DNA of 55,538 nucleotides. It comes from a virus. Shown in pieces: positions 1 to 55,538 of this stretch. Each line of letters starts with the position of its first letter. Within the stretch, counting starts at the first letter, position 1. The notes below the pieces were generated by a model. It saw only the letters and a program-made list of their open reading frames with translations. It was not told the origin of the DNA and ran no database searches. The DNA lies in the IMG/VR virus record IMGVR_UViG_3300009157_000023, positions 1-55,538 of that record; one strand, written 5' to 3'. The translations under genes and the position numbers were made by a program.

Positions 1-2
1 CG

Positions 3-1427
3 CTGGGTAGTGGCGGACTTGGATTGCTAGTAAATACTTATATTAAGATTGGTACACTCAGTTGGGATGCGGCCGCTTCAGATAGCATTGCAACCGGCGT
101 ACTCTCAGCCGGTGACTATGGGGATGTAACCATAGGCGCAGGGGCTTGGCGGGTGGAGGATGACTCACACACGCATGATAGTACAACCGTTGCAAATATG
201 ACGGGCAATGATATTGTCGTTCGCACAATTGACGGAACCAAGCTGGTAAATGCAACCCTTGATTCTTTGCAGATGAAAGATAATTCACTGAGCGGCACAG
301 ATTTGCATGATAGAACCGTTGCAGGCACTAAACTGGTAAACGGTACTCTTGACAGTCTGCAATTTAAAGACGCTTCGATTGCGGGCGGCGATATTGCTAC
401 ACGCGGAATAACAGCAACACAAATAGCCAATTCAGCGTTGGACAGCTTGCAAATCAAAGATGCAAGCATATCCGGGGCAGATATAGCAACCAGGGGAATC
501 ACCGCGACACAGATTGCAAATGCAACCCTTGACAGCACGCAAATAAATACAATCGGCTCTAATGACATTACAGACGGCCAGATAAAATATATTGATTTGA
601 ACCAGGTTGTCAAGGACACGCTGGCAAACAAACTAGACAAATCCGCTTTCAATGATAGCTTGAATAACAACCATACCTTTACCGGACAAAACAGATTTGT
701 CGATTCATTGATGTTCAAGGCGGGCGCACACAATACACTCGCTCGCATTGACGCAGTGGACGGCGCAGACCCTTATATTAGGCTATCCGTACATGATGAC
801 CATGATACGCCGGCGCTAAAGGCTGTGCTGGATATACATGATACTGTTTTGGCATTCCCCACCGACAACACCGTCGATATTGGCGCGGCTGCAGACAACA
901 GGCCTAAGGATTTACACCTGGCAGGGAAAGCCGTTGTAAATGACTCTGCGAGAATTGAAAAGTCTGCAAGAATTAAAGGCGAAGTAACAATTGGTGTAAC
1001 CGGCACAACCGTTGTCATGTCGACCGCCGGTAAAATAACGGCTGCGGACTCTGTTGCCGCTCTTGCATTGCGGACAGAGGGGCCGGGGCTGGTAAAGGGT
1101 GCTTTGACGGTGCGCGGTATGTCCGGCACGAATGCAGAGCAACCAGTAACATTAGGCGAGGCGGGCGACACGTTCGCCATTACGAAAAATGCCGTTGTGC
1201 TGACCGGTGACACGGGCGGGAATACTCTAGCAACGATAACCGGCGCGACTCAGGTAGGCATTTATGTTATCCGGTTCATTGATGACAAAGTAACCATAAC
1301 CGACACCGGGGACGGAACGGCGAACACAATTAATTTATCGGCTGCTTTCACTTCGAGCGCGAATGATATAATGACTTTATACTGGAACGGCACGTCATGG
1401 TTTGAGGCGTCAAGGAGCGTAAACTAA
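3..1427 (+). CDS. Tail-fibre-like protein, C-terminal part (5' end outside window)
   Basis: The frame is open from base 3, so the ATG at 24 is probably internal and the gene is cut by the window edge. Residues 70-190 hold a short repeat of the form TATQIANxxLDSLQxKD followed by SISGxDIATRG, typical of fibrous beta-structured phage adhesins. A segment near residues 310-360 (EVTIGVTGTTVVMSTAGKI) closely matches segments in the gene at the right edge, so the two may be halves of one gene. The last 100 residues look like a globular beta-rich tip. The stop overlaps the next start. Receptor binding is inferred from architecture and position next to the lysis genes. Confidence 0.7.
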   Translation: MGSGGLGLLVNTYIKIGTLSWDAAASDSIATGVLSAGDYGDVTIGAGAWRVEDDSHTHDSTTVANMTGNDIVVRTIDGTKLVNATLDSLQMKDNSLSGTDLHDRTVAGTKLVNGTLDSLQFKDASIAGGDIATRGITATQIANSALDSLQIKDASISGADIATRGITATQIANATLDSTQINTIGSNDITDGQIKYIDLNQVVKDTLANKLDKSAFNDSLNNNHTFTGQNRFVDSLMFKAGAHNTLARIDAVDGADPYIRLSVHDDHDTPALKAVLDIHDTVLAFPTDNTVDIGAAADNRPKDLHLAGKAVVNDSARIEKSARIKGEVTIGVTGTTVVMSTAGKITAADSVAALALRTEGPGLVKGALTVRGMSGTNAEQPVTLGEAGDTFAITKNAVVLTGDTGGNTLATITGATQVGIYVIRFIDDKVTITDTGDGTANTINLSAAFTSSANDIMTLYWNGTSWFEASRSVN

Positions 1428-2131
1428 TGAAGGCGCTGATTATTATTTGCTTGCTCGTTTCTTTCGCCTTCCCGCAATCTTTCACCTGGCCGGTGAATAG
1501 CGGAGATCCCGGCGTTGCCAATCCAGCCCTTGCCGCGGCGAAGGATGCGGAGAATATAGCGAGAATAGAAGAGTTTTTGAGCCATGCCATACACGGCGAA
1601 GTCTATTACGTAAAAAGCCTGACTTTTTACTACACCGATTCATCTGAGGCGTTGCTGCTTTATTCGCGCAATTACTCTATTACGCGCTCGTTCGCTCATA
1701 TATTAGGCAATGATGCGGTGATAGATTCCTTTCTCGTTGATGCAGTTCATTTCACGGTGGACAGCTCAGAGGTTGTAATCGAAGAGGAAACAACGCCGCA
1801 TGGCCCCAGCGCACAGAAAAAGGAAACAGAAAAACGCTATACCGTGAGACAATTTGGGTTGACCTTGCCGAATATTGGCTTGCCGGAAAAATACCGAATA
1901 AGCATATCATTCCCCAAACCTGCGAAAGACGAAGTAAAGAAAGTTTATGCCGAAAAGGTGGTAAAGGTAAACGCCGATTATATCAAATATAAAGACAAGG
2001 CCGTAAAAGGTTCGGGCATCAAGGTCAAGGAAAGCGGAGGATCTCAAAAAACGAAAAAATTTGCCAATGATACCGCTTTCCGGAAATTCTGCTGGGGCGT
2101 GGTCAACGAAATAAATGAGATCAAAGAATAA
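1427..2131 (+). CDS. Secreted protein of unknown function, 234 aa
   Basis: The N-terminus is a clear Sec-type signal peptide (MKALIIICLLVSFAFPQS), followed by a short linker and a mixed alpha/beta region. The C-terminal third is Lys-rich with no recognised domain. It starts on the last base of the fibre stop codon and its stop overlaps the next start, so it is translationally coupled in the tail-fibre/lysis operon. Position suggests a fibre-associated, envelope or lysis-accessory role, but no motif shows it. An exported protein in this place is unusual for a phage. Confidence 0.7.
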   Translation: MKALIIICLLVSFAFPQSFTWPVNSGDPGVANPALAAAKDAENIARIEEFLSHAIHGEVYYVKSLTFYYTDSSEALLLYSRNYSITRSFAHILGNDAVIDSFLVDAVHFTVDSSEVVIEEETTPHGPSAQKKETEKRYTVRQFGLTLPNIGLPEKYRISISFPKPAKDEVKKVYAEKVVKVNADYIKYKDKAVKGSGIKVKESGGSQKTKKFANDTAFRKFCWGVVNEINEIKE

Positions 2132-2586
2132 TGGAAATCACTGATCAGCGCATGCTCAGTACTCCCGATTCTACCATCGGAGAGCTTACAATAGCAGAGA
2201 ATCCGTTTCGATGTTTCATTTTGGAGGACGGAAAGCACGAGCCGAAGATCCAGGGAAAGACAAGGATTCCGGCCGACCGCTATGAGATCATATTGGTTCG
2301 GGAAGGTGGGTTTTACGAACGGTATACAAAGAGGTTCGGCAAAGACCATCCTATTATGGCCATTATAGGCGTGAAAGGATTTACGCTGATTCGCATTCAC
2401 ATGGGGAACGATGTCGATGATACGGAAGGATGTCTTTTGGCCTGCTCAAACTATCAGCTATCCGATGGTAATTATATCGGCGGGTTCTCGGAGAGGGCTT
2501 ATTTGCCGCTTCACGCTATTGTGGTAGATGCAATAGAGAAAAAGAAAGAACGGGTTTTTATCACTGTGAAAGACGAAGGAGCCTGA
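2131..2586 (+). CDS. DUF5675-like protein, candidate endolysin
   Basis: The 151-aa protein has the features I associate with DUF5675: GKTRIPADRYEI near residue 42 and IHMGNDVDDTEGCLLAC near residue 90. The His followed by a Gly-Cys motif resembles the His/Cys active site of YkuD-type L,D-transpeptidases, so a peptidoglycan-acting enzyme is plausible. It lies directly upstream of two small membrane proteins and a terminator, the usual layout of a lysis cassette. There is no signal peptide, so access to the wall would need a holin. No other lysin candidate is visible in the window. The family assignment is from memory; the lytic role is inference. Confidence 0.6.
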   Translation: MEITDQRMLSTPDSTIGELTIAENPFRCFILEDGKHEPKIQGKTRIPADRYEIILVREGGFYERYTKRFGKDHPIMAIIGVKGFTLIRIHMGNDVDDTEGCLLACSNYQLSDGNYIGGFSERAYLPLHAIVVDAIEKKKERVFITVKDEGA

Positions 2587-2991
2587 ATGCTACAGCCTGA
2601 TTTATCGGGGCCCTTGCCCGATCTGCGTTACCCGGACGGCAAACCCGGTCCGAACGATCCGCCAAAGCCTGAGCTAGTCCCGGCTTTGCCGGATTACGTT
2701 GCTCCGCCGCCTGCGTTGCCATGGTACCGCAAGCACTTTTTTAAACGCGCCATGGGTGGGTTGACCGTACTGGCTGCAGCCGCGTCCTTTGTGCCGGATC
2801 CGGTCGTTGCGGGGATCGGCAAGGCTTTGGGCGTTTTGTGCGGAGCGGTGATCGGCTGGGCGGGTATACAAGATGCTGTTGAAAAGAAAAAACAGGGAAT
2901 TGAGCAAACTGACAATCTAATCAATGCACTTGTGCAGCTTTTGAAAGCTCTCTTTGAGTTTTTCAAGGCAAAGAAAGGAGTGGTAAAATGA
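2587..2991 (+). CDS. Small membrane protein with Pro-rich N-terminus, lysis-cassette candidate
   Basis: This 134-aa protein begins with about 45 Pro-rich residues. A basic patch (WYRKHFFKRAMGG) follows, then a long hydrophobic, Ala/Gly-rich stretch at about residues 57-95 that can form one or two membrane segments, then an amphipathic Lys-rich C-terminus. It starts directly after the endolysin-candidate stop and overlaps the next gene by 4 nt. A holin or holin-partner role is suggested only by topology and location. Confidence 0.6.
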   Translation: MLQPDLSGPLPDLRYPDGKPGPNDPPKPELVPALPDYVAPPPALPWYRKHFFKRAMGGLTVLAAAASFVPDPVVAGIGKALGVLCGAVIGWAGIQDAVEKKKQGIEQTDNLINALVQLLKALFEFFKAKKGVVK

Positions 2992-3344
2992 GGTTAGTTT
3001 TAATTATTCTAGTGCTGGCCATGCTGACTATGTTGGCGTTGCCGGTATTCGCGCAGGATGAAGGCGAGATCCCGCCTTTATTCGATCAGATCTTTGGTGC
3101 GCAATTCCTGACTGCTGTCGCGGCCATTATTGCGGCAACCAAGATCGTGCGAAATCTCGTACAGTTGAAGGGCTGGCCGGCTTTGGCGATAACCTTTGTA
3201 GTGTCCCTGGCCGTGGCTTTCTACCAGTATTACGCAATCATGGGTATCATCTATACCGCGTTGCTAGGTATTGTTGCCTTTGTCTGTGCAGCCGGTCTAT
3301 TTAAAGCGTCGAAGTTCGTTGGCTACAAAGTCGCAAGCGGTTAA
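2988..3344 (+). CDS. Small membrane protein, holin candidate
   Basis: The 118-aa product has an N-terminal hydrophobic segment that could be a signal sequence or anchor (LVLIILVLAMLTMLALPVFAQ). Two further hydrophobic stretches follow at about residues 38-85 and 86-110. A small, Ala/Val-rich multi-pass protein beside an endolysin candidate fits a holin. It is the last gene before a strong terminator, so it closes the late operon that starts far upstream. No holin family is recognised by sequence. Confidence 0.6.
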   Translation: MRLVLIILVLAMLTMLALPVFAQDEGEIPPLFDQIFGAQFLTAVAAIIAATKIVRNLVQLKGWPALAITFVVSLAVAFYQYYAIMGIIYTALLGIVAFVCAAGLFKASKFVGYKVASG

Positions 3345-3373
3345 GAATCGAATCGCCGACAAAATCAGCCTTC

Positions 3374-3402
3374 AAAGCCCTGCAGAAATGCGGGGCTTTT
3401 TT
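3374..3402 (+). terminator. Strong intrinsic terminator after the lysis cassette
   Basis: An 11-bp stem (AAAGCCCTGCA paired with TGCGGGGCTTT, one G-T pair) is closed by a GAAA tetraloop and followed by TTTTTT. It sits 30 nt after the last lysis gene and separates late from early transcription. Confidence 0.92.
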
Positions 3403-3530
3403 ATTTCCAGCCCAAAATCTGCAAATTATTTTTCATGACAATTTTACCAATTCCCCATAACTACAATATATTAAAAACATAGGCTAGACAAAAAAAGTTG
3501 AATTATTTTTGCCTAAACCGTAAAAAGTGC

Positions 3531-3559
3531 TTGACATTGTACATATAATAGTATATATT
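3531..3559 (+). promoter_or_regulatory. Sigma70-like early promoter
   Basis: TTGACA at 3531-3536 and TATATT at 3554-3559 are separated by exactly 17 nt in an A/T-rich stretch. It follows the late terminator and precedes a run of small plus-strand genes. Predicted transcription start is about 3566, which makes the ATG at 3568 nearly leaderless and favours the downstream ATG at 3604. Confidence 0.8.
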
Positions 3560-3603
3560 AATAGTAGATGAAAGACATAACAAACCAAATAAGAGAAAAT
3601 AAA

Positions 3604-3813
3604 ATGAACAATACAAAACAACAATTCGCAATAGACCACAGCCGGATAGACAGGGTAATCAAGAACAATATCGGGCTGGTAGATTATAGCAAAAACTCTT
3701 TCATCAAAAGCCTGCGCAATCAGCTTGAAAATGGTAGGCTCTTAACTTCTGCACAAAAAATGGCCTTGAAGAAAATGGATACGATGGGCAATTTTAAAAG
3801 AGCATCAAAGTAA
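3604..3813 (+). CDS. Small protein with SLRNQLENGRLLT motif, unknown function
   Basis: I start this at ATG 3604, which follows a purine-rich AAGAGAA. An ATG at 3568 would lie only about 9 nt below the -10 box. The 69-aa product is basic and helical. Its C-terminal segment (FIKSLRNQLENGRLLTSAQK) matches the end of another small protein at 19030-19227 (FLDSLKSQIGGGRKLLTENQ), so the phage carries two members of one small family. It is the first gene of the early operon. Confidence 0.65.
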   Translation: MNNTKQQFAIDHSRIDRVIKNNIGLVDYSKNSFIKSLRNQLENGRLLTSAQKMALKKMDTMGNFKRASK

Positions 3814-3832
3814 TATAAAAAAGGAGTTTGCA

Positions 3833-4111
3833 ATGAAACGAGTAAAAATAAATACCCCCTATGATCCTGCAATACAGGTTCCTAAGGCATTAGACAAGGA
3901 ATTGAAGCAGCAAGAACTTGATAGTTTATTGAACAACTGTGACGCTGTCGTGAGAGAATATCTTACAAAAGGCGAAAACAGCGTTGCAAAAAAGGATAAG
4001 CAACTTGTCCATGGCAACCTGGTACTGTTTGATCACGATTACGAAATCGTGGTATATCGCTATGCTGGCGGGACGAAAGAGTGGGTAGCGCAATATGATA
4101 GGAGTTTCTAA
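3833..4111 (+). CDS. Hypothetical protein, 92 aa
   Basis: A good ribosome binding site (AAGGAG) precedes the ATG. The product has a helical N-terminal half and a beta-rich C-terminal half (GNLVLFDHDYEIVVYRYAGG). Its stop overlaps the following XRE regulator start by one base, so the two are co-translated. No family is recognised. Confidence 0.7.
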   Translation: MKRVKINTPYDPAIQVPKALDKELKQQELDSLLNNCDAVVREYLTKGENSVAKKDKQLVHGNLVLFDHDYEIVVYRYAGGTKEWVAQYDRSF

Positions 4112-4488
4112 TGACAATCAGAGAAAGAATTGCCCGCTTGCGCGAACAGGCGGGGGGGCAAACAGAACTGGCGCGTAAGTTGCGCGTCACGGCTGCAACG
4201 CTGAGCCGGTGGGAAAATGGCCATTTCAGGCCGAACGCAAAAAACCTTGAGGATATTGAAGCAATCGAATCCGAAATAGGTTCTCGATACGTCTACCAAG
4301 ACGTAATAGACTACCTGCTCTCACTGGAACGCGGGTACACGCCGGAAGTAGAGGATATTGAAATCGCTGAGGGCAACTGGATTGAAGCCTATGGCGAAAA
4401 AGGCACGGCCCACAAAATACGCGACATGGCGAAGGTTGAGTTCGAGCAATTCTGCGACTGGCTCGCAGAGAATTGGAAAGAAAAGTAA
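4111..4488 (+). CDS. XRE/Cro-type helix-turn-helix regulator
   Basis: Residues 1-60 form a classic XRE fold: RERIARLREQAGG, then the helix-turn-helix QTELARKLRVTAATLSRWENG with the typical SRWENG recognition end. The C-terminal 65 residues are acidic and probably mediate dimerisation. Located in the early operon, not beside the integrase, it may control early or replication genes rather than be the main repressor. The start overlaps the preceding stop. Confidence 0.85.
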   Translation: MTIRERIARLREQAGGQTELARKLRVTAATLSRWENGHFRPNAKNLEDIEAIESEIGSRYVYQDVIDYLLSLERGYTPEVEDIEIAEGNWIEAYGEKGTAHKIRDMAKVEFEQFCDWLAENWKEK

Positions 4489-4546
4489 GCAGTGGACACC
4501 GGCCAGCAATGGCCGGGTAACCGCCCGCGAGGGCGAGGAGAAAGAA

Positions 4547-4909
4547 ATGGAAACAAAAAAATCATACCAAGCCGGGGCGTTCCTGTTCTACGGGAACACC
4601 GTATTTGACACTGAATCGCGGCTGGATGCTACTCTGTTCCCGCAGGGGAACGATCCAAGGCACGTAGAAATAAAGAAGTGGACGCCAGAAAATAAATACT
4701 TTGATGCGATGGTTTCAAAAGGGCTGGCGGAAGCTTTGCCGGCCAAAATCCAGGTAATAAAGGGACGAGGATATGAAGGACAGCCCCCTTTAGGGTGGAC
4801 TGTAGAACGCCCGGAACCCCCGCGGGATGCGATTCTCTGGTGGGATTCCACCAGGCAGGGAGCTTTTTTTGGCTACTGGCCTTCTATTACAGTTTTACTC
4901 CCGGCCTAA
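4547..4909 (+). CDS. Hypothetical protein, 120 aa
   Basis: The frame is open from 4358, but ATG 4547 follows a strong AGGAG site and avoids overlap with the XRE gene, so I use it. The product has several Trp and Pro residues and ends in a hydrophobic beta-like segment (GAFFGYWPSITVLLPA). No family is recognised. Confidence 0.65.
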   Translation: METKKSYQAGAFLFYGNTVFDTESRLDATLFPQGNDPRHVEIKKWTPENKYFDAMVSKGLAEALPAKIQVIKGRGYEGQPPLGWTVERPEPPRDAILWWDSTRQGAFFGYWPSITVLLPA

Positions 4910-5038
4910 CCCCGAAATCCCGCTCCGGCGGGATCGTCCACACTGCCAACGTGGGCCCGATGAGGGTGGCAAAATAAAAGGAGTATTGAAGTCTAACCCC
5001 ATGCCCTAAGCATGGCGCGAAAAGGCTCGGAGGATGAG

Positions 5039-5296
5039 ATGGCAGAAAAGAAATGTAATGAAATAAAAAAGGATCATCGTTCTGCACTTGCAAAATTACT
5101 TGACGAATGGCTTGAATCAGATGAAGGTATTAAGTGCGCGGAAGGTTCAATATTAAAAGATGTAGAGTCGGCGATGTATCTGAAAAACCGTATTCACCTT
5201 GCGTTCCTGGCTGGCGCAAATGCAATGGGAAAATTAAAGCATGACGAGAATGTGAATCTTATCATTGCTTTATTAAAACCTCAAGAAAACAATTAA
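5039..5296 (+). CDS. Small helical protein, 85 aa
   Basis: ATG 5039 is preceded by GGAGG at a 5-nt spacing; the in-frame ATG at 5012 has no comparable site. The product is charged and helical, with KLLDEWLESDEGIKCAEGS early and an Ala-rich segment (HLAFLAGANAMGKL) later. Function unknown. It belongs to the early cassette between the XRE gene and the attachment region. Confidence 0.65.
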   Translation: MAEKKCNEIKKDHRSALAKLLDEWLESDEGIKCAEGSILKDVESAMYLKNRIHLAFLAGANAMGKLKHDENVNLIIALLKPQENN

Positions 5297-5331
5297 CCCG
5301 GCAACGGTAACTAACAACAAAGGAGAATGAG

Positions 5332-5541
5332 ATGAGAGTGTTTGGAACGATTCTGTGGACTGGCCCAGGAACATACGCGGGGCAGTCAAGCGGTGATAAG
5401 TGTCACTATGTCCCTTGTAGCGATTCCAGGGGGAACGTTACGGGACTAGGGACGTTGCATTATTACGAAAGCGTCAAGGAGTTTAGGGAGGCTACAGGGC
5501 AAGCAGCCTTGACGGATGCAGATGTTATGTGGAAACAGTAA
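5332..5541 (+). CDS. Hypothetical protein, 69 aa
   Basis: Preceded by AAAGGAGAATGAG. The product has a Gly-rich N-terminal half (TILWTGPGTYAGQSSGDKC) with a likely beta fold and a short helical C-terminus. No family is recognised. A 12-nt direct repeat (GGCAACGGTAAC) lies just upstream and recurs after the next gene. Confidence 0.6.
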   Translation: MRVFGTILWTGPGTYAGQSSGDKCHYVPCSDSRGNVTGLGTLHYYESVKEFREATGQAALTDADVMWKQ

Positions 5542-5567
5542 CAAACAATTAAGCTCGGAGGATTAAG

Positions 5568-5861
5568 ATGAAATTAGTATTCGTAAACGATCTGAAAACG
5601 TCCCTGAAATTTCGGGACGGTTTAAATGCAGGAATCGCACCGGAAAGCTGGGGGCAAAAGGTTGTGTTTCCTAAGGACGCAGTAGCAGAAAAAGGTTGGT
5701 ACTGGATCAATCATACCAGTTACGCAAAGACCGGTATGTTCGGAGATGTATATTGCATCCCGTCAAATGGAGAAATGCCAGTTGGTGTAAGTAGTATAAA
5801 AAACTTTAGGCAGGGCTGGAATGGAAACTCATTCTGCATAAAAGAGTTGCAATTCGCTTAA
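5568..5861 (+). CDS. Hypothetical protein, 97 aa
   Basis: It follows a good GGAGG site. The product is a compact alpha/beta protein rich in Trp, Gly and aromatic residues (EKGWYWINHTSYAKTGMFGD) and carries no recognised motif. It is the last gene of the rightward early cassette before a terminator and the attachment region. Confidence 0.6.
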   Translation: MKLVFVNDLKTSLKFRDGLNAGIAPESWGQKVVFPKDAVAEKGWYWINHTSYAKTGMFGDVYCIPSNGEMPVGVSSIKNFRQGWNGNSFCIKELQFA

Positions 5862-5909
5862 GGCAACGGTAACGGCTTGATCCGGCTTGGAGTAAATAAC
5901 CTAGTAAAG

Positions 5910-5948
5910 AGGCCTGGTATCGATCTCTATGCGACCCCCGGCCTTTTT
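5910..5948 (+). terminator. Intrinsic terminator of the early cassette
   Basis: AGGCCTGG (5910-5917) pairs with CCCGGCCT (5937-5944) with one mismatch, followed by TTTTT. It ends the rightward cassette before the attachment region. Confidence 0.7.
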
Positions 5949-6116
5949 AATCGGATTCGACATAAGATCATATAAATGCGATCCTTGTTTGATCCCGCAA
6001 AAATGGGCAAAACCGGACAAATAGCAGGTGAAACCGGCTGCTCAATCGACCTTTAAATAATGTAATGTACAATATTTACAGCACCTTACGCAAACGGCAA
6101 AAGATTACTGGCAGTC

Positions 6117-6150
6117 AAGAGGTCGTCGGTTCGATCCCGTCTAGCTCCAC
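6117..6150 (+). other. attP: Candidate attP core: 3' end of a tRNA gene
   Basis: The stretch reads as the last third of a tRNA: a variable-loop end, a T-arm with loop TTCGATC at 6130-6136, and an acceptor 3' strand ending GCTCCA before CT. No matching acceptor 5' strand or D-arm lies upstream, so it is only a fragment. Tyrosine integrases often recombine at tRNA 3' ends and restore the host gene; the integrase ends only 75 nt away. The host tRNA identity is not determinable here. Confidence 0.75.
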
Positions 6151-6154
6151 TAAG

Positions 6155-6178
6155 AACAGGCCTTTAACGAGGCCTGTT
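6155..6178. terminator. Perfect hairpin directly after the tRNA fragment
   Basis: AACAGGCCT and AGGCCTGTT form a perfect 9-bp stem with a 6-nt loop, followed by TTTACTTTT. Starting 5 nt after the tRNA 3' end, it looks like the tRNA gene's own terminator carried in the attachment region. It may also stop integrase transcription from the other side. Confidence 0.75.
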
Positions 6179-6224
6179 TACTTTTGCGCCTGTCACGATC
6201 CTTATAGGACGCTTGGCCCGGCCC

Positions 6225-7391
6225 TCATAGCTGGGCCATTTTATTGTACACGCCTTCCAACAGCATCTGTATAATCGGATCATTATAAATCATGGTTGTT
6301 TTTATATCCCCATGCCCCAATAACTGCTGCATATCCGTAAGCTTGACGCCCTGCGCGAGATTGTAGGTTGTAAAAGTATGACGGGTAGAGTGAAAGGTCA
6401 CGCCCGGGATCTGCAAAGCCTGCGCTGCTTTGCGGAACATCTCTGTGATTGTATCTGGATCTGCGATTTCAAAAAACAGATAACCCTCTTTTGCCCGCCT
6501 TCTTACCAGGTCTATATTCCTTTGATTGTGCGAAATAGAGATTGATCCCTGGATGATCCTTTCATCCTGCAGGGCACACTTGCGCCTTTCGATAAGGGCA
6601 CCCAGCTTGTCCATTACTGGCACTCTTCTTTCTTTCTCGCCTTTTTCTATGATCCGCAAGATGTCGTACTTGGTCCCGCCTATAGTCCACCTTTCTATTT
6701 GATCCAGTTTTATCGCCGGGATGGATTGCCGGCGCGCCCCGGTCCATAGCGCGAAATTAAACACGTCCAGGTGCCAGGGTTGCTTCACGGCAAAGTATTC
6801 CCGGAATCTCTCTATTTCCTCCATAGTGAGCCGGTTCGGGCGATTGCCGTTTTTGGTCGATAATTTGTCCACCTCGAAAAACGGGTTATCCTGGATATAG
6901 CCCTTTTCTTTGGCGAACGAAAAACAGATCGAGAGATGTTTCAGGTAGGCGTTGATAGAACCGTTTTGGTAAGCAGCTTTTTTCCGGGTATCGGTCTTTA
7001 GAAGTTCGTCAATGAATTTTTCTTTTATGAACTCTTTGGTGACCTGATCGGCCAGGATATCCCGGCCTACTGTGTTGATGAAAAGCTGCAAAGCCTGTAT
7101 GTCGGTAAGGTAGGTATTTCTGGCAATATCTTTCCGGGCAAGCTGTTTTTCCCGCTCTATGATGTATTCTTTGGCCAAGAGGTAGATGGATTTGCTCGCG
7201 GATCTGGCCGGCCGAAAGTCTTTTCGGTCGAAGGTCCCCAAAGCAATGCGGTTATTGATGTCAGCCTGGATTTGCCGGGCAACTTCTTTGCTGCAGTGGC
7301 GAGTGAATGAGCTGGTTGATCCGTCTGCGTAGACAACGGTAAAGAAGGGATGTTTGCGGAAGCGGAGTTTGCAGTATCTGGGGGAGGGCAT
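6225..7391 (-). CDS. int: Tyrosine recombinase (phage integrase)
   Basis: The 388-aa protein catalyses site-specific integration and excision. It has an N-terminal arm-binding region, a SAM-like core-binding domain (about 70-180) and a C-terminal catalytic domain. The catalytic residues are visible: Arg in WTGARR (about residue 220), HSTRH at 334-338, the second His in GHGD at 360, and Tyr369 in MIYND as nucleophile. The gene ends next to a tRNA-fragment attP. It starts directly after a small membrane protein gene, in an operon with the repressor side of the lysogeny region. Confidence 0.95.
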   Translation of the reverse strand: MPSPRYCKLRFRKHPFFTVVYADGSTSSFTRHCSKEVARQIQADINNRIALGTFDRKDFRPARSASKSIYLLAKEYIIEREKQLARKDIARNTYLTDIQALQLFINTVGRDILADQVTKEFIKEKFIDELLKTDTRKKAAYQNGSINAYLKHLSICFSFAKEKGYIQDNPFFEVDKLSTKNGNRPNRLTMEEIERFREYFAVKQPWHLDVFNFALWTGARRQSIPAIKLDQIERWTIGGTKYDILRIIEKGEKERRVPVMDKLGALIERRKCALQDERIIQGSISISHNQRNIDLVRRRAKEGYLFFEIADPDTITEMFRKAAQALQIPGVTFHSTRHTFTTYNLAQGVKLTDMQQLLGHGDIKTTMIYNDPIIQMLLEGVYNKMAQL

Positions 7392-7847
7392 TTAAAACAC
7401 CTCAAATTCTCCGTTGTCATATTTTGCCAGTAGCTTGCCAGTTTGTTTGTCGCAAATCCTGGCCAATTCTAATTTATCAAAACTTTTATTTTCGCAATAT
7501 TTGGCCAGCATAGCCGCAAAACCTTTTTTCTTTTTAATATCGAAGGTGTCCCACATGAGCGGGTTGATATAGGCATCATGCCTGTTCTCTATGAAAAGAT
7601 AATCCTTATCGATCAACATCTCTATAGCTTTAATTTGTTCTTGTGATAATTTAAGTTCTATTACTGGAGGTTGATAAGTCCCAGATGTTAAATGTTGTTG
7701 TAGATTTTCCTGGTATTCTTTTTCTGTTGAAGATGCTGTATCTGCGCTTCGTGCAAATTTAAAGAGTAGCACAAAAAACAGAATAACTACTAGTACGGTA
7801 ATAAACCCCTTTAGAAGATTTTCCATTACCTTTGTATTGTCTGGCAT
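7392..7847 (-). CDS. Single-pass membrane protein upstream of integrase
   Basis: The frame begins at 7892, but ATG 7847 has a strong AAGGGGAAG site at proper spacing, giving 151 aa. A single hydrophobic segment (FITVLVVILFFVLLF) lies near residues 17-31 with the rest probably exposed on one side. It abuts the integrase start, so the genes are co-transcribed. Expression from a prophage would make it a lysogenic-conversion or superinfection-exclusion candidate; this is inference from position and topology. Confidence 0.65.
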   Translation of the reverse strand: MPDNTKVMENLLKGFITVLVVILFFVLLFKFARSADTASSTEKEYQENLQQHLTSGTYQPPVIELKLSQEQIKAIEMLIDKDYLFIENRHDAYINPLMWDTFDIKKKKGFAAMLAKYCENKSFDKLELARICDKQTGKLLAKYDNGEFEVF

Positions 7848-7965
7848 TTTCTTCCCCTTTGTGCTTTTAGCCATTTTTAACTTAACAGCCAATGCCCTGT
7901 TAATTTATGGGCGTAGTTTTCCTATCGTATGCAAAATACATACCATCGCATTAAAAAGGTGAACA

Positions 7966-8160
7966 TTAATTATAGATTTGTTCGTAGTTATGCGTTTTAT
8001 TGACGCATGAAATGAATGTTTTTATAATTTTACCATTTACTTTTTCCACCATCATTTTTTTGGCCTGAAATAACACAAAGCGTAACTCATCATCACTAAG
8101 CCATTCTAGGGACTCTAAGAATTCTCTTCTTTCCTTGTCCCAATTGTCGCGTTGCCCCAT
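7966..8160 (-). CDS. Small acidic/basic helical protein, 64 aa
   Basis: It overlaps the repressor 3' end by 46 nt in another frame. The N-terminal half is charged and helical (DKERREFLESLEWLSDDELR). No family is recognised. It could be a repressor partner, but nothing proves this. The long overlap lowers confidence. Just downstream of it, GTATG and CATAC form a 17-nt interrupted palindrome at 7927-7943. Confidence 0.5.
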   Translation of the reverse strand: MGQRDNWDKERREFLESLEWLSDDELRFVLFQAKKMMVEKVNGKIIKTFISCVNKTHNYEQIYN

Positions 8161-8492
8161 ATTGCCTCAACTGTTTTTTTCATTCTGATCCGCTCCTCCT
8201 GGGACAGTGAGTCATAGATTTCAATTATTTCCTGTTTTAGTGCATCTGGTGATTGGTTTATAGGTTCTTTATAGAACTCTATTTGATCGCCTGCTATCCT
8301 GAATCTTCTGCCGGTTCCTTCGGCTATTTTCCTGCCAATGGCCCTCTGAGTTGTTTCTCCACTTTCATTAAGAATGCGATAAACCGTCATAGCGGAAATT
8401 CCGGATTTATTTGCCAATTCTTCAGGAGAAATACCATCTTCGTTCAATATTTGAAGGATCTGCTTTTTAAGATTTAGTGTGTTTAGTTTCAT
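8115..8492 (-). CDS. Phage repressor-like helix-turn-helix protein
   Basis: The 125-aa protein has a helix-turn-helix at about residues 19-45 (ISPEELANKSGISAMTVYRIL), of the XRE/LacI-like type, and a C-terminal helical region. It lacks a LexA/CI-type Ser-Lys peptidase domain. It is divergently transcribed from a small ribbon-helix-helix gene across a 131-nt A/T-rich region with a perfect palindrome, the usual layout of a lysogeny switch. I infer that it is the lysogenic repressor. Confidence 0.75.
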   Translation of the reverse strand: MKLNTLNLKKQILQILNEDGISPEELANKSGISAMTVYRILNESGETTQRAIGRKIAEGTGRRFRIAGDQIEFYKEPINQSPDALKQEIIEIYDSLSQEERIRMKKTVEAIWGNATIGTRKEENS

Positions 8493-8569
8493 AATGGTAA
8501 AACTAATTGTAAAATGTATAATATAAAATTAAAAATAATTAAAATAATTTAAATAATACTTGCAATTCT

Positions 8570-8585
8570 GATAACTATTGTTATC
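8570..8585. promoter_or_regulatory. Candidate repressor operator palindrome
   Basis: GATAAC and GTTATC form a perfect inverted repeat with a 4-nt TATT spacer. It lies in the divergent intergenic region between the repressor and the ribbon-helix-helix gene, next to TTGCAA at 8560 that could be a -35 box for the rightward promoter. A dimeric repressor could bind here. Confidence 0.65.
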
Positions 8586-8623
8586 TTTATAGATGTATAT
8601 GTAACCCATTAAGGAAAATAAAT

Positions 8624-8779
8624 ATGAAAAAACCAGTAATGCTCGAAGAGGATGTCCATTTGCAGCTTAAGGTTCTAGCTGCCACTCAAGGGAAAAAAAT
8701 TGGCGATTATGCAAATGAACTTATAAAAAAGATTATTTGCGAAGAAAAAAGACAATTAAAACAAGCTGTCAACTCATGA
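8624..8779 (+). CDS. Ribbon-helix-helix (CopG/Arc-like) small DNA-binding protein, 51 aa
   Basis: This short gene starts after AAGGAAAAT. The product begins with a beta strand (PVMLEEDVHLQLKVLAA), followed by QGKKIGDYANELIKKII, which matches the strand-helix-helix of CopG/Arc repressors. It is the first gene rightward from the lysogeny switch, the position of Cro or an antirepressor. I infer a Cro-like or autoregulatory role. Confidence 0.75.
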   Translation: MKKPVMLEEDVHLQLKVLAATQGKKIGDYANELIKKIICEEKRQLKQAVNS

Positions 8780-8795
8780 ATAATATAATCAACAG

Positions 8796-8830
8796 CCGGT
8801 ATGGAAAGCAAACCTTACCGGTTTTATTTT
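8796..8830 (+). terminator. Hairpin terminator after the ribbon-helix-helix gene
   Basis: CCGGTA (8796-8801) pairs with TACCGG (8816-8821) across a 14-nt loop and is followed by TTTTATTTT. It could stop or attenuate rightward transcription after the 51-aa gene. Confidence 0.6.
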
Positions 8831-8866
8831 CTGCAACAGCTTCAGCATCTATGAAAGGCAACACCC

Positions 8867-9310
8867 ATGCAAACCCGGGAAAAGGGGGGCGGCGAGGTAT
8901 GGGTTCAACAGCAACAATTTATCGCAGCGGTATTACAGCGCCTTGTGCAATCGGGCGCATTGGGAAAAGTGGAAGAGATGGCCATCAGGATCGGCATGAC
9001 TCGCAACGAGTTTTTCAGCAAGTTTTCCATCTCACCGCGTACGCCGGCCAGGCGGCCGGAATTACTCATGATCGAGCACGAAATCAGGACTATTTCCAAA
9101 CCCGTTTACAATGACTATTTAGGGACCTGGCATCTTAATAAGGACATAAGGGATGTTGGTGGTAGAAAAGAACGGAAAGAGTTACGGCCCCCTGGTAAAT
9201 TCCTCAGAGTTAGCAGAACTCTTAGGGATATCGCGGGAAGAGATGCTGAAGGTCAAGTTGAACAATCCGGCTATTTTCGCCAACGCACAAAAGACCCCGC
9301 AACGGTTTAG
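8867..9310 (+). CDS. Hypothetical protein, up to 147 aa; C-terminal part doubtful
   Basis: The first 90 residues look like a real helical protein (VQQQQFIAAVLQRLVQSGAL, then KVEEMAIRIGMTRNEFFSKF). The last 50 residues overlap the next gene for 158 nt in another frame and are Arg-rich and unlike a natural domain. Either the two genes truly overlap, or a frameshift has displaced the stop. RBS AAAGG lies 8 nt before the ATG. Function unknown. Confidence 0.5.
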   Translation: MQTREKGGGEVWVQQQQFIAAVLQRLVQSGALGKVEEMAIRIGMTRNEFFSKFSISPRTPARRPELLMIEHEIRTISKPVYNDYLGTWHLNKDIRDVGGRKERKELRPPGKFLRVSRTLRDIAGRDAEGQVEQSGYFRQRTKDPATV

Positions 9311-9431
9311 CCTGGATATCCTCGACAAGACCTGGATGAATGCAATCACCGCGCCATTCTGGAAAAAGCCGGATGAAGAAAACTCAGAGGGTGTTCTGAG
9401 ATTCGAGAGGGGACTAAAGAAATGCGGGTGA
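9153..9431 (+). CDS. Small helix-turn-helix-like protein, 92 aa
   Basis: Residues 16-40 (NSSELAELLGISREEMLKVK) resemble a helix-turn-helix of the excisionase/MerR type, placed after a short strand. The frame has a TAA two codons before the ATG, so this start is fixed. It overlaps the end of the next gene by 10 nt. Its place just after the lysogeny switch suits an excisionase or early regulator, but that is inference. Confidence 0.6.
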   Translation: MLVVEKNGKSYGPLVNSSELAELLGISREEMLKVKLNNPAIFANAQKTPQRFSLDILDKTWMNAITAPFWKKPDEENSEGVLRFERGLKKCG

Positions 9432-9715
9432 GCTGTGATGAGACTGTATCAGAAATCATAGGTATGCGTCGGCATGGCCAAAGCATCGATAATATTGCCG
9501 GGCGTATAGGTCAGAGTCATTATAGCGTGTGGAAGATTTGCTCGGATGCCGGTCTGACAAATGACGGTGTCAAGCAGGAAAGGAGGTTGGTGGTAAAAGA
9601 AGAAAGGCCAAGGGAGATTATAAACCCCTGCAGCCTGGAAAGAAAAGACTGGCCGGTGTGCCGGGAGAAAAGATGTTATTTGTCAAGCTGCTGTCTGTCA
9701 TACAAGGGAGAATGA
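9422..9715 (+). CDS. Helix-turn-helix protein with C-terminal Cys cluster
   Basis: Residues 8-45 (SEIIGMRRHGQSIDNIAGRI, then GQSHYSVWKICSDAGL) form a helix-turn-helix similar to those of resolvase C-termini. The last 30 residues carry five Cys (CSLERKDWPVCREKRC and following), a possible zinc site. 97 aa, overlapping the previous gene by 10 nt. Probably a small phage regulator. Confidence 0.7.
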   Translation: MRVSCDETVSEIIGMRRHGQSIDNIAGRIGQSHYSVWKICSDAGLTNDGVKQERRLVVKEERPREIINPCSLERKDWPVCREKRCYLSSCCLSYKGE

Positions 9716-9719
9716 GAGA

Positions 9720-10034
9720 ATGAAGCGTGTAAAAAGGCTGTTCTGGGTACTGGATTTTGAGCAATACCACAAGGACCTTGGTTCGCCGTGGCAAAGGCCG
9801 GTTGAATTCTATTGCTACCTCAGGACCATTGAAACGCAAGAGATCGGTCTTTTTTACCGCTTTTTTCTGCATCTTTTCTGCATTCTCCGCGGCGGTTCGT
9901 TAAAGTGGCACCTGGCCGGTATATCCCGGGTGCTGGATGATATTCCTGAAGCTGTCAAAGTAGTTGTTTTCTTTGCCGTGCTGCTCGCCATCTATTTTGT
10001 GGGCGCGGCATGGCATTACGTTTTACACAATTAA
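9720..10034 (+). CDS. Hypothetical protein with C-terminal membrane segment, 104 aa
   Basis: Preceded by AAGGGAGAATGAGAG. The middle part is aromatic and basic, and a single hydrophobic segment (VVVFFAVLLAIYFVGAAWHYV) ends the protein, so it may be tail-anchored. No family is recognised. It precedes the recombination genes. Confidence 0.6.
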   Translation: MKRVKRLFWVLDFEQYHKDLGSPWQRPVEFYCYLRTIETQEIGLFYRFFLHLFCILRGGSLKWHLAGISRVLDDIPEAVKVVVFFAVLLAIYFVGAAWHYVLHN

Positions 10035-10053
10035 TATATTTAGGAGAATTGAG

Positions 10054-11286
10054 ATGTTAAAAATCGAAAAGGCAACCAAGAAGAAAAGTAAGCTGAGGCT
10101 TGCTCTTTTTGGGCCGTCTGGATCCGGCAAAACCTTTACGGCGCTTCGCATAGCGACCGGTATGGGTGGACGCATTGTAGTAGGGGACACGGAAAGAGGT
10201 TCGGCAAGCCTCTATTCTGACAAGTTCGAGTTTGACGTTGCCGAACTCGAACAGAAATCCATTGCCGAGCTAATAGAGTTCATCGGAATGGCCAAAGATG
10301 CAAAGTACGATGTTCTTATTATCGACTCCGGTTCTCATTCCTGGCAAGAGCTTTTAGAAGAACTGGAAAAACTCGCCAAAGCCAAATACTCCGGAAATTT
10401 CTGGTCCGCCTGGAGTGACGGCACCCCGAAACAGCGCAAACTTATCGACGCTATCCTCAATTATCCCGGACACATCATTTTTACCATGCGCTCAAAGACG
10501 GAATGGGAAATCAGTAAAGATGAAAAAACAGGAAAATCAAAACCAATTCGTATTGGTTTGACTCCAGAACAGGGTAAGGGTATTGAGTACGAATTTACCA
10601 TGCTCATGGAAATGAACACAGAGCATTACGCCACTATCATCAAAGACCGCACTGGTAAATTTCAGGATGCCATGATCGAGAAGCCAGGAGAGGAATTCGG
10701 AAAACAGCTTATCGACTGGCTTGCTCAAGGCGCGGATGATTTGAAAATGGAACAGGCTACAAAAGACGAAATCGCCGAACTCAAAACACTTGCCACAAAA
10801 GTAAAGGCTGAGTTATTCGATTCCCGCAAAAAGGCAATTGCCAGCGTTATTACAAATGGATGCAGCAAAAAGGTGTATATGGATTGCCTTATTGAATTAC
10901 AGGACCTGGAAAAAACTGTTGACCATAAGGCAAAAATGGCAGCGCAACAGAAAGCCGAACAGGAAAAGGCCGAACAGGAAAAGGCCGAACAGGAAAAGAT
11001 GGAACGTGAAAAAGTAGGGAATAACGGAAACGGGAAAACACCGGAAGAAATCGTAAAAGAGCACGAAGCAAAAGCGCCGGCGGAAAAGGTGCAACTTGAC
11101 CTTTTATTGCTTTTAATAGAAAGACTGCCGGATGATCTGCAAACACCCTACAAGGCCAAGCGCCAACTCATAAAAACCATGGCAGAAGCTTCTGCGCTTA
11201 TCATGGAAATCGATGCTATTATCAAAAATCCGCAACCAGTAAGCGAAACGGGGGAACCACAGCTGGAGGACGCGCTCAATGGCTAA
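10054..11286 (+). CDS. Sak4-like (AAA_24) RecA-fold ATPase, single-strand annealing/recombination
   Basis: ATG 10054 follows TAGGAGAATTGAG and gives 410 aa; the frame is open from 9964 but without a good site. Walker A GPSGSGKT is at residues 20-27 and Walker B VLIID at 87-91, in a compact RecA-like core (about 14-235). A Glu/Lys-rich linker with tandem KAEQE units near residue 310 joins a helical tail. Such ATPases support phage recombination together with a single-strand binding protein. It overlaps the Gp157-like gene by 8 nt. Confidence 0.85.
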   Translation: MLKIEKATKKKSKLRLALFGPSGSGKTFTALRIATGMGGRIVVGDTERGSASLYSDKFEFDVAELEQKSIAELIEFIGMAKDAKYDVLIIDSGSHSWQELLEELEKLAKAKYSGNFWSAWSDGTPKQRKLIDAILNYPGHIIFTMRSKTEWEISKDEKTGKSKPIRIGLTPEQGKGIEYEFTMLMEMNTEHYATIIKDRTGKFQDAMIEKPGEEFGKQLIDWLAQGADDLKMEQATKDEIAELKTLATKVKAELFDSRKKAIASVITNGCSKKVYMDCLIELQDLEKTVDHKAKMAAQQKAEQEKAEQEKAEQEKMEREKVGNNGNGKTPEEIVKEHEAKAPAEKVQLDLLLLLIERLPDDLQTPYKAKRQLIKTMAEASALIMEIDAIIKNPQPVSETGEPQLEDALNG

Positions 11287-11938
11287 TCCTCTCGCTATCG
11301 CCCAATTCGATCAGTCCTATCTTGACCTGATCCAGGCAATCCAGGAAGCCGGTGGAGAATGCTCGGTCGAAACAGAGAATGAACTGAGCTTTCTTGTCGC
11401 AAATATGATCCGCAATGTAGACAGTTATATCGAAGCACAGCGGCATTTTAAGTCTCTCATTGAGTATTGCGATGAGATGAAAGACAAGTTCACCAAGAAA
11501 AAAGCGGCTGTGGAAAAGGAAATCGACCGTTTCAAAAGTGCTATGCTGCTGCACATGGACGCAGTGGCGCAGTGCGACGCCAAGGGTAAACTCCTGCAGG
11601 GTGAGCTCGGCAAAGTACGCCTCATGTCGCTGGATGTGATAAGCGAAGAAACGCACGCCGAGGATTTGCCGGCAAAGTATCAATCCCAAACAATCACCCT
11701 TAAAGGGTTGACTAGGGCGGAAGCGGATACATTGCTTGCTGAAATTATGAAAAAATATCCAGCTGCCATCGTGACCAGCATGGATAAAAAAGCGCTCCTG
11801 GCCGACATGAAAAACGAACTGGATGGCGAAGATATTGCCGGCGAGATCCGGCGCGAGATGCAAAAGGGGCAGGTATACCGCACGGATAACATCCCCGGCG
11901 CGGTGATGCGGGTGAGCAGGTTCCCGCGGATTTTTTAA
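11279..11938 (+). CDS. Siphovirus Gp157-like coiled-coil protein
   Basis: The 219-aa protein has a long helical N-terminal half with a coiled coil (FKSLIEYCDEMKDKFTKKKA) and a C-terminal half with IPGAVMRVSRFPRIF. Length, layout and linkage to a Sak4-like ATPase match the Gp157 family of siphoviruses, often found in recombination cassettes. Its molecular role is not settled. It overlaps the upstream gene by 8 nt, showing co-translation. Confidence 0.75.
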   Translation: MANPLAIAQFDQSYLDLIQAIQEAGGECSVETENELSFLVANMIRNVDSYIEAQRHFKSLIEYCDEMKDKFTKKKAAVEKEIDRFKSAMLLHMDAVAQCDAKGKLLQGELGKVRLMSLDVISEETHAEDLPAKYQSQTITLKGLTRAEADTLLAEIMKKYPAAIVTSMDKKALLADMKNELDGEDIAGEIRREMQKGQVYRTDNIPGAVMRVSRFPRIF

Positions 11939-11947
11939 GGAGGGAAT

Positions 11948-12130
11948 ATGTCAATAAAGGTAAAGTGTCCTCATTGCGGCCATGAGTACGCAGTAGAGCT
12001 GAAAGAAAACGATTATGATATGGTAATGGCTTTGTCGTGCTTAAAAGGCTTTGATGGCTGCGGTAATGACTTTGCAATAAAACCGCATCTAACTACACAG
12101 ATTACATACTACAAACTACAACCAGTTTAA
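11948..12130 (+). CDS. Zinc-ribbon mini-protein, 60 aa
   Basis: CPHCGHEY at residues 7-14 and a second pair, CLKGFDGCG, at about 31-39 form a zinc ribbon, followed by a short beta-rich tail. An AGGAGGG site precedes the ATG. Probably a small nucleic-acid- or protein-binding adaptor in the recombination cassette. Confidence 0.75.
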   Translation: MSIKVKCPHCGHEYAVELKENDYDMVMALSCLKGFDGCGNDFAIKPHLTTQITYYKLQPV

Positions 12131-12161
12131 AACAGTTACATTGCAATAATAAGGACCAATC

Positions 12162-12821
12162 ATGGCAGACTTGACTTTATTTACCGGTGTCCCTGATAAG
12201 CTCATACAGTCTTTTTAGAACATCGAATCAAAGGTGATCGATATCACCGTCAACGATGAAACCGTCGGAGCGGTGACCGATTTCGGTGTAAAGATAGTGA
12301 CTCTGCGCAAAGACACCGAATCGGAAAAGAAAGCAGCTGTTGAAGTGCTCAAGGCGGAGATCGTAAAGCGGGAAGCGCCGTACAAGAGCTTTCTTGGTGC
12401 CATTGAAAAAGTGGAATCGCTGATCCGCAGCAAACTATCATCTTACCATACCGAGAAAAAGCGCATTGAATCCGATCGGCTGGAAAAAGAGCGGCTGGCA
12501 AAGATAGATGAACTGCGCAAGAAACAAGCTGAGATGGTGCAAGAGGACAATCTTGAAAAGGCGGTTACTATCGAAACTAAAGTACACCGCATTGCAACGC
12601 AGGAGATCAAACCGCAATCGGTTGTTGTCGGCGCAACAGGCGCAAGGTCTCAAACCCGGACGGACTGGAAAGTCGAGGTAATCAATCCGGACATTGTGCC
12701 GCGTCCTTATTGCGAGCCAAGTATGAAAAAGCTGAACACTGCAGTTGATTCTGGTGTGCGCGAAATACCTGGTTGCCACATTTATTCTGTAGAAGTGCCG
12801 ATTCTTTCCAAGGCGAGATAG
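12162..12821 (+). CDS. Coiled-coil phage protein interrupted by an in-frame amber codon
   Basis: ATG 12162 has a good site (AAGGA, 7 nt) and encodes 18 residues, then TAG at 12216-12218; the same frame continues unbroken to 12821. Without the stop it would be a 219-codon protein: a beta N-terminus, a long Glu/Lys/Arg coiled coil near residues 75-140, and a C-terminal domain. A GTG at 12234 could restart translation, but its upstream sequence is weak. Explanations are nonsense mutation, sequencing error, or host suppression. TAG is a normal stop in other genes here, so global recoding is not supported. It follows the recombination genes; function unknown. Confidence 0.65.
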
Positions 12822-12838
12822 TCGCACCAACAACACCA

Positions 12839-12879
12839 CCCGCCCGGCTCTCCCCTGTCTCCGAAACAGGCCGGGCGGG
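12839..12879. other. Long GC-rich hairpin between genes
   Basis: CCCGCCCGGC (12839-12848) pairs perfectly with GCCGGGCGGG (12870-12879); inside it CTGT and ACAG form a second small stem. There is no T-run after it, so it may be a pausing, RNA-processing or weak termination element. Confidence 0.6.
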
Positions 12880-12899
12880 AAAGTTTAAAGGGAAATGGT

Positions 12900-13085
12900 A
12901 TGAAAGCGAAAGTAAAAAGTAAACAAGAATTGCGCAATTCCTATGTTCCCGGCGTATTGCCGCAGATGTTCGTATATTGCGGCAAGGAAATAGACGTTGT
13001 TGAGACGGGTGGCAGCCTATTCAAACAGGTTGACAAGAATAGGGAAATAGAATGGGTTTGGCATAAGGACTGGCTAATATTTTAG
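12900..13085 (+). CDS. Small basic protein, 61 aa
   Basis: It follows AAAGGG after the GC-rich hairpin. The product has a basic N-terminus and a beta-rich body with a Cys and several Trp (EIEWVWHKDWLIF), like small SH3/KOW-type folds. No family is recognised. It directly precedes the tRNA-like RNA. Confidence 0.6.
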   Translation: MKAKVKSKQELRNSYVPGVLPQMFVYCGKEIDVVETGGSLFKQVDKNREIEWVWHKDWLIF

Positions 13086-13103
13086 GGTCAAGTGTGAAAT
13101 TTA

Positions 13104-13173
13104 GCCGCCATCGTATAACTGGAAATACACGCCAGAAATGGCGGGATGCAGGGTTCGAATCCCTCTGGTGGCT
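13104..13173 (+). ncRNA. tRNA-like RNA lacking the anticodon (70 nt)
   Basis: All tRNA parts are present in order. Acceptor GCCGCCA (13104-13110) pairs with TGGTGGC (13166-13172) with one G-T. The D-arm is GTAT/ATAC with loop AACTGGAA (13113-13128). The anticodon stem CGCCA/TGGCG (13130-13143) is perfect 5 bp but closed by a 4-nt GAAA loop. A 5-nt variable loop GGATG follows, then T-stem CAGGG/CCCTC with loop TTCGAAT (13149-13165, outer C-C mismatch) and discriminator T. The length is 73 minus 3, as if the anticodon triplet were removed, leaving a GNRA tetraloop. CCA is not encoded. It cannot decode. A decayed tRNA gene is the plain alternative. Confidence 0.75.
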
Positions 13174-13239
13174 CTAAAATGTACCAAAACCAAGGAGGTG
13201 CGCTGGCATAAACAACCGTTGTCCCCATAACTATGCTAC

Positions 13240-13282
13240 GGGCCGGATGAAATTCCACCCCTAATAATCCGGCCCAGTTTTT
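13240..13282 (+). terminator. Terminator between the tRNA-like RNA and the exonuclease gene
   Basis: GGGCCGGAT (13240-13248) pairs perfectly with ATCCGGCCC (13267-13275) across an 18-nt loop, followed by AGTTTTT. It would end the transcript that contains the tRNA-like RNA. Confidence 0.75.
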
Positions 13283-13315
13283 AAAGCTGTTGAAAATATC
13301 ACAAAGGGAGGTGTT

Positions 13316-13888
13316 TTGAAAATAGCTTTTATCGATACAGAGACAACCGGCATAAATCCCAAAGAAAACGGACTTGTGCAAATAGCCTGTATCGTAACCG
13401 AAAACGGCGAGGAGCTCGGGACATTCAACCACAGTGTCTGCACCTTCGAAAAAGATTTAATCACTCTGGAGGCGCTGCAGGTGACCGGTTTAACGGAACA
13501 AGAGATCAAATCCTTTCCGGATCCTATTTCTGCTCATAGATCATTTACCGATTTCCTCTGTCAGTTTGTCGATAAATTCGACAAAGCCGATAAAATGATT
13601 TTCTCGGGCTATAACGCGAAATTTGATCAGGATTTCCTGCGCGAGTGGTTTCACAAGTGCGGCGATAACTACTTTGGGTCTTTCTTCTGGTCCCCGCCGA
13701 TGGACGTAATGTCGTTGGCAATCTCAAAGTTGATGGACAAGCGTCCTGGTATGCTGAATTTCAAACTAGGGACCGTGGCGCAGGAGATGGGGATTGCGCT
13801 GGAAGCCGAATCACTACATGATGCCTTGTATGACATTCGCACTACCATCAAGATTTATGATTGCCTGAAAGGGAGCACAATTCAATGA
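13316..13888 (+). CDS. DnaQ-like DEDDh 3'-5' exonuclease
   Basis: The start is TTG 13316, fixed by GGGAGG four nt upstream. Exo I motif IDTETTG (Asp7, Glu9), Exo II SGYNAKFDQDFL (about 97-108) and Exo III HDALYDI near residue 172 are all present, giving the DEDDh active site. The 190-aa size is a stand-alone exonuclease like DnaQ or RNase T, probably acting in phage replication or repair. Its stop overlaps the next start (ATGA). Confidence 0.92.
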   Translation: MKIAFIDTETTGINPKENGLVQIACIVTENGEELGTFNHSVCTFEKDLITLEALQVTGLTEQEIKSFPDPISAHRSFTDFLCQFVDKFDKADKMIFSGYNAKFDQDFLREWFHKCGDNYFGSFFWSPPMDVMSLAISKLMDKRPGMLNFKLGTVAQEMGIALEAESLHDALYDIRTTIKIYDCLKGSTIQ

Positions 13889-14205
13889 ACATAGATAAAG
13901 CCGAAAAAGCGGAGTTTGTCGATCCGCGTCACCAGCTGCTCTTGAACGATCTTAAAAATCTGGTCAAAAGAAAAGTGGAAGTCGAAGCGGAAAAGAAAGC
14001 AAGTGCACAGGCCTATAGCGACGAAATAAAAGACCTGGACATGCAGATACGATTTACGCTCGCGGCAATAAAGAACATCGAATCCGGCCAGATCGATCTT
14101 TTCTCACGGGAGAAGAGAGATGAAATAATAAACAATACCGCTAATATTTTCAACGAAGAAATGGAAGCTCGGGGAAGTGATACACGCGTAGAAGTGGGAA
14201 AGTAA
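13885..14205 (+). CDS. Coiled-coil protein, 106 aa
   Basis: ATG 13885 overlaps the exonuclease stop and has AAAGGGAG upstream; an in-frame TTG at 13861 is less likely. The product is highly helical and charged (LKNLVKRKVEVEAEKKASAQ), with a predicted coiled coil at residues 20-65. No family is recognised; co-translation with the exonuclease suggests a partner role. Confidence 0.65.
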   Translation: MNIDKAEKAEFVDPRHQLLLNDLKNLVKRKVEVEAEKKASAQAYSDEIKDLDMQIRFTLAAIKNIESGQIDLFSREKRDEIINNTANIFNEEMEARGSDTRVEVGK

Positions 14206-14242
14206 CAAATTAGGACCAGCCTTAGCATCTTCTGAAAAGCAT

Positions 14243-14262
14243 CGAGTCCTGCAACGGACTCG
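14243..14262 (+). other. Hairpin in the 166-nt intergenic region
   Basis: CGAGTCC and GGACTCG form a perfect 7-bp stem with a TGCAAC loop, followed by a region with short CCCC/GGGG complementarity. There is no T-run. It may be part of a structured leader for the following membrane protein. Confidence 0.5.
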
Positions 14263-14344
14263 TAAAACCCCTTGTGTGGCGGTTTGGGGATCGTGGCACA
14301 GCAGTAAGAATTAATAGAAGTAAAATTACAAAAATCTCATGCAG

Positions 14345-14367
14345 TACACCGTCAACTAAAAGGTGTA
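14345..14367 (+). promoter_or_regulatory. Hairpin that includes the ribosome binding site
   Basis: TACACC (14345-14350) pairs with GGTGTA (14362-14367). The second strand contains the GG of the AAGG site just before ATG 14371, so folding would hide the start of the small membrane protein. Confidence 0.5.
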
Positions 14368-14370
14368 AAT

Positions 14371-14568
14371 ATGGGGATAATTACCATGATTATTCTTTCG
14401 CTGTTAGGCGCTATGGCCGGCGTGCTGCTGGCCTGGTTCTGTGGCGTATGCAGTATAGTGTGGCTTGTCATTGCCGGCCAGGGCGGGGCATTGGCTGCTA
14501 TTATTCTAGTCTATGTCCCGGCCAGGCTTTTAGCTGAGCACTATAAGTATTTTCCGCTGGAGAGGTAG
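14371..14568 (+). CDS. Small two-pass membrane protein, 65 aa
   Basis: Residues 3-27 and 30-50 are hydrophobic (IILSLLGAMAGVLLAWFCG and VWLVIAGQGGALAAIILVY), separated by a short turn, with a basic C-terminus. It stands alone between the exonuclease pair and the replication protein. Function unknown; small membrane proteins of this type are often exclusion or anti-defence factors, but no evidence is visible. Confidence 0.65.
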   Translation: MGIITMIILSLLGAMAGVLLAWFCGVCSIVWLVIAGQGGALAAIILVYVPARLLAEHYKYFPLER

Positions 14569-14653
14569 AGATTTGCCGGGCGGCGTTCTGCCCAAAAGTG
14601 CGCCGCTCGTTAATTCGCATTTTGCTGTGGAATTTTATTGCAGTAAGGTTTTT

Positions 14654-15550
14654 ATGGCAGCCCTACCATACATCCAGCTTTACATTGCTGATTATTTAGC
14701 CGATACAATGCACCTGTCTGCTACTGAGCATGGAGCATATCTTTTATTGATTATGAATTATTGGCAAACCGGCAAACCTCTTTTGAATGATGACGATATT
14801 CTTTCTAAAATAACCAGGACAGATAAAGACGAGTGGGACGCAATAAAGGATATTATAAAAAAGTTTTTCAAAAAAAATGGCAAGCACCTTGTTCATCCCA
14901 GAATTGAAAATGACTTAAAAAAGGTATTAGATAAGTCTAATAAAGCAAGTATGGCTGGACAAATATCTGCTGAACATCGGTTCAACAAACGTTCAACGAA
15001 CGTTGAACGAACGTTAATATATACAGATACAGATACAGAAACAGAAACAAATACAGATACAAAAACAGATACAGGCGAAGAAGAAAAGCCACTTGTTTCT
15101 GATAAAATTCCACCTGCGAGCGCGATTAAAAAAGAAACTAGTCCAAGCTACAACAAAGATCTTGCTATTTGCCTCCTGAGTAAACTAGATAAATACCATT
15201 ATGGTTTAAGCAAAGACATTTCCCGAGAAAAACTATCTGAGGCCGATCAACTGCTTTTAGATGTGACAACGAAAAATATTCGCAATATGGTAGATAATAA
15301 AACATCCTTTTCTGATGCTGTTTTGCTTGCAATGGAAACCTTGAATGGTTCGTGCTGGCATGCCGAAAACGGTTATGTGAGCGTTTATTGGCTTTTGGAT
15401 GTGGAGAATGAAGGCAAAAAAGCAATAATCCGTCTTCGAAATTGGCTTGAAAAAGCAAGAAAGAAAAAACCACCAGGTGCAAAATCTGGAGGTTGGCAAG
15501 ACAATGTAAAAAAGTACATGGAAAAGTACGGGGTTAAAAATGACAGATAA
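14654..15550 (+). CDS. DUF1376-type replication protein
   Basis: ATG 14654 follows TAAGG and opens the conserved DUF1376 N-terminus: YIQLYIADYLADTMHLSATE, then GAYLLLIMNYW. DUF1376 resembles DnaD-type winged helices and is common in phage replication modules. A low-complexity linker of Thr-Asp/Thr-Glu pairs lies at about residues 121-140, encoded by hexameric ACAGAT-like repeats. Just before it the DNA holds three 11-bp iterons. The C-terminal 140 residues are helical with a basic tail. The gene overlaps the next by 11 nt. Role as initiator or helicase recruiter is inferred. Confidence 0.85.
   Translation: MAALPYIQLYIADYLADTMHLSATEHGAYLLLIMNYWQTGKPLLNDDDILSKITRTDKDEWDAIKDIIKKFFKKNGKHLVHPRIENDLKKVLDKSNKASMAGQISAEHRFNKRSTNVERTLIYTDTDTETETNTDTKTDTGEEEKPLVSDKIPPASAIKKETSPSYNKDLAICLLSKLDKYHYGLSKDISREKLSEADQLLLDVTTKNIRNMVDNKTSFSDAVLLAMETLNGSCWHAENGYVSVYWLLDVENEGKKAIIRLRNWLEKARKKKPPGAKSGGWQDNVKKYMEKYGVKNDR
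14980..15012. repeat. Three tandem 11-bp iterons, candidate origin
   Basis: GTTCAACAAAC, GTTCAACGAAC and GTTGAACGAAC follow each other without gaps, and a fourth begins (GTTAAT). The repeats lie inside the replication gene and are followed by an A/T-rich stretch with ACAGAT-type hexamers to about 15075. Iterons inside an initiator gene recall the lambda O arrangement. Low-complexity protein linkers in this family can produce similar repeats, so origin function is inference. Confidence 0.55.
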
Positions 15551-16106
15551 TGATATGGGCGCGTTTGTTACTTTGATGTTTCAGATTGCAGAATGCTGCG
15601 CCGGCGAAAAACCTACAGCGGAAAAAGTAGAAATGTACCGCATAGCCTTGATGGATATGGAATTAAAACAAATAGCGGAAAACTGGATGGTCTACTTTAA
15701 TTCAGCCGATCCAGTTTATTTTCCCTCTCCTGCCCGCTTGCGCAATCCAATCTTGGAAAAAGATGCGGCGTTGTTGCGAGAGCAGGAAGCGGCAACGGCA
15801 TTCGAGAAAATCAAATGCTATCTGGATATGTATGATCCGGAATTTCACAAGACTTGTCTTGAAGCGATCCGCTTGCGGATGGTTCGCCGCAAAGAAGAAT
15901 ACCTTTTCCCTATATTGATGCAGTGGGGAAATGAGATAATTGATTCACCGCCCGGCGTGGTAAGGGCCCAGTTTATCAAGGCGCTGGTTGCTGAAAACAC
16001 TATTGCAGCACACAAGAAAGAATTGCCGGCCGGCAAAAGTCAATCCCTTGATTCCCTGGTGACTGGAATAACAAAAGGATTATTGCAGGAGAAAACCGAT
16101 GCCTAA
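15540..16106 (+). CDS. Replication-module protein, possible helicase loader, 188 aa
   Basis: The N-terminal 75 residues are helical (TAEKVEMYRIALMDMELKQI, then PSPARLRNP), similar in length and pattern to N-terminal domains of phage helicase loaders such as G39P. The remainder is helical and charged. It overlaps both flanking genes (11 and 8 nt), between a DUF1376 protein and a RuvC-like nuclease. Loader assignment is tentative. Confidence 0.55.
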   Translation: MTDNDMGAFVTLMFQIAECCAGEKPTAEKVEMYRIALMDMELKQIAENWMVYFNSADPVYFPSPARLRNPILEKDAALLREQEAATAFEKIKCYLDMYDPEFHKTCLEAIRLRMVRRKEEYLFPILMQWGNEIIDSPPGVVRAQFIKALVAENTIAAHKKELPAGKSQSLDSLVTGITKGLLQEKTDA

Positions 16107-16638
16107 CATCTGCTTCATCGATCCCGGCCTAGATACCGGCATTGCCTTGTTTTCCCCGTTCGGCGATTTCATCGACTGCTTTACCGTGCGGGATGTCGGC
16201 AGGCTGTCCGAGTATGAAAAACAACTCGAGTTATTCAAGGCGCGGCACGATGTCAATGTGGCCGGCATAGAGGATTATGTTAATTTCGGCAAACATCGCG
16301 TCAACGCCGGCAAGGTGCTGCAACAGATCAGGGTATGCCAGGATGTTTTCCGGGAAGCATTCTTTATGATTCAAACCGTACAATGGAATTCCCGCAGCTA
16401 CAAGGAATCCTTTAAAAAGGCGTGGGCTGTAGAGTTGTTTCGCCGGGAGTTTAAAAACGGCCACATGCGGGATGCGTCTTTAATGGGATCTCAGGTATTC
16501 CATTATATCAAGGTCAATATGAAAAAACCGCCTATCGTTTTCATAAAAGAGATAGCGGAAACGACGCACAAATTTCCAAACAGGAAAGCGTTGTCGAGGA
16601 TGATCTATGAGGAAATATTGAGTGGGGCGTGTAGGTAA
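16099..16638 (+). CDS. RuvC-like Holliday junction resolvase
   Basis: The RNase H/RuvC fold is visible from IDPGLDTGIALF at residues 7-18 (Asp8), GIEDYV with Glu58 after a helical stretch, and MRDASLMG with Asp125 as a further acidic ligand. The 179-aa size fits RuvC-like phage resolvases that cut branched DNA before packaging. It is coupled to the replication protein by an 8-nt overlap. Confidence 0.8.
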   Translation: MPNICFIDPGLDTGIALFSPFGDFIDCFTVRDVGRLSEYEKQLELFKARHDVNVAGIEDYVNFGKHRVNAGKVLQQIRVCQDVFREAFFMIQTVQWNSRSYKESFKKAWAVELFRREFKNGHMRDASLMGSQVFHYIKVNMKKPPIVFIKEIAETTHKFPNRKALSRMIYEEILSGACR

Positions 16639-16639
16639 G

Positions 16640-16714
16640 ATGTTAAACCTTAACCACATATACAACCGTGACTGTATGGCTGGCATGGCTGAACAAGGGA
16701 GGGAATGCAGATGA
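16640..16714 (+). pseudogene. N-terminal remnant of a DNA methyltransferase, 24 aa
   Basis: The short frame encodes MLNLNHIYNRDCMAGMAEQG and four more residues, matching the usual start of phage DNA methyltransferases (LNxIYNxDCMEGM). It then ends at a TGA that overlaps the next start, with no DPPY-bearing body. It looks like the leftover 5' end of a methyltransferase, now perhaps acting as a leader peptide before the intact methyltransferase gene. Confidence 0.5.
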
Positions 16715-16803
16715 AAAATTTTCAAGTTGATTACTATGCGTTGAGTTGCACGCTGTTGTTTTTGTTTATTCTGATTCTTTCCTTCTTAAGAAGAAGGAAA
16801 TAA
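16711..16803 (+). CDS. 30-aa single-pass membrane peptide
   Basis: A strong GGGAGGG site lies 7 nt upstream. The peptide is one hydrophobic segment (CTLLFLFILILSFL) followed by a basic tail RRRK, so it should insert with the C-terminus inside. Its stop overlaps the methyltransferase start as TAATG. Function unknown. Confidence 0.5.
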   Translation: MKNFQVDYYALSCTLLFLFILILSFLRRRK

Positions 16804-17807
16804 TGGTAACTATCCTGCAAGGCGACTCTCTCGAGGTCCTAAAAACATTGCCCGCTGAGTCTATTCAAATGTGCGTAACTAGTCCGCCTTATTATGGCTT
16901 GCGGGACTATGGAGTTGATGGGCAGATTGGACTCGAGGCGGATCCAGAAGAATACATTGCCAAACTCGTTGCTGTTTTTGCAGAGGTGAGGCGCACATTA
17001 AAACCGGATGGTGTTTTGTGGGTAAATATCGGGGATAGTTATGCTGGCAGCGGCAAAGGTGGCCAATCAGAACAAAAAAGAAGTGATAACTGGCAGCCTA
17101 AATATGGGAATAAAGGATTTCTGTATGGACTAAAGCCCAAGGACCTTATCGGTATTCCCTGGCTTTTAGCCTTTGCGCTTCGCGCAGATGGATGGTATTT
17201 GCGGAGCGATATAATTTGGAGCAAGCCAAATCCGATGCCGGAAAGTGTAACAGATAGGCCGACAAAAAGCCATGAATATATTTTTCTGTTATCCAAAAGC
17301 GCAAAATATTACTATGACGCGGAAGCGATAAAGGAAGCTGCTAAATATAGTATTGACGAAAGAATTGCAAGAGTAAATGAAAATCATAAGTCAATTCCTG
17401 ATAATAAAAAGAATGTTATTCGTCAAAGAAAACCGGCTGGATGGGATACGAGGCAAGGTGCGCATGGAGCATTTCATCGAGAAGGAAGAGCTCAGAATAT
17501 TGAGTACACCACAACCCATGTGCTCAACCGGAATAAGCGTTCTGTTTGGACTGTGGCAACTCAGCCTTTCAAACAAGCCCACTTTGCTACATTCCCGCCG
17601 GATTTGATTAAGCCTTGCATTCTTGCCGGTTCACGTGAAGGCGATACGGTGCTTGACCCATTCGCCGGGTCCGGTACAACTGGTATGGTTGCCGAGCAGT
17701 ACGGCCGTAATTCAGTTTTGATAGAACTCAACCCGGAATATATTGAGATGATAAAAATTCGAACTGCACAGATAGGACTATTTGGAAAACTAGAGAAAGT
17801 GGCGTAA
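16803..17807 (+). CDS. Site-specific DNA methyltransferase (TSPPY type)
   Basis: ATG 16803 follows AAGGAAAT and gives 334 aa. Motif IV TSPPYYGLRDYG is near residue 22 and the SAM-binding motif I DPFAGSGTTG is near residue 283, the beta order (IV before I). KPNPMPESVTDRPTKSHEY is the well-conserved central block of this phage family. SPPY suggests N4-cytosine, though N6-adenine is possible. It probably protects phage DNA from host restriction. No restriction endonuclease is adjacent. Confidence 0.93.
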   Translation: MVTILQGDSLEVLKTLPAESIQMCVTSPPYYGLRDYGVDGQIGLEADPEEYIAKLVAVFAEVRRTLKPDGVLWVNIGDSYAGSGKGGQSEQKRSDNWQPKYGNKGFLYGLKPKDLIGIPWLLAFALRADGWYLRSDIIWSKPNPMPESVTDRPTKSHEYIFLLSKSAKYYYDAEAIKEAAKYSIDERIARVNENHKSIPDNKKNVIRQRKPAGWDTRQGAHGAFHREGRAQNIEYTTTHVLNRNKRSVWTVATQPFKQAHFATFPPDLIKPCILAGSREGDTVLDPFAGSGTTGMVAEQYGRNSVLIELNPEYIEMIKIRTAQIGLFGKLEKVA

Positions 17808-17808
17808 T

Positions 17809-18378
17809 ATGAAAACCTTTAAAGTCTCCCCCATCGGCAAGCAATCTTGCCTCGTTATTTTCCTTTTTTTCTTCGTGATCTGGCTTTGTATGCTGTTCTT
17901 TTCCATGCCGGAAGTCTATGGCGCGGAGAGATTCACTTACTTTTCAGTAACCGGTAATAGCGTCAAGTTGACGTGGCAAAAAAACACTGAGCCTGATATG
18001 AAAGTCTATTTTATCCGGCAAATCGGCAAATCCGGGTGGGCTGTTGAACATCCGGATACAACATTGACCGCCAAATTGAGTGTGCCGAAATATTATACCA
18101 AGTTAGCTTTCTATCTGACCGCTGTTGATAGTACATTCATGGAATCCGCTCCCTCTGACACTGTTAGCGCAATATTTTGCCAGGAAGCCGGCCTGTTCTG
18201 CGATATTGACCGGGATAGCCTGGTTAACGTGGTGGATAAAGCGCTGTTCGCTAATGCCATGGGAGCATTGATAAGCGACTGGCAATTCAGCGAGAAAAAG
18301 GATTTCAATGGGGATGGAACAATAGATATTTTTGACAGACCGCTTTTGAATAAAAATATGGGGGCGATACTCCAATGA
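17809..18378 (+). CDS. Secreted FN3-like plus type I dockerin protein
   Basis: An N-terminal hydrophobic segment (residues 14-33) acts as signal peptide or anchor, then an FN3-like domain (about 42-124, with VKLTWQKNTEPDMKVYFI). The C-terminus has two dockerin F-hand repeats. The first has calcium ligands Asp132, Asp134, Asp136, Asp143 (DIDRDSLVNVVD), the second Asp165, Asn167, Asp169, Asp173, Asp176 (DFNGDGTIDIFD), spaced about 33 residues. Dockerins bind cohesins to build extracellular complexes. A cohesin-like lipoprotein lies 0.85 kb downstream. Probably a cargo gene; a signal for display on the host surface is inference. Confidence 0.85.
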   Translation: MKTFKVSPIGKQSCLVIFLFFFVIWLCMLFFSMPEVYGAERFTYFSVTGNSVKLTWQKNTEPDMKVYFIRQIGKSGWAVEHPDTTLTAKLSVPKYYTKLAFYLTAVDSTFMESAPSDTVSAIFCQEAGLFCDIDRDSLVNVVDKALFANAMGALISDWQFSEKKDFNGDGTIDIFDRPLLNKNMGAILQ

Positions 18379-18518
18379 AATTCTCGGGCTGCGGTTGTGG
18401 AATAGTGGAACATTTTGCGATACTGCTTTGGGCGCGGAGAATAAGAAAGCGCTTTAATCGGCAAGCCGTCCGGATGTTGAAGGCAGCGAATAAGGAGCTT
18501 GCGAGATATGCCTTATAA
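18375..18518 (+). CDS. Small basic protein, 47 aa
   Basis: The start overlaps the dockerin gene stop (ATGA) and the end overlaps the nuclease start. The product is basic with CGCG near the N-terminus and a helix (AILLWARRIRKRFNRQAVRM). No family is recognised; it may serve mainly for translational coupling. Confidence 0.5.
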   Translation: MKFSGCGCGIVEHFAILLWARRIRKRFNRQAVRMLKAANKELARYAL

Positions 18519-19026
18519 TAATGAAGCAGATGAAATCTCTTATCATCTGATTAACAAACTTGTTGGGCAAGGCAATGCAATTGTAATGCCGCGTTTTTAT
18601 ATCAATAATTATGAATGCGATGTATTTGCAATGACACAAAAAGGATATACAATAGATTATGAAATCAAGGTAGATTATAAAGATTTCAAGAATGATTTTA
18701 ATAAAGAGTTTTTGAGGAAATATAGGTTGAGCAAATATCCTAAAAAACATGATTTACTTAAAGATGGCAAGGCAACGAACAAATTTTACTTTGTTTCTCC
18801 GCTGGATATACTCGAAGAGATTCCGCCTTATGCCGGATTTATCAAGGTTGCGAAAAATGGGATTGTTGGATATTCTTTCAAAACTCTAAAACGCGCTCCG
18901 CTGCTTAAAAAAGAGCCAGAGAATATTGATAAAAAGGCATTCATTTTTACAATTGCAAGCAGATGTAATTGGCGTTATTTGCAGCAAAGTTGGAAAATTC
19001 ACAGTGAGCAAGAAAATAAGAGATAA
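18508..19026 (+). CDS. PD-(D/E)XK nuclease-like protein
   Basis: ATG 18508 follows AAGGAG. The core YECDVFAMT with Asp38, then IDYEIKVDYKDF with Glu52 and Lys54, is the D-(E)xK signature of MmcB/VRR-NUC-like restriction-fold nucleases, followed by a conserved KY and YFVSP. Fold-wise it is a DNA nuclease of 172 aa, perhaps in recombination, repair or degradation of host DNA. It lies between the dockerin and cohesin genes. Confidence 0.75.
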   Translation: MPYNNEADEISYHLINKLVGQGNAIVMPRFYINNYECDVFAMTQKGYTIDYEIKVDYKDFKNDFNKEFLRKYRLSKYPKKHDLLKDGKATNKFYFVSPLDILEEIPPYAGFIKVAKNGIVGYSFKTLKRAPLLKKEPENIDKKAFIFTIASRCNWRYLQQSWKIHSEQENKR

Positions 19027-19029
19027 TCA

Positions 19030-19227
19030 ATGCCGCTCGATAAACAAAGCGAAGCCAAAGAAGCCCTTGAGATCATAAACGACCTGGAATTTTATTCATC
19101 CCGGCTTTCTGATTGGGAGATAACTTTTCTTGACTCTCTTAAAAGCCAGATCGGAGGCGGACGGAAACTGTTAACCGAAAACCAAACAAATCAACTGGAT
19201 CGAATTTACCAAAGAATAGCGAGGTAA
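19030..19227 (+). CDS. Small protein with SLKSQIGGGRKLLT motif, 65 aa
   Basis: The product is helical, and its second half (FLDSLKSQIGGGRKLLTENQ, then LDRIYQRI) matches the early-operon protein at 3604-3813. The pattern F-x2-SL-x2-Q-x3-GR-x-L-T-x2-Q is seen in other phage proteins, whose function I do not know. It is three bases from the nuclease stop. Confidence 0.65.
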   Translation: MPLDKQSEAKEALEIINDLEFYSSRLSDWEITFLDSLKSQIGGGRKLLTENQTNQLDRIYQRIAR

Positions 19228-19231
19228 CAAA

Positions 19232-19795
19232 ATGAAGAAACTTGCACTGCTTTTTATCGCCCTAGCCCTGTTTGCTTGCGGCCCAAAACCCAAACTGCTC
19301 AAGGTTATGAGTGATATTTCCAGGATCGAATCCGCACCATCTGTTTTGACTCAAACCTTCACTGTATCTCCGGGTGATCTGTTTAGGATGGATCTTGAGA
19401 TTACTACACCGGACACCTTCCACTCCGTAGGTTTCAACATCACCGTACCGGCCTGCCTTGCTGCGAAAACGGGAACCTTTACCCTGGGCGATGTTTTTAC
19501 CGATCAAAACCCCGATCCGGTGTGCAATTACTTCGTCGACCGGATTTATATCGCCGTCTCAGTAGACCCCGGCAAACCCGGCGCAACCGGCACAAAGTTG
19601 ATCGGAAGCCATGTCTTTACTGCGACCGGGCCCGGATCCGGCTTGATTGCACTAACCCAGGTAAAGGCGCTAAAGTATGATGATTCGCAGTTGGGATTTT
19701 CAGAATTCCAAACCACTGCTCAAAACATGGAAATAGTATTCGAGCAGGCGGTTATTAAATCGGCGGTGGTGACGGTCAAGATGATAAAGCTGTAG
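19232..19795 (+). CDS. Cohesin-like lipoprotein
   Basis: The signal peptide ends in a lipobox (LALFAC, Cys16), so the protein is lipid-anchored. The remaining 170 residues form one all-beta domain with features of cohesins: FTVSPGDLFRMDLEI near residue 43, an SVGFNITVP strand, GTFTLGDVF, and a late SHVFTATGPGSGLIAL. Cohesins bind dockerins; the phage also encodes a secreted dockerin protein just upstream. Other Ig-like folds cannot be excluded. A surface adaptor made by lysogens is the natural hypothesis. Confidence 0.6.
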   Translation: MKKLALLFIALALFACGPKPKLLKVMSDISRIESAPSVLTQTFTVSPGDLFRMDLEITTPDTFHSVGFNITVPACLAAKTGTFTLGDVFTDQNPDPVCNYFVDRIYIAVSVDPGKPGATGTKLIGSHVFTATGPGSGLIALTQVKALKYDDSQLGFSEFQTTAQNMEIVFEQAVIKSAVVTVKMIKL

Positions 19796-19804
19796 GGGGG
19801 CGAA

Positions 19805-20137
19805 ATGAGCAAAATAACAAGAAGATTTTTCTGGGTGCTTATCAATATTTCATTTGCCATTGCTTTTTACGGTGGGTATTTCAAGGGCATAGAATGGCTT
19901 GCCAATATATTCAAGTTTTTCTTTTGGTTCAATGTCATTTCTACTATTTCCTGCTATTTGTCGGATGATGCAAAAAACAGGATGAGGGAAAAAGGGAGAG
20001 CTGTTCCGCGGTTTGTCACTATTTTTTATGACCTTTCTATAATAATCGTTCTTGCCGCACTGGGTAAATTTGTTCTCGCATCGTTCTGGATGTTGCAAAT
20101 GGGGGCGGAGCAAAGCATTTATGAAGGTACAAAATAA
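19805..20137 (+). CDS. Membrane protein, 110 aa, about three segments
   Basis: Hydrophobic segments lie at about residues 8-30 (FFWVLINISFAIAFYGGYF), 33-50, and 72-95, with a basic loop (DDAKNRMREKGRA) between the second and third. It follows the cohesin-like gene in the same operon. No family is recognised. Confidence 0.6.
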   Translation: MSKITRRFFWVLINISFAIAFYGGYFKGIEWLANIFKFFFWFNVISTISCYLSDDAKNRMREKGRAVPRFVTIFYDLSIIIVLAALGKFVLASFWMLQMGAEQSIYEGTK

Positions 20138-20148
20138 GGGACTGCAAA

Positions 20149-20568
20149 ATGAAACTGATAGACAAACTTAAAAAACTTTGTGCAGATCACGAAGCCGCCT
20201 TTATTGGATTTGTAGACACATGGCTTATAGAGGAAGCTATCCATAAGTATGAACAGACCAGCGATTGGATTTCGATTTATACGGAAGCGGATTTACCGAA
20301 AGAGGCGGGTGATTATATTTGGCAGGTCAAAAAAAATGAATTGCACGAACATACCAGGATGGTTATTATGAAATTTAATAATGCAAGTCTTGACAAAGCA
20401 TATTTTCCCTCACGGTATTCCGCCTGGCAACCACTCCCAAAGCCATACATCCAAGACATGTGCCATCAGTGCGATTATTTCAATATGCCAAAAAACGGCG
20501 GGCATTGCTATATGTTTGAAGAGCGTTGCCCGGATTGCAAGATGTTCAAAGCAGGTGAGACCGAATAA
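20149..20568 (+). CDS. DUF551-like protein with C-terminal Cys cluster
   Basis: Residues 38-103 (DWISIYTEADLPKEAGDYIW, later YSAWQPLPKPY) match the DUF551 pattern of phage proteins: W near the start, LP, and a final W-x-PLP. The C-terminus has six Cys/His positions (CHQCDYF and CYMFEERCPDCKMF) that can bind zinc. 139 aa, first of a run of overlapping small genes. Confidence 0.65.
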   Translation: MKLIDKLKKLCADHEAAFIGFVDTWLIEEAIHKYEQTSDWISIYTEADLPKEAGDYIWQVKKNELHEHTRMVIMKFNNASLDKAYFPSRYSAWQPLPKPYIQDMCHQCDYFNMPKNGGHCYMFEERCPDCKMFKAGETE

Positions 20569-20997
20569 ATGAAATTCGCCAATCTCGAAACCTATCTCCG
20601 CCAATATGCCAGCGAAGAGATGAAAATCGATCTCGCCGTCCATATTGACGGCAATTATCTCGAGCATTCGAAAGAGGTAATTATCGCCTATTCCTCGCCT
20701 TTCCTGCATCACATTTCCGGCATATTCAACGCCGCCGGGATCCGGCGCCTGATCATCGTTTATGACAAAACCCGTGATTATCAACAGCAATCCTCGCAGT
20801 GGGGCGAAGGGGTATTAATTGAAGAATTTATCCATCTCAGGCAACAGGCTAAAGACGGCTTGGTCTGGTGGATCATCCGCTATGCCTGGCAGGCGATTTT
20901 CAAGGGCTATGAAAAGATAGATTACGAAGTAAAGGCGCGGGAAGCGGTTAAAAAGTATTTCGATGCAGTGAATGAAAGACGAAGCCAAATTATTTAG
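20569..20997 (+). CDS. Hypothetical protein, 142 aa
   Basis: The gene starts directly after the DUF551-like stop. The product has a beta/alpha N-terminal half (DLAVHIDGNYLEHSKEVIIA, then RRLIIVYDKT) and a helical C-terminal half (WWIIRYAWQAIFKGYEKI). No family is recognised. Confidence 0.6.
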   Translation: MKFANLETYLRQYASEEMKIDLAVHIDGNYLEHSKEVIIAYSSPFLHHISGIFNAAGIRRLIIVYDKTRDYQQQSSQWGEGVLIEEFIHLRQQAKDGLVWWIIRYAWQAIFKGYEKIDYEVKAREAVKKYFDAVNERRSQII

Positions 20998-21008
20998 TAG
21001 GAGGGAAT

Positions 21009-21410
21009 ATGGACGAATTAAAGAGTTGCCCGCATTGCAAAGGAACAGATATTACATTAGTTTATTGCATGGCCCAATTTGGCAGAAACCCAGAAGCCTA
21101 TCAATTTGTTTGCGACAAATGTGGATTACAAAGCCCTCGCGGTGCCACAGAAGCAAATGCAAGGGATTTATGGAACGGGTTGCCGCGAGACAACAAGCCT
21201 AACTGGAAAGACGCGCCGGATTGGGCTAATTGGTTGGCACAGGACGAAAATTGTTTGTGGTGTTGGTTTGGGAAAAGACCGCAGCCGAACATAAATTATC
21301 AAAAGTGGCAACCGTCACTATCTATTTTTGATTATGAAAATATAACGCCAAAAATTATGTCTAATCCAGATTGGCAACAAACTCTTGAAAAGCGTCCGGA
21401 GTCTGTATGA
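21009..21410 (+). CDS. Lar-like restriction-alleviation protein
   Basis: The first 60 residues have the Lar/zinc-ribbon signature CPHCKGTDI near residue 7, FVCDKCGLQSP near 38, and TEANARDLWNGLP near 50. Lar proteins (Rac/lambda-like phages) reduce type I restriction and enhance modification. The remaining 75 residues are Trp-rich and not recognised. It overlaps the next gene by 4 nt. Confidence 0.75.
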   Translation: MDELKSCPHCKGTDITLVYCMAQFGRNPEAYQFVCDKCGLQSPRGATEANARDLWNGLPRDNKPNWKDAPDWANWLAQDENCLWCWFGKRPQPNINYQKWQPSLSIFDYENITPKIMSNPDWQQTLEKRPESV

Positions 21411-21685
21411 TTTGGCTGGTAGTGGTAATGGTACCTGGATTCCAATACAGGTATGAGCCGATGCTTTATCATCATGGGGCCATAGAGGCCTTGAAAAAAA
21501 GTATAAATGTCGAGAAATTAATAAAGGTTGAGGCCAAAGACAAGGAAGAGGCTATCATTATCGCCAAAAGACTTTATAAGCTAATAAGCACAAAAAACAA
21601 GACTGCAATCCACATTGAAAAAATAGAGAACGCATTAAAAGAAGCGAATTGCGTAAAAAAAAAGCCGCTGGTATTCTTGGTATGA
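21407..21685 (+). CDS. Hypothetical protein, zero-frame product of a possible frameshift gene
   Basis: The 92-aa zero-frame product is alpha/beta with a basic helix (KDKEEAIIIAKRLYKLISTK). Its last residues run into a nine-A tract. Beyond the tract the -1 frame completes a Fis-type helix-turn-helix that begins in this frame (IENALKEANCVKKK, then AAGILGMNETTLFYYLKKY). The natural product is therefore probably 126 aa, ending at 21786. Confidence 0.65.
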   Translation: MIWLVVVMVPGFQYRYEPMLYHHGAIEALKKSINVEKLIKVEAKDKEEAIIIAKRLYKLISTKNKTAIHIEKIENALKEANCVKKKPLVFLV

Positions 21686-21786
21686 ACGAAACAACGTTAT
21701 TTTATTACCTGAAAAAGTACAAAATAGACACCCGTACAATGCTAGAAAGCCGGAAATGGGAATGTGATTATTATGGAATATATTGA
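21658..21786 (+). other. A AAA AAG slippery site and -1 frame extension with Fis-type helix-turn-helix
   Basis: The heptamer A AAA AAG at 21658-21664 is in register with the upstream frame and is the most efficient bacterial -1 slip sequence. After a -1 shift the frame adds 40 residues (AAGILGMNETTLFYYLKKYK and following) that complete a Fis/HTH_8 motif. A missing base in the A-run would give the same picture. The short in-frame ATG at 21682 could also start a 34-aa peptide. Confidence 0.6.
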
Positions 21787-21968
21787 TGTTTGATCCATGC
21801 CCCAAAATAGACAATCAAATTTGTCCCGTCTGCGTTAAAGGCCTTTATTGCGGCCAGGCCACTACGCCGAACAAAATCAGCGACATGAAAAAGTGTCCGA
21901 TCAATAAAGAAAAACCAAAACAGGCAACCATCTACGATATTAACGAGGTAAAGAATGAGCTACGATAA
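21786..21968 (+). CDS. Cys-rich small protein, 60 aa
   Basis: It starts on the last base of the upstream -1 frame stop (TGATG). Five Cys in the first 40 residues (DPCPKIDNQICPVC, LYCGQ, KKCPI) suggest a zinc-bound knuckle. No family is recognised. The TGATG coupling independently supports translation of the upstream -1 frame. Confidence 0.6.
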   Translation: MFDPCPKIDNQICPVCVKGLYCGQATTPNKISDMKKCPINKEKPKQATIYDINEVKNELR

Positions 21969-22224
21969 GGTTTTAGCCGGTCTCAAGACACAGCCCCTGC
22001 AAAACGAAATAGAGGATTTGACAGACGAGATCCATGCCCTGAGAGAGGAATTGCGACAGTTGCTCGGATATCTTGGAGTGCCGGTTGTCATAGGCCCGGA
22101 AATACTGGAACATCCTCCTTCCAACGGCAACAATGGCGAAGCGGAATCACCTAATATCACAAGAGCCAGAAAGTGGCTGAGTGGGGAGAGCCAGGGCAGC
22201 GCACAAAAACCAGAAAAGGATTGA
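21955..22224 (+). CDS. Small coiled-coil protein, 89 aa
   Basis: Residues 12-42 form a charged coiled coil (LQNEIEDLTDEIHALREELR), followed by a Pro/Gly-rich, probably disordered tail. It overlaps the previous gene by 14 nt. Function unknown. Confidence 0.6.
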   Translation: MSYDKVLAGLKTQPLQNEIEDLTDEIHALREELRQLLGYLGVPVVIGPEILEHPPSNGNNGEAESPNITRARKWLSGESQGSAQKPEKD

Positions 22225-22225
22225 C

Positions 22226-22687
22226 ATGGAAACAAATTACCAGCTTATCAAAACAAAGCTTTTGAAAAAGAAAGCCAAAGCCGTAACCCAGGAAGATTTG
22301 CTTTATCCGGAAAGACTGAAACAGATCGTCCTTGACCTGTTCGGCCTTATGATAAACCACAAAGCCGCCGGCATAGCGGCAAATCAGTGTGGCATAAACC
22401 GGCAAATCTGTCTTATCCGCGACGGGCGCGGGGTGAAATTTCTCATTTTTATAAATCCGGTTATTGTCAAATCTACTCCGCAAACCGCAAGTAACATCGA
22501 AGTCTGTATGTCTTTCCCGGGTGACCGGCGCAGGATGGTTAGGGCCAAAGCCGTTACCGTACGCACCATGGATTTCACCGGCAAGTTTCGCAATATCAAG
22601 TTTCGCGGCAACCAGGCTGCAAGTGTGCAGCACGAAATCGATCACTTGAACGGCTTGACTATTCTGCGCGGGGAGAAAGTGAAATGA
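22226..22687 (+). CDS. def: Peptide deformylase
   Basis: ATG 22226 directly follows the upstream stop. All three deformylase motifs are present: AAGIAANQCGIN at 47-58 (Gln54), EVCMSFPG at 92-99 with the metal ligand Cys94, and QHEIDHLNG at 135-143 with ligands His136 and His140 and catalytic Glu137. Motif II has Val where EGCLS enzymes have Gly. The 153-aa length is that of compact phage deformylases. The enzyme removes the formyl group from nascent proteins; phage copies may favour translation of phage proteins. Confidence 0.9.
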   Translation: METNYQLIKTKLLKKKAKAVTQEDLLYPERLKQIVLDLFGLMINHKAAGIAANQCGINRQICLIRDGRGVKFLIFINPVIVKSTPQTASNIEVCMSFPGDRRRMVRAKAVTVRTMDFTGKFRNIKFRGNQAASVQHEIDHLNGLTILRGEKVK

Positions 22688-22947
22688 AAGGCTTTCACCA
22701 TCTTTACGCCGGGATCCTTGTTCTGCTTGTCGGATTCCTTTTGCTCTGGTCGCACAAAATCATCGCCGTTATCCTGATGGCAGCCGGGATGCTTGTGATG
22801 CTCGATGATATTCATCAACATATCATTCAGGTTTTCCTTGAACCGGAATACAGGAGTCCCCTACACCGGCTGTACGGCAAGTATCTGTGGAATATCCCGG
22901 CGGTCAAGTGGCTAAACAGGTTTGTAGATAGGCTGCTGGGTGCATAA
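22684..22947 (+). CDS. Small two-pass membrane protein, 87 aa
   Basis: Two hydrophobic segments lie at residues 8-22 (AGILVLLVGFLLLWS) and 25-41 (IIAVILMAAGMLVML), followed by a soluble tail with HQHIIQVFLEPEYRSPLHRL. It overlaps the deformylase gene by 4 nt. No family is recognised. Confidence 0.6.
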   Translation: MKGFHHLYAGILVLLVGFLLLWSHKIIAVILMAAGMLVMLDDIHQHIIQVFLEPEYRSPLHRLYGKYLWNIPAVKWLNRFVDRLLGA

Positions 22948-23159
22948 TGGTATTCGCTGATCTAAAAGAAATCACTAAACTTTGCCACTCCTGCAGGCGG
23001 CCGTTCAAGCTCCTGTACCATCCGGACCATCATAAGGTTGCGGTTGCTATGGAACTGGAGTGTCATAAGTGCTGCTTAAAGAAAATAAAGTTACTGAAAG
23101 TGCCGGAAGCGGCAAAATGTAATGTATGCGGTGGGAAAATAAAAGGACCAAGACCATGA
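22947..23159 (+). CDS. Zinc-ribbon protein with three Cys pairs, 70 aa
   Basis: Cys pairs CHSC (residue 13), CHKC (39) and CNVC (58) with intervening beta strands suggest a small zinc-bound protein. It overlaps both neighbours at stop/start. Function unknown. Confidence 0.65.
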   Translation: MVFADLKEITKLCHSCRRPFKLLYHPDHHKVAVAMELECHKCCLKKIKLLKVPEAAKCNVCGGKIKGPRP

Positions 23160-23341
23160 AAAAAGCAAAGTATAGTTTTAGGGACAAAGGCGGAAATCTC
23201 TTTGTCAACTGCGCTGAATGCGAGAATGGCGGCAACGGAAGCGCAGAGGTAAAATGTACATACGGCTGGAACGTCAAGCGGGGCAGCGCAAACCTTGGCT
23301 GCTATAAGGGTGAATTGCGCAACGGGTTGGAGGTAAAATAG
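23156..23341 (+). CDS. Cys-rich small protein, 61 aa
   Basis: The ATG at 23156 overlaps the preceding stop. The product has Cys at CAECENGG, KCTYGW and GCYKGEL, with Gly-rich beta segments, so a small zinc-bound or beta-sheet fold is likely. No family is recognised. Confidence 0.6.
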   Translation: MKKAKYSFRDKGGNLFVNCAECENGGNGSAEVKCTYGWNVKRGSANLGCYKGELRNGLEVK

Positions 23342-23601
23342 TGCGGACCAAATACGTCTTTATCCACTTTGCCGATCTTGGCCTTGATGAATCCGGTGTA
23401 CATCATATTTATAGTTGCCGCAACAATAAATCAGGCCACGAGCTGGGGAAAGTATTTTACTATGCACAATGGAAAATGTACGTTTACTTTCCCAATAATT
23501 CCGCGGTTTACAGCTTGTCTTGCCTGAAAGATATAGCGCAGTTTCTCAAGGACCTGCTGATTTCTTGCGAGCCGAATCTTTTCGCAAGCATAAAGGGATA
23601 A
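23341..23601 (+). CDS. Hypothetical protein, 86 aa (GTG start)
   Basis: The GTG start overlaps the preceding TAG as TAGTG. The product has a beta-rich body with aromatic strands (KVFYYAQWKMYVYFP) and a helical C-terminus. It is the last gene of the overlapping small-gene run before an intergenic promoter-like motif. Confidence 0.6.
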   Translation: MRTKYVFIHFADLGLDESGVHHIYSCRNNKSGHELGKVFYYAQWKMYVYFPNNSAVYSLSCLKDIAQFLKDLLISCEPNLFASIKG

Positions 23602-23649
23602 GCTGGTAAAAAACATTAAAAATGCAAGAATTTACTCTGATTTTTTGAT

Positions 23650-23665
23650 TATGGTATTATATTAA
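23650..23665 (+). promoter_or_regulatory. Shared promoter-like motif, copy 1
   Basis: TATGGTATTATATTAA lies 19 nt upstream of the ParB-methyltransferase gene. The same 16-mer with one C/T change occurs at 34800-34815 before the capsid operon, and a related sequence surrounds the -10 of the early promoter at 3554. TATATT is the likely -10; no clear -35 is present here. Confidence 0.55.
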
Positions 23666-23683
23666 TAAAAAAAGCAAGGCAAT

Positions 23684-24808
23684 ATGACAGAAAAAAATCA
23701 TCATAAAAAGCAGCCTATTGAGCAAGGCGCTTTTAGAAACAGGATCATAGGATATGGCAATGAACCTGTTGATCAGATACTTTTTAATCCGCTAAATTGG
23801 CGCATTCATCCAAAAGAACAGCAGGACGGATTAACTGGCGTGCTTGAGGAAATCGGCTGGGTGCAGAATATAGTCATAAATCGCACAACTGGGCACCTAG
23901 TCGATGGCCATTTGCGCGTACAACTTGCAGACCGCGCTGGTGAGAAAACTGTTCCTGTTACCTATGTCGAATTATCAGAATCAGAAGAAGCAATTATACT
24001 AGCAACTATCGATCCTATTGCAGTACTTGCCGCGACCGACAAGGAAAAGCTGGATGATCTTTTGCATTCGATTCATGCGGAGGATTCCAGGATTCAAGAG
24101 TTGATTTCAGGGATTGCTAAAGATAATGGGTTATATGAATTTAACGAAACCAAAGATGCCGAGCCGCAAATAGACAAGGCCGAGGAATTGCGGGCAAAAT
24201 GGGGAGTCGAAACAGGGCAGCTTTGGCAGCTTGGTGAGCATAGGATTATATGTGGGGATTGTACGGATAAGGTAGTGGTTGAAAAAGTTATGGGGGGGGC
24301 GACGGCAAACATAATGGTCACCGATCCTCCTTATGGAGTTGAATATGATCCATCGTGGCGCAAAAGAGCGGGAGTCAATTTAAACCAAAACAAACTAGGA
24401 AAAGTGACAAACGATAATATAGCCGATTGGTTACCTGCTTGGCAGCTTTTTAGCGGAAGCATAGCATATATTTGGCACGCCGGTAGGCGTACCAGTGAGG
24501 TGCAAGCATCTATTGAGAAAGCTGGATTTGAAATTGTTTGTCAAATAATATGGGCTAAAGATAGATTTGCATTGTCTCGAGGCGATTATCATTGGCAGCA
24601 CGAGCCTTGTTGGTATGCTGTAAGGAAAGGCTCAAACCATCAATGGCTTGGTGCAAGAGATCAGAAAACGCTGTGGAATATTCCAGCCAGAGAAGATGGC
24701 GGGCATGGCCATAGCACACAGAAACCGATTGAATGTATGGCGAGGCCGATAAAAACCATAGTAGTGATTTTGTTTATGAGCCTTTTTCCGGCTCTGGCAC
24801 CACTATAA
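23684..24808 (+). CDS. ParB-like/DNA methyltransferase fusion, frameshifted near its end
   Basis: Residues 28-140 are a ParB/Srx-type domain (NWRIHPKEQQDGL, then LVDGHLRVQLADRAG). The C-terminal part is a beta-type methyltransferase with GEHRIICGDCTD (about 184-195), TDPPYGVEYDP (about 211) and HSTQKPIECMARPIK. At the five-A tract 24751-24755 the frame departs from the family pattern into an unrelated hydrophobic tail. Motif I, EPFSGSGTT, continues in the -1 frame (next feature). Joined, the enzyme would be 414 aa. ParB-methyltransferase fusions are common in phages, placed next to the terminase genes as here. Confidence 0.85.
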   Translation: MTEKNHHKKQPIEQGAFRNRIIGYGNEPVDQILFNPLNWRIHPKEQQDGLTGVLEEIGWVQNIVINRTTGHLVDGHLRVQLADRAGEKTVPVTYVELSESEEAIILATIDPIAVLAATDKEKLDDLLHSIHAEDSRIQELISGIAKDNGLYEFNETKDAEPQIDKAEELRAKWGVETGQLWQLGEHRIICGDCTDKVVVEKVMGGATANIMVTDPPYGVEYDPSWRKRAGVNLNQNKLGKVTNDNIADWLPAWQLFSGSIAYIWHAGRRTSEVQASIEKAGFEIVCQIIWAKDRFALSRGDYHWQHEPCWYAVRKGSNHQWLGARDQKTLWNIPAREDGGHGHSTQKPIECMARPIKTIVVILFMSLFPALAPL

Positions 24809-24927
24809 TCGCCTGTGAAAACCTAAACCGCAAGTGCCGGGCTGTTGAAATATCACCTGCTTACGTTGCTGTGGCAATTCAGCGGTGGGTTGATGTAACT
24901 GGAAAAGAACCGGTATTATTAAAGTAG
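24733..24927 (+). CDS. C-terminal fragment of the ParB-methyltransferase (-1 frame)
   Basis: This frame holds KNHSSDFVYEPFSGSGTTII (SAM-binding motif I) and the usual C-terminus RKCRAVEISPAYVAVAIQRW. It joins the upstream gene at 24751-24755 by a -1 shift. The local A AAA ACC is a poor slippery heptamer, so a one-base deletion, real or from assembly, is the likelier cause. Without the join the methyltransferase would lack SAM binding. Confidence 0.75.
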   Translation: MYGEADKNHSSDFVYEPFSGSGTTIIACENLNRKCRAVEISPAYVAVAIQRWVDVTGKEPVLLK

Positions 24928-24949
24928 TTGTTCATCTAACAGGTTCAAA

Positions 24950-25465
24950 ATGCACAACTCAATCAAAAGAATCAAAACCCAGGAACGCCGCAAATTCGTT
25001 CTTTTATTAAGAAAAAGCGGCGTTCATTACGATGAAATAGTAAATGCTGTTTATAATAAATTCAAGGTCGAGGATCTTCCGAAAGGCTACGATGAGCGGC
25101 AATGCTGCCAGGACGTACGCCGGGAGCTTAAAAAGCTGAATGAAGCGACCAAAGAGGAAACGGCAGAACTAAGGAGAATAAATAATGAGCGGCTTGATGA
25201 TCTTTTAATGACATATTTTAGCAAGGCAAAAAACGGTAATATAAAAGCAGCTGAGATTGTACTTAAGGTTTTAGATAGATATGGCAAATATAATCCGGGT
25301 CTTGATGTGCCTATTGCTGTTGCACCCACAGATCCAACAGGACAAAAAGAATTTGGAACAAGCAATATCGAAAAATTCCTTGCAGCTAACCCAGAGGCAA
25401 GAGAAGTATTATCAGACCTATTCGAAAAACTTGCTATCGATACAGGCGGGACTGGCAAGGACTGA
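24950..25465 (+). CDS. terS: Terminase small subunit candidate
   Basis: The 171-aa protein is helical. It has an N-terminal DNA-binding-like region (KFVLLLRKSGVHYDEIVNAV), a central helix pair, and GNIKAAEIVLKVLDRYGKY, a segment often seen in small terminase subunits or associated HTH proteins. It lies directly before the large subunit and overlaps it by 35 nt with the start chosen. It would recognise phage DNA for packaging. Assignment is by position and pattern. Confidence 0.65.
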   Translation: MHNSIKRIKTQERRKFVLLLRKSGVHYDEIVNAVYNKFKVEDLPKGYDERQCCQDVRRELKKLNEATKEETAELRRINNERLDDLLMTYFSKAKNGNIKAAEIVLKVLDRYGKYNPGLDVPIAVAPTDPTGQKEFGTSNIEKFLAANPEAREVLSDLFEKLAIDTGGTGKD

Positions 25466-26819
25466 TTATCTATTTTATTTAAAACTTGTTCATCATTATT
25501 CTTATAAGGTCTCTGCCCACAATAGATATATCGCAAACATCTGCCAGCGGATAGAAGCAGGGGAGTTAAAGAGGGTTATGTTTTTCCTTCCTCCAAGGCA
25601 TTCTAAGAGCATGTCAGTAAGCGAAACCTTTCCAAGCTGGTTTATCGGAAAGAACCCTGACCGCCGGGTGATAGAGGTAAGTTACGGGGATGCGCTGGCA
25701 AAAAGATTCGGCAGGCTCAACCGGCGCAAGATAGAAGAATTCGGAAAAGCTCTTTGGAATATCGAAACAAGCCATGATAATGCCTCTGTTACGGATTGGG
25801 GAATACATAAAAAAGACGGAGGCATGATTTCAGCCGGCATAGGCGCGGGGATTTCAGGCTTCGGGGCAGATCTGCTATTGCTCGATGATTTAATAAAAAA
25901 CAAACAAGAAGCGGATTCGATTACCTATCGGGATATGGTTTGGGGAGAATGGCAAAATACCTTAGTAACACGGCTGCACCCGAATGCAGCAATAATACTA
26001 ATTTTAACCCGCTGGCATGAGGATGATATTGCCGGAAGAATCCTGGCCACGGAAGCGGAAAAGTGGACGGTCGTAAAACTACCAGCGGTTGCAGAGGAAA
26101 ACGATTTATTAGGACGTAAATTAGGCGAACCGCTCTGGCCGGAACATGGCTTTGATCTTGCCTGGGCCATTGATAAGAAAAAAGAGGTCGGGACACAAAC
26201 CTGGAACGCCCTTTACCAGCAGCGGCCCTCCCCGCAAGAAGGCGGGATCTATAAGCGGCAATGGTGGAAGTACTACACGGTATTGCCGGCGGACCTTGAG
26301 GAAATCGTCCTCAGTATGGACGCGTCTTTTAAGGATGAAGCCGCGGCGAGCGGCGACGTTGATTATGTGGCTTTGCAGGCATGGGGACGGATCGGGGCAA
26401 ACAAGTTTTTGCTGGACCAGATAAGGGCCAAGATGAATTATCCGGATACCGTAAAGGCTTTTAGGAATTTCGCCTATAAATGGCAGAAAGCAAAGGCGAA
26501 GCTGATCGAGGACAAAGCCAATGGCCCGGCTATCATAGCGACCTTGAAAAACGAGATAGCGGGTATCATTGCGGTGGAACCGCAAGGCTCAAAATCCGCC
26601 CGCTATGCGGCATCCTCTCCCCAGGTCGAGGCGGGCAATGTGTATTTGCCGGATCCGGCTATCGCGCCATGGATCCACGATTTTGTGGAAGAGTTGGCAG
26701 ACGCGCCAAACGGGAAATATGACGACCAGGCCGATGCAGCAGCGCAGGCACTTTTGTACTTTGAACGGGAAAAGAAACAGGGCGGATCGGTTTCAAGTTT
26801 TACGACGCTAAGCATATAA
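25431..26819 (+). CDS. terL: Terminase large subunit
   Basis: The protein begins with the conserved ARTDYLFYLKLVHHYS region; the frame is open from 25281, but TTG 25431 limits overlap with the small subunit. No start has a good ribosome binding site, so the exact start is uncertain. The ATPase has Walker A LPPRHSKS (about 53-60), RIIEVSY-like RRVIEVSYGD, Walker B DLLLLDDL, and coupling motif ILTRWHEDD. The nuclease domain has SMDASFKD and the late KYDDQADAAAQAL. It powers DNA packaging into the procapsid. Confidence 0.93.
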   Translation: MLSIQAGLARTDYLFYLKLVHHYSYKVSAHNRYIANICQRIEAGELKRVMFFLPPRHSKSMSVSETFPSWFIGKNPDRRVIEVSYGDALAKRFGRLNRRKIEEFGKALWNIETSHDNASVTDWGIHKKDGGMISAGIGAGISGFGADLLLLDDLIKNKQEADSITYRDMVWGEWQNTLVTRLHPNAAIILILTRWHEDDIAGRILATEAEKWTVVKLPAVAEENDLLGRKLGEPLWPEHGFDLAWAIDKKKEVGTQTWNALYQQRPSPQEGGIYKRQWWKYYTVLPADLEEIVLSMDASFKDEAAASGDVDYVALQAWGRIGANKFLLDQIRAKMNYPDTVKAFRNFAYKWQKAKAKLIEDKANGPAIIATLKNEIAGIIAVEPQGSKSARYAASSPQVEAGNVYLPDPAIAPWIHDFVEELADAPNGKYDDQADAAAQALLYFEREKKQGGSVSSFTTLSI

Positions 26820-26838
26820 ATATTGAAAGGGTTTTAAG

Positions 26839-28257
26839 ATGAACTATTTTAGCAATTTAATATCCGCAATCCTTGCGAAAAATCCCAACCGCGACAAAGT
26901 AACGTCCCTGGCAGACAGATCCAGCGAAAAGCCTGTTGAATCCCGGCTAACCACCGCTCCCGGCGAATTCGATATATTTCCCTCTAATTACGGCCGTAGC
27001 ACCATAGAGATGCCGACCGTGCAAAGCGGCTACTACTATGAGGTACGGGATGCCTGGCAGATGTATGCCAATGACGATCGGGTAAGGTCCACTATCGACA
27101 GTATAGCCGATGACGCGACTCAGGTCAATAGAAACGGTTTTCCTTTTGGCGTCAGCGTCAAACTGCAGAACGGCAACACCAATGCAAAGACAGAGGAGCT
27201 GGCAGGCTATATCCATAACGAGCTAAAGCGCCTGGAAATCTACAAGCGTTCATCGGATATGATTAAATTCGCTCTATTGGAAGGCTCCCGTTTTTACCGC
27301 ATAGTGACCGATACGCAGGCCTCCCAGGTGACAGAACTTCGTCATATCAAGGGACCGCGAAACGGCTATATTATGGTACGGCTTGAGGAAGAGCCCTTCA
27401 CCGGCTTTTATACGCAGTTTGATTTTTCTTCGCAAAAGATTGTAGCTGCTTTCTGGCCGTGGGAAGTGCTGAGGTTCGACTGGAATCTCCCGGATGAATC
27501 GGCTTACGGCATGGGGCTGTTTTCTTCGTCCAGGCCGAACTGGAAGAGGTTGGATAAAACGGAATCGGATTTGTATATCGCAAGGAAAACAAGGGCCTAT
27601 GCCCGTACCAACAGGGAATATCCCGGGGCGACTATTGAGCAGCTGAAAGAGCTTAAGGCTGATCACGACAACGCCGTGAAAAAGGCTGGGCCGATGTCAA
27701 TAGAATCGGACATTTTTACCACCGGCAAGGCCTCTGTGCTGGACACCTCAAATGCTGCTATCTATAGCATTGAAGATGTCGAATACGCACAGCGCAAGCT
27801 TTTTGCCTCAGGCCGCCGGCCTGTTTCGCTATTGGGCGGGTATGGCAAAGACGCGGTGAACCGGGCGGTATTGGATAGGCAGGAACACCGCTATATTTCC
27901 GGTTTCCTCTCAGGCGTGACGGAGATGTTTGACTCTGCCATGAAGCCTCTGCTTAATATCATGCTACTTGTAGGCGATTATTACGCGCCGGATTATCAGA
28001 TATCCTTTGAATGGACGAAAAAGAGCGTTGAGGATAAGAAGGCCATGGCCGAGATTATCAGGGACGGGGTAGACAGAAAAGCTGTGCCGCTATCTCTGTA
28101 TGCGATGCTATTCGATCTTGATCCAAAGGGAATACAGAAAGAGATTGAAGAGGATCAGGCCCGGCTTGCGGAATGGGAAGAAAAGTACGGGCCAAAATTC
28201 GAAAATCCGGGGTTTGTGGCGCCGGAGGGAAATAAACAAACTAAGATAGGAGAATAA
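26839..28257 (+). CDS. Portal protein
   Basis: The 472-aa protein has the portal layout: an N-terminal region with YYYEVRDAWQMYANDDRVRS, a central part including RFDWNLPDESAYGMGLF, and a long C-terminal helix, then an acidic tail (KEIEEDQARLAEWEEKYGP). It lies between large terminase and minor head protein, the canonical position. It forms the dodecameric DNA channel and docks the terminase. Confidence 0.87.
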   Translation: MNYFSNLISAILAKNPNRDKVTSLADRSSEKPVESRLTTAPGEFDIFPSNYGRSTIEMPTVQSGYYYEVRDAWQMYANDDRVRSTIDSIADDATQVNRNGFPFGVSVKLQNGNTNAKTEELAGYIHNELKRLEIYKRSSDMIKFALLEGSRFYRIVTDTQASQVTELRHIKGPRNGYIMVRLEEEPFTGFYTQFDFSSQKIVAAFWPWEVLRFDWNLPDESAYGMGLFSSSRPNWKRLDKTESDLYIARKTRAYARTNREYPGATIEQLKELKADHDNAVKKAGPMSIESDIFTTGKASVLDTSNAAIYSIEDVEYAQRKLFASGRRPVSLLGGYGKDAVNRAVLDRQEHRYISGFLSGVTEMFDSAMKPLLNIMLLVGDYYAPDYQISFEWTKKSVEDKKAMAEIIRDGVDRKAVPLSLYAMLFDLDPKGIQKEIEEDQARLAEWEEKYGPKFENPGFVAPEGNKQTKIGE

Positions 28258-28258
28258 T

Positions 28259-28495
28259 ATGGCTGGCTCTTTCCATCATATAATTGATCCGCAAGACTTA
28301 TCGTTTAGAGGAACCGAGTTTATAGAAAACCTCGGAGATGCTTATGAAGCTTTAGAGGAATGCTACTATATGATAATGCACCTCACTAAAGGCAACAAGA
28401 AAACAATTTTCGAGGCATATCGAGACGGATATGCAAAGAAGAATAAACTACCTGCAGGAACTTATAAACAATATTGGCAATCAGAAGAAAAGTAA
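28259..28495 (+). CDS. Hypothetical protein, 78 aa
   Basis: It starts two bases after the portal stop region. The product is acidic and helical (NLGDAYEALEECYYMIMHLT). No family is recognised. Its place within the head operon suggests a late accessory role. Confidence 0.6.
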   Translation: MAGSFHHIIDPQDLSFRGTEFIENLGDAYEALEECYYMIMHLTKGNKKTIFEAYRDGYAKKNKLPAGTYKQYWQSEEK

Positions 28496-28541
28496 GGAGT
28501 TGCCATTCCGGAAGCAAAATAACAACAAACAGGAGCGAGTC

Positions 28542-28772
28542 ATGGACCAAGCAGGCGAATTAAAATACTACTATTTAGATTTCGACAGAAACGAGCTTGT
28601 GGCGAAAGAAGAGGAATTGATAAAGAGGTATGATGCTGCCCCTCACAATTATTGTGCCTTTCCCTATTTCTCTAAGGGCTATGTTTTGATGGCTGCAAGC
28701 CGCAATGAAATTTCGCAGACTGTTGCAGAGATGAGGTTGAACGCTATTTTAAACAAACAGGAGCAATTATGA
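28542..28772 (+). CDS. Hypothetical protein, 76 aa
   Basis: ATG 28542 follows AGGAGCGAG; the longer frame from 28431 would overlap the upstream gene. The product has an alpha/beta pattern with YYYLDFDRNELVAKEEELIK. It overlaps the next gene by 4 nt. Function unknown. Confidence 0.6.
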   Translation: MDQAGELKYYYLDFDRNELVAKEEELIKRYDAAPHNYCAFPYFSKGYVLMAASRNEISQTVAEMRLNAILNKQEQL

Positions 28773-29122
28773 AAGTTAGAATCAAACCCGGCGCTGTAGT
28801 GGCGCGAGATTTGTCTGTTTTAACCTGGAAAGGCGATCCAACTGTTTTCGATGTCGAGCCGCACACTAGGGGCCGGTACAAGTGCGTTGCACATGGGTAC
28901 GGCTGTACGACTGATTGCGGCATTTATTACGGTGCCGGTCCGCTTTTGGTTCGCAAAGAGGACGTTATCGAAGTTACCGAAGATGAACAGGAGGCCCCTG
29001 CAGGAATAAGCTGGATAGAATCGGAAATGCACCGGCTGGAAAAACTGATAATTGATTTGTGCAAAAAGGTCGAAGACATAGACCGAATACAGTCGTCGCG
29101 CACAAGAACTAGAGCGAGCTAG
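28769..29122 (+). CDS. Small beta-barrel-like protein with C-terminal helix, 117 aa
   Basis: The N-terminal 70 residues are beta-rich (VRIKPGAVVARDLSVLTWKG, later GPLLVRKEDVIEV), a pattern similar to KOW/SH3 barrels, with CVAHGYGCTTDCG in the middle. The C-terminal 40 residues are a helix. It precedes the minor head protein by 4 nt. Function unknown. Confidence 0.6.
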   Translation: MKVRIKPGAVVARDLSVLTWKGDPTVFDVEPHTRGRYKCVAHGYGCTTDCGIYYGAGPLLVRKEDVIEVTEDEQEAPAGISWIESEMHRLEKLIIDLCKKVEDIDRIQSSRTRTRAS

Positions 29123-29126
29123 AATA

Positions 29127-30614
29127 ATGGAACTCTCCGACTATCAGGCCCTTATCCTGAAAGCTCGCACCTCTGGCCAGCAAATCACCGATGATTCGTT
29201 GCGGAAAATCCGCTATGCCTTTGAAAAGGCCTACGAAGATATTTCCCGCATGCTGCGCGACCTGGATAACGATCCCCGCAAGACGGCACAAAGGCAGCTT
29301 TGGCGAATGAAAAAAGAATACTTGAAACAGGTGGTTTTGGGACTCAATAACGGCTATGCCGATGCCCTGAAAGAGGGGATGAACCTCACCGCTATCACAG
29401 CTTCAGAGATCGACCGCCTGGCCGAATCGATGGCGCTCGGATCGGTGGGCAAGGATACCACTATTATTTCGCAGGAATTCGCCAAAATCCCTATTGCCGC
29501 CGTCGATGCAGTCTGGACAAGGATCGGCCCGGACGGACTCACTCTGTCAAAAAGGATCTGGAACGTCTCCAAGCATACTTACCGGCGGGTTGACGGTATA
29601 GTACTTTCCGGCATAGCGCGGGGACAGAGCGCGGTAAATATGGCCAAAGAGCTGCAGCAGGATATTCTCGGAATCAAATCAAACCTGCAGATCCCGGAAA
29701 GCCAGCGCTGGACTACCGGCATATCGAAATCCGTGCGCGGGCGGGGAACGATCCACTACAACGCTTTGAGGCTGGCCAGGACGGAGATCGGCAATGCCTA
29801 TCACGAGGCGGATATAATGGGTGCGATGAAAAGCCTGGTAACGGGCGGGGTGAGATGGAATTTATCAATCCAACATGCCCGCTATGATGTGTGTCTGAGA
29901 AAAGGAACTTTAATATACACATTAAGGGGTTATATTCCAATCGAACAGGTAACAAAAAATGACTATGTCATGACGCACAATGGTAGAATAAGAAAGGTCA
30001 ATAAAACCTACCAGAGTCATTTTAACGGTGAATATATGGTCTCTCTTTATTATCAGGATGGCCATGGCCTTAAACGGATTGTAGCAACACCTAACCACCC
30101 GATCTTTACAGATAACGGAGTAGTTGCTGCTATTGATGTCAATTGCGGATTTGGTAAAAACGCTTATGTATCGCAAAATAAAATATATATTCATCCTGCA
30201 GGAGAAGTAGTTTATAATTTAGGTGTTGAAGAAGATCATTCGTATATCGCAAATGGCATAGCGGTTCATAATTGCGACATTCTTTCCTCTCAGGACGCTT
30301 ACGGTTTAGGCTCCGGCGTGTACCCACCCGAGGGCGTGCCCTTATACCCTCACCCTAATGACATGTGCTATACTACCAGGGTGATCAAACCTAAATCGGA
30401 GTGGGGTAAGAAACGCAAGCCGGTGAATATCAAGGATGATTTCACGTTCAAGCATCCTGAAGAGACAACCTACCTTGACGCGACCAGGCGGGTTGAAGTG
30501 ACGGAGAAAATAACCGAGCATTATGCGGACACCGTCGAGGCGCAGTTTAGGGCCATGATGGATAATATTGTAGGTGCTAGGAAGTTTAAAGGGATAGAGG
30601 TCGAGGCGGACTAA
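29127..30614 (+). CDS. Mu F/SPP1 gp7-type minor head protein, interrupted by an intein
   Basis: Residues 1-255 are the helical N-terminal part of the family, including ARTEIGNAYHEADIMG near residue 213. The reading frame then continues through a 127-residue intein (residues 256-382). The host protein resumes at Cys383 with CDILSSQDAYGLGSGVYP and PHPNDMCYTT, the conserved metal-like core of this family. Spliced length is 368 aa. The protein attaches to the portal and may be ejected with DNA. The precursor gene ends one base inside the next start. Confidence 0.9.
   Translation: MELSDYQALILKARTSGQQITDDSLRKIRYAFEKAYEDISRMLRDLDNDPRKTAQRQLWRMKKEYLKQVVLGLNNGYADALKEGMNLTAITASEIDRLAESMALGSVGKDTTIISQEFAKIPIAAVDAVWTRIGPDGLTLSKRIWNVSKHTYRRVDGIVLSGIARGQSAVNMAKELQQDILGIKSNLQIPESQRWTTGISKSVRGRGTIHYNALRLARTEIGNAYHEADIMGAMKSLVTGGVRWNLSIQHARYDVCLRKGTLIYTLRGYIPIEQVTKNDYVMTHNGRIRKVNKTYQSHFNGEYMVSLYYQDGHGLKRIVATPNHPIFTDNGVVAAIDVNCGFGKNAYVSQNKIYIHPAGEVVYNLGVEEDHSYIANGIAVHNCDILSSQDAYGLGSGVYPPEGVPLYPHPNDMCYTTRVIKPKSEWGKKRKPVNIKDDFTFKHPEETTYLDATRRVEVTEKITEHYADTVEAQFRAMMDNIVGARKFKGIEVEAD
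29892..30272 (+). mobile_element. Mini-intein (Hint domain, 127 aa, no homing endonuclease)
   Basis: The element begins at Cys1 of CLRKGTLIYTLRGYIPIEQV (block A) and ends with block F/G VYNLGVEEDHSYIANGIAVH followed by Asn. The next residue is Cys383, the +1 nucleophile. Block B is VATPNHPIF with the Thr-x2-His pair. Every residue needed for splicing is visible: Cys1, block B His, penultimate His, terminal Asn, Cys+1. There is no LAGLIDADG or HNH domain. At 127 aa it is among the shortest known inteins. The insertion lies in the most conserved part of the host protein, as inteins usually do. Confidence 0.9.
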
Positions 30615-30832
30615 TGGTAAAAACGCGGGTAATAATCATTATCGAAAACGGCAAAGGCACGGAAACCCAGGAAGTACCGCTGCCAAGCCGCGAGGACGGC
30701 TTTTTCGGCAAACTGGAACTGATATTCGACCGGGGGCGCGTGGTAAACAATCATGTGCCGATGGAACGCTTGCCGATCAAGCCGATAACCAAAGAAGAGT
30801 GGGAAGAATTAATCGGGAGGATAGACCGGTGA
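30614..30832 (+). CDS. Hypothetical protein, 72 aa
   Basis: The ATG overlaps the minor head protein stop. The product is a short alpha/beta protein (KTRVIIIIENGKGTETQEVP) ending in a helix. No family is recognised. It is the first of a group of late accessory genes. Confidence 0.6.
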   Translation: MVKTRVIIIIENGKGTETQEVPLPSREDGFFGKLELIFDRGRVVNNHVPMERLPIKPITKEEWEELIGRIDR

Positions 30833-31122
30833 AAGGATTGCCAGAACAAGAGAAAGCGAAGAAGGATTTGCTGCAATACCTTGATATGTTAAAAAATGCA
30901 GTGACGGAATCCGATGTTTCAGATTTTAGCCTAAACGTTATAAATGTCATAACAGAAGTCATTGACGGGAAAAGCAAAAACATTTGGCCGCGTCCCATAG
31001 ATAGTAAGCATGACGGAACACAGCTTATCACTTTAAAGGTATTGCTTAACCATGGCGTTAAACCGTATGGACAAGCAATAACCATAAAGGGGTTTGAAGA
31101 AATGCACGGGGTTAAGAAATGA
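30829..31122 (+). CDS. Hypothetical helical protein, 97 aa (GTG start)
   Basis: GTG 30829 overlaps the previous stop as GTGA. The product is helical with DLLQYLDMLKNAVTESDVSD and a Trp-containing middle. Function unknown. It overlaps the next gene as ATGA. Confidence 0.55.
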   Translation: MKGLPEQEKAKKDLLQYLDMLKNAVTESDVSDFSLNVINVITEVIDGKSKNIWPRPIDSKHDGTQLITLKVLLNHGVKPYGQAITIKGFEEMHGVKK

Positions 31123-31283
31123 GCGCAAGGCTAGATGAATCACTGACTCGCAAGAAAGATGTAAAAGTAGATTTGAGTGATTGCGAAATATCGGAGAGCG
31201 GGAATATCCAGAAAAAGAGCGCAAGCGCAATGTGCGATGATTGCGATGAGAAAAACTCAGAGCTTTGCAAACCGGATGTCTGA
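31119..31283 (+). CDS. Small Cys-containing acidic protein, 54 aa
   Basis: The start overlaps the previous stop. The C-terminal part has MCDDCDEKNSELC, a possible zinc site, and the middle is acidic and Ser-rich. Function unknown. Confidence 0.5.
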   Translation: MSARLDESLTRKKDVKVDLSDCEISESGNIQKKSASAMCDDCDEKNSELCKPDV

Positions 31284-31316
31284 AACAGAATTTTAAACTA
31301 AACAAAAGGACCAACA

Positions 31317-31865
31317 ATGGAAAAGTATATGTTTTACATCTGCATTTGTTTCATCGTTTTATCTGCTGCGTGGTTTTGCATCCAGCCGGTTATCCGGGCA
31401 ACAAAGGATTTGCGCTCTCAATCGGACCAGGGCGAAGATTCACGGCTTGGAATACATGTAAAACCAGACACGCTTTCGATCTATGGCATCCCTAGCCATC
31501 CCCGTTTTGCAACCCTGGAAAGCGATTCATCGTTTAGCCCGGCGATTAAGTGGAAGCAACAGGAATTTGTTTCCCTCTTAACCGTTGCCTCAGATTCGGC
31601 AATTATGCTATCGCATCAATTCCGGCAAGGAATAATATATCTGCTCGGACGCTATCAAAGGGAATGCTATACTGACACAGAGAGGGTTTGCACTGGGATT
31701 TATAAAAATCTGCAAACAGGCAAAACGTGGATAATGCCTTGCGACAAGAATGCTAATATTTTAGGCGCTGTAGAATTATTCAGGTCTGAAAAAATCGAGC
31801 GTGCAGAACCAACGCTTTCCGGCTTTGAAGCGTGGATAAGCGGGCAAAGGTTGGAGGCCAAATGA
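31317..31865 (+). CDS. Membrane-anchored protein, paralogue of the lipoprotein at 32128
   Basis: A single N-terminal hydrophobic anchor (FYICICFIVLSAAWFCIQPV) leads into a 155-residue domain likely outside the cytoplasm. The segment RQGIIYLLGRYQRECYTDTE and the ending PTLSGFEAWISG match the protein encoded at 32128-32901 (RGLLDLLDEYSEYCYDDS and PTFPGFKEWLRG), so the two are related. No known family is recognised. Confidence 0.65.
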   Translation: MEKYMFYICICFIVLSAAWFCIQPVIRATKDLRSQSDQGEDSRLGIHVKPDTLSIYGIPSHPRFATLESDSSFSPAIKWKQQEFVSLLTVASDSAIMLSHQFRQGIIYLLGRYQRECYTDTERVCTGIYKNLQTGKTWIMPCDKNANILGAVELFRSEKIERAEPTLSGFEAWISGQRLEAK

Positions 31866-32131
31866 AAGAGGAAGTAAACATCAATGAAATTACACTCGCT
31901 TTAAATGTATTGGAAAACTTCAATGCAACAGATTTGTCTAATGCAGAATTCTACGAAAACGGCGAGCGGCTTGAAATAGACAAGGATGTAATAGACTATT
32001 TTAAAGAAATAGGTTTGACGAATAAGAATTTCGTTGAACTAAGATTTTGGGAGGAAGCCCACAACTTACCGAAATGGGAATTTAGTTGCGGTGGATCTTG
32101 CGGTGATTGCGAGAAAAAGGAGGCCAAATGA
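31862..32131 (+). CDS. Hypothetical acidic protein, 89 aa
   Basis: ATG 31862 overlaps the previous stop. The product is acidic and helical, with a C-terminal Cys motif (CGGSCGDCEKK). It lies between the two related exported proteins and overlaps the second. Function unknown. Confidence 0.6.
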   Translation: MKEEVNINEITLALNVLENFNATDLSNAEFYENGERLEIDKDVIDYFKEIGLTNKNFVELRFWEEAHNLPKWEFSCGGSCGDCEKKEAK

Positions 32132-32901
32132 AAACACTCATTATCACCTTACTCCTTGCCGCGTGCGCGTGGGGGCAGGACGCTAAAATGCCACAAGTTA
32201 TTTATCCTGCGTATCCCGGAATGCAAGCGAGTGGGTGGGGACATAGCATAACCGATCTGGTTGGCAGGGAAGTAATTAAACAATCGGCGTTGCAGCTTGA
32301 TTTGTACGATAAATTCATTCCATACGGCCATAAGTCACCGTCCGGCCATGTTCCGGCGCTGGTTGAGAGAACTTACAAAGACAGCACACAAGTATTGCGT
32401 GGAACGTATGTGATTGAATTTGAATATGATTTATACACTCCTTTCAAGGAAATTGATTGTGATTCAAAGCAAACTCACTATCCGGCGCTTATAACAGTTT
32501 CTATGCTATTGGGCAAAGAAAGAATTCTTGTAGGCAGGTCGTTCCCCGGCATATTTACAGAAAAAGAATGCAAAGAAAATAACTCAAAAGAACTTGTCGA
32601 CGAAGCATGGACACAAAAACCGGCTGTAAGCCTTATTCCAAATTATACTCCATTCGCAAGCAATCAAACGATTCCAGAAATTAACCGTCATTCTCTGGTG
32701 CGCGGACTACTTGATTTGTTGGATGAATATTCAGAATATTGCTATGATGATTCGACAAAGCAAGTGCATTATTACGGGATGACAATTACTAACGGTTATG
32801 GACGTATAGTAAGCGAGACTATTTCTGATTCAGCGATATATTACACCCACAAACAGCCCACATTCCCCGGATTCAAAGAATGGCTGAGGGGGATGAAATG
32901 A
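32128..32901 (+). CDS. Putative lipoprotein, 257 aa, related to the protein at 31317
   Basis: The N-terminus ITLLLAACAWG contains a lipobox-like LAAC, so lipid anchoring or secretion is likely. The rest is a mixed alpha/beta domain with YVIEFEYDLYTPFKEIDC and the paralogous C-terminus described for 31317-31865. Encoded in the late head operon, it is unusual there; lysis-time envelope action or cargo are possible. Confidence 0.65.
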   Translation: MKTLIITLLLAACAWGQDAKMPQVIYPAYPGMQASGWGHSITDLVGREVIKQSALQLDLYDKFIPYGHKSPSGHVPALVERTYKDSTQVLRGTYVIEFEYDLYTPFKEIDCDSKQTHYPALITVSMLLGKERILVGRSFPGIFTEKECKENNSKELVDEAWTQKPAVSLIPNYTPFASNQTIPEINRHSLVRGLLDLLDEYSEYCYDDSTKQVHYYGMTITNGYGRIVSETISDSAIYYTHKQPTFPGFKEWLRGMK

Positions 32902-33101
32902 AAGGACGCAAATTAAAAAGGCGCAAAGGTATTTTGTTTGATTATAATTACGATGGCATTTATGGATATGAACGCATAACAAAGTTTTGGAAAAAATACT
33001 GGCGCAGATGGCAAAAGAGAAATTGCAAATCAGATACCACGCAACAAATACAAGAGAACGATAATGCTCGCGTGGGGACATTGTGCGAGGATGATTTATG
33101 A
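32898..33101 (+). CDS. Very basic small protein, 67 aa
   Basis: ATG 32898 overlaps the lipoprotein stop. Residues 1-45 are rich in Arg, Lys and aromatic residues (KGRKLKRRKGILF, KKYWRRWQKRN), suggesting nucleic-acid or membrane binding. Function unknown. Confidence 0.55.
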   Translation: MKGRKLKRRKGILFDYNYDGIYGYERITKFWKKYWRRWQKRNCKSDTTQQIQENDNARVGTLCEDDL

Positions 33102-33433
33102 CATATGAAGAACGTAAGATTATTGATGAGCACATTTTAGATTTAGCCGACTGTGTTAGAAAATCTTTTTTGCATCAAATAAGAACTGAATTACAGCAAT
33201 TCCAAGCATTGCAAGACAAACTACGTTCACCAACAATGGGCAATTATAGTGATAACAGTTTAAGGAATGAAATTAGCGATTTAAAAAAAGCGGTTGCATG
33301 TCTTGAAAAGGATCGTGGTGATTATGATATATATGTTAAATGTTTTATGCAGTTTCTTAGGGTGGCGTCCGAATATCAACTTTCTGCCGCAACTCTTCTT
33401 AAACTTGCAAACAAAAAACTTGACATAAAATGA
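33098..33433 (+). CDS. Helical coiled-coil protein, 111 aa
   Basis: The product is nearly all helical with coiled-coil segments (RTELQQFQALQDKLRSPTMG and NEISDLKKAVACLEKDRGDY). Both ends overlap neighbours by 4 nt. Function unknown. Confidence 0.6.
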   Translation: MTYEERKIIDEHILDLADCVRKSFLHQIRTELQQFQALQDKLRSPTMGNYSDNSLRNEISDLKKAVACLEKDRGDYDIYVKCFMQFLRVASEYQLSAATLLKLANKKLDIK

Positions 33434-33663
33434 ATAATTTCTGGCAAACCGCTTTTATGCTCATTCTGATTTTTTTTACCTTTAAAAAAGTGCTGAAGCT
33501 TAAATACGGCACCTGCGTCGGATGGTACGATGAAAGAGTGGCTAAAATAGAAGAGCGCAATTCTAAAATATTGTTTTGGTTTGTGCTATTGTTGTTTGAA
33601 ATTGGGTTTGCAGCGTATATAATACAAATGGAATTTCATAATAATGCTCTGCCAACAATGTAA
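33430..33663 (+). CDS. Two-segment membrane protein with WYDER motif, 77 aa
   Basis: Hydrophobic segments lie at residues 5-17 (TAFMLILIFFTF) and 45-64 (LFWFVLLLFEIGFAAYIIQM), flanking a loop with CVGWYDERVAKIEE. A similar WYWYDERFKIKTFEW loop occurs in the membrane protein at 43302-43643. Function unknown. Confidence 0.55.
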   Translation: MNNFWQTAFMLILIFFTFKKVLKLKYGTCVGWYDERVAKIEERNSKILFWFVLLLFEIGFAAYIIQMEFHNNALPTM

Positions 33664-33826
33664 GCACGAGGACAAAACCAGTTTAGGCAGGCATCAATGT
33701 AAGGATTGCCAGTCCTGGTTTTGCGCCAAACACATTTATACCTACGTTGACGGCAATAACATTGCAATAACCCGCAACAGCCCGGAACTTTGCCGGGAGT
33801 GCTATAGAAAGAAGTATGGAAATTAA
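33644..33826 (+). CDS. Zinc-finger mini-protein, 60 aa
   Basis: Cys/His positions CQQCKHED, HQCKDCQSWFCAKH and CRECYRKKY resemble a small treble-clef or AN1/FYVE-like zinc site with two metal ions. It overlaps the upstream gene by 20 nt. Probably a binding adaptor; function unknown. Confidence 0.65.
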   Translation: MLCQQCKHEDKTSLGRHQCKDCQSWFCAKHIYTYVDGNNIAITRNSPELCRECYRKKYGN

Positions 33827-33844
33827 CCAGCAGCAGGAGGATGT

Positions 33845-34561
33845 ATGAAAACCATCATTACCTTAATTCTCGCATTGTCTTTATCCTTATTCGCACAGGT
33901 GAAAGTAACCATCCCGGGCGCGGAAAAGGTGGAAGCAAAAGACAATTTGAATCTTACCCTAAAACTCCCCTTCGATGAAGAGTACAAAATTAATCTGGAT
34001 AACACTGATCAAGACCGCCGGGCGCTGGTTAAAATCCGCATCGATGGGCGAAACGTCACCGATGACGGTTTAATATTGCGCCGGGGCGAGACAATAGCAT
34101 TAGAGAGATTTTTGGACACCGGGGATCTGGCAAGTGGGCCTAAATTTAAGTTCGTGGAAAAAACCGACCAGTTGCGCAAAACCCGCAAGGACAATACAGA
34201 GGACGGGCAAATAATTGTCATTGTGCAATACGAGAAATCGGATAAGCCGGTGGTAGAATACCAATTCGAGCAAGCGCATTATTGGGGGTATGGTGGTTTT
34301 ACTCCATGTCATGACTTAGTAATCTCTGCTGATAGTAATTTATTAGACACACAGGTCAGCTACTCAAACGTCTCATTCACTTCTGGCAGGCTCGAAATCA
34401 AAGGAACCCCAGATGTTGCGGAAGGCGTGACGGTTGAGGGCGAGCGGTCGACGCAGCGATTCCAGGCTGATAAAGTGGGCGAGATGGAGGATCGGATCGA
34501 TACCTTGACAATATCGCTGGTAGGATATTATAAGACTCCGCCGGTGTTGCTGAATAAATAA
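33845..34561 (+). CDS. Secreted beta-rich protein, 238 aa
   Basis: A signal peptide (TIITLILALSLSLFAQ) is followed by beta-rich sequence (VKVTIPGAEKVEAKDNLNLT and later YWGYGGFTPCHDL). The start has AGGAGG upstream. No family is recognised. It is one of several exported proteins encoded in the late region and may be prophage cargo or a periplasmic lysis factor. Confidence 0.65.
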   Translation: MKTIITLILALSLSLFAQVKVTIPGAEKVEAKDNLNLTLKLPFDEEYKINLDNTDQDRRALVKIRIDGRNVTDDGLILRRGETIALERFLDTGDLASGPKFKFVEKTDQLRKTRKDNTEDGQIIVIVQYEKSDKPVVEYQFEQAHYWGYGGFTPCHDLVISADSNLLDTQVSYSNVSFTSGRLEIKGTPDVAEGVTVEGERSTQRFQADKVGEMEDRIDTLTISLVGYYKTPPVLLNK

Positions 34562-34571
34562 AGGACTAGCT

Positions 34572-34757
34572 ATGACCATCGAATCCGAATTCGACCTGCA
34601 TGATGATGTCCGGATAAAAGAACTTGACCGGCCCGGCAAGGTGCTATCGATCTATATCGCACCCAAAGGCATTCAATACAATGTGCGTTATATTTATGAT
34701 GGGTGCGCCAAAGAGGTTTACTTTTTCGCAGATGAGTTGGAGAAAAGAAATAATTAA
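34572..34757 (+). CDS. Small KOW/SH3-like protein, 61 aa
   Basis: The product has DVRIKELDRPGKVLSIYI then NVRYIYDGCAKEVYFFADEL, a five-strand SH3/KOW-like pattern often found in small phage proteins. It is the last gene before the capsid leader region. Confidence 0.6.
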   Translation: MTIESEFDLHDDVRIKELDRPGKVLSIYIAPKGIQYNVRYIYDGCAKEVYFFADELEKRNN

Positions 34758-34799
34758 TATTTTTTTCACAAAACAAAAAAAGTTCTTGCGAAAGTTTGT

Positions 34800-34815
34800 T
34801 ATGGCATTATATTAA
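34800..34815 (+). promoter_or_regulatory. Shared promoter-like motif, copy 2
   Basis: TATGGCATTATATTAA matches the motif at 23650-23665 except for one C/T difference. TATATT at 34808-34813 is the likely -10; TTGCGA at 34787 gives a short 15-nt spacing as a weak -35. TTGACA follows at 34819 and could begin a second promoter. Position before the structured leader suggests the late head promoter. Confidence 0.55.
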
Positions 34816-34848
34816 CCCTTGACAGCTCAATTCTCTATTTTCTCACAA

Positions 34849-34911
34849 GGGATTTAGGGTGTGCGGGTATGATAAGTTGACGGGCAGGCCACCTGGTCTG
34901 CCCTAAATCCC
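34849..34911 (+). other. Competing RNA hairpins in the capsid leader
   Basis: GGGATTTAGGG (34849-34859) is perfectly complementary to CCCTAAATCCC (34901-34911). Within it GGGCAGGCC (34882-34890) pairs with GGTCTGCCC (34895-34903) around ACCT. The two stems share CCC 34901-34903, so they cannot both be complete. This resembles an attenuator or a folded RNA element. Confidence 0.6.
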
Positions 34912-34955
34912 TTTAAGTTTTGAGCAAGACATATTCGGCTCGACCGAACAAAGGA

Positions 34956-35007
34956 AAGCCGTGGTTTACTTTTTCACGAAAGTGGAATGGTAGATCACGG
35001 CTTTTTT
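34956..35007 (+). terminator. Intrinsic terminator in the capsid leader
   Basis: AAGCCGTG (34956-34963) pairs with CACGGCTT (34996-35003), enclosing a small hairpin (TTCAC, GAAA, GTGGAA), and is followed by TTTTTT. It lies between the promoter-like motif and the capsid gene, so it could attenuate late transcription. Confidence 0.75.
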
Positions 35008-35033
35008 ATTTTCTCCCGCTCCCCCCAAAACAG

Positions 35034-35062
35034 CAGGGTCAGGCCTGGTCCTCCTGGCCCTG
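35034..35062 (+). other. Hairpin just upstream of the capsid fusion start
   Basis: CAGGGTCAGG (35034-35043) pairs over 10 bp with CCTGGCCCTG (35053-35062), one G-T, with a 9-nt loop. No T-run follows. The capsid fusion ATG lies 27 nt downstream, so the hairpin may protect the 5' end of a processed transcript. Confidence 0.55.
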
Positions 35063-35089
35063 TTGGTATACTAGCGAAAGGCTTTTTAA

Positions 35090-38005
35090 ATGTACACAAA
35101 TATAAGCGAAGTGCCGGAAAACCTGAGAAACATCAATATCGCCAATCTCTCCGAAATCAAGCTGCCCGAGCTGGCAGAACAGATCTCAGGCGGGGTTTAT
35201 GATACCATGAACAAAATCGAAGAGGCGTTAAGGGTAAAGTTTCTTGCCGGGAAAAAGAACGCTTCGCTGTACCTGCAGGACGTCAAGGGCAAATCCGCCA
35301 TTTACCGTATCTCCGATTATTCGGAAGCGCAATACAAACAAGCTACTTACTCTGTAGAATTTTCATATATCGACAAACAATTTACTTTCGGTGAGCCGAA
35401 AGAAGTCGAAATAAAAGAAGTCGTTATCACCAAAGAGGAAACTCCTCAGCTTCCCAATCCGGAAAATTTCCTGATGGAAGAAACTGTCAATTCCGCCGAA
35501 TCAGGCGAAATCTCCCTTTCCGGCAAAATTTTGCTGGAAGAATCGAAAGAGTCAAAGGGCACAATCAAAGCGCGCGTCCCGATGATCAAAATCGGTCAAT
35601 ATACCGATAACGGCAACCGATATTTCGAAGAGTGCTGGACCTGGCTTATGCAGGACATATCCCGCTTGAGCGAGTCCACCAAGTCCCGGAAAGTCCTGGA
35701 CATGTACCCCACTCACAAACCGGCTCTTGATCCGAAAGATCCAAGTTATTTTATGCTCCGTGCGGCTATTATCACCGAAGCGTCGAGGATAGACGATATC
35801 GGCTATATTCATTTCGAGACACTGAAAGAAGCTGCTGGCCCCACTATAGCAGAACAGATCGGCCTTGGAATGATAGGCGGCGTCTCTCTCCGCGCTTTCC
35901 CGAAAGAAGGTTATTTCGAAACCAACAACAAGGGCGGGCATGATGTAAAACGCCTTACCCTTTTAGGCTGTGATTTTACCGACGTTGGAGCAATGCCATT
36001 TGAGGCAAATGAAAAAGGTTTTAAACTTGAGGAAGAAAATACCATGAATCCCGAAGAAATCAAGGCTTTGCAGGATAAAGCCGCGGCTGATGAAGCCGAA
36101 AAGAAACGCCTGGTGGAAGAGAACAAGGCGCTGAAAGAATCCGAGAAAAAGGCGGCTGTCGAAAGACGGCGCAATATGCTCATCGAGCATGTCACGGCGA
36201 AAGTCGCTGGCATAAAGGATTTTGGCGATATCACCAAAGCCGGCATCCTGGAAGATGCGAAAAATGCTGTAGTAGTCGTAATGGCAGAGCAGGATAACGA
36301 CGAAGTAGCCAAGCTGAAGCTGGAAGAGTTTATCACCAAATCCGTCGAACGGCGCAAAAAAGAAATTATCGAAGCGCAAAAGCAGATCATGGAGCAACAG
36401 AAATCCGGAATCAACAATCCGGCTATGTTGAACCTGCTCTCTGAGCAAGGCCGCCAGGTCGGCTTTACCAAAGAAATCACCGGCGGATCCGTCAGGCTGC
36501 GCGATTTGATCCTCTCCAAGATTTACAACCGGCCGATGTACCAGGACGGCAAGTTTTTGCTGGAACAATGGGACGACAAATTGCAGCCATTGATCGATCA
36601 GCAAATCTATTACATGGAGCACGTGGGCCGCTCGCAAAATGATCTGTTCGCAGTCGGCGGTATGCTGCATAACCTTATGCTTACCGAAGAGATGAAAAAG
36701 GCCGTCGCGCCGCTGCTTATGGAAGCCAATGAAGCCAGCACCTCGGGCGTGATCGGTTCCAATTTGCCGCACGAAGTCGCGGCTGCTTTGATTTATGCCG
36801 CTTATCCGGAAACCGTCGCCATGCAGATCGCGAAAACCGGTGATATGAAGTCAAGCACCAAGGATATTTTCGAAATCGGCTATCCTACCAATGACGATCA
36901 GGTTTTCAAGCGCGGCAAGCACATGTTCGGCTTTATCGAACACGGCGGCTTGAGCACCTTGGTAACAAATGGATCCGGTTTGGATGCCACGACTTACGGC
37001 GACGGTGTGGATGACGGCGCTTTGAGTGCCGCTTCGAATCAGTACGGCGATCATCTGTTTGTTGTTGTTGTCGAGGCAGTCAACGCCACCACGGCAATCA
37101 CCTGGACCGGCCTGGACGAAAACGGCGATTCCGCCACCTGGACGGTTTCCCTTGCTACCACCGATGCAGCCGGCACGATCAAGCGTTGTACTCCGACCAA
37201 TGTCGGACAGAAATGCACCGATATTTCTGCCGTTCTTGCCACTGGTATGTCCACAGCCGGGCAGATCATCGCCTTTGTGGAAAAACCAATAACCAGCGCA
37301 ACCGTTGGATCTGCTGAGGATCTGGCATACCTCGGCATTTCCAAGCAAACCGCAACAGAGGATGAATACGACCTGGGCGCCAGGATCGACATTTCCCTCG
37401 TTGAGGATATGCAGATGGCCATGCGCGACGGTTCCGGTGGTTTGGATTACCTGGCTCTTCTGGTTCAAGCCCTGCAGCAAGGCGTCGTAAACCAGATCGA
37501 CCGCAAAATGCTTTATGAGATTTGCGATGATTCCACCGGCGGAAGCCAGACCTTCGCACAAGCGACAGTCCCTGAGGGATCGACCCAAACCGAGTGGAAC
37601 AAGAAGTTTTTGTACTACAACGATCTCACCGTGGATGAAGTGGCATACAGCGGCAATTTCGAGCCGAACTGGGCCGTCTGGTCCCGTGCCGATCGTTCCC
37701 GTTTCATGGAATGGCTGGGTGACGGCTGGACGAAATATAATGTGCAGCGCAATGAACTGCACCTGCAAAGCCGCTCCATCGGCAACATCGCCGGGTGTGA
37801 AGTAATGACCTCCAAAAACGCCCGCAGAAACAGGATTGTCTACGGTACTCGCGGCGTTGGCGTGCATTACTACATCTATGTTCCATTTGTCATTTTCCAG
37901 GCTGACTGGGTGCCGTCCTTGAAAGCGAAAGCTATCATGGTCCACCACAGGGCAGCCGTGAAAATCACCCAACCGAAAACGCTCGGCAAATTGGTGATTT
38001 CATAA
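35090..38005 (+). CDS. Head maturation protease, scaffold and major capsid protein fused in one 971-aa chain
   Basis: Residues 1-125 are a preceding segment of unknown role. Residues 130-310 form a prohead protease: His209 in MYPTHKPALD and Ser266 in GGVSLRAF fit the His/Ser pair of phage head proteases. Residues 320-430 are a charged coiled coil (KKRLVEENKALKESEKKAAV), the scaffold or delta domain. From about 440 to the end is the major capsid protein, with HEVAAALIYAAYPETVAMQI and a late FQADWVPSLKAKAIMVHHR. Met319 at ATG 36044 has a ribosome binding site, so a shorter scaffold-capsid protein may also be made. The capsid is probably released by self-cleavage. Confidence 0.85.
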   Translation: MYTNISEVPENLRNINIANLSEIKLPELAEQISGGVYDTMNKIEEALRVKFLAGKKNASLYLQDVKGKSAIYRISDYSEAQYKQATYSVEFSYIDKQFTFGEPKEVEIKEVVITKEETPQLPNPENFLMEETVNSAESGEISLSGKILLEESKESKGTIKARVPMIKIGQYTDNGNRYFEECWTWLMQDISRLSESTKSRKVLDMYPTHKPALDPKDPSYFMLRAAIITEASRIDDIGYIHFETLKEAAGPTIAEQIGLGMIGGVSLRAFPKEGYFETNNKGGHDVKRLTLLGCDFTDVGAMPFEANEKGFKLEEENTMNPEEIKALQDKAAADEAEKKRLVEENKALKESEKKAAVERRRNMLIEHVTAKVAGIKDFGDITKAGILEDAKNAVVVVMAEQDNDEVAKLKLEEFITKSVERRKKEIIEAQKQIMEQQKSGINNPAMLNLLSEQGRQVGFTKEITGGSVRLRDLILSKIYNRPMYQDGKFLLEQWDDKLQPLIDQQIYYMEHVGRSQNDLFAVGGMLHNLMLTEEMKKAVAPLLMEANEASTSGVIGSNLPHEVAAALIYAAYPETVAMQIAKTGDMKSSTKDIFEIGYPTNDDQVFKRGKHMFGFIEHGGLSTLVTNGSGLDATTYGDGVDDGALSAASNQYGDHLFVVVVEAVNATTAITWTGLDENGDSATWTVSLATTDAAGTIKRCTPTNVGQKCTDISAVLATGMSTAGQIIAFVEKPITSATVGSAEDLAYLGISKQTATEDEYDLGARIDISLVEDMQMAMRDGSGGLDYLALLVQALQQGVVNQIDRKMLYEICDDSTGGSQTFAQATVPEGSTQTEWNKKFLYYNDLTVDEVAYSGNFEPNWAVWSRADRSRFMEWLGDGWTKYNVQRNELHLQSRSIGNIAGCEVMTSKNARRNRIVYGTRGVGVHYYIYVPFVIFQADWVPSLKAKAIMVHHRAAVKITQPKTLGKLVIS
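36030..36046 (+). promoter_or_regulatory. Internal ribosome binding site and ATG inside the capsid fusion
   Basis: AGGAAG at 36030-36035 is followed after 8 nt by in-frame ATG 36044 (codon 319), exactly at the protease/scaffold boundary. Starting here would make a 653-aa scaffold-capsid product without the protease, setting a low protease to capsid ratio. Internal starts are known in other phage protease-scaffold genes such as lambda C/Nu3. Confidence 0.6.
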
Positions 38006-38027
38006 GTTTCCTCCCCGCAGCGCAAAA

Positions 38028-38065
38028 AGGCCGGGTATTTGGGCAGATGCCCGGCCTGTTTTTTT
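38028..38065 (+). terminator. Terminator after the capsid gene
   Basis: AGGCCGGG (38028-38035) pairs with CCCGGCCT (38050-38057) and is followed by GTTTTTTT. The next gene starts 16 nt later, so it probably acts as a partial terminator that lowers expression relative to capsid. Confidence 0.85.
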
Positions 38066-38080
38066 ATTCTGAGGAGTGTC

Positions 38081-38368
38081 ATGTTTCGCATTAAAAATAT
38101 TTCATCGAAAAAGCTGGAGCGCGATATAGTCCATCCCAAACTTGGACTACTCCGCCTTTCAGTTAATCCGCAAGAAATGAGTGAATTGCTTCCGGATGAG
38201 TGGCTTTCCCACTTTCAGCAGAATGCTTTTGACGGTATGCAGATTGTGCCGCAATACGAAAAAGTAAAGAAAGAAGCCAGTGAACCGGAAGTACTCGTTT
38301 TGAATTCCACCGGGCCGATAGAAGTCAAGAAAAACCCGGCAATAAAGAAATCCAACAGGGTGAAATAA
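38081..38368 (+). CDS. Small structural-module protein, 95 aa
   Basis: ATG 38081 has GAGGAG upstream, right after the terminator. The product begins with a beta strand region (MFRIKNISSKKLERDIVHPK) and ends with a Lys-rich tail. Placement after the capsid gene is typical of small head proteins; no family is recognised. Confidence 0.6.
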   Translation: MFRIKNISSKKLERDIVHPKLGLLRLSVNPQEMSELLPDEWLSHFQQNAFDGMQIVPQYEKVKKEASEPEVLVLNSTGPIEVKKNPAIKKSNRVK

Positions 38369-38370
38369 TC

Positions 38371-39141
38371 ATGAAAAGAATCCCCGTTCGCAAATCAATT
38401 CTGGCGACCACAACCGCACTGGCCGCTACCTATACCAAGATCGGTTCCGCTATCAACGTCGAAGGCATGGTTGATCTGTGCCTGCATATTGCAGAAACCG
38501 GCGGCGCAGAGGGTGCGCTGGTAAAAATCTATTCTTCTTTGTCCGGATCCGCTCCGACAACCAACAGCGGCATGTACCAGGACGCCAATACAGACGGCAC
38601 GGAAAAAGTCTATACCATCGCGGCCTCTGGCATTATATCGATCCCGATCAACATTTCCGCCAAATACCTGCTGCTCTATGCAGCCGGTGCATCGGGCGGT
38701 ACCAATGCTTCGATTACCTGCTTTATCACCGGTTCAAGGCCTCAGCCGGACGGTTTGATTTCCAAGCAGCTTAATTCCACTGTCTTGAGTGCGGCTTCAT
38801 TGACCAGTGCTTCGCTGGCTGACAAGGGCGTTGCAGTCAACATCGAAGGGTACAGCGATTTAACGCTGCATCTTTCTGAGACCGTCGGCACGGAAGGCGC
38901 AAAGGTACGGGCGTTTGTCGCTCACACGGGATCCGCCCCGACCGCAACAGCCGCATTGCATACCCATTCGGTTTTGGCTGGTACGGCAGTCGATAATACG
39001 GTGCTCAAAGGCGAAAAGGCTAGTTTTGCGCTTAAGGGCCTGACTGGCAAGTATTTGATGATCCAGGCCGCCAAGACAGCCGTCGGTGCGGGCAACGCAA
39101 CTTTAGCAGTCACTATTACCGGAAGTCTGACAAACCAATAA
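38371..39141 (+). CDS. Duplicated beta-domain protein, head decoration candidate
   Basis: Two repeats of about 115 residues each are visible: one contains YTKIGSAINVEGMVDLCLHI, GALVKIYSSLSGSAPTTN, SAKYLLLYAA and ITCFITGS. The other contains DKGVAVNIEGYSDLTLHLSE, AKVRAFVAHTGSAPTATA, GKYLMIQAA and AVTITGS. An internal duplication of a jelly-roll-like unit fits capsid decoration proteins. It is one gene downstream of the capsid gene. Function is inferred. Confidence 0.75.
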   Translation: MKRIPVRKSILATTTALAATYTKIGSAINVEGMVDLCLHIAETGGAEGALVKIYSSLSGSAPTTNSGMYQDANTDGTEKVYTIAASGIISIPINISAKYLLLYAAGASGGTNASITCFITGSRPQPDGLISKQLNSTVLSAASLTSASLADKGVAVNIEGYSDLTLHLSETVGTEGAKVRAFVAHTGSAPTATAALHTHSVLAGTAVDNTVLKGEKASFALKGLTGKYLMIQAAKTAVGAGNATLAVTITGSLTNQ

Positions 39142-39154
39142 AAAGGAAAGTATT

Positions 39155-39829
39155 ATGAGAATCGCATGTTTTGTCTTGATTCTTCTGGCTTTCCTCACCT
39201 GCCCGGTTTTCTCTCAGGAGAATTCCGTCCTGGTATATGGCAAGTCAGATATCGGAGTTTTGAAATACTCCAACAGAACCGGAACACCGGTCGATGCTAT
39301 TGCAGTCACCGCGGCACCATCAACGGAAGTGAATTACGAGTTTCTGGTTTCCTCTGTCAGTGGCACCGCTGCAACCGTGCGCGAAACAAACCTGGTTACG
39401 AAAAAACAGCAAACCAAGGTAATGACAACCGGTGCGGCCAATACAGCAGCCGTTTCCGGCTTTACCATTACGCTGAATGACACGGTGACAGCCGGCAATA
39501 TATTCCGCTTTTCCTATTCCTATTTTACGCCGATGAAAACAGATTCCACTGGAAAGGTGGCAACTGCCAAGTGGGAATCAGCGAGGGTCGATTCTATCTC
39601 AGCCCTGACCACTTCCCGGCAATCGATTGTTTTCACCGGTGATTTCGAGGACGGCATAACCGTCCTGGCCGATGTCAATTTGATGTTTCGTACGAACAGA
39701 ATAACCAACTGGATTTCTCTTGCAGCCGGAAACAGCATCTACATACCTATAAGGCATGTGGCCTCAGACACCTTTTATTGCATGGCGCAATCCGCAATCC
39801 CCAATGTGACGGTAATAAGAGGGAATTAA
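39155..39829 (+). CDS. Beta-rich protein with a signal peptide, in the head operon
   Basis: Residues 1-23 (MRIACFVLILLAFLTCPVFS) are a typical Sec signal peptide, followed by a beta-rich 200-residue domain with RQSIVFTGDFEDGITVLAD and WISLAAGNSIYIPI. No family is recognised. A cleavable export signal on a gene between decoration and connector genes is unexpected, because virion parts assemble in the cytoplasm. It could be secreted cargo or an unusual minor protein. Confidence 0.65.
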   Translation: MRIACFVLILLAFLTCPVFSQENSVLVYGKSDIGVLKYSNRTGTPVDAIAVTAAPSTEVNYEFLVSSVSGTAATVRETNLVTKKQQTKVMTTGAANTAAVSGFTITLNDTVTAGNIFRFSYSYFTPMKTDSTGKVATAKWESARVDSISALTTSRQSIVFTGDFEDGITVLADVNLMFRTNRITNWISLAAGNSIYIPIRHVASDTFYCMAQSAIPNVTVIRGN

Positions 39830-39832
39830 AGA

Positions 39833-40117
39833 ATGTCAGAGATCGCCAAGCTTTTGATAGCAGTAGCGATCGGCCTAATTGGTAAGATAATATGGGACTG
39901 GCTGATTAATCTAAAGAACGCGCCGGCTATGAAGATGCACTCGGCGCCGTGTGAATATATCAAAATATTGGAAAAAGAACTGATTCATGTCAGGGAAGAG
40001 TTGGACAATATCAGAATCGAAATGGCCAGGCAACACGACGAAGCTATGAAGAGAATGGAAAGAATAGAAAACTTCATAATGAATGGTAAGCTAGACTGGA
40101 AGCTTAAAAACAATTAG
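39833..40117 (+). CDS. Membrane protein with coiled coil, 94 aa
   Basis: An N-terminal hydrophobic segment (AKLLIAVAIGLIGKIIWDWL) is followed by a coiled coil at about 45-90 (LEKELIHVREELDNIRIEMA). This resembles small holin-associated or spanin-like proteins, but the position between head genes gives no clear role. Confidence 0.6.
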   Translation: MSEIAKLLIAVAIGLIGKIIWDWLINLKNAPAMKMHSAPCEYIKILEKELIHVREELDNIRIEMARQHDEAMKRMERIENFIMNGKLDWKLKNN

Positions 40118-40125
40118 GGTGAGGC

Positions 40126-41055
40126 TTGACAAAAACCAGGGCACAATTACGGGCACTCTTGCGGCAACAGGTCGGCGATGAGGTGAGAATCGACGGCACA
40201 GTCGGAGAGGTAACGAACCTGATTATAATAGAGGATGCGTCCGCTCTTGTTTTGGTGCAGGCCGATGATTACTGGAACGGCTGCAAGCTGCATATCTACC
40301 AGACAACGGACGGACTGGCACCGGTCAACGAAAGCCGCAAGATTGAGCAGTATACCAATTCAAGTTTCTATATCGAAATGGCGTTTTCTGTGGCCCCGGG
40401 CGCAGGCGATAAATACCAGATTTGCGTCTGGCCTGATTTTGTCTTTAATGAAATAATAACAGCGGCGATTGCCGAATACAGTAAGGCAAGGCCATATAAA
40501 ACGACCGGAACCTTCAGCACCTCTGTAAACGTGCGCTATTTCTCCCCGCCTTCCGGCGTGGATTTAAGAAACGGTGACCGGATTGAGCAGATCCGCTATA
40601 TCAATGCATCCACGAATGAGGATTGGGAACTGACTGGCTGGATTATCGACCCATATCAGAACAAAATCGATATCGGATATTTTGCCAGCGAGGCGAAAAC
40701 ATATACCTGTTTTTACGGCAAACCGCATGCGGATTTCGCAAGCGATTCCGGAACTATAACCATTCCGGACCGCGACGAAGAATTGATTATGCAGTTTTGC
40801 AGGGCCCAGTTCTTTCTTTTGATGGCCAGAGAAACATTTGATGATTTCGGCAATTTGAAGCCGTCCAAGTGGACGCGCGGCAATGTTAGCGAGGATTATG
40901 GATCGAGCAGAAAAGGTATGCTGGATCTGCACAAATCAGAGATGGAAGCTTTTTACAGGTCCTTGCGCGGCATAGGCGGTTCGGTATTCACCAATCCTGA
41001 GAACTCGAACCAAACCTGGCAACCACCGGCTGATTATATGTGGAGGTCGTTTTGA
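40126..41055 (+). CDS. Head-tail connector/adaptor candidate, 309 aa
   Basis: The start is TTG 40126 with GGTGAGG upstream. The protein has an N-terminal helical part (KTRAQLRALLRQQVGDEVRI), a beta-rich centre, and a helical C-terminus with EELIMQFCRAQFFLLMARET. Position after the head genes and before head closure and tail completion genes suggests the connector ring. It overlaps the next gene by 4 nt. No direct family hit by eye. Confidence 0.6.
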   Translation: MTKTRAQLRALLRQQVGDEVRIDGTVGEVTNLIIIEDASALVLVQADDYWNGCKLHIYQTTDGLAPVNESRKIEQYTNSSFYIEMAFSVAPGAGDKYQICVWPDFVFNEIITAAIAEYSKARPYKTTGTFSTSVNVRYFSPPSGVDLRNGDRIEQIRYINASTNEDWELTGWIIDPYQNKIDIGYFASEAKTYTCFYGKPHADFASDSGTITIPDRDEELIMQFCRAQFFLLMARETFDDFGNLKPSKWTRGNVSEDYGSSRKGMLDLHKSEMEAFYRSLRGIGGSVFTNPENSNQTWQPPADYMWRSF

Positions 41056-41369
41056 TTCTTGATCGAACATCAAGAATATTCATTTCCGTCATAAGGCCGA
41101 CGGCGAACCAGGACGGCAACGGTGATTATGGCACGTTCACCGAAACTTATATCCACATGAATATCCCGGGTGATATCCAGGCCAATAGCGGCAAAATGGC
41201 CCAGGGCGAATCAGGGAAAGAGCCTTACGGAACGCACACGCTTTTCACAGAACAGTATTTCACAGACATTCTGGTGGGCGATATAGTACGGTATGGCTCA
41301 AAAGATTATGAAATTACTTTCATAGCAGATTACAGGGAGCACGCGGAATATAGTTTGAAGGAGAGATAG
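41052..41369 (+). CDS. Head-tail closure protein candidate, 105 aa
   Basis: The start is TTG 41052, five nt after GGAGG. The beta-rich product has SRIFISVIRPTANQDGNGDY, DIQANSGKMAQ and ILVGDIVRYGSKDYEITFI, the pattern of SPP1 gp16-like stopper proteins. It lies between the connector and tail completion genes, the canonical place. Confidence 0.65.
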   Translation: MILDRTSRIFISVIRPTANQDGNGDYGTFTETYIHMNIPGDIQANSGKMAQGESGKEPYGTHTLFTEQYFTDILVGDIVRYGSKDYEITFIADYREHAEYSLKER

Positions 41370-41812
41370 TGGTAACGGGAGATCAAATCCTTGTCGCGGT
41401 CTATAAAAAATTGCAGGCGGATACAACCCTGCAGGGCGCGACCTACCTCAACGGCACTACGAAGATCGAAAAGGGCACGTCGCGAAAGAAAGGATTTGCC
41501 AACCCGACCATAACGATGAAAATCGGCGGGAGTAGCAACGATATAGTTAGCAAGCTGCAGGATTGTACGGTTTATGTCAATGTTTTTGTGGATGATAAAA
41601 CAAATAACACGCCTAATGTCAAAACCCTGTCCCTTATTGCCGGGCGCGTGGAAAGTACGCTGGATGATGCCAGCCTGACAAACCCGACGGGCGCGAGGAT
41701 AATAAATTGTTACCTGACCAGCCCGCACGGCACAATCGGCTGGGACAGGGAGCACCCTGAAGAGCATTTCGTAACATCGGTATTCAGAATTCAAGCCATA
41801 GCTACATCATGA
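41369..41812 (+). CDS. Tail completion protein candidate, 147 aa
   Basis: The start is GTG 41369, overlapping the previous stop. The product has an N-terminal helix (DQILVAVYKKLQADTTL) and beta strands with TVYVNVFVDDK and HPEEHFVTSVFRIQAI, like gp17/Tc1-type tail terminators (DUF3168-like). Position immediately before the tail tube gene supports this. Confidence 0.65.
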   Translation: MVTGDQILVAVYKKLQADTTLQGATYLNGTTKIEKGTSRKKGFANPTITMKIGGSSNDIVSKLQDCTVYVNVFVDDKTNNTPNVKTLSLIAGRVESTLDDASLTNPTGARIINCYLTSPHGTIGWDREHPEEHFVTSVFRIQAIATS

Positions 41813-41832
41813 AGATGAAAGGATTTTAAAAA

Positions 41833-42315
41833 ATGGCTACAAATAAAAACAATGTTTGTATCTCCGGAACCGCAATGACTATCTCGGTCGCTGGCACCGA
41901 TTTAGGCTTCACCAAGGGCGGCGTAAGCATGGAAGTGACTGAAGAGACCTATAAAGTCATAATGGATCAGTCGCTTACGGCTATCCTGGAGAGTATGACG
42001 TCAAGGGAGTGCGTTGTAAGAACCGTTTTAGGCGAATCGACGCTTGCCAATCTGAAAACAGCCTGGAACCTGGCCGATTCTGCTCTTGTCAGCAGCTCTC
42101 TTTCGCTGGACACATCGACAAAAGGTGAGGTTGTGCTGGTGTTCACCGGCAAAGGTCCGAATGCCACTACCCGTACGGCAACATTTTTCTCGGCTGTAGC
42201 AGTTTCCGCCGGCGAAAATACTTATGCCAAAGATCAAGAAACATTGATCCCGGTCGAATTCCGTTGTTTGTGGAATTCCACTCAGAGCAAATTCGGCACC
42301 ATCGTAGACGCTTAA
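41833..42315 (+). CDS. Major tail protein (tail tube)
   Basis: The 160-aa beta-rich protein has MDQSLTAILESMTSRECVVR and ETLIPVEFRCLWNS near the end, which fit siphovirus tail tube subunits in length and strand pattern. It lies just after the tail completion gene and, beyond an inserted sugar-enzyme cassette, before the tail chaperone genes. It polymerises around the tape measure. Confidence 0.8.
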   Translation: MATNKNNVCISGTAMTISVAGTDLGFTKGGVSMEVTEETYKVIMDQSLTAILESMTSRECVVRTVLGESTLANLKTAWNLADSALVSSSLSLDTSTKGEVVLVFTGKGPNATTRTATFFSAVAVSAGENTYAKDQETLIPVEFRCLWNSTQSKFGTIVDA

Positions 42316-42322
42316 TAAGTCT

Positions 42323-43312
42323 ATGGCTTTATACTTCCGGTCCCCGGCCAATAGCCCTGTTTGCGGGTACGGCCGGGTGGCTACAAAACTCATCGACGCA
42401 CTGAAAAAATCTGATATCCCGCTCACGGATCACCCAAAGCGGAATGATATACAGATATGGTATGGACAGCCTTATAGAGTCCCGGAAGTAGCAAAATTAT
42501 ATAGGCGCAGGTGCGATATAAGCTTGATATACACGATGTTTGAAAGCACCTCTATTCCGGACGGCTGGATCGATCTGATTAATAAAAGAGAGGGTCTTTT
42601 AACTCCGTCAAAATGGTGTGCTGATTGGTTTAAGGCGTGCGGCGTCAAGGTCCCTGTTTACATCCTGCATCACGGAATCGATCCATTGGAATTTCCTTTT
42701 ATCGACCGAATGAAAAGAGATAGGGAGTATTTGACATTTTGCTGGCAAGGGGTCAATCCCAGAGACCGCAAAGGCTATAGCTTAGTAGATGAGGCGTTCA
42801 AAAAACTTCGACTCCCGAAAACGCGGCTGATATTAAAGGCGGTGCCTGTTAAATCGCCGCGTTTATATTTTCAGCTTAACGGCATAAAAGAGATTTGGGA
42901 TTGGTACACACAATCGCAAATGATACAGCTTTTTGGGGAAGCGGACGTAAGTTTGAATCCGACGTCCGGCGAAGGATTCGGGTTGATTCCGCTGGAACAC
43001 GCAGCAACCGGACTCTATACCATGGCAACGGCTTTCTCGGGTTGCCTTGAATATCTTGATGATTTAAAGCCGAATATGGCCGGCTTGAAGTGGAAACCAA
43101 AACCATCTTATTTCAACTCGCTCGGCGGGGATTATGGTTATGATGCGGCGCCGGATTTCAACCATCTTTGTGATTTCATGAGATGGTGCTCGGATAACCG
43201 GGATAAGGTGTATGAGAACGGGAAAAAGGCCAGTTCCGCTATTCACAAAAGATGGACCTGGCAAAGACCAATTGAGCAACTGAAAGAGATTTTAAAAAGC
43301 TATGCGTCCTGA
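42323..43312 (+). CDS. Glycosyltransferase, GT4-like
   Basis: The 329-aa protein has the C-terminal GT-B signature: LTFCWQGVNPRDRKGY, then NPTSGEGFGLIPLEHAATG with the E-x7-E pair near residues 215-225 and an end of HKRWTWQRPIEQL. N-terminal YGRVATKLIDAL and TMFESTS fit the acceptor half. It transfers a sugar from an activated donor. It sits inside the tail operon, two genes before a second sugar enzyme group, so virion or cell-surface glycosylation is likely. Confidence 0.85.
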   Translation: MALYFRSPANSPVCGYGRVATKLIDALKKSDIPLTDHPKRNDIQIWYGQPYRVPEVAKLYRRRCDISLIYTMFESTSIPDGWIDLINKREGLLTPSKWCADWFKACGVKVPVYILHHGIDPLEFPFIDRMKRDREYLTFCWQGVNPRDRKGYSLVDEAFKKLRLPKTRLILKAVPVKSPRLYFQLNGIKEIWDWYTQSQMIQLFGEADVSLNPTSGEGFGLIPLEHAATGLYTMATAFSGCLEYLDDLKPNMAGLKWKPKPSYFNSLGGDYGYDAAPDFNHLCDFMRWCSDNRDKVYENGKKASSAIHKRWTWQRPIEQLKEILKSYAS

Positions 43313-43643
43313 ATACCTGATATTAATTGCCATTTTCTTTGATGCTGCAGTAAACGGCGTGCAGGATAATATTAATTTCCACAAAAACGGTTTGCCGCTC
43401 AAAGATCTATGGCATATCCTGAAACAGATTGACCGCGTGCTATTGATTGCCATTGGCTTTATTGCCGCAAAAATCGAATGGAACTGGCTCAATATTATCG
43501 CCCTGCTGTTTTCCCTTGTTTTTGCAAAGCAGGTCTGGAGCTGGTTTTATAGAAACCATGTCGGGTTTTGGTACTGGTACGATGAACGCTTTAAAATAAA
43601 AACGTTCGAGTGGCTCGATAGGCTGACAGGATTAGATAAATAA
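43302..43643 (+). CDS. Membrane protein with WYDER motif, 113 aa
   Basis: Hydrophobic segments lie at residues 4-18 (YLILIAIFFDAAVNG), 45-55 and 63-80 (NIIALLFSLVFAKQVWSWF). The C-terminal loop FWYWYDERFKIKTFEW resembles the loop of the protein at 33430-33663. It overlaps the glycosyltransferase by 11 nt. Function unknown. Confidence 0.6.
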   Translation: MRPEYLILIAIFFDAAVNGVQDNINFHKNGLPLKDLWHILKQIDRVLLIAIGFIAAKIEWNWLNIIALLFSLVFAKQVWSWFYRNHVGFWYWYDERFKIKTFEWLDRLTGLDK

Positions 43644-43654
43644 GGACCAATGCA

Positions 43655-43927
43655 ATGCAAAAAGTGTCAACTGAACAATATGTTACCGATAAAACATGGG
43701 AAGAATTTAGAAGTACTGGTTTGCTCCTTTTTATCAACCAGATTTTGCACGTTTTTGGCTGGGCTATTGTCATGCAAATAAACGGGAAAAATGAAATAAC
43801 AAAATGCTATCCTGCGCGGGTGAAGTTTAGAGGATTCGGCAATGATTCGGTGCAAAGAGAATACATGAAAATAACGCAATACCTCAAAGAAAATGCCGAT
43901 CAACTATTAAAAGAAGCTCAAGAATAA
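43655..43927 (+). CDS. Conserved phage protein, 90 aa
   Basis: The pattern TGLLLFINQILHVFGWAIVM, then YPARVKFRGFG and a helical end, is one I recognise from other phages, without an assigned function. It overlaps the methyltransferase start by one base. It lies in the inserted cassette between tail tube and tail chaperone genes. Confidence 0.65.
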   Translation: MQKVSTEQYVTDKTWEEFRSTGLLLFINQILHVFGWAIVMQINGKNEITKCYPARVKFRGFGNDSVQREYMKITQYLKENADQLLKEAQE

Positions 43928-44463
43928 TGCCATCCTCACAAATCGAAAATATATCCACTATCACGCAGTGGATCGCCGGACTCAATCCCCGCTCGATTTT
44001 AGATGTCGGGGTAGGTTTCGGCAAATACGGCGTGCTGGCCCGCGAATATACCGATATCCGCAACGGGCGGTATTGGCGCAAAGACTGGAAAACCATCATC
44101 GATGGTATTGAAATATTCACCAAATACAAAAATCCCTGCTGGGATATCTACAATAGTATCTTCGAAGCCGATGCGCGCGAGATGGTTCAAAGCCTGCGCA
44201 ATTATGAAGTTATATTGCTTTGCGATATCCTGGAACACTTTGAAAAAGGAGAGGCACTGGCTCTTTTGCATAGGTGCCGCACTATAGCCACAAAAGCCGT
44301 TATCGTTTCTACTCCGCACGGCAAATACGAACAGGGCGCGGCATTCGGCAATGAACACGAAAGGCATTTGTCAGAATGGTTCGTGTGTGATTTCGATCAA
44401 GCAGATAGTTTTGAATCCAGCGAAGATTGTTTATCGGCGATTTATTTGAAGGAGCAAAAATAA
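43927..44463 (+). CDS. SAM-dependent class I methyltransferase
   Basis: Motif I ILDVGVGFGKYGVL lies at about residues 19-32, an acidic loop follows (DGIEIFTKYKNPCWD), and EVILLCDILEHFEKGEALAL near 96 is the post-II motif of small-molecule or sugar methyltransferases. It has no DNA-methylase DPPY. It abuts a GT2 gene (TAATG), so it probably methylates a glycan made by the neighbouring glycosyltransferases. Confidence 0.85.
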   Translation: MPSSQIENISTITQWIAGLNPRSILDVGVGFGKYGVLAREYTDIRNGRYWRKDWKTIIDGIEIFTKYKNPCWDIYNSIFEADAREMVQSLRNYEVILLCDILEHFEKGEALALLHRCRTIATKAVIVSTPHGKYEQGAAFGNEHERHLSEWFVCDFDQADSFESSEDCLSAIYLKEQK

Positions 44464-45056
44464 TGTACACCGCAAAGCAGGTAAGCGTTTGTGTTCCCCT
44501 GGGAGAAAACCGGGATGCCGAAATTAAGCGCCTAATGGATGCTATCCTTGCCCAAACAGTTCAACCGCTTGAGACCATTGTCGAAAAGGGATCATCCACC
44601 TATGGCAACCGAAACAAGGCCTGGAAAAAGGCCAAGGGAAAAGTTATCTGGTTCCTGGACTCTGATATTATCCCACAGCCGGACGCACTGGAACGGGCGC
44701 TTGAGCTTTTTACCGATGACATTGCCGGGGTTGAGTGCAATATCATTGGTACTATTACCCGCGTTTATGAATGGGGTTTCATGTCCGGGCATATCCTGTA
44801 TACGAAGGCAGCGGTGAAAAAGGTCGGCGGGTTTGATGAGAATTTCAAAGACTGGCGAGGGGACACTGATTTAGCCTGGTCGATTCTGGACGCCGGCGGG
44901 AAAATTGTTTATCAGCCGTTGTCGATCGCTTTCCACCCGGGCGGGTCGAATACCAAGGTAGACATGGAAAAAGAAAAACTGCTGTACGATAAACATCCCG
45001 AGCGCTATAGACAAGCGCGCGCGGGTAATAAACTTCATTGCTTTATAAAGGACTAG
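44463..45056 (+). CDS. Glycosyltransferase family 2 (GT-A)
   Basis: ATG 44463 overlaps the methyltransferase stop. Residues 6-20 (QVSVCVPLGENRDAE) start the GT-A fold, VIWFLDSDIIPQPDAL at about 63-78 holds the DxD metal site, and FKDWRGDTDLAWSIL at about 135 is the ED-type catalytic region. 197 aa, shorter than many GT2 enzymes. Together with the GT4 gene and methyltransferase it forms a surface-sugar cassette in the tail operon. Confidence 0.85.
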   Translation: MYTAKQVSVCVPLGENRDAEIKRLMDAILAQTVQPLETIVEKGSSTYGNRNKAWKKAKGKVIWFLDSDIIPQPDALERALELFTDDIAGVECNIIGTITRVYEWGFMSGHILYTKAAVKKVGGFDENFKDWRGDTDLAWSILDAGGKIVYQPLSIAFHPGGSNTKVDMEKEKLLYDKHPERYRQARAGNKLHCFIKD

Positions 45057-45059
45057 ACC

Positions 45060-45512
45060 ATGGGAGAGCCCACCACAGAGCAGTTGATCAACCAACCGGC
45101 GGAATTCAAGATCGGTGAGAAAACCGTATTTGTCGAAGCATTGCCGGCGGGCGCGGTAACGATCATCATAAAGAAGATGATTGCCAAGACAGAAACCGTT
45201 GACCTGGATATGCTGCAGCAGATATCGAAAGAAAAAAAGGACAAAAGTATCTATGACCTTTTTAAAGAACGGATTGATAAATCGATAAAGCAGAATCTCA
45301 ATATTTTCCAGATGATCCTCACCCCGGCCGCAAAGTGGAAAGAGAAACGCGGCAACTTGAAAGAAGCTGATTATCCGGTGACTAACGAAGATCTGGAATG
45401 GAATACCACCGATCAGTTGCTTTTGAAGATTTTCGAGGAATGGCTTGCCCGTAATCCCCGTTTCGCGCTGGAAAAAAAAATGACGGGAGCGATGGCGGGG
45501 CAGCAGACGTAG
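45060..45512 (+). CDS. Tail assembly chaperone, short form (G-like)
   Basis: The 150-aa protein is helical after a beta N-terminus (FKIGEKTVFVEALPAGA). It ends shortly after a nine-A tract. In siphoviruses this gene and the next are made as G and the G-T fusion by -1 frameshifting, and they chaperone the tape measure. Position one gene before the tape measure gene fits exactly. Confidence 0.8.
   Translation: MGEPTTEQLINQPAEFKIGEKTVFVEALPAGAVTIIIKKMIAKTETVDLDMLQQISKEKKDKSIYDLFKERIDKSIKQNLNIFQMILTPAAKWKEKRGNLKEADYPVTNEDLEWNTTDQLLLKIFEEWLARNPRFALEKKMTGAMAGQQT
45472..45480 (+). other. -1 frameshift site A AAA AAA in the tail chaperone gene
   Basis: The zero-frame codons GAA AAA AAA ATG form a slippery nine-A tract. 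A -1 shift continues as NDGSDGGAADVEDSFLVRIA into the downstream frame without a stop, giving a 221-aa G-T fusion. The arrangement is conserved in tailed phages. Confidence 0.8.
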
Positions 45513-45724
45513 AAGATTCTTTCCTTGTGCGGATCGCTAAAGGCATGGCTGCGCTGGTAAAGGAAACGCACTGGAAGCCGGAATACATTGTATGGGAACT
45601 GCCCTGTGCTTATCTATTTTTATTGCTGGATTTCTGGCCAAAGATCGAAACCAAAGATGGCCAGGAAAAGGATGTTTCCGAATTTTCAAACCTAAAGGAT
45701 TTAGGTATAGACTATGCCGGGTAA
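45479..45724 (+). CDS. Tail assembly chaperone, T-like extension (-1 frame)
   Basis: Read after the -1 shift at 45472-45480, the frame adds 81 residues with MAALVKETHWKPEYIVWELP and AYLFLLLDFWPKIE. This resembles the T part of lambda GT-type chaperones. An in-frame ATG at 45545 exists, but the fused product is expected. The end overlaps the next gene by 11 nt. Confidence 0.75.
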   Translation, partial: NDGSDGGAADVEDSFLVRIAKGMAALVKETHWKPEYIVWELPCAYLFLLLDFWPKIETKDGQEKDVSEFSNLKDLGIDYAG

Positions 45725-46205
45725 GGTTCATGCAAAATACGGAAAGTTAACCGCTAAAAGGATGGCCAATGCCAGTAATCAGGCGGAACAGGCGCTGGCC
45801 AGCTTAGGTGCCATCCTCGAATCAGTGGAAAACGAACTCGGTCCGGAAGCCATTGAAGCCATTTTGACGGAAATGCAAAATCTGGCTAAAAACCCTGCAA
45901 GGCCTGGGGCATGGCAAGACCGAACCGGCAACTTGCGCGATTCGATCATGATCGAGGTGCTTGCGCCGGGAGAATCCAGGGTAGTCAATTACGGGCATGG
46001 TTCTGCCAGCGCAACCAATGACAGCAGCGAGATGATGGTCGGGATTCTGTACGCAGGCATGGAATACGCCGTGCCGCTTGAAGCGCTTTCCAACTATTCC
46101 GTTTTAGGTTTTGCCGTTGAACAGCTAAAAAAGCGCTTAACTCCGAAACTGGCAGAGATGCTACAGTTTCAGAAAATCACCGGCTCACAACAATTCGAGA
46201 TGTAA
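45714..46205 (+). CDS. HK97 gp10-like minor tail protein candidate, 163 aa
   Basis: The segment GAWQDRTGNLRDSI near residue 62 and VGILYAGMEYAVPLEALS near 109 are typical of HK97 gp10-like proteins that act in head-tail joining or tail completion. Its place between the tail chaperone and tape measure is less usual, but the motif pattern is good. Confidence 0.65.
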   Translation: MPGKVHAKYGKLTAKRMANASNQAEQALASLGAILESVENELGPEAIEAILTEMQNLAKNPARPGAWQDRTGNLRDSIMIEVLAPGESRVVNYGHGSASATNDSSEMMVGILYAGMEYAVPLEALSNYSVLGFAVEQLKKRLTPKLAEMLQFQKITGSQQFEM

Positions 46206-46209
46206 GTAA

Positions 46210-49200
46210 ATGCTGATAGATCGTTTGCATTATGCGCTTGGACTTGACACTTCCGGATTAAGATCTGGATTTGGTGAAGCCGGTGCGCTTATGTCGAAAT
46301 TCGACATGGACATGAAGAGCCTAGCCATCGGCGGTGGTATTGCCACCGTGACCGCATTTCTCGGGGCCGTCGGCCTGAAAGCCGTCGGTATGGCCAAAGA
46401 GTACGGCTCTGCCATGCGCGAGATTTGGTCTATCACGGATAAAACCAGCAAAGAAATCAAGGGCATCGGCAACGAAATACTGGATATCTCAAAACGCATT
46501 CCGCAAACAGCGCAGCAGCTTGCCAAGGGCTATTACCAGGTACTTTCAGCAGGTATAACCGATTCGGCTAAAGCCATGGATGTACTCGAAGTATCAGCCA
46601 AGGGCGCGATTGCCGGCATGTCAGATACCTTTACCACCGTGGACGCTATCACAAATGTTTTGAATGCCTATCAGCTAGAGGCCTCCAAAGCTACTGAGAT
46701 TTCCGATGATATGTTCGTTGCGATTAAAGACGGCAAGCTCACCATGGAGCAGCTCGCGCCAACCATCGGCACGGTCGTTTCTACAGCGGCCCTCGCGGGC
46801 GTGGCTTTTAAAGAAGTAGCGGCCGGTATGGTTGCCATGACACTGGCCGGTTATTCACCCGATGAATCTGCTACATCCATGAACCGGTTGTTTACCTCTA
46901 TTATCAATCCCACAAAGGAAGCCAGGGCAGCGGCCGAATCGGTCGGCATTGAATGGTCTATTGCAGGCATGAAAGCAAAAGGCTTCCAGGGCTTTATCGC
47001 CGATCTAAACAAAAAAGCCGGGGATAACGTCGAGGTACTACAGGCGATTGTTCCAGAAATCCGTGCTTTCCGAGCCGCTTCCGCTATTGCGGGGACCCAG
47101 GCGGATGCTTACACCCGAAGCTTGGATAATCTCAGAAATTCAGCAGGCGCAGCGCAGCAGGCTTTCAATAAAATCATGGATAGCCCGTTCCAGCAATGGG
47201 AGCTGCAAAAGAATGCCTTTGCCGCTGAGATGATAAAACTAGGCAACGAAATTATGCCGGCTGTGGCTGGATCGGTAAAAATATTGATCGACCTTTTCGG
47301 CGCACTTGGTTTGGAAGGAGAAACAGAGGCAAAAAGACTGCAAAGAGAATGGCAGTTTGTAGGAAAAACCCTGGCCAGTGTGGCAGATACCAAGAGCAGA
47401 CTGGAAGCTCTGAACAAGGTTATGACGCTGCTCATGGACCCGAATACCGCAAACCTGCAAAAGACATTCGAAGAGGTGCGGGATTTCTTTATCTCTTTCC
47501 CGGCGCAGAGCGAGACAGCAAAGAAGATGCAGGGCTTTTTAGATGAACTCACTCCCGGTGAGCTGGTAAAGGGCCTGCAGGCGGAAATAGAATATCTAAA
47601 GGATATCAGCAATTGGGCAGAAACAGCCGGGTTAAACCTGAAAAAGATTTCCGTTAGCTCGGACGAAGTTGAAGCAAAGTTAAAACAAATCAAAGAACTG
47701 CAGGACCAGGCGCGCTCGCTCGGGATGGTTGCTACATACGAGCAGCTGGGTAAACTCGCTGAGAATATCCGCAAAGAACAGGCTCAAGCCTTCGATCTTT
47801 CAAAGTCAATGATGCTGTTGGATAACGACCGCAACAAAGCGGCTATAGCCATAGCAGAAGCGAAAAAGGCGGAAACGGGAGAGTTGAAAGACGGCGAGAC
47901 AATAAACCTCAGAACGGGCGAGATAAAAAACGACGAATTAAAAATCGTTACCAGGATTTTGCTTTCCGAGCAAATTCTTCTTGATCTGGAAAAAGCTAGA
48001 AAAGATCTAGCAGAAGGATCTGCGAAGGAGCGGGAAAAAGAGTTGAAGTCCATGGAGAAAATGGAAAAACATCAGACCAAGCTCCCGCGTAGTGGCGGAA
48101 AGTGGATGGGAGAAGAAACCGGCCTTACGCTTATACCAGAACAGCCACTTCCAAAAGATATGAATCCTCCCATTGGGGTGAATTACCTAGATGCTTTGTG
48201 GGCCAATCTGCAGGATGGCGCAAAAGATGTAAGGCAATTAGAGAGATCTGCAAGTGATTTATTTTATGTTTTAAGCGGCGGTGACCGTGTATTCCAAATG
48301 TTTAGCGATTCAGCATTACAGATGATTTCTGGTCTCATTACTAAAAATCCATTTGATATTCTTAGTGGGGCATTTGGCTTGATTACGTCTTTTCTTACTG
48401 ATACAGATGAAAATATGCACAAAGCCGCTATGTCTACCAAGGAGTTTCAGGAAGCAATATCAGATTATGTTGACTCTATCAGGGATGCCACCCTGGCAAA
48501 GTTGGCAGAGGAAAGGGCCGATATCTGGTGGCAATTAAATCTACCATTCGGGCCAGTAGGTGAACAAAGAGAACTGCTTGAGGCCAAGCTCGCTGAGATC
48601 GATAAACTGATTGCCAATTTCGGACAGTTCTCAGATGATTTCGCCGGGGTAGTAGACCAGTGGAATTTCACTGTTTCAACTCTCAATATCGAAGACCCAG
48701 CGCAAAAGCTTTCCATATTTGTCGATATGTTCAAAAAGAAATTCGGCGTTGAATTGCCACGAGCTACTGAAGATGCATTGGCAAAGATAAAACTATTTAC
48801 CGGCTATCTCGACCAAATAAACCCGGCAACCGGACAGGCCTATAATATCCTTGATGCTTTTAAATCTGCTTTCGGTATGGATTTGCCGGCCGCATTGACC
48901 GGCCAGGATGCCCGTGATTTGGTGGAACAGCTGAATAATCTTATCAGGGGCACAATAGTAGATTCCGGCACAAAAAGCACCAAAGGCGAAGAGATGATTG
49001 CTTTCACAAAAACCAAGCAAATCACCTTTCGTCAGGCTGATGAAATGGTTTTGGCGCTGTGGTCTTTAGATCAATATGTTAGATCGATTTATGGCTTGCT
49101 GAATGAATATGTCGCACAAGGAAAGTTTACTGAAGCGCCATACCGCGGCGGGAATAGCTACGAGAAAGAGATCAACAATATGGTTGCCAGCCTGAATGTT

Positions 49201-49362
49201 TTCGCCACCAATGTCACCGTGCAAGCGACTTCCGCACAGGTCAATATCCAAACCGGCTGGGTCAAGATCGGGGGGAGTAGTGCAGCGGGTCCGGAACTGG
49301 CCTCTGCCATGGTTGGCGAGTCATATAACAAGAAATTAAGATCATCGGGATTGGTGGAATAA
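46210..49362 (+). CDS. Tail tape measure protein
   Basis: The 1050-aa protein is the longest in the window. It has an N-terminal TP901-type region (GEAGALMSKFDMDMKSLAIG, then AKEYGSAMREIWSITDKTSK) with a hydrophobic Ala/Gly-rich stretch, and long helical parts to about residue 700. A beta-rich end near 1000-1050 follows. It sets tail length, about 1.5 angstrom per residue in this family, hence roughly 155 nm as an estimate from the known rule. It directly follows the chaperone cassette. Confidence 0.92.
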   Translation: MLIDRLHYALGLDTSGLRSGFGEAGALMSKFDMDMKSLAIGGGIATVTAFLGAVGLKAVGMAKEYGSAMREIWSITDKTSKEIKGIGNEILDISKRIPQTAQQLAKGYYQVLSAGITDSAKAMDVLEVSAKGAIAGMSDTFTTVDAITNVLNAYQLEASKATEISDDMFVAIKDGKLTMEQLAPTIGTVVSTAALAGVAFKEVAAGMVAMTLAGYSPDESATSMNRLFTSIINPTKEARAAAESVGIEWSIAGMKAKGFQGFIADLNKKAGDNVEVLQAIVPEIRAFRAASAIAGTQADAYTRSLDNLRNSAGAAQQAFNKIMDSPFQQWELQKNAFAAEMIKLGNEIMPAVAGSVKILIDLFGALGLEGETEAKRLQREWQFVGKTLASVADTKSRLEALNKVMTLLMDPNTANLQKTFEEVRDFFISFPAQSETAKKMQGFLDELTPGELVKGLQAEIEYLKDISNWAETAGLNLKKISVSSDEVEAKLKQIKELQDQARSLGMVATYEQLGKLAENIRKEQAQAFDLSKSMMLLDNDRNKAAIAIAEAKKAETGELKDGETINLRTGEIKNDELKIVTRILLSEQILLDLEKARKDLAEGSAKEREKELKSMEKMEKHQTKLPRSGGKWMGEETGLTLIPEQPLPKDMNPPIGVNYLDALWANLQDGAKDVRQLERSASDLFYVLSGGDRVFQMFSDSALQMISGLITKNPFDILSGAFGLITSFLTDTDENMHKAAMSTKEFQEAISDYVDSIRDATLAKLAEERADIWWQLNLPFGPVGEQRELLEAKLAEIDKLIANFGQFSDDFAGVVDQWNFTVSTLNIEDPAQKLSIFVDMFKKKFGVELPRATEDALAKIKLFTGYLDQINPATGQAYNILDAFKSAFGMDLPAALTGQDARDLVEQLNNLIRGTIVDSGTKSTKGEEMIAFTKTKQITFRQADEMVLALWSLDQYVRSIYGLLNEYVAQGKFTEAPYRGGNSYEKEINNMVASLNVFATNVTVQATSAQVNIQTGWVKIGGSSAAGPELASAMVGESYNKKLRSSGLVE

Positions 49363-49363
49363 C

Positions 49364-49786
49364 ATGCCTCTGGCCTATGAAATACAGATCGAGGGAACAA
49401 ATCTTTATACCTCTGATTATGGCTATTTTACTATTGTGAAAAATGGCATAGTAGGACTAGCAGACTCGCCGCCTCTCAGGCAGGAATTGATTTTCGTTCC
49501 GGGCAAAGATTATCCCTATGTTTTCGGAGGGGATTATGGGGAAAAGCATATTATCGTTACCGGCCTGATGGTTGGAACGACCAGGGCTCTTTTAGACGGA
49601 TATATCTCAAGTCTAAAAGGATTATTGTCTACTTATATCGATATCGACGCCACGCTGATATTCGGCGGAAATACAGAAATCACTTACGAGGTGAGGTGGG
49701 ATGGAACCTGTAAGGTTGCCTATATAGGATCTACCCTCATAAGCACCAAAGCGCTTGTCACTATCGGCTTGCTCCAGGTGGGCTAA
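49364..49786 (+). CDS. Distal tail protein candidate, 140 aa
   Basis: The beta-rich product has an N-terminal strand series (YEIQIEGTNLYTSDYGYFTI), PYVFGGDYGEKHIIVTGLM and a C-terminal VTIGLLQVG, the size and place of a small Dit-like hub protein. It lies between tape measure and baseplate hub and overlaps the hub start. Confidence 0.65.
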   Translation: MPLAYEIQIEGTNLYTSDYGYFTIVKNGIVGLADSPPLRQELIFVPGKDYPYVFGGDYGEKHIIVTGLMVGTTRALLDGYISSLKGLLSTYIDIDATLIFGGNTEITYEVRWDGTCKVAYIGSTLISTKALVTIGLLQVG

Positions 49787-51657
49787 TGGCCGTCATAAAA
49801 AACATATATGGCCTTTATATCTACAACCAGGCAAATGATTACTGGTTAGGCGATATCGCTCTTGCTTATGACAAGCAGCCCGGCGCAAGCAATTACGGAT
49901 TAATCTCAGGCGAAGTAGTTGAAGAAATAAACGGCGAGCAATCGCTTACATTCCAGGCGGATTACAGGACAGATTACGTCGCTGTTTTGGTGGTGGGCAA
50001 TTGTGTGCGTTTGCAGGACCGGGTTGCTGATACTTATGTGCTTTACCGGATAAAGAGAGTATCCCGCTTTCGCAGTGGGCAAAAAGTTATTATCGAGTGT
50101 TTTTGTGAGCACATAAAATACGATCTTTTGAGCCGCGTTATTCCAACAGCGAAAAGATTTGTCCAGGTCACGCCGGCCACGGTGCTTGCCTATATCCTTA
50201 CCTTTTCTGACGCTTTTGTTTCCGGCACAGTCACGCCTACTACGGCGATTGATTTTGATATCGATTATGAAAGCTGCATGGAAGCGATCAAGCGCCTGGC
50301 CGAAAAAACCGGCTATGAGTGGGATGTCATAGCAGACGGCGGGGCAAACCACAAGAAAGTGAATATCCGCAACCTGGATTTCATCGCCAACGGCACCGGC
50401 GGGGCGTGTGAAGTCGCTTACGGGGTCAATCTTTTGTCGCTCAAACATACTTTGTCGCTTGACGATGGTTTTGCCAGCAGAATTGTGCCACGCGGTGGGG
50501 CGGCCATGGCCGGACAAAGAAAAAACAGCGTTGATATTTCTTCATATATGAACCCGGTTGCTATGGATGTTGTAGGCGCGATGTTCATAATCACTGCCAA
50601 TACCGGGCGGTGGATAAAACTCGATACAGATCAGCTTTTGACACAAAATGACAGCTTGAATGGCTGGTATTTATATTTCGAGGGATATACTCTTTTGATC
50701 ACCGACAGCCTAAAAACAGTAGGGGATTATGATCAACTGCAAACACTGATTACCTTCCCGGACAACAGCCTGGCAGACATGAAGGCGATAATTTTCCAGA
50801 GCCTTACCGTTCCTTCGCCTTATGTGCCGGACGCAAAGGCTGAAACCGATTATCTTAGGATGGAAAAAGTATTCCGGAACGAGGATATCGCTGATGTGCT
50901 GAATGCAGCAGGACCGGCTGGAATCTCAGATTTATCAGGTGTCTATACCGATGGTTTGTGCGAGGGCTGGGAACTGATCGACACTCCAACTGTCTCTGAG
51001 ACAGTCGATCCGGATTTTGTCAGGATAGGAACAAAGTCGCAAAAGGTAATAGCGACAGATGGCCAGGGGATCAAAAGGCCTGTTTATACGGGATCATCGG
51101 CCAGTGTCAGCTATTACGTCTGGATATATATCGAAAGCATCGATCCCAGCGCAAAACTTGTGACAAAAATAAAGGTGGGGGCAACAGAGTATTTTCCGAC
51201 AAACAAAACAACCGGCGAAGATGAGGCGGTTTACAACGGCACCGGCTGGCGGCAGATCATTGTAGAAGGCGGGGTGTGCGCGGAAGGAACTACCTCACAC
51301 GACCTTGAAATATTGGCGGACGGCGGGGCTTGTACATTTTATGTAGACGCGGTGTGCGTGGTAATGTCAGAGTACATTAACGACGAAGATAAGTTTTTCG
51401 CCTACGATAGCAGGGCGGATTTGTGGAAGCTGGCACAGACAGAACTTTTGAAGTGCAACGCTCCAAAAGTTACTTATGATGTGAGTATGGTCGATTTGTG
51501 GCAGCGCGACCGTACAACTTACATCACCAAGCTATTCAAAACCGGGGATGACATTACCATTGTAGACGCCGCACTCGGAATTAATGCAACGGTGCGGGTG
51601 ACGAAAAAGAGCTGGCAACTGACCAAGCCATGGGAGTGCAGGATCGATGTCGAATGA
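49786..51657 (+). CDS. Baseplate hub/tail-associated protein with a carbohydrate-binding-like insert
   Basis: Residues 40-270 follow the Tal/gp27-like hub pattern (GEVVEEINGEQSLTFQADY, VLYRIKRVSRFRSGQKVIIE, CMEAIKRLAEKTGYEWDV). Residues about 385-530 form a separate jelly-roll-like domain (EGWELIDTPTVSETV, YYVWIYIES, DLEILADGGACTFYVDAVCV) of carbohydrate-binding-module type. The C-terminal part returns to the hub fold. Known hubs crown the tail tip and carry receptor- or wall-binding domains. Confidence 0.75.
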   Translation: MAVIKNIYGLYIYNQANDYWLGDIALAYDKQPGASNYGLISGEVVEEINGEQSLTFQADYRTDYVAVLVVGNCVRLQDRVADTYVLYRIKRVSRFRSGQKVIIECFCEHIKYDLLSRVIPTAKRFVQVTPATVLAYILTFSDAFVSGTVTPTTAIDFDIDYESCMEAIKRLAEKTGYEWDVIADGGANHKKVNIRNLDFIANGTGGACEVAYGVNLLSLKHTLSLDDGFASRIVPRGGAAMAGQRKNSVDISSYMNPVAMDVVGAMFIITANTGRWIKLDTDQLLTQNDSLNGWYLYFEGYTLLITDSLKTVGDYDQLQTLITFPDNSLADMKAIIFQSLTVPSPYVPDAKAETDYLRMEKVFRNEDIADVLNAAGPAGISDLSGVYTDGLCEGWELIDTPTVSETVDPDFVRIGTKSQKVIATDGQGIKRPVYTGSSASVSYYVWIYIESIDPSAKLVTKIKVGATEYFPTNKTTGEDEAVYNGTGWRQIIVEGGVCAEGTTSHDLEILADGGACTFYVDAVCVVMSEYINDEDKFFAYDSRADLWKLAQTELLKCNAPKVTYDVSMVDLWQRDRTTYITKLFKTGDDITIVDAALGINATVRVTKKSWQLTKPWECRIDVE

Positions 51658-52021
51658 TTTGTCGAAAAAGTTTCTCGCGTTTTTCAAAAAGAGCGACAAA
51701 GCATCCAAGGCGATCGCAAAGAAGGAATGGGGCAATATTCAGACCGGGCGCACAGCCAGGGCGATTATCCCTACTCTCCGCGTGAAGGATGAAAACGGGG
51801 AAGTGCATGAAGCAAAGTCAGTCAATTATGCTTTGGAAGCGACAAATATTTTCGTCGCAGACGTTGATTCTTACTTTTCAAGTCACAGTTTGGAAGCGGT
51901 TTTAAAAGAACTTTTCCTTCTGATTGGCAGCGCACCGGCTGAGACATATAATGTCGTAGATTCAGCCGGAAATCAGTTGATCGACTTGAACGGTGACAAT
52001 ATAATTTCGGAAAATGAATAA
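51647..52021 (+). CDS. Small baseplate/tail protein, 124 aa
   Basis: It overlaps the hub gene by 11 nt. The product has a basic helical N-terminus (LSKKFLAFFKKSDKASKAIA), a beta middle and an acidic end (DLNGDNIISEN). It lies between hub and receptor-binding genes. Function unknown. Confidence 0.6.
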   Translation: MSNDLSKKFLAFFKKSDKASKAIAKKEWGNIQTGRTARAIIPTLRVKDENGEVHEAKSVNYALEATNIFVADVDSYFSSHSLEAVLKELFLLIGSAPAETYNVVDSAGNQLIDLNGDNIISENE

Positions 52022-53908
52022 ATGGCTAATGTACAGCACAACAGTAAAACCGGATCCGACCTGCATGCAGCGGAGCGGGAATACGCCGGCAATCCGCACG
52101 GCAATCTGTCTGGATTGAAAGGGCAGTACTGCAAAAGTACGTCCGGCGCGACAAGCGGCAAAAGGTATGTCAATACCGATGGCACCACCGGCACGCCGAC
52201 GACGAATTGGACGGAAATCTTCGATCCGGCTGCGTTAGGGACACATGAAAGCGCGGCAAGCGCACATGACGCTGCAAATATTGATATTGCTGATGCCGGA
52301 GATTATTTCACGGGTAGTACAACTGAAGCGGCCCTGCAAGAGCTCGCTTCCGGCGCAGTATCACCAGATATAGCAGCTCACGTCAATGCAGACGGCGCAG
52401 GGGGCTCATCGGCTCCGGCAGCGAATAAGGTACATAACGCTGCAGCGGTTGATATAGAAGATGACGGTGATTTTATCACTGCAACCGATGTAGAAGGTGC
52501 GCTTCAGGAAATTGCCGAAGCCGGCTTGGACTCAAAATATTACACCGAAGGAATCGAGGACTGGTTTCCGGCAAAGCAGTGCTGGATCCGCAACACTGAG
52601 ATGAACAATAATCTTGCTCTTTCAGCGGGCACGGAGATAACTGTTGCCTCAGTCGACACCGGCGCCAATACCATAACCCTTTCCTGGTTGCCGTACAAAG
52701 AAACAATAATGAGTCCGGTCGAGGGGCAGGAGTGGGCGCTTTTGAACCTGGACCTTTATTCCGGAACAGCCGATCCGGATATCGGCGGCACCTACACCGA
52801 TCTTCTGAAAATCACCGGTGGCGTCTATGCCACAAAAGTTTTGAATTATACCGTGATTATGGGTGCGGAGGGAAACTGGCAGGCCGGACACCGGGTTTTG
52901 CTGTACAACATGTTCGAGATGGGTTGGACTTTTGGTAATTCAGGCTCTCCGATTATTTCTACAGCTGGATCTGGCTGGCGGTCAACTTATGTTGCGCCTG
53001 GCCCGATATTCCGGCATTCCAATGGCAATTACATAATGCTCGTTACCGGGGTGGACGGTTCGGGCGTGTGGAGGGTAGGCGCCTTTCAGGCGACGCCGGC
53101 TGAATTTCCTGATACCTGGACTGTCATGAACTCAGATGCCGCTATCTTCGTCCCCCAGGGTGGCACCTGGTGCCACTCACGGCTGGCTATTGTCAATAAT
53201 ATATACAAGCTGGATGCGGAAGATAGGTATATAGGATATTTTTGGGGCAAAAATTCAGGCGGTAGACTTACCACCGGCTGGGCGAAATTCGATGAGGATT
53301 TCGGTAATATAGAATATTCCACACTAGAATTGGTTTCCCGTACCTCTTCTTACGATCATCATTTTCCGACTGTGGTCCGGTACGGCGGGGTATTCCGTAT
53401 TTCGTATAATGTCGATACGGCCCCAGGCTCGCCGTCTTACGATTATTGGGACCAGAGCATGTACGAGGCTTTCTCGCTCACGCCGGAAGGTCCGTTTACC
53501 AATCCGGCGCTTATCCTTGCTATGGGGTTGACAAATGACGGGACCTTCCGCTCTTCGCATGTGACCGATCTTAACTATTTTATTTTCAGGAACCGGCTGT
53601 ATGGCCTTTTGAACGGCACCTCGCGCTACAGAACATCGGGCAACCGGGCGAACAGTATGTGCGGCCTAATGTACTGGGATGAACGCAAAGACACGCCGGC
53701 ATGGGTGGAAGATAAACGAAACCCGATCTTCATTAATCCCCTTTATGCCAGCGCGAGTTTGTGGGGTGCACAATACGAGTGGGCCTCTGATCATTTCGGC
53801 GGCCGGCAGGTTTTCATACGCAAGGGCAATACGCTTTATGTTTTCACGAATTGCAATAACGGCACAGATTCCTATAAAATCATGTATTTATCATATCAAC
53901 TTCCGTGA
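52022..53908 (+). CDS. Receptor-binding candidate: N-terminal repeats plus propeller-like domain
   Basis: The 628-aa protein has two N-terminal copies of HDAANIDIADAGDYFTGSTT and HNAAAVDIEDDGDFITATDV, each followed by EAALQEL/EGALQEI, a trimerising stalk type. From about residue 280 a beta-rich, Trp/Tyr-rich domain follows with repeated blocks (GSGWRSTYVAPGPIF, GGTWCHSRLAIV, SYDHHFPTVVRYGGVFRISY) like five-bladed propellers of GH43-type glycosidases. A glycan-binding or glycan-cleaving tailspike is likely. The signature residues of GH43 were not confirmed. Confidence 0.7.
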   Translation: MANVQHNSKTGSDLHAAEREYAGNPHGNLSGLKGQYCKSTSGATSGKRYVNTDGTTGTPTTNWTEIFDPAALGTHESAASAHDAANIDIADAGDYFTGSTTEAALQELASGAVSPDIAAHVNADGAGGSSAPAANKVHNAAAVDIEDDGDFITATDVEGALQEIAEAGLDSKYYTEGIEDWFPAKQCWIRNTEMNNNLALSAGTEITVASVDTGANTITLSWLPYKETIMSPVEGQEWALLNLDLYSGTADPDIGGTYTDLLKITGGVYATKVLNYTVIMGAEGNWQAGHRVLLYNMFEMGWTFGNSGSPIISTAGSGWRSTYVAPGPIFRHSNGNYIMLVTGVDGSGVWRVGAFQATPAEFPDTWTVMNSDAAIFVPQGGTWCHSRLAIVNNIYKLDAEDRYIGYFWGKNSGGRLTTGWAKFDEDFGNIEYSTLELVSRTSSYDHHFPTVVRYGGVFRISYNVDTAPGSPSYDYWDQSMYEAFSLTPEGPFTNPALILAMGLTNDGTFRSSHVTDLNYFIFRNRLYGLLNGTSRYRTSGNRANSMCGLMYWDERKDTPAWVEDKRNPIFINPLYASASLWGAQYEWASDHFGGRQVFIRKGNTLYVFTNCNNGTDSYKIMYLSYQLP

Positions 53909-53919
53909 GGTTTACCATC

Positions 53920-55538
53920 ATGAAAAAGGTTCAAGCGGTCTTGTTTTGTCTTTTATTCTTCGCTGCGTCTTTTGTTTTTGCGCAAGAGGTGCGGATGTCG
54001 AATTATTCGCCGTGGGCCCTGGTGAACGATTCCCTTATCACCAGGCACAGTATACCGATCAAGGTCCCTGGTATGCGGTGCTCTGGCACGCTCAAGGTGG
54101 ACGGAGTCATTACCTCGAACTCCGATATTGTGCTGAATGGCACGGTAACGACCAAGCTCACCGCCTCAGATTCGGCGGTTGTAATTAAGGGCTTGCGGGT
54201 TGAGGGTCCATCCAGGCAAAAAGGCCAGGTTGAGATCGGTACCACCGGCACAACGGCTATTATTTCGACGGCCGGCAAGATCACTACGCCGGATTCAATT
54301 GCCGCTTATAATTTCAGAGCGGAAGGCGCTGGCCGGTTTAAAGGCGGAATCTTGGTGGGAACAACCGGTACAACTGCAGCGATTTCCAATGTCGGCAAGA
54401 TCACCTCTCCGGACAGTATTGTCACCGGCAAAGGCCTGCGCTCGGAAGGTCCTGCCCTGGTCAAGGGCGATTTGGAAGTACGTCTAAAGGGCGTTATCAA
54501 TGATTCGCTGCGAGTGGAAAAATCAACTTTGCTCAAGCAAAAACTGGTTGTTATGGATTCCTTGCGGGTTGAAGAATCCGTATTGCTGAAACAAAAGGCT
54601 GTTGTTAACGACAGCTTACGGGTGGAAAAAACAGCCATTATTAAAGGCGATATTGCGGCAGGTGGGAAAATTGCTATCGATGATTCTTTCAGGGTTGAGA
54701 AAACAACTCTTTTAAAAGACGATGTGACTATTAAAAGCACTAAAGATTTTTCTGTTGGAGCCGTAACTTGGACAGATGATGATTCGTTGAATGGGGCTAT
54801 TATTGCCTATATGTCAATAGATAGTTCAAAAATTGACACTTCAAGGTTTGATCAACATATTAGAAAATTAATACGTCAATTTACAGTTCCAGGATTAACC
54901 GATGCTCAAGTTCGTACTATAATTTCAGATTCAGCATGGATAAATGTAGCAGGCGACACCGCATATATTCAAACTGCTAAAATAGCAAAATTATTTGGGC
55001 TGTACAATACGGGTACAAGCAAATTAGATGGGGAAATAATTGCAAATGGTAAAATTACAAGCAACGATTCTCTAGCGAATATACTCGGGATTCGCGCAAA
55101 TGGCAATTTACGCGCCAAAGGAAACACAACGCTTGGCGCAACCGCAACGCCGGTTTATATTTCAAGCAGTGGACTGGTAAGTATAAATACATTAACCCCC
55201 ATGATAGCGGGCTTGCATATCAGTGAGGGTACTTTGCCAGCATTTAGCGCACTCAAGGGCCTGCGTCTGGGCAATCCAGATGCGGCAACGGGAGCAGGTG
55301 CAATGGCATTTTCACCGGTTGCATTGTGGAAAGCAAGCGGCTGGCATACTGACGCTGGCGGTGCGGCTGATAGCTTGCGGGCAATTGTAGGACTGCAACC
55401 GGTATCTGGAGCGGCTGTGGCAACCAGTAAATTATCATTTCAATTTTCAACCAATACAGGGGCGCTTGCGGAGAAAGCATCTTTTTCAAGCGCTGGTGTT
55501 TTTACTATCGCAGGATATGGAAGTTTCGGCGGCGCTAC
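53920..55538 (+). CDS. Fibre-like protein with signal peptide, N-terminal part (cut by window end)
   Basis: The frame is open to the last base (539 complete codons). It starts with a Sec signal peptide (VLFCLLFFAASFVFAQ), then repeats: VEIGTTGTTAIISTAGKIT and ILVGTTGTTAAISNVGKIT, then a series of DSLRVEKS/DSLRVEES/DSFRVEKT units near residues 190-260, and beta-helix-like sequence. The repeats match those in the left-edge protein, so both may be one gene of about 1000 residues. A signal peptide on a fibre is unusual; an exported adhesin of the lysogen is an alternative. Confidence 0.7.
   Translation, partial: MKKVQAVLFCLLFFAASFVFAQEVRMSNYSPWALVNDSLITRHSIPIKVPGMRCSGTLKVDGVITSNSDIVLNGTVTTKLTASDSAVVIKGLRVEGPSRQKGQVEIGTTGTTAIISTAGKITTPDSIAAYNFRAEGAGRFKGGILVGTTGTTAAISNVGKITSPDSIVTGKGLRSEGPALVKGDLEVRLKGVINDSLRVEKSTLLKQKLVVMDSLRVEESVLLKQKAVVNDSLRVEKTAIIKGDIAAGGKIAIDDSFRVEKTTLLKDDVTIKSTKDFSVGAVTWTDDDSLNGAIIAYMSIDSSKIDTSRFDQHIRKLIRQFTVPGLTDAQVRTIISDSAWINVAGDTAYIQTAKIAKLFGLYNTGTSKLDGEIIANGKITSNDSLANILGIRANGNLRAKGNTTLGATATPVYISSSGLVSINTLTPMIAGLHISEGTLPAFSALKGLRLGNPDAATGAGAMAFSPVALWKASGWHTDAGGAADSLRAIVGLQPVSGAAVATSKLSFQFSTNTGALAEKASFSSAGVFTIAGYGSFGGA

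Follow-up and report, generated by a model that had tools for sequence, protein, structure and literature searches.

A GAAA-capped tRNA body without an anticodon loop in a temperate phage, and its possible role as a decoy for tRNA-binding enzymes

The DNA analysed here (the window) comes from a temperate phage and is the whole of its 55.5-kb IMG/VR record. Among the early genes lies a 70-nt tRNA body that has a GAAA tetraloop where an anticodon loop should be; it is not a product of chance, and comparable capped bodies occur elsewhere, in viral contigs and just upstream of slipin genes in bacteria. We interpret the element tentatively as a non-decoding tRNA mimic, and favour for it, short of confidence, the role of an uncuttable decoy for a tRNA-binding enzyme such as an anticodon nuclease.

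Results

Structure and fold

A base-by-base parse agreed with the coordinates given in an earlier note on this DNA, and the features are collected in Table 1. The element reads GCCGCCA-TC-GTAT-AACTGGAA-ATAC-A-CGCCA-GAAA-TGGCG-GGATG-CAGGG-TTCGAAT-CCCTC-TGGTGGC-T, with T8 and C9 at positions 8 and 9, A26 preceding the anticodon stem, and a variable loop of GGATG. The discriminator U73 (13173) is followed by CTA, and CCA is not encoded. The bases U8, A14, G18, G19 and A21 are retained, as is the T loop in full, and the anticodon loop alone is abnormal. The earlier note had described a 4-nt GAAA loop on a perfect 5-bp stem, which the sequence bears out, and had called every arm intact; this holds for the acceptor, D and anticodon stems, which are paired, and does not hold for the T stem, with its C.C mismatch at 49-65, or for the non-standard 15-48 pair. 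It had also described the anticodon triplet as missing: there is indeed no anticodon, but the wording is inexact, as U33 is absent too. Simple excision of positions 34-36 would have left N-U33-N-N, and since U33 is gone as well, the GAAA loop did not arise in that way.

Table 1. Coordinates of the features discussed
Feature	Position	Strand	Remarks
tRNA body without anticodon loop	13104-13173	+	70 nt including U73; from parse, RF00005, random-sequence control and fold
Acceptor 5' strand GCCGCCA	13104-13110	+	pairs with TGGTGGC 13166-13172; 7 bp, one G-U
D stem GTAT/ATAC	13113-13116/13125-13128	+	loop AACTGGAA; A14, G18, G19, A21 in place
Anticodon arm, capped hairpin CGCCA-GAAA-TGGCG with GNRA tetraloop	13130-13143	+	from sequence; stem 13130-13134 CGCCA / 13139-13143 TGGCG, 5 bp; GAAA loop 13135-13138
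T arm CAGGG-TTCGAAT-CCCTC	13149-13165	+	T loop canonical; stem with one C.C mismatch (49-65)
5' leader ATTTTAG	13079-13085	+	complements 3' trailer CTAAAAT 13174-13180, pre-tRNA-like; shares bases with the stop codon that ends ORF 12900-13085
Possible terminator hairpin GGGCCGGAT/ATCCGGCCC	13240-13282	+	9 bp, 13240-13248/13267-13275; 18-nt loop; TTTTT 13278-13282
61-aa ORF, no family match	12900-13085	+	co-directional, upstream of the element
DnaQ-like 3'-5' exonuclease (RNase_T; phrog_192)	13316-13888	+	co-directional, downstream of the element
Tyrosine integrase	6225-7391	-	
Bacterial slipin-operon loci	L213:1634-1783; L301:2734-2883; L260:2928-3071; L298:3794-3939; L319:1105-1319		also L322, L324, L334 and others

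The minimum-energy fold of the 70-mer is the cloverleaf, at -25.7 kcal/mol. The rival pairing of CCGCCAT with ATGGCGG that had been raised earlier is disfavoured, reaching -17.7 kcal/mol, 8 kcal/mol worse than the cloverleaf. With longer flanks, neighbouring sequence competed for the acceptor helix and the GAAA hairpin persisted, four of its five pairs having a probability of at least 0.84 across all flanks tried.

Two alternatives draw on these details. The element could be a decaying lone tRNA gene, a former decoding tRNA that lost bases of its anticodon loop and is drifting, and the acceptor pairs G1-C72 and C2-G71, U73 and the TC-GTAT D arm do resemble tRNA-Gly; we regard decay as the chief competing account, possible but doubtful. 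The acceptor, D and anticodon stems are nonetheless fully paired and the tertiary-contact bases retained, and the remaining loop forms a stable GNRA cap where a triplet excision would have given N-U-N-N. U73 and G1-C72/C2-G71 are also glycine-type identity elements, and with acceptor and elbow intact the RNA could be a charging competitor or amino-acid donor, aminoacylated, probably by a synthetase needing little of the anticodon, for extra-ribosomal use or for sequestration of the synthetase. Recognition by glycyl-tRNA synthetase, however, also relies on C35 and C36, both of which are absent, as is the G3-U70 of alanine, and CCA is not encoded, so that charging seems improbable.

Identity as a tRNA body

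The element scored 32.4 bits against Rfam RF00005, above the gathering score of 29, and 56 in a scan for tRNA shape, in which 991 Mb of random sequence (first-order Markov, matched in composition) went no higher than 43. As nothing in the random sequence reached 56 and the RF00005 cut-off was exceeded, a chance fold is refuted, and we give it practically no weight; the same two results support the earlier reading as a non-decoding tRNA body. In terms of RF00005 membership, a cloverleaf whose D and T loops are canonical is present, and the 7-nt loop with U33 and a readable anticodon is absent. Because the codon-reading loop is exchanged for a four-base cap, the element can read no codon and has no part in translation; without an anticodon it is not a decoding tRNA of the T5 type, which restores translation.

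ARAGORN, which the short loop defeats, did not detect the element, and cmscan of the full 55-kb window missed it because its filters fail on the short loop; since both overlooked it, a class of such RNAs would be easily overlooked. No other tRNA body is present in the window. No tmRNA was found in the window by ARAGORN or Rfam, and no Rfam match to a Y RNA around the element; a Ro60-type stem with an adjacent rsr gene was likewise not seen, the neighbours being phage recombination and exonuclease genes. The window holds no RtcB and no Band_7 (slipin) gene, and hence no slipin-operon context.

Gene neighbourhood

The phage encodes an AAA_24/Sak4-like ATPase, a Gp157-like protein, exonuclease-like genes, terminase, portal and tail proteins. 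The element starts 18 nt past the stop codon of the 61-aa ORF and sits between co-directional genes. A terminator had been said to follow it; a hairpin with a T-run does exist, but it lies 67 nt downstream with an 18-nt loop, is only a possible terminator, and is absent from the list of a terminator scan for loops of 3-8 nt. A sigma-70 scan found no promoter-like site, which counts against reading it as a transcribed mimic.

RNase P and 3' processing recognise the acceptor and T arms. The element might be an RNA-processing or 3'-end element: RNase P and the nucleases that trim tRNA 3' ends would cleave its tRNA shape and so part the mRNAs on either side or shield them, as in mascRNA/MALAT1, and decoding would not matter. 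Its place between co-directional genes just past a stop codon, the possible leader/trailer pairing, and the hairpin and T-run downstream are all consistent with this; an anticodon stem has nevertheless been kept and capped though the processing enzymes need none of it, and we consider a processing role unlikely.

tRNA-derived attachment sites are common, and the phage has a tyrosine integrase, which would be the grounds for taking the element as an integrase attachment-site remnant. This origin was rejected and is very improbable. The 3' part of a tRNA-Ala(GGC) lies beside the integrase at about 6107-6151 and is likely the phage attachment site; it is some 6-7 kb upstream of the element, which has both acceptor strands. 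With the site placed there, integration does not explain the element.

Elsewhere in the window, a strong 10-bp GC hairpin (CCCGCCCGGC/GCCGGGCGGG, 12839-12879) lies between two early genes with no T-run after it, and the phage carries a weak match to the Lar restriction-alleviation family (21009-21410), a peptide deformylase (22181-22687) and an N6/N4 DNA methylase (16746-17807).

Relatives of the locus

Searches by way of the exonuclease, the AAA_24 ATPase or the terminase, which covered viral contigs, phages and bacterial genomes, gave no relative that carries the locus. The nearest phage (L126/G002) has a terminase of 65% identity, with structural genes in common and little of the early region, and no tRNA body was found in it. 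BLAST of the element against phages and plasmids gave T-arm or chance matches only. A search anchored on the D arm gave four viral bodies that share the D stem of the element, yet their loops are ordinary 7-nt ones and their acceptors unrelated. A single copy with no conserved homologue is in keeping with decay.

Short-loop tRNA bodies in viral contigs

A loop-neutral spacing pattern, its spacing one base off that of the window element, found at least 17 distinct well-formed bodies with 4-nt loops in viral contigs. GNRA loops made up 2 of the 17 4-nt-loop bodies listed (p about 0.1), an enrichment that is not significant and that counts against the decoy reading. Viral short loops ranged from 2 to 5 nt, a variation that also suits decay. 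The GAAA-specific pattern gave L185, with all stems perfect, 58.4 bits, a T-run after it and no other tRNA body in its locus; it also gave L165, L166, L176, L178, L188 and others, and comparable bodies are L017, L073 and, from a phage-like MAG contig, L254. Standard tRNA finders label such bodies 'tRNA-???' or miss them.

The pair L175/L177 bears on drift. Their GAAA loop is unchanged while one anticodon-stem pair goes from C-G to A-U and two acceptor pairs are altered on both sides; two-sided pair changes around a constant GAAA indicate selection on structure, not drift, and so speak against decay as an account of the phage element. The opposite case is L048 (6272-6343), the only one of 31 viral short-loop bodies for which BLAST against phages gave a relative, a normal tRNA-Lys. 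It is 84% identical to the tRNA-Lys of Streptomyces phage Heather, has the loop CTAA, and seems to be a phage tRNA-Lys whose TTT anticodon was lost recently, a clear precedent for decay.

Several other arrangements were noted in these contigs. L175 (2955-3349) and L177 (2560-3070), and also L036, L038, L057 and L023, carry several RNAs whose acceptor/T-arm ends (AGTCAGG ... CAGGTTCGAATCCTGTCCTGACTA) are identical or nearly so while their interiors differ; the tRNA-ended non-coding RNAs of such contigs include a GAAA-capped body with a hairpin in its D loop. L096 and L003 are near-identical viral bodies with a 3-nt loop (CCTGA-TAT-TCAGG) and an encoded CCA, and the bodies at L085:195 and L033:4332 (reverse strand) are homologous, sharing a CCTC-GACG-GAGG arm, with one D-stem pair changed from C-G to T-A.

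Capped tRNA bodies upstream of slipin in bacteria

The GAAA pattern was run on GTDB genomes, followed by a search with the slipin protein alone; 4 of the 39 slipin loci so collected entered through the GAAA pattern, and the remaining 35 are independent of it. Two Methylotenera loci (L213, L301) have GAAA bodies between rtcB and slipin, an Arenimonas locus (L260) has one adjoining both genes, and in L298 the GAAA body is upstream of slipin. Within 600 nt upstream of slipin, 28 of the 39 loci had tRNA bodies, 38 in all, and the 600 nt downstream of slipin at the 39 loci had none; by length surveyed this is 38 bodies in 23.4 kb upstream vs 0 in 23.0 kb downstream. Loops of the 38 upstream bodies were of 4 nt (6 bodies), 5 (5), 6 (6), 7 (18), 8 (1) and 9 (2). 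Four of the 4-nt loops owe nothing to the pattern, and three of those are GNRA (GCAA, GTAA, GAAA; binomial p about 1e-4).

Between the two Methylotenera loci the GAAA body is unchanged while its neighbours have diverged, and the sibling with a 9-nt loop shows compensatory changes; together with L175/L177 these are short-loop bodies under selection, and to that extent they argue against decay. In L322 a GCAA-capped body has the acceptor strand GCCGCCA and U73 of the phage element, and is the only other case of this acceptor among 524 tRNA bodies scanned; as one match, the identity is suggestive. The GAAA-body pattern run across the order of Arenimonas found none besides the query, so that GAAA-capped bodies appear sporadic.

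Slipin (Band_7)-RtcB operons with one to three tRNA-like genes, having loops of 4-9 nt, just upstream of slipin thus occur in Gammaproteobacteria as defined in GTDB, and the slipin gap of Methylotenera holds an additional conserved structured RNA. The part of the literature open to searching gave no description of tRNA mimics in these operons or of their association with slipin.

Discussion

The recognition surfaces of a tRNA are all kept in the phage element and there is no loop to read or cut, and competition for proteins that bind the tRNA body is therefore the best explanation we can offer. We infer transcription, processing, effector binding and decoy action in the following form. The temperate phage would make an RNA derived from a tRNA, transcribed together with the early replication and recombination genes and trimmed as a tRNA is. 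The parts that proteins recognise (acceptor stem, elbow of D and T loops, anticodon stem) would be kept, while the GAAA tetraloop would allow no codon reading and offer no 34-38 loop to cut. Such an RNA could bind a tRNA-attacking enzyme without being consumed and so act as a competitive decoy; the first candidate would be an anticodon nuclease of the host, or a similar effector that targets tRNAs.

That the enzyme would be one that cuts tRNA is suggested by the company of similar bodies with RtcB, a repairer of cut tRNAs. The tRNA-like YrlA, encoded in an rtcBA operon, is uncut and a possible competitive inhibitor of an anticodon nuclease (Hughes et al. 2020, PMC7790460). By analogy with YrlA and with the GNRA-capped bodies upstream of slipin, a decoy or competitor role is plausible. 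Phages change anticodon arms to counter tRNA-cutting defences, and because they already carry loop-altered tRNAs against such defences, an anticodon-nuclease decoy would be a natural thing for a phage to have (PMC10264068, PMC11455837). Against the decoy, the T-stem C.C mismatch, the non-standard 15-48 pair and the modest covariance score would suit decay equally; the viral, phage and bacterial sequences searched gave no homologue at this locus, the phage has no RtcB or slipin, and L048 looks like anticodon loss.

It is conceivable, though we would put it forward with doubt, that phages and bacteria share an unrecognised set of non-decoding, GNRA-capped tRNA mimics, the bacterial ones in slipin-RtcB operons and the phage ones as single early genes, which would serve as sinks or sensors that anticodon-attacking enzymes cannot cut. 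If so, there is an overlooked class of small RNA, made of tRNA bodies unable to decode and simple to look for and to assay; these RNAs would give a direct handle on the fight between phage and host over tRNA cleavage, and a hint at what RtcB/slipin RNA-repair operons respond to.

Among known systems, YrlA (rsr-yrlBA-rtcBA, PMC7790460) is likewise a tRNA mimic, uncut by anticodon nuclease and sitting with RtcB, but it is a larger RNA bound by the Ro60-type Rsr, whereas the phage element is a free-standing 70-nt GNRA-capped cloverleaf without rsr or rtcB. The T5 tRNA-Lys active against PARIS (PMC11455837) and the phage tRNAs of van den Berg et al. 2023 (PMC10264068) are phage-borne bodies whose anticodon arm is altered, again in a setting of defences that target tRNA; these tRNAs, however, keep a 7-nt loop and replace a lost tRNA in translation, and the phage element cannot decode. 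The tRNA-like domain of tmRNA is a tRNA-like end without an anticodon, and differs from the phage element, which has a full D arm and neither an mRNA part nor an SmpB context. mascRNA/MALAT1 and the viral tRNAs of gammaherpesviruses are tRNA-like and non-decoding, the anticodon loop of mascRNA being reduced, but these are animal systems of different origin. The slipin-operon RNAs come from cells, usually form a tandem with another body that has a loop of 5-9 nt, and are linked to RtcB and slipin, neither of which the phage has; they are alike in being 70-75-nt tRNA bodies with 4-nt, mostly GNRA loops (L213, L301, L260, L298, L319, L322, L324, L334), and the altered, often GNRA-capped anticodon loop that marks this class is found in the phage element as GAAA.
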